Of a DNA stretch of 10,505 bases, positions 1 through 10,505 are shown piece by piece (the stretch's first letter is position 1; each line of letters starts with the position of its first letter). The notes under the pieces are model-generated. The model had not been told where the DNA came from, did not search any database, and worked only from the letters and a program-made list of their open reading frames with translations. The translations under genes and the position numbers were made by a program. Source of the DNA: Tannerella sp. (lineage in GTDB: Bacteria > Bacteroidota > Bacteroidia > Bacteroidales > Tannerellaceae); the NCBI GenBank assembly GCA_031288935.1, contig JAITQL010000155.1, forward strand, positions 1 to 10,505. Direction: 5' to 3'.

Positions 1-50
1 ATATCGCAGTGATGAACGGGAAGACGTACAAAACAGTGATTAGTGAATAG
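1..50 (+). CDS. Possible C-terminal end of an upstream protein (partial)
   Basis: Reading from base 3, the frame gives IAVMNGKTYKTVISE followed by TAG at 48-50. The alternating hydrophobic and polar residues look like a final beta-strand of an extracellular enzyme, and the next gene downstream is a DUF4861 protein of the kind found in polysaccharide-utilisation regions. Only 15 residues are visible, so the family cannot be named. The stop codon abuts the inverted repeat that starts at base 50, which fits a repeat element lying directly behind a gene. It could equally be a chance open frame. Confidence 0.35.
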   Translation, partial: IAVMNGKTYKTVISE

Positions 51-270
51 TCTGAACCTTGATTTGCCTGATTAAAGGATTTACTTGATGAATACAATCC
101 TGACAATCCTTTAATCAGGCAAATCAAGGTTCGGACAGAAAGGATTTGCTTGATGAATAAATCCTGACAATCCTTTAATCAGGCAAATCAAGGTTCAGAC
201 AGAGAGGATTCGCTGGATGATTACCATCCAGCCAATCCTTTAATCTTGCAAATCACGGTTCGGACAATTG
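50..270. repeat. Three tandem 64-65 bp repeats with an inverted half copy
   Basis: Three direct copies begin with GGATT at 77, 142 and 206. Copies A and B are nearly identical, and copy C (206-270) is diverged. Each copy contains a core like CCTTTAATCAGGCAAATCA followed by AGGTTCRGAC. A fourth, inverted partial copy at 50-81 is a perfect 32-bp reverse complement of 169-200 (copy B) and matches 105-136 (copy A) with one difference. Within copy B, 143-154 can pair with 178-189 (12 pairs, one G-U). No ORF spans the element. It resembles dispersed intergenic repeat families known in Bacteroidota, but I cannot assign a named family. It may be a mobile palindromic element, a remnant of one, or a transcription-end structure for the gene to the left. 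Confidence 0.85.
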
Positions 271-397
271 AAAACAGCGAATCTGCAGGCTGACGTTCCG
301 GTCTTTTTCTTCCCGTTCCCTTCGGATTTCAGTATCCCCGCACAATCACCCGGAAAAACAGAGCGCCTCAAAAAAAGCTGTAGCCTTAAAAAAACTT
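271..397. other. Intergenic spacer with no gene seen
   Basis: This stretch lies between the repeat element and the promoter of the DUF4861 gene. No start-to-stop frame of useful size, strong hairpin or promoter-like box is visible. The last 30 bases are A-rich, which may act as an upstream AT-rich element for the promoter at 398-429. Confidence 0.5.
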
Positions 398-429
398 TTT
401 GACAGTCAGATGAATTATTCCTACCTTTA
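398..429 (+). promoter_or_regulatory. Bacteroidota-type promoter of the DUF4861 gene
   Basis: A TTTG box at 398-401 is followed, after 20 bases, by TACCTTTA at 422-429. This fits the Bacteroidota primary sigma factor consensus (TTTG near -33, TAnnTTTG near -7), with one mismatch at the last base of the -7 box. Transcription would start near 435, leaving a leader of about 105 bases before the ATG at 540. An A-rich tract lies just upstream. Confidence 0.6.
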
Positions 430-462
430 GCCCGTTTTATAGCAGAGTTTATGAGAATTGTT

Positions 463-497
463 ACGACTGTCCACGGATTGTCACGGACAGTCGTTTT
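463..497 (+). terminator. Leader hairpin with T-run (attenuator or terminator)
   Basis: ACGACTGTCC at 463-472 pairs perfectly with GGACAGTCGT at 485-494 (10 bp, 12-base loop), and the stem runs straight into TTTT (494-497). This is the shape of an intrinsic terminator. It lies downstream of the promoter at 398-429 and upstream of the ATG at 540, so it would act inside the leader of the DUF4861 transcript. Alternatively it ends transcription coming from further left, or is only a leader stem. No competing anti-terminator stem was found by eye. Confidence 0.5.
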
Positions 498-539
498 AGT
501 GTACCTGCACAGGGATGGAACAGTCTAACTAAATATATA

Positions 540-1814
540 ATGTATATGAGAAATTATGTGATAATATCGTGTATGGCGGCTCTTTGCTCATGCAATCGGC
601 CCGAAACCGTCCTCCGGCTTGAGAATCCGTTGGCGATGGAACGTCCGGACGAAGCGTTCGTCCTGACATCTCTTCAGTTGAAATCCCCCGGAGGCGAATG
701 GCTGCCGGTCGTTGCAGATGCGGACGGCACGTATGTCCCTTCGCAGGCCGACGATCTGGACGGCGACGGCCGGTGGGACGAACTCGCATTCGTGTATACG
801 CTGAAAGCCGGTCAGACGAAAGACTTGAAAGTCGCGTGGGTCAACAGGGACAGCTACCCCGTTTTCAAGGAACGTACAAGCGTCAGGTACGGGAAAATGA
901 CTTCGCCCGGAAAAATCGTTCCGCTGACGGCCGATGTGCACGGGAAGTACGACCTGCCCCGCGGAAAGGGCTATCCTTACCAGATGGACGGCGTGGCATG
1001 GGAAAACGACAAAATGGGATTCCGGCACTACTACGACGGGCGTAACTGCCGCGACGTATTCGGAAAACGGGTGCCGGACATGGTGCTGGATACGGTCGGT
1101 ATTCAGGCCAGCGGGCATCCGGGCGATACGTATCACGTGCTGGCCGACTGGGGACGCGACATCATGAGCGCGGCCAATTCATTTGGACTGGGCGCCCTGG
1201 CCATGTTGTCGCAGGATTCGCTGATTCGCTCCGGCGTGTTGCAGGAAGACCGTACGGACATCATTGATTCCACGTATTACAACCTGGTTGTGGAAGGCCC
1301 CGTACGCTCCATCTTCCGGATGCGGTTTCAGGGATGGGAAGTGCGTGACCGGAAAGTGGACGTCACCGAAACGACGACGATCTGGGCAGGCAAGTACGGA
1401 TATGAAAACGTGATTGAAACCGGCGCGCTGCCTGCCGGCGACACGCTGGTGACGGGCATTGTCCGCAGCTTCAACGACCGCGAGCCGGTGGAAAGGAACG
1501 TGAGCGACCGCTACACCCTTATGATGACTCACGACAGGCAGAGCTACGACAAAGAGTGGTACATGGGCATGGCGCTGATTCTTCCGCGGGAGAATGCAGT
1601 GGAGCTTTTTGACACGCCGGATACGGGCACGGGCATTATCAAAACGTGGTGTGTCAAGCTGAAACCGGGCGCAGACGGCAAGATACGGTTCAACGCATAC
1701 GCGGCCTGGGAATTGCAGGACAGCCGTTTCACGCAGTCGCAGCCCTTCTTCGACCTGATCGGGGCGGAGGGCGAACGGCTGGCCGCACCGGTGAAAATAA
1801 CCGTTTTGCAGTAA
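540..1814 (+). CDS. DUF4861 family lipoprotein, likely linked to polysaccharide use
   Basis: The gene encodes 424 residues. The N-terminus has a short hydrophobic stretch ending in LCSC (Cys18), a plausible lipobox, so the mature protein would be a periplasmic or surface lipoprotein. Residues 71-82 carry an acidic loop with D72, D74, D76, G77, D80 and E81, which resembles a calcium-binding DxDxDG loop and is placed as in DUF4861 proteins. Length and overall composition fit this family of about 400 residues, common in Bacteroidota and often near sugar-degrading enzymes. Its biochemical function is unknown to me. A second in-frame ATG at 546 (MRNYVIIS) could be the true start; neither has a clear ribosome binding site. 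The gene has its own promoter and is followed by a strong terminator, so it is probably monocistronic. The assignment to DUF4861 is by recognition, not by search. Confidence 0.75.
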   Translation: MYMRNYVIISCMAALCSCNRPETVLRLENPLAMERPDEAFVLTSLQLKSPGGEWLPVVADADGTYVPSQADDLDGDGRWDELAFVYTLKAGQTKDLKVAWVNRDSYPVFKERTSVRYGKMTSPGKIVPLTADVHGKYDLPRGKGYPYQMDGVAWENDKMGFRHYYDGRNCRDVFGKRVPDMVLDTVGIQASGHPGDTYHVLADWGRDIMSAANSFGLGALAMLSQDSLIRSGVLQEDRTDIIDSTYYNLVVEGPVRSIFRMRFQGWEVRDRKVDVTETTTIWAGKYGYENVIETGALPAGDTLVTGIVRSFNDREPVERNVSDRYTLMMTHDRQSYDKEWYMGMALILPRENAVELFDTPDTGTGIIKTWCVKLKPGADGKIRFNAYAAWELQDSRFTQSQPFFDLIGAEGERLAAPVKITVLQ

Positions 1815-1824
1815 GGAAAAAACA

Positions 1825-1871
1825 GGAGGCTGTTCCGAAGAAACGGACAGCCTCCGCGTGTGTTTAATTTT
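1825..1871 (+). terminator. Intrinsic terminator after the DUF4861 gene
   Basis: GGAGGCTG at 1825-1832 pairs with CAGCCTCC at 1848-1855. The stem continues with TCCG (1834-1837) on CGGA (1844-1847), leaving a bulged T at 1833 and a 6-base loop, about 12 pairs in total. An A-rich tract precedes it and a T-rich tract (to 1871) follows after a few bases. It begins 11 bases after the stop codon. It suggests the symporter gene downstream is transcribed separately or by read-through. Confidence 0.8.
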
Positions 1872-1890
1872 AGAACGACAGACATGTAAT

Positions 1891-3360
1891 ATGGAAAATG
1901 GAAGCGTACTGGTTATCATAGCGGCTTATTTCGGGCTGTTGCTTCTGACTGCGTGGATTACGGGAAGGAAAAACTCGAATAATGCCGCGTTCTTTTTGGG
2001 AAACAAACGCTCTCCGTGGTATATCGTATCCATCGGGATGATCGGGACATCGCTCTCCGGCGTGACGTTTATCTCCGTTCCGGGGCTGGTTCGCCAGACA
2101 GACATGTCGTACATGCAGTTGATTTTCGGATTCTTTTTCGGATACGCCCTGATTGCCCGCATCCTGCTTCCGCTCTACTACAAACTGAAACTCACCTCCA
2201 TTTATTCCTATCTGGACGGACGGATCGGACGGCGCGGCTATCGCACGGGCGCCTGCTTCTTCCTTTTGTCGAAACTCGTCGGCGCCGCCGCCCGCCTCTA
2301 CCTGGTCGTCTGGATTCTGCAAACCGGCGTGTTCGACCAGTGGCACATCCCGTTTGTAGTGACGGCCTTCATCAGCGTTTTTCTGGTTTGGCTTTACACG
2401 TTCCGGGGCGGCATCAAAACGATTATCTGGACGGATACGCTGCAGGCGGTTTGCCTGGTGGCCATGCTGGTCGGGATTATCTGGCAGGTGAAAGAGCGGA
2501 TGAATCTGGACATGACCGGCATGATGCAGCTGATTGCGGACAGCGAGCATTTCCGCCTGTTTGAATTTAAGGACTGGGGCAGCACGCAGCATTTCGTCAA
2601 ACAGTTCCTGAGCGGCGTCTTCATTCCCGTCGTCATGACGGGTTTGGACCAGGACATGATGCAGAAAAACCTCTCCTGTCGCAACCTGAAAGACGCCCAG
2701 CGCAACATGTATACGTACGGTACGGCCTTTATCCCGATCAATTTTCTGTTTCTCTGCCTGGGCATTTTGCTGCTGGCGCTGGCTTCGCAGCAGCAAATCG
2801 CGCTGCCCGCTGCCGGCGACGAACTGCTGCCCTTCTTCTGCACCTCCGGCCTGCTGGGTTCTGTCACGCTGCTCTTTTTTACGATCGGCATCATCGCCGC
2901 CGCGTTCAGCAGCGCCGACTCCGCCCTGACGGCGCTCACGACCTCGTTTTGCGTGGATATTCTCGGCATTGAAAAAGACGCGGCGCCCAAAGCCAGACAG
3001 ACGCGGATGCGCGTACACGTGCTCATGTCGGCAGTCTTCATGCTGGTCATCATTCTCTTCAGGATGGTGAACAGCCGGAGCCTGATTGATGCCATTTACA
3101 TGATCGCCTCCTACACCTACGGCCCCCTGCTGGGGCTGTTTGCCTTCGGGCTGTTTACCGGCCGGAAGCCGCGAAACGCGCAGGTGCCCTATGTCTGCAT
3201 CGCCGCGCCGCTGATTTGCTATGCCCTGGATTACGGCGTTTTCAAATGCGCCGGCTACAAGTTCGGATACGAAATACTGATGCTGAACGGCGCGCTTACC
3301 TTTGCAGGCCTTTGGTTCCGTTCAAGCGTTTTAAAAAACAAGGATACAATACAACACTGA
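1891..3360 (+). CDS. Sodium:solute symporter (SSS family)
   Basis: The 489-residue polytopic membrane protein has about 13 hydrophobic segments, the usual number for the SSS (sodium/glucose-type) family. Family marks are GTSLSGVTF at residues 52-60, [13 protein letters not shown] at 173-185, DQDMMQKN at 263-270 and SSAD at 340-343; the serines of the last correspond to the Na+ site in transmembrane helix 8 of characterised SSS transporters. It should import a small solute with Na+ across the inner membrane. The substrate is not evident; sugars, sialic acid, vitamins or carboxylates are all possible in this family. An in-frame GTG at 1858 would add 11 residues (beginning MCLILERQTC) that overlap the terminator's T-rich tail; the ATG at 1891 ([10 protein letters not shown]) fits the family start better. 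No convincing promoter is seen in the 76-base gap. engB follows after 2 bases. Confidence 0.9.
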
Positions 3361-3362
3361 AA

Positions 3363-3962
3363 ATGGAAATAAAAAAAGCGGAATTTGTCGTCAGCAACGC
3401 GGATGTGCGGAAATGCCCGGAGGGTAACCGGCCGGAATACGCCTTCATCGGCCGGTCGAACGTCGGGAAATCGTCCCTGATCAACATGCTGACCGGACAA
3501 AAGCAGTTGGCCAAGACCTCGCAAACGCCCGGAAAGACGCAACTGATCAATCACTTTCTCATTGACGACGACTGGTTTCTGGTCGACCTTCCCGGTTACG
3601 GATATGCGCGGCGCGGAAAGACCGGACGCGAAAACATCCGTCGCATGATCGAGGATTACATCCTTGAACGCGACACGCTTGTCAACCTCTTTGTCCTGAT
3701 CGACTGCCGGCACGCACCGCAGCAGATCGACCTGGAATTTATGGAATGGCTGGGCGAGAACGGCATCCCCTTTACCATCGTGTTCACCAAAACGGACAAG
3801 ATCGGCAAACAGCGGCTGGCGGAGCATATCCGCACCTATTCCGGGAAGATGTTAGAGCAGTGGGAAGAGCTTCCGCCGATACTGACCTCTTCGGCCGAGA
3901 AACGCGAAGGGCGCGAAGCCATACTCGACTGCATCGAAACCGTCAATCGCCGGCTGAAATAA
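3363..3962 (+). CDS. engB: Ribosome biogenesis GTP-binding protein EngB/YsxC
   Basis: The 199-residue GTPase has a complete set of G motifs: G1 GRSNVGKS (30-37), the TPGKT switch I segment (55-59), G3 DLPG (75-78), G4 TKTD (142-145) and G5 SSA (176-178). This single-domain TrmE-Era-EngA-EngB-Septin class GTPase acts in late assembly of the 50S ribosomal subunit in the cytoplasm and is usually essential. Length matches the family (about 195-210). The ATG at 3363 gives the normal family start MEIKKAEFV; an upstream frame opening at 3216 overlaps the symporter gene and adds non-homologous residues. With only 2 bases after the symporter stop, it is probably co-transcribed and perhaps translationally coupled to it. 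It ends convergently, 60 bases from the minus-strand transporter gene. Confidence 0.97.
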
Positions 3963-4022
3963 CCTGTCAATTTTTCAGGGCGCGACGAATCCTTGCATCC
4001 TGAATTTTGCATTCCTGCACTC

Positions 4023-4922
4023 TCATCCCTTCCTTATTTTTCTGTTTTGCAGCCAGAGCTGCCAGGAATTGATGATGTTTTGCCAGAGGATGTACATCGC
4101 CGGAGCAATGGCGGTCAGCGGATGCAGATACGTTTGCGCCATCCAGAGCGCGAGGATGGTGTTTTTCTGTCCCAGTCCCTGTCCCGACGAAACGGGATCG
4201 CCGTAATGACGGCCAATGCGGCGGCCGACGAGAAACTGCAAACCGCAAATCACCAGCGAGACGGCTGCCAGTCCGAGACCTGTCCGCAGATTCGCCGACT
4301 CGCGGTTGAGCATGTCATGCGCGGTGATTCCCGTCACAATCGTCAGCGCGACCGCCCAGAGGTAGTACGTCAGTTTGGGCACGCTCAGCAGCATCCCGTG
4401 CACCTTCGGCGCCCACCGCCGGAACGCGAACGCAACGAGCAGCGGCAGGATGAGTATCGGAAAGACCTTGCCGCAGATTTGCCAGACGGATTGCAGGAAA
4501 GGCAACTCTCCGTGCACGCCGATCATCGTGAACTCCACGGGCGCCATCACGGCCACGGCCACGTTGCAAAACAGGAGGTAGGCCGTCAGGAACCCTACGT
4601 TCCCGCCCAACATGCCGGTAATCACCGCCGCTGCCGTGGCCGTAGGCGCCAGGATACAAAGCCTCGCGCCCTGTGCCACGACTTCGTTGAAGGGACGGAT
4701 CAATACGTAGGCCAGTACGTTTCCTGCCAGCTGAATCAGCAGCAGCCAGACGTGAGCGCGATGAAAGCGGATCTCCTTCCACGACATCTTGCAGAACGTA
4801 ATCAACAGCATCAAAAAGATGAGGTACGGCGTCAGAAACGAGAGATGCCACATCCACGCATGAGTCAGCGCCCCAAGCGTCATGGCGACGGGAAGCGTCC
4901 ATTCCCTGATAAACTTCAACAC
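4023..4922 (-). CDS. Bile acid:sodium symporter-like transporter (BART superfamily)
   Basis: The 299-residue membrane protein has about 9-10 hydrophobic helices. PTATAAAVITGMLGGN (93-108) and GQGLGQKNT (247-255), followed by a helix with QNIINSW, match the two broken-helix regions that form the substrate and Na+ sites in the bile acid:sodium symporter (BASS) family and its relatives. Length (about 300) is typical. The substrate is unknown; members carry organic anions such as pyruvate, pantothenate or bile acids. Start: GTG at 4922, giving MLKFIREWTLP, which fits the family; the next ATG (residue 14) would cut into the first helix. It starts 15 bases after the stop of the NagB/PIG-L fusion gene, so the two form a unit and may share a pathway. 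That link is inference. Its C-terminus is convergent with engB, and no clear terminator is visible in the 60-base gap apart from a weak CCTG/CAGG stem. Confidence 0.85.
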   Translation of the reverse strand: MLKFIREWTLPVAMTLGALTHAWMWHLSFLTPYLIFLMLLITFCKMSWKEIRFHRAHVWLLLIQLAGNVLAYVLIRPFNEVVAQGARLCILAPTATAAAVITGMLGGNVGFLTAYLLFCNVAVAVMAPVEFTMIGVHGELPFLQSVWQICGKVFPILILPLLVAFAFRRWAPKVHGMLLSVPKLTYYLWAVALTIVTGITAHDMLNRESANLRTGLGLAAVSLVICGLQFLVGRRIGRHYGDPVSSGQGLGQKNTILALWMAQTYLHPLTAIAPAMYILWQNIINSWQLWLQNRKIRKG

Positions 4923-4937
4923 GTGATTCCGGACGGT

Positions 4938-6917
4938 TTAATCCCTTATCGGGATGTATTGGACAAAGGCTTCGATGGCTTCGTAGGAGGCCAGGCCGAG
5001 TTGCTGATACAGTTCGGCCGTGGCGCGGTTGCGGTCTTCGGCGCGTTGCCAGAACAGCCGTTCGTCGTCGCCCATGAACGGGGCGCTTTCGGCCTGCGAC
5101 TGGTGTTTCAGGATGGCGTTCCGCTTGAAACGAAGCTCTTCCGGACTGATGGGTACGGCCATCTCGATGTGATCCATTTCCCACTCCGCCCATGCGCCGC
5201 GGTACATCCATATGCGGCAGTTCTTCATCCAGGCCTCGTCCTTCAGGTCGTCGACGGCCGCCAGCACGGCGTCCAGACAGACCTTGTGCGTCCCGTGCGG
5301 ATCGGCCAGGTCGCCGGCCACGAACATCTGATCCGGCCGGATGTCCGTCAGCAGTTTGCGGATGATGTCGATGTCCGCTTCGCTCAGGTCGTTTTTCTTG
5401 ATGACGCCCGTTTCGTAGAAGGGCAGATCGAGGAAATGAACGTTTTCGTCCCTTACGCCCGAAAAGCGGCAGGCGGTGCGCGCTTCTTCGCGGCGGATCG
5501 TTCCCTTCATGAAGAGGACGTCCGGCTGTTCCGGCTCGCCGGTCTTCTTGCCGTAACGCAGGAAGCGGATGATTTCTTCGGCCTTGCGGCGGACGGTTTC
5601 ATCCGCCGTGTATCTGGAACAGACGTCGCGCAGGTATTCGCAATAGCGGATGACGTCCTCGTCGCTGACGGCAATGTTGCCGGAGGTCTGATAGGCTACG
5701 TGCACCTCGTGACGCTGGTCGCAGAGCCGGCGGAAGGTGCCGCCCATCGAAATCACGTCGTCGTCGGGATGCGGACTGAAGACGATGACTTTTTTCGGAA
5801 AGGGCGTGGCGCGTTCCGGGCGGTTGGCGTCGTCGGCATTCGGTTTGCCGCCCGGCCAGCCCGAAATCGTGTGTTGAATGTCGTTGAATATTTTAATGTT
5901 TACATTGTAGGCCGAACCGTAGAGCGTAATCAGTTCGCCCAGTTCGTGCTCGATGTAGTCCTTGTTCGTCAGCTTCAGGATGGGTTTGCCGGTCAGGCGG
6001 CAGAGCCAGACGATCGCCCGGCGGATCAGCTTGTTGTCCCATTCGCAATGGGTGGAGACGAGCCAGGGGTGACTGATGCGGGTCAGTTCGCAGGCAGCCT
6101 GCAGGTCGATGATGACTTTCGCATGGCTGTGACTGTGCAGGCTGGCGGCGGGCAAGGAGCCGTTCAGCCCGTCTTCTGCCAGGCGGCGGACGTCGGACGA
6201 TTTCCCTTCTCCCCAGGCCAGCAGCCGGATGTTCCTTGCACCCAGGATCGTGGCCAGACCCATGGCAACGGTGCCGGACGGCACCTGGTTGAACGACCGG
6301 GCGGCTTTCTTGCGCGACTTGTTGTCGAGCATCACCAGGTGGGTGCGCGAACTGATGGCCGACCCCGGGCCGTTGAATCCGACGGAGCCGGAATGACCGA
6401 TGCCCGAAATCAGGCAGTCGATACCGCCGGCTTCTTCAATCTGCCTGTCATATCCGCTGCAAAAGTCGTAGAGGGACTCTTCGCTCATGAACCCGTCCGG
6501 CGAATGCACATGCGCCGGGTCGATGTCTACCCGGTTCAGGAAGTCCGCCTTCAGGCGCGCCAGACTGCCGGTGTCGGCCGTTGTGAGCGGATAAAATTCG
6601 TAGATCAGGAAGACGGTCACGTTTTTGAAACTCAGCGCCTCCTCGCGGTACATCCGTATCCATTCGTTGAACACGCCTCGCAGCGAACGCCCGCCGGACA
6701 GCGCCAGCACATAGGGTTTCGACGCCGTCTGCCGGTCGCGAATCTGCTTCGCAATCTCCCGCGCCACGGCCAGGGAACCTTCTTCTACTTGACTGTAAAT
6801 AAATACCGGTATTTTTTCAAAACGCGCAAGGACGGAATGTTCATACGCATTTTCAGGCTGATAAAACCGTTTCGGTATGTTCGTCAGCGTGATTTTTGAA
6901 CTCAGATTCGTCTTCAT
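4938..6917 (-). CDS. NagB-like domain fused to PIG-L/LmbE deacetylase domain
   Basis: The protein has 659 residues. Residues about 25-290 resemble glucosamine-6-phosphate deaminase, with a sugar-phosphate loop LSGGRSLRGVF (73-83) and the frame GIGHSGSVGFNGPGS. By alignment from memory with E. coli NagB, catalytic Asp72, Asp141, His143 and Glu148 correspond to Tyr106, Ser176, Ser178 and Gly183, so deaminase chemistry is very unlikely. Residues 290-372 form a conserved-looking linker. Residues about 376-640 are a PIG-L/LmbE N-acetyl-sugar deacetylase-type domain: SPHPDDD (381-387), MGG (391-393) and DPHGTH (539-544) supply the usual zinc ligands. Similar fusions of about 660 residues occur across Bacteroidales and are annotated as glucosamine-6-phosphate deaminase-like. 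A plausible role is hydrolysis of an N-acyl amino sugar, with the NagB half binding sugar phosphate. No signal peptide is seen, so it is cytoplasmic. It is first in a unit with the BASS-like transporter and has a short leader of about 13 bases. Confidence 0.9.
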   Translation of the reverse strand: MKTNLSSKITLTNIPKRFYQPENAYEHSVLARFEKIPVFIYSQVEEGSLAVAREIAKQIRDRQTASKPYVLALSGGRSLRGVFNEWIRMYREEALSFKNVTVFLIYEFYPLTTADTGSLARLKADFLNRVDIDPAHVHSPDGFMSEESLYDFCSGYDRQIEEAGGIDCLISGIGHSGSVGFNGPGSAISSRTHLVMLDNKSRKKAARSFNQVPSGTVAMGLATILGARNIRLLAWGEGKSSDVRRLAEDGLNGSLPAASLHSHSHAKVIIDLQAACELTRISHPWLVSTHCEWDNKLIRRAIVWLCRLTGKPILKLTNKDYIEHELGELITLYGSAYNVNIKIFNDIQHTISGWPGGKPNADDANRPERATPFPKKVIVFSPHPDDDVISMGGTFRRLCDQRHEVHVAYQTSGNIAVSDEDVIRYCEYLRDVCSRYTADETVRRKAEEIIRFLRYGKKTGEPEQPDVLFMKGTIRREEARTACRFSGVRDENVHFLDLPFYETGVIKKNDLSEADIDIIRKLLTDIRPDQMFVAGDLADPHGTHKVCLDAVLAAVDDLKDEAWMKNCRIWMYRGAWAEWEMDHIEMAVPISPEELRFKRNAILKHQSQAESAPFMGDDERLFWQRAEDRNRATAELYQQLGLASYEAIEAFVQYIPIRD

Positions 6918-6936
6918 ATCTTCTAATTTAGCGCCG

Positions 6937-6967
6937 CAAAGTTATGACTTTTCACGTGAAAAAGAAA
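6937..6967 (-). promoter_or_regulatory. Promoter of the NagB/PIG-L gene with palindromic operator
   Basis: On the minus strand TAACTTTG (bases 6944-6937) is a perfect TAnnTTTG -7 box, and TTTC (6967-6964) lies 19 bases upstream, one base off the TTTG -33 box. Transcription would start near 6930, about 13 bases before the ATG at 6917. Between the two boxes sits a perfect 14-bp palindrome, TTTTCACGTGAAAA, at 6949-6962. A protein bound there would block RNA polymerase, so it is a good candidate operator. The regulator is unknown. Confidence 0.65.
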
Positions 6968-6989
6968 ATAATGTTCCTCCCCGCGCAGG

Positions 6990-7087
6990 GTAAACGCATC
7001 CCGGTTTATGCAATCTCCCTGCCTGCTGCCCGGCTCTGTTTCCCCTCATTGAGAGCCGTTCCGCGCTCCGAATGAAGATGCGTTTAC
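6990..7087. repeat. 11-bp inverted repeat enclosing a second hairpin
   Basis: GTAAACGCATC at 6990-7000 is the exact reverse complement of GATGCGTTTAC at 7077-7087. Inside lies a 7-bp stem, CGGCTCT (7031-7037) with AGAGCCG (7052-7058), with a 14-base loop. The structure ends 7 bases before the 21-bp array begins. No coding frame with family features is present. It could be the fold of a small RNA, the left edge of the repeat element, or chance; I cannot decide between them. Confidence 0.5.
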
Positions 7088-7094
7088 GCTGCCC

Positions 7095-7388
7095 GGACGG
7101 AAGATTCATCCGCGAGGATGGGAAGCTCATCCGTGAGGATGGAAAACTCATCCGTGAGGATGGAAAGCTCATCCGTGAGGATGGGAAGTTCATCCGCGAG
7201 GATGGAAGATTCATCCGCGAGGATGGAAAGTTCATCCGTGCGGACGGAAAGCTCATCCGTGCGGATGGGAAGTTTATCCGCGAGGATGGGAAGTTCATCC
7301 GTGCGGATGGAAGATTCATCCGTGCGGATGGAAAGTTCATCCGTGCGGATGGGTAGTTTATCCGCGAGGATGAAAGATTCATCCGTGC
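7095..7388. repeat. 21-bp tandem array, 14 units, each a hairpin
   Basis: Fourteen contiguous 21-bp units start at 7095 and every 21 bases to 7388; a decayed fifteenth begins at 7389. The unit is GGATG-N7-CATCC-N4. The arms are conserved (12 of 14 units for each), while variation sits mainly in the 7-base and 4-base spacers. Each arm can pair within the unit (7-base loop) or with the next unit (4-base loop). The 4-base spacer reads GTGA or GCGA in eight units and GTGC in six. Because 21 is a multiple of three, long open frames run through the array on both strands. One, from ATG 7072 to TAG 7354-7356, would encode 94 residues of a heptapeptide like GKFIRED. I do not call it a gene: no promoter or ribosome binding site is visible and the frame stops inside unit 13. 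The array lies between the divergent NagB/PIG-L and truA genes. Confidence 0.95.
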
Positions 7389-7474
7389 GGATGGATTTAA
7401 CATTTGTCCGAACGGCAGGTGCGTTTGCCCTGTTTGAGCATTGAACTTTTTCCCTTCGCGGATGGAAAAAAGCG

Positions 7475-7482
7475 TATCTTTG
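7475..7482 (+). promoter_or_regulatory. Probable -7 box of truA promoter
   Basis: TATCTTTG at 7475-7482 is a perfect TAnnTTTG -7 box. No good TTTG lies 19-20 bases upstream; the nearest T-rich tract (7447-7451) is about 23 bases away. Transcription would begin near 7489, only 2 bases before the in-frame ATG at 7491 and 32 before the ATG at 7521, which favours the latter as the truA start. The 11 bases at 7458-7468 match part of the 21-bp repeat unit. Confidence 0.5.
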
Positions 7483-7520
7483 CCCCCCTGATGAGAGAAA
7501 TTGAAATCAATGTAGATAGA

Positions 7521-8288
7521 ATGCACCGGTATTTCATGTATTTGGCCTATAACGGGACGCATTACTGCGGATGGCAGAAACAGCTCAACGGCCCCAGTAT
7601 ACAGCAATGTCTTGAGACGGCGCTGGCGACGCTGCTGCGCACGCCGACACCGCTGACGGGCGCCGGACGTACCGACGCCGGCGTACATGCCCGGCGGATG
7701 GTTGCCCATTTCGACTGCGCGGAGCCGGTAGTGAAGCTGTCCGTGCTCGCGGAGAAGCTGAACCGCCTGCTGCCGAAGGACATTGCGATAGAGCGGATCG
7801 TGCCGGTCAGGGCAGATGCGCATGCCCGCTTCGACGCCCTGTCGCGCACGTATCAGTACGTGATTGCCGGCCGGAAAAATCCCTTTGAACGGGAATGGGT
7901 GCTCCGCATGTCGCTGGACGGACTGGATTTCGTGCGCATGAACGAAGCGTGCCGCGTACTGGTCGGGACGATGGATTTTACGAGTTTCAGCAAGTTGCAT
8001 ACCGATGTCCGGACGCATATCTGCCGGATTTATCAGGCCGGATGGGAGCCTGACGGGGCACGGTGGGTGTTCACCGTCCGCGCCGACCGTTTCCTGCGCA
8101 ACATGGTGCGCGCGATCGTCGGCACGCTCTTTGAAGTGGGACGCGGCAAACGGACGGTGGCGGATTTCCGGCAGGTGATCGAGGCCAGAAACCGCAGCCT
8201 GGCGGGCGATTCGGCGCCGGGAAAAGGTCTTTCGCTGACGGATGTCGCCTATCCCGATTCCGTCTTCCTGCCATCCCCGATCTTTTGA
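7521..8288 (+). CDS. truA: tRNA pseudouridine(38-40) synthase TruA
   Basis: The 255-residue cytoplasmic enzyme converts uridines 38-40 of the tRNA anticodon arm to pseudouridine. The motif [11 protein letters not shown] at residues 47-57 carries the catalytic aspartate (Asp52, equivalent to Asp60 of E. coli TruA). The N-terminus [17 protein letters not shown], the SRTYQY strand with its active-site tyrosine, and the C-terminal segment [13 protein letters not shown] are all family marks. Length is normal. ATG 7521 (MHRYFMYL) is chosen because it matches the family start and sits about 30 bases after the predicted transcription start. ATG 7491 would add 10 residues, and the frame is open further up to 7404. 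The EamA permease gene begins 10 bases after the stop, so they are likely co-transcribed. Confidence 0.97.
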
Positions 8289-8298
8289 ATGAAATGAC

Positions 8299-9195
8299 AT
8301 GTGGGTAACGCTTGCTTTTGTATCGGCTTTTCTGCTGGGATGTTATGAAGTCAGCAAGAAACATGCGCTGGACGGAAACGCCGTATTGCCGGTATTGTTT
8401 CTCAATACGCTGCTGTCAAGTCTGATCTTCGTTCCGTTCATTGTGCTGTCCCGCGCCACGGACTGGCTGGACGGGAGCCTCGCGTACGTGCCGGTCGTGT
8501 CGCTGCAAACGCACGGGCAGGTCTTCCTCAAGTCGGTCATTGTGCTGGGGTCATGGATTTCCGGTTATTTTTCGGTCAAGCACCTGCCGCTGACCCTCAC
8601 CGGCCCCATCAAGGCGTCGCAGCCGGTGATCACGCTGCTGGGCGCCCTGGTGATTTTCGCCGAACGGCTGAACCCGTATCAGTGGATCGGCGCGGGGCTG
8701 GCCGTGCTGTCCCTTTTCCTCCTGTCGACTTCGGGGAAGAAGGAGGGGATCCGGTTTGCGCACAACAAATGGATTGTCTACGCCGTGCTGTCCATGATCC
8801 TGGGGGCGTTGAGCGGACTGTACGACAAGCGCCTGATGCAGTCGCTCGACGTGATGACGGTGCAGGTCTGGTTCAACATCTATCAGCTCCTGATCATGGC
8901 CGCCATACTGCGGTGGCTGTGGTATCCGCACCGCCGCCGCACGACGCCGTTCGAGTGGAAGTGGAGCATTGTCTGCATTTCCCTTTTTCTGGCGGTGGCG
9001 GACTGGATTTACTTTTATGCGCTGAACAAACCCGATTCGATGATTTCCATCGTTTCCATGATCCGGCGCAGCAACGTACTGGTCACGTTTATGGCCGGCG
9101 CGGTGTTCTTTCATGAAAAAAACTTAAAGAACAAGGCTTTCGACTTGTTGCTGGTATTATCAGGAATGATTTTTCTATATTTGGGGACAAAATAA
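8299..9195 (+). CDS. EamA/DMT-family permease
   Basis: The 298-residue inner-membrane protein has about ten hydrophobic helices in two halves, the architecture of EamA (drug/metabolite transporter) proteins. The first half has GPIKASQPVITLLGALVIFAERL, the typical helix 3-4 segment with a glutamate near its end. The second half has the equivalent segment around SIVSMIRRSNVLVTFMAGAVFFHEK. These proteins export or import small metabolites; the substrate is not predictable here. The ATG at 8299 follows the truA stop by 10 bases. The coding strand contains a promoter-like box near its end (9176-9183) that may serve the next gene. Confidence 0.9.
   Translation: MWVTLAFVSAFLLGCYEVSKKHALDGNAVLPVLFLNTLLSSLIFVPFIVLSRATDWLDGSLAYVPVVSLQTHGQVFLKSVIVLGSWISGYFSVKHLPLTLTGPIKASQPVITLLGALVIFAERLNPYQWIGAGLAVLSLFLLSTSGKKEGIRFAHNKWIVYAVLSMILGALSGLYDKRLMQSLDVMTVQVWFNIYQLLIMAAILRWLWYPHRRRTTPFEWKWSIVCISLFLAVADWIYFYALNKPDSMISIVSMIRRSNVLVTFMAGAVFFHEKNLKNKAFDLLLVLSGMIFLYLGTK
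9176..9183 (+). promoter_or_regulatory. Possible internal -7 box for the DUF3256 gene
   Basis: TATATTTG at 9176-9183 matches TAnnTTTG exactly, inside the last codons of the permease gene. The -33 region is poor (the nearest TTGTTG, at 9145-9150, is too far). Start would be near 9190, giving a leader of about 39 bases before ATG 9229. The DUF3256 gene may also be read from the truA promoter. Confidence 0.35.
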
Positions 9196-9228
9196 AAAGG
9201 ATTGTACGATTCAAAACTGTTTAACTGT

Positions 9229-9867
9229 ATGAGATATTTATGCTTGCTTATGTTATATGTCCTGGCGCTGCCGGTAGCCAATGCGCAGGACATGGCGTCG
9301 TTTTTCACCGGTATGCCCAACGAATACATCCTTCAGCTGGAGGATGCGTGGCGGAAGGATTTGGTAGAACTGTACCGTGCCGGCAAACCGGCGACGCTGG
9401 ACAATACGATGAAAGGCCGTTCGACCCTGATGGCGCTGACGCCGGATTACCTGCTGTTGCAGTCGTCCGAACGGAGTATGGTGGAAATGAAACTCCTGCC
9501 GCTGATTAATCATACCACCGTCATCTGCGTCGTCACGACCGTCGGCGCTCCGGTGGCCGACAGCCGCGTGGCCTTTTATACAACGGACTGGTCGGAGCTG
9601 GATGCTTCCGCCATCTGGTCTCCCGCAACGGCCGACCGGTTTATCCGGGACGATGCCGATCCGCAGGACGCGGCTTGTGCGGAAGCGCTCGTGTGCCTGG
9701 ATATGGAACTGATACGCTACCGCTTGCATCCCGAAGACACTGCGTTGACGGCAGAGTATGTGACGCCGGAGTATCTGAACGCGGAAGAGCGCGGGAAAGT
9801 GGAACCGTTTCTGAAAACCGGTCCGCTGGTGTATCACTGGAAGACCGGCCGTTATGAACTTCGCTGA
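9229..9867 (+). CDS. DUF3256 family secreted protein
   Basis: The gene encodes 212 residues. A clear signal peptide occupies residues 1-19 (LCLLMLYVLALPVANA, cleavage before Gln20), so the product is exported to the periplasm. The mature part, beginning QDMASFFTGMPN, with an acidic middle and a C-terminal YHWKTGRYEL, fits the DUF3256 family, which is largely confined to Bacteroidales. The function is unknown. ATG 9229 starts directly at the signal peptide; the frame is open upstream to TTG 9202, but that would add a non-signal extension. It lies 33 bases after the permease gene on the same strand, an arrangement with truA that I recognise from related genomes. It uses GC-rich codons like its left neighbours, in contrast to the gene on its right. 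Confidence 0.8.
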   Translation: MRYLCLLMLYVLALPVANAQDMASFFTGMPNEYILQLEDAWRKDLVELYRAGKPATLDNTMKGRSTLMALTPDYLLLQSSERSMVEMKLLPLINHTTVICVVTTVGAPVADSRVAFYTTDWSELDASAIWSPATADRFIRDDADPQDAACAEALVCLDMELIRYRLHPEDTALTAEYVTPEYLNAEERGKVEPFLKTGPLVYHWKTGRYELR

Positions 9868-9886
9868 CGGGCTGCCTCTTCCGGAG

Positions 9887-10505
9887 ATGAATAAAATTCC
9901 TACCTATAAAATATCGGAAACATTTCATGGCGCAATAGTTTCTCTGCGGGGTGTTTCGGAAAACGAACAACTGCCGGCGATTCATTATGCGCACAGGCAC
10001 GATTACTATATATTCCTTTTCATGGAAAAAGGGCAGGGTAAATTTTTGATTGATTTTGAAGAATATGAAATGGCGGGAGGTACGGTTCTCTGTATTTTGC
10101 CGGGGCAAGTCCATGCTCCTCCTGTTGGCAACGATTATATGAATGTTTGCGGTTGGTTTTTGATGACGGACAGTATGCTTGTGAAAGACGAATACAAGGA
10201 AGTATTTGAAAAAGGCTCTTTTGTGAAAAGCAAGATAAAACTGACGGATATTGAAATAAACGACTTGAAACAGTGCATTTCGATTATAAACAGAAGACTA
10301 AACTCCGGACAGCAACCTGTCGGACAAAATATTGTTCACACCCTGCTTTTATCCTATATCGGCATGATTGCGGAAATATATCAGAAAGGTTTCCCTGTTT
10401 CGATAAACAATCATCCGGCAACGATTACCGCCCAGTTTAAATCGTTATTGTCGGCTAACTATCAATCATTGAAACGTCCGGCAGAATATGCATCGCGATT
10501 GAATA
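9887..10505 (+). CDS. AraC-family transcriptional regulator, truncated by window end
   Basis: The first 206 codons are visible and the frame runs off the window. Residues about 15-80 form a cupin-like sensor domain: HYAHRHDYYIFLFMEKG, then a glycine turn and VLCILPGQVHAP, the pattern of the AraC N-terminal effector-binding domain. The last visible residues, FKSLLSANYQSLKRPAEYASRLN, match the start of the AraC helix-turn-helix domain, the rest of which lies outside. It should be a cytoplasmic DNA-binding regulator responding to a small molecule. Start: ATG 9887, with CCGGAG directly before it. An in-frame ATG at 9854 would overlap the DUF3256 gene by 14 bases. The gene is far more AT-rich than everything to its left (a 60-base line, 10201-10260, is about 28% G+C), suggesting different ancestry. 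Its target may be itself or genes beyond the window. Confidence 0.9.
   Translation, partial: MNKIPTYKISETFHGAIVSLRGVSENEQLPAIHYAHRHDYYIFLFMEKGQGKFLIDFEEYEMAGGTVLCILPGQVHAPPVGNDYMNVCGWFLMTDSMLVKDEYKEVFEKGSFVKSKIKLTDIEINDLKQCISIINRRLNSGQQPVGQNIVHTLLLSYIGMIAEIYQKGFPVSINNHPATITAQFKSLLSANYQSLKRPAEYASRLN

Follow-up and report, generated by a model that had tools for sequence, protein, structure and literature searches.

A 21-bp palindromic minisatellite within a probable ISAs1-type MITE of a Tannerella genome, and a near-fixed period of tandem repeats in Tannerellaceae samples

Short mobile elements that carry a tandem repeat between their ends are known from Porphyromonas gingivalis, the closest to the present locus being the BrickBuilt MITE (PMC4596501). 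According to the available part of that source, BrickBuilt is short, intergenic and non-autonomous, has TIRs, a leader and a tail, holds an internal minisatellite of about two helical turns, occurs in several copies with varying unit number and is predicted to form long stem-loops, all of which applies likewise to the element described here. The two nevertheless differ in their parts: BrickBuilt combines a 23-nt unit with an IS5-type TIR (GAGACCTTTGCA and variants), whereas our element has a 21-bp unit, an ISAs1-type TIR, CAGGG(C/T)AAACGCATC, a Tannerella-like host, and 9-10-bp target duplications, the latter in one of its siblings and in copies of relatives. As both TIR and unit depart from GAGACCTTTGCA and 23 nt, the element was not assigned to BrickBuilt. 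In the same partial text the words 'helical' and 'slippage' are absent (term search), while P. gingivalis is credited with 41-, 23- and 22-nt tandem repeats, the same size classes. MITEPgRS/MITE464 of P. gingivalis, compared here by description only, is a MITE with internal 41-nt tandem repeats, the period of many arrays in a complete relative of our genome (G030), and its TIR is close to IS5-family ISPg elements (PMC4596501, available part).

Other repeat families offer partial parallels. REP sequences and the GTAG- and CGTC-tagged palindromes are likewise small palindromic repeats of high copy number, being 20-40-bp palindromes tagged at one end (PMC3733652, available part), whereas our consensus unit bears neither GTAG nor CGTC and is arranged in head-to-tail arrays. 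The tandem repeats of archaeal Borgs are likewise genome-wide, independently arising, fast-evolving and both genic and intergenic, with the mechanism of their birth open, as here (PMC9879509, available part). Borg units are however perfect and enriched in A, and that part of the text lacks any word starting with 'palindrom', while the units described here show imperfections, exceed shuffles in average palindromicity and keep a near-fixed period. For this near-fixed period no description was found in the open-licence PMC literature, among the matches listed.

The window, that is the whole analysed stretch of 10,505 nucleotides, contains the following features around the array (strand in brackets where one applies):

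4938..6917 (-): gene with glucosamine-6-phosphate isomerase-like (nagB) and PIG-L domains, outside the element
6937..6944 (-): TAnnTTTG box TAACTTTG, upstream of nagB-PIG-L, outside the element
6986..7432 (+): whole TIR-bounded element, 447 bp, supported by TIR matches at both ends and sibling copies in the same genome
6986..7000 (-): left TIR CAGGGTAAACGCATC, 1 mismatch to the searched TIR, from the inverted-repeat search
7001..7091: leader, closed by a second TIR-like copy GATGCGTTTACGCTG at 7077-7091
7095..7394 (TRF 7099-7394): palindromic minisatellite, 14 copies of a 21-bp unit
7395..7417 (+): tail ATTTAACATTTGTCCGAACGGCA, common, with variation, to sibling copies
7418..7432 (+): right TIR GGTGCGTTTGCCCTG, 0 mismatches to the searched TIR
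7475..7482 (+): TAnnTTTG box TATCTTTG, upstream of truA, outside the element
7491..8288 (+): truA, tRNA pseudouridine synthase TruA, outside the element

An array of fourteen 21-bp units between two divergent genes had been proposed in a sequence-only reading of this DNA, and both points hold: TRF recovers 14.0 copies at 7099-7394 (score 353), flanked by the nagB/PIG-L-like gene on the minus and truA on the plus strand. When units are set in the CATCC register, 12 of the 14 carry CATCC and the other two TATCC, while GGATG is found in 13 and GGACG in one. The entropy of the arm columns is 0 except for column 1 (0.59) and column 13 (0.37), against 0.37-1.20 in the 7-base spacer, and the proposed conservation of arms with variable spacers is thus borne out within this array. 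The 4-base loop is GCGA in five units, GTGA in three and GTGC in six, so the previous count of eight GNRA-type loops is correct. Taken alone, the consensus unit is modestly palindromic (longest perfect stem 5, z 2.1), and its identity to its own reverse complement is no higher than in shuffles (z -0.1). Curated Rfam models gave 0 matches in the window at gathering score, and phage and plasmid records no match to window 6975-7450. The array does not fit a CRISPR array, the spacers being recurring 4- and 7-mers, and no cas domain was found among nine window proteins tested (Pfam). A second tandem array is present near the contig start, at window 74-266, upstream of a DUF4861 gene; it holds 3.0 copies of a 64-bp unit, a period near three times 21.

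The minisatellite forms the middle part of the TIR-bounded element at 6986-7432. On its left, the second TIR-like copy makes 6986-7091 a small inverted-repeat module in its own right. On its right, the tail includes one further, degenerate unit of 21 bp that keeps the register of the TIR; this 21-mer starts at 7401, exactly one period ahead of the CGTTTGCCCTG end of the right TIR (start 7422). The flanks of the window copy, CCTCCCCGCG and TTTGAGCATT, show no target duplication, and a transposase domain was found neither in the tested element ORF (7072-7356) nor in the other eight window proteins tested. Of the features that define a MITE, the element thus shows TIRs at both ends, no transposase gene found inside and several dispersed copies, and an autonomous IS sharing the TIR is seen in relatives (L395, L398, L402 and L421).

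Nine places in the genome, window included, share the tail and/or the array. Arrays are found at C224 (the window), C212, C260, C152, C160, C243 and C75, whereas C49 has a single inverted unit pair and C65 is about 60 bp long with no array; the eight related copies outside the window hold 0 to 13 units each. These were recovered by array search (C212, C260, C152, C160), through the right flank (C65, C243, C49) or by the TIR pattern (C75), and a 29-base array match on C191 was left out of the copy count. The right TIR, within two mismatches, ends every copy but C212, which retains just the start of the tail. C243 displays TIRs and identical 10-bp flanks TTACCCGAAG, representing a perfect 10/10-bp target duplication. 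The leader has a match of the same orientation at C75 (85% over 85 bp) and inverted ones at C260 (84% over 62) and C152 (79% over 70). Several siblings, moreover, are without a recognisable left TIR, and together these points indicate that the element borders have been reshuffled. Three main unit types occur among the sibling arrays, CATCC....GGATG, CATTC....GAATG and CGTAY....AAACG, all of 21 bp. The 33-mer of tail plus TIR (up to 3 mismatches) was found in 1 of 41 genus genomes, its own only.

ISAs1 elements generally begin with CAGGG and produce target duplications of 8-10 bp. In the genus, 39 of 41 genomes contain the TIR pattern GATGCGTTTGCCCTG (at most 1 mismatch), with 221 matches in all, whereas the reversed pattern gave 7. 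We inspected 78 stretches, mostly around TIR matches chosen among the matches listed, together with the sibling places, a choice that left out likely chance variants and many contig-end matches. A TIR pair within 1.6 kb was present in 26 of the 78 (up to 3 mismatches per TIR, some pairs being chance), and 11 of these loci, C243 included, have a 9-10-bp target duplication (at most 1 mismatch) and 15 have none. Pairs about 1.1-1.3 kb apart enclose genes matching NF033564, the ISAs1 family transposase, as in L130 and L126 (217 and 134 bits) and further in L395, L402, L421 and L398; L398 and L126 are one and the same place. The same TIR thus bounds ISAs1-family insertion sequences with their transposase, in contrast to the window element, which is without one. 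NF033564 was detected in 27 of the 41 genomes, above its cut-off in 15, and was not found in the window's own genome, which is 55.66% complete. Other arrays are also enclosed by these TIRs, of 21 bp in G021, 42 bp in G030 and 22 bp in G025. At the G021 loci (L135, L165-L167, L169 and L171) the same TIR family surrounds a different 21-bp array, ATTACTGCCTGGTAATGGCGC, with 2.8 to 13.3 copies; this unit also occurs as rotations or as its reverse complement.

Aggregated, these data make it quite probable that we are dealing with a non-autonomous ISAs1-type MITE, located between divergent genes and outside both putative promoters, whose internal minisatellite is the array. Speaking against this are the window copy's lack of a target duplication, the absence of an ISAs1 transposase match from its incomplete genome, the reshuffled borders and the 15 TIR pairs that show no duplication. 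Such a short TIR-ended element would be mobilised by an ISAs1 transposase encoded elsewhere, generating 9-10-bp target duplications, as seen in one sibling and in relatives' copies and presumably once produced for the window copy too. A palindromic segment inside the element would have been duplicated in tandem at a 21-bp period and then have grown and shrunk, probably by slippage or unequal crossing-over; copies carry 0 to 14 units, and the unit type differs between loci. The arms may stay complementary through a selected cruciform or hairpin structure, or through palindromes templating their own correction. The 21-bp period itself would not be peculiar to the element, rather follow a period pattern of the Tannerellaceae samples.

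To describe this pattern, arrays of at least 3 copies and periods of 10-130 were counted, and called quantised when falling into the bands 20-23, 40-44, 61-65, 81-86 and 122-127, which were set after seeing the data and cover 26 of 121 possible periods. In five Tannerellaceae samples together, 107 of 118 arrays are quantised, distributed as follows:

nagB loci, 777 kb: 31 of 36
G030, the complete relative, 400 kb, arrays making up 5.0% of the DNA: 59 of 64
Parabacteroides gordonii, 200 kb: 5 of 5
Parabacteroides bouchesdurhonensis, 200 kb: 4 of 4
the window's own genome, 141 kb: 8 of 9

The 80 nagB loci were selected for a gene and not for repeats. Another Parabacteroides, of which 80 kb were added later, contributed 3 of 4; two of these three are one array standing twice in identical form (22 bp, 3.5 copies, at 156-233 and 1927-2004 of L423, 1.8 kb apart). 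When collapsed by unit sequence, the 118 arrays form 102 clusters, 91 of which are quantised, and the pattern is found both in non-coding arrays (77 of 85) and in those called coding by a simple ORF caller (30 of 33). In other Bacteroidales families, used as controls, 661 kb held eight arrays, six of them called coding, and four of the eight were quantised, while E. coli K-12 had no arrays in 200 kb; the controls hold too few arrays to call their periods non-quantised. Array density per Mb reaches 160 in G030 and 64 in the window's genome, but 20-25 in the two Parabacteroides, no denser than the control genomes (19 in G044, 30 in G054). Thus, high density is a trait of the window's genus and the period pattern the shared one.

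The bands do not depend on TRF. Exact 12-mer recurrence peaks at 42, 21, 84, 63, 126 and 105 in 47 nagB loci of other Tannerellaceae plus the window's own contigs, and at 42, 82, 41, 84, 123 and 126 in G030; in the Parabacteroides set the peaks, at 22 and 44, are weak (9 bins each) and closely followed by 77, 84 and 42. The G030 tiles (L304-L323) hold mostly arrays of 41-42 bp, with multiples at 82-84 and 123-124, and several units recur far apart. Outside the usual periods, a 77-bp unit of 43.6 copies was observed in Parabacteroides sp. Marseille-P3160 (L422). The preferred period differs within the family: 22-bp and 21-bp arrays stand at 18:2 in the Parabacteroides group and 4:16 in the remaining Tannerellaceae (Fisher 1.7e-5), or 30:4 and 6:22 when at least 2 copies are demanded (9.3e-8), with the arrays of one genome not independent, the 18 including the identical pair, and record titles being no phylogeny. 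Here, the Parabacteroides group comprises records titled Parabacteroides or Massilibacteroides (32 nagB loci and tiles of three genomes) and the other group 47 loci titled Tannerella or Tannerellaceae, G030 and the window's genome, one Bacteroidia record being left out. A preference for 22 bp weakens the earlier suggestion that the 21-bp period reflects exact two-turn phasing. Of 19 chosen loci near the nagB operon, six (L211, L242, L255, L260, L270 and L272) carry 22-bp arrays with differing units at about 2.1-2.9 kb, in each case in the upstream gap of a gene of one shared family close to nagB. Other 21-bp arrays matching the arm pattern were noted in G007 (L016) and G023 (L017), the latter, judged by eye, possibly a coding heptad.

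Palindromicity is less general than period. In three groups the longest unit stems lie above every one of 200 dinucleotide-shuffle means (4.61 v 3.79, 4.38 v 3.77 and 5.94 v 4.34), a level that neither the five Parabacteroides units of 40-43 bp nor the eight control arrays attain. A z > 2 is reached by 25 of 47 G030 units of 40-43 bp and 7 of 22 nagB-locus units of 21-23 bp. Short duplications (1.8-3 copies, periods 16-60) of Parabacteroides peak at 22 (14 of 29), those of other Tannerellaceae being more mixed (20 of 50 at 21-22 or 41-42), and on this basis we slightly favour a mutational ruler as the cause of the period, with selection as the alternative. The ISAs1 TIR does not account for the arrays at large. 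Four TIR-pair places examined in G030 compare with 64 arrays in 400 kb, suggesting that the transposon carries repeats rather than explains them, and in six Parabacteroides-group genomes the TIR pattern is in weak excess (13 matches versus 5 for the reversed control), so a role of this TIR as the cause of all arrays is not supported.

Would plain neutral slippage, acting on a chance duplication of 21 bp with no special period, be sufficient? Growth and homogenisation of the repeat are typical of slippage and the copy number differs between siblings, yet we regard this as unlikely in view of the crowding of arrays into bands that, although set after seeing the data, span a minor share of the possible periods, the quantisation of distinct unit clusters, and the recurrence peaks at 21/42/63/84/105/126 or 41/42/82/84/123/126, weaker at 22/44 in the Parabacteroides set.

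Somewhat less probable still is a functional RNA or protein-docking array that regulates nagB-PIG-L and truA, with arms pairing in a transcript or seating proteins. Folding is strong on both strands, with -172.8 kcal/mol (z -14.1) for plus-strand RNA of the array and -120.5 kcal/mol (z -10.3) for the minus strand, each reached by 0 of 200 shuffles. However, in place of the two local folds with GNRA loops proposed from the sequence, the plus-strand minimum-energy fold is one long fold-back rod with a shorter stem and no string of small hairpins, the minus-strand fold being more branched. A GNRA loop is present in 0 of 54 sibling units, and such loops were therefore rejected as a kept feature. 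The arms do co-vary between siblings, in line with a kept structure, albeit in part. Among 48 of 49 distinct units from seven sibling arrays (one perfectly paired unit is missing, and neither degenerate tail units nor last units that run into the tail were included), 87.5% of arm cells are paired and 34 cells are changed on both sides; shuffles give 77.4% and 14.5 (0 of 500 shuffles each), while double-changed pairs (3 versus 3.1) and further pair types (7 versus 7.4) show no excess. Upon sliding the partner, 27-35% of arm cells pair, and pair 4-11 is broken in 19 of the 48. The claim that pairing is kept hence has partial support, from two of the four measures; as the units are related by descent, the excess does not translate into a probability. 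Unit sequence changes between siblings while the palindrome largely stays, and palindrome-templated repair or correction would yield the same complementarity of arms without selection.

Regulation draws further on BrickBuilt, for which promoter activity in E. coli reporters and transcripts mapping to the elements have been reported (PMC4596501, available part). The surroundings of our element nonetheless argue against such a role. Five TAnnTTTG boxes are present in the whole window, both strands counted. TAnnTTTG is a Bacteroidetes promoter motif, and the putative boxes of both genes stand outside the element, between it and each gene, so that the insertion spares both putative promoters. Among named records, those closest in the nagB-PIG-L gene are MAGs under the title Tannerella sp. 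(at best 82-83%), presumably from termite guts judging by isolate naming. In 80 nagB-PIG-L loci, with flanks of at most 5 kb and in part far shorter, neither a truA match nor a TIR (one mismatch allowed) was found, and the six closest of them, four of which extend 2.5-5 kb upstream, show no TIR or array ahead of nagB; conversely, truA flanks (up to 1.5 kb) of 29 relatives gave no nagB-PIG-L match. An array at this place in close relatives had been named beforehand among the tests of a role at the locus, and its absence points to a mobile, expanding repeat. Sigma-70-type sites number one versus 0.9 expected. Terminator-like sites number two versus 0.7, a slight excess that does not speak against regulation, and the non-coding arrays of G030 (30 tandem, 6 convergent and 6 divergent, with background gaps of 108, 33 and 33) have no clear gene-orientation bias; a terminator role was accordingly not established. 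A function of the array for the neighbouring nagB or truA is thus not supported, nor is a regulatory role needed for the preferred reading of an array inside an ISAs1-type MITE.

Very unlikely, in turn, is that the TIR gave rise to the units as a series of transposase-binding sites, on the model of elements whose subterminal sites are repeated. The tail 21-mer, in its sibling form and not in the letters of the window, does resemble the TIR (0 of 300 shuffles do as well) and lies in 21-bp register with it, and the unit of C243 and C75 shares GG.CAAACG (19 of 300 shuffles). On the other hand, types 1 and 2 of the window's genome are not TIR-like (280 and 34 of 300 shuffles do as well), nor are the units of G021, G030 and G025 (147, 299 and 43 of 300 as good), and the idea was rejected save for the tail 21-mer. 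A repeat-peptide gene, with 21 bp as seven codons, can practically be dismissed: 94-aa and 108-aa ORFs on the plus and a 452-aa ORF on the minus strand cross the array, but a period that is a multiple of three produces such open frames by itself, the Pfam matches DUF6799 and DUF3659 score 23.6 and 21.8 bits, under their curated cut-offs of 26.8 and 24.8 bits, and the 22-, 23- and 41-bp arrays of relatives cannot keep frame.

Returning to the mobile element, it is most likely, by comparison of their plans, the ISAs1-type counterpart of BrickBuilt. As TIRs and units of the two are unrelated, this suggests repeated origins, within Bacteroidales, of MITEs that carry minisatellites of about two helical turns. 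The broader period pattern matters more than the window element itself. Tandem-repeat periods in bacteria are usually treated as slippage accidents, but here largely unrelated sequences share narrow periods, and within one family these differ by a single base from one group of records to the other. This asks for a ruler, either an enzyme making duplications of fixed length or a protein keeping arrays of one period. We tentatively propose, at rather less than even confidence, that in Tannerellaceae a sequence-blind, length-measuring process founds tandem duplications of a lineage-set size, the window array being one product that was later mobilised in an ISAs1-type element, with selection by a DNA-binding or DNA-packing protein as the alternative within the same reading. 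If true, this process would set sizes of about 22 bp in the Parabacteroides group and of 21 bp and 41/42 bp in the lineage of the window, and its products, palindromic minisatellites unrelated in sequence, would fill DNA to the 5.0% seen in 400 kb of one complete genome, a proposal that is testable in cultivable Parabacteroides.
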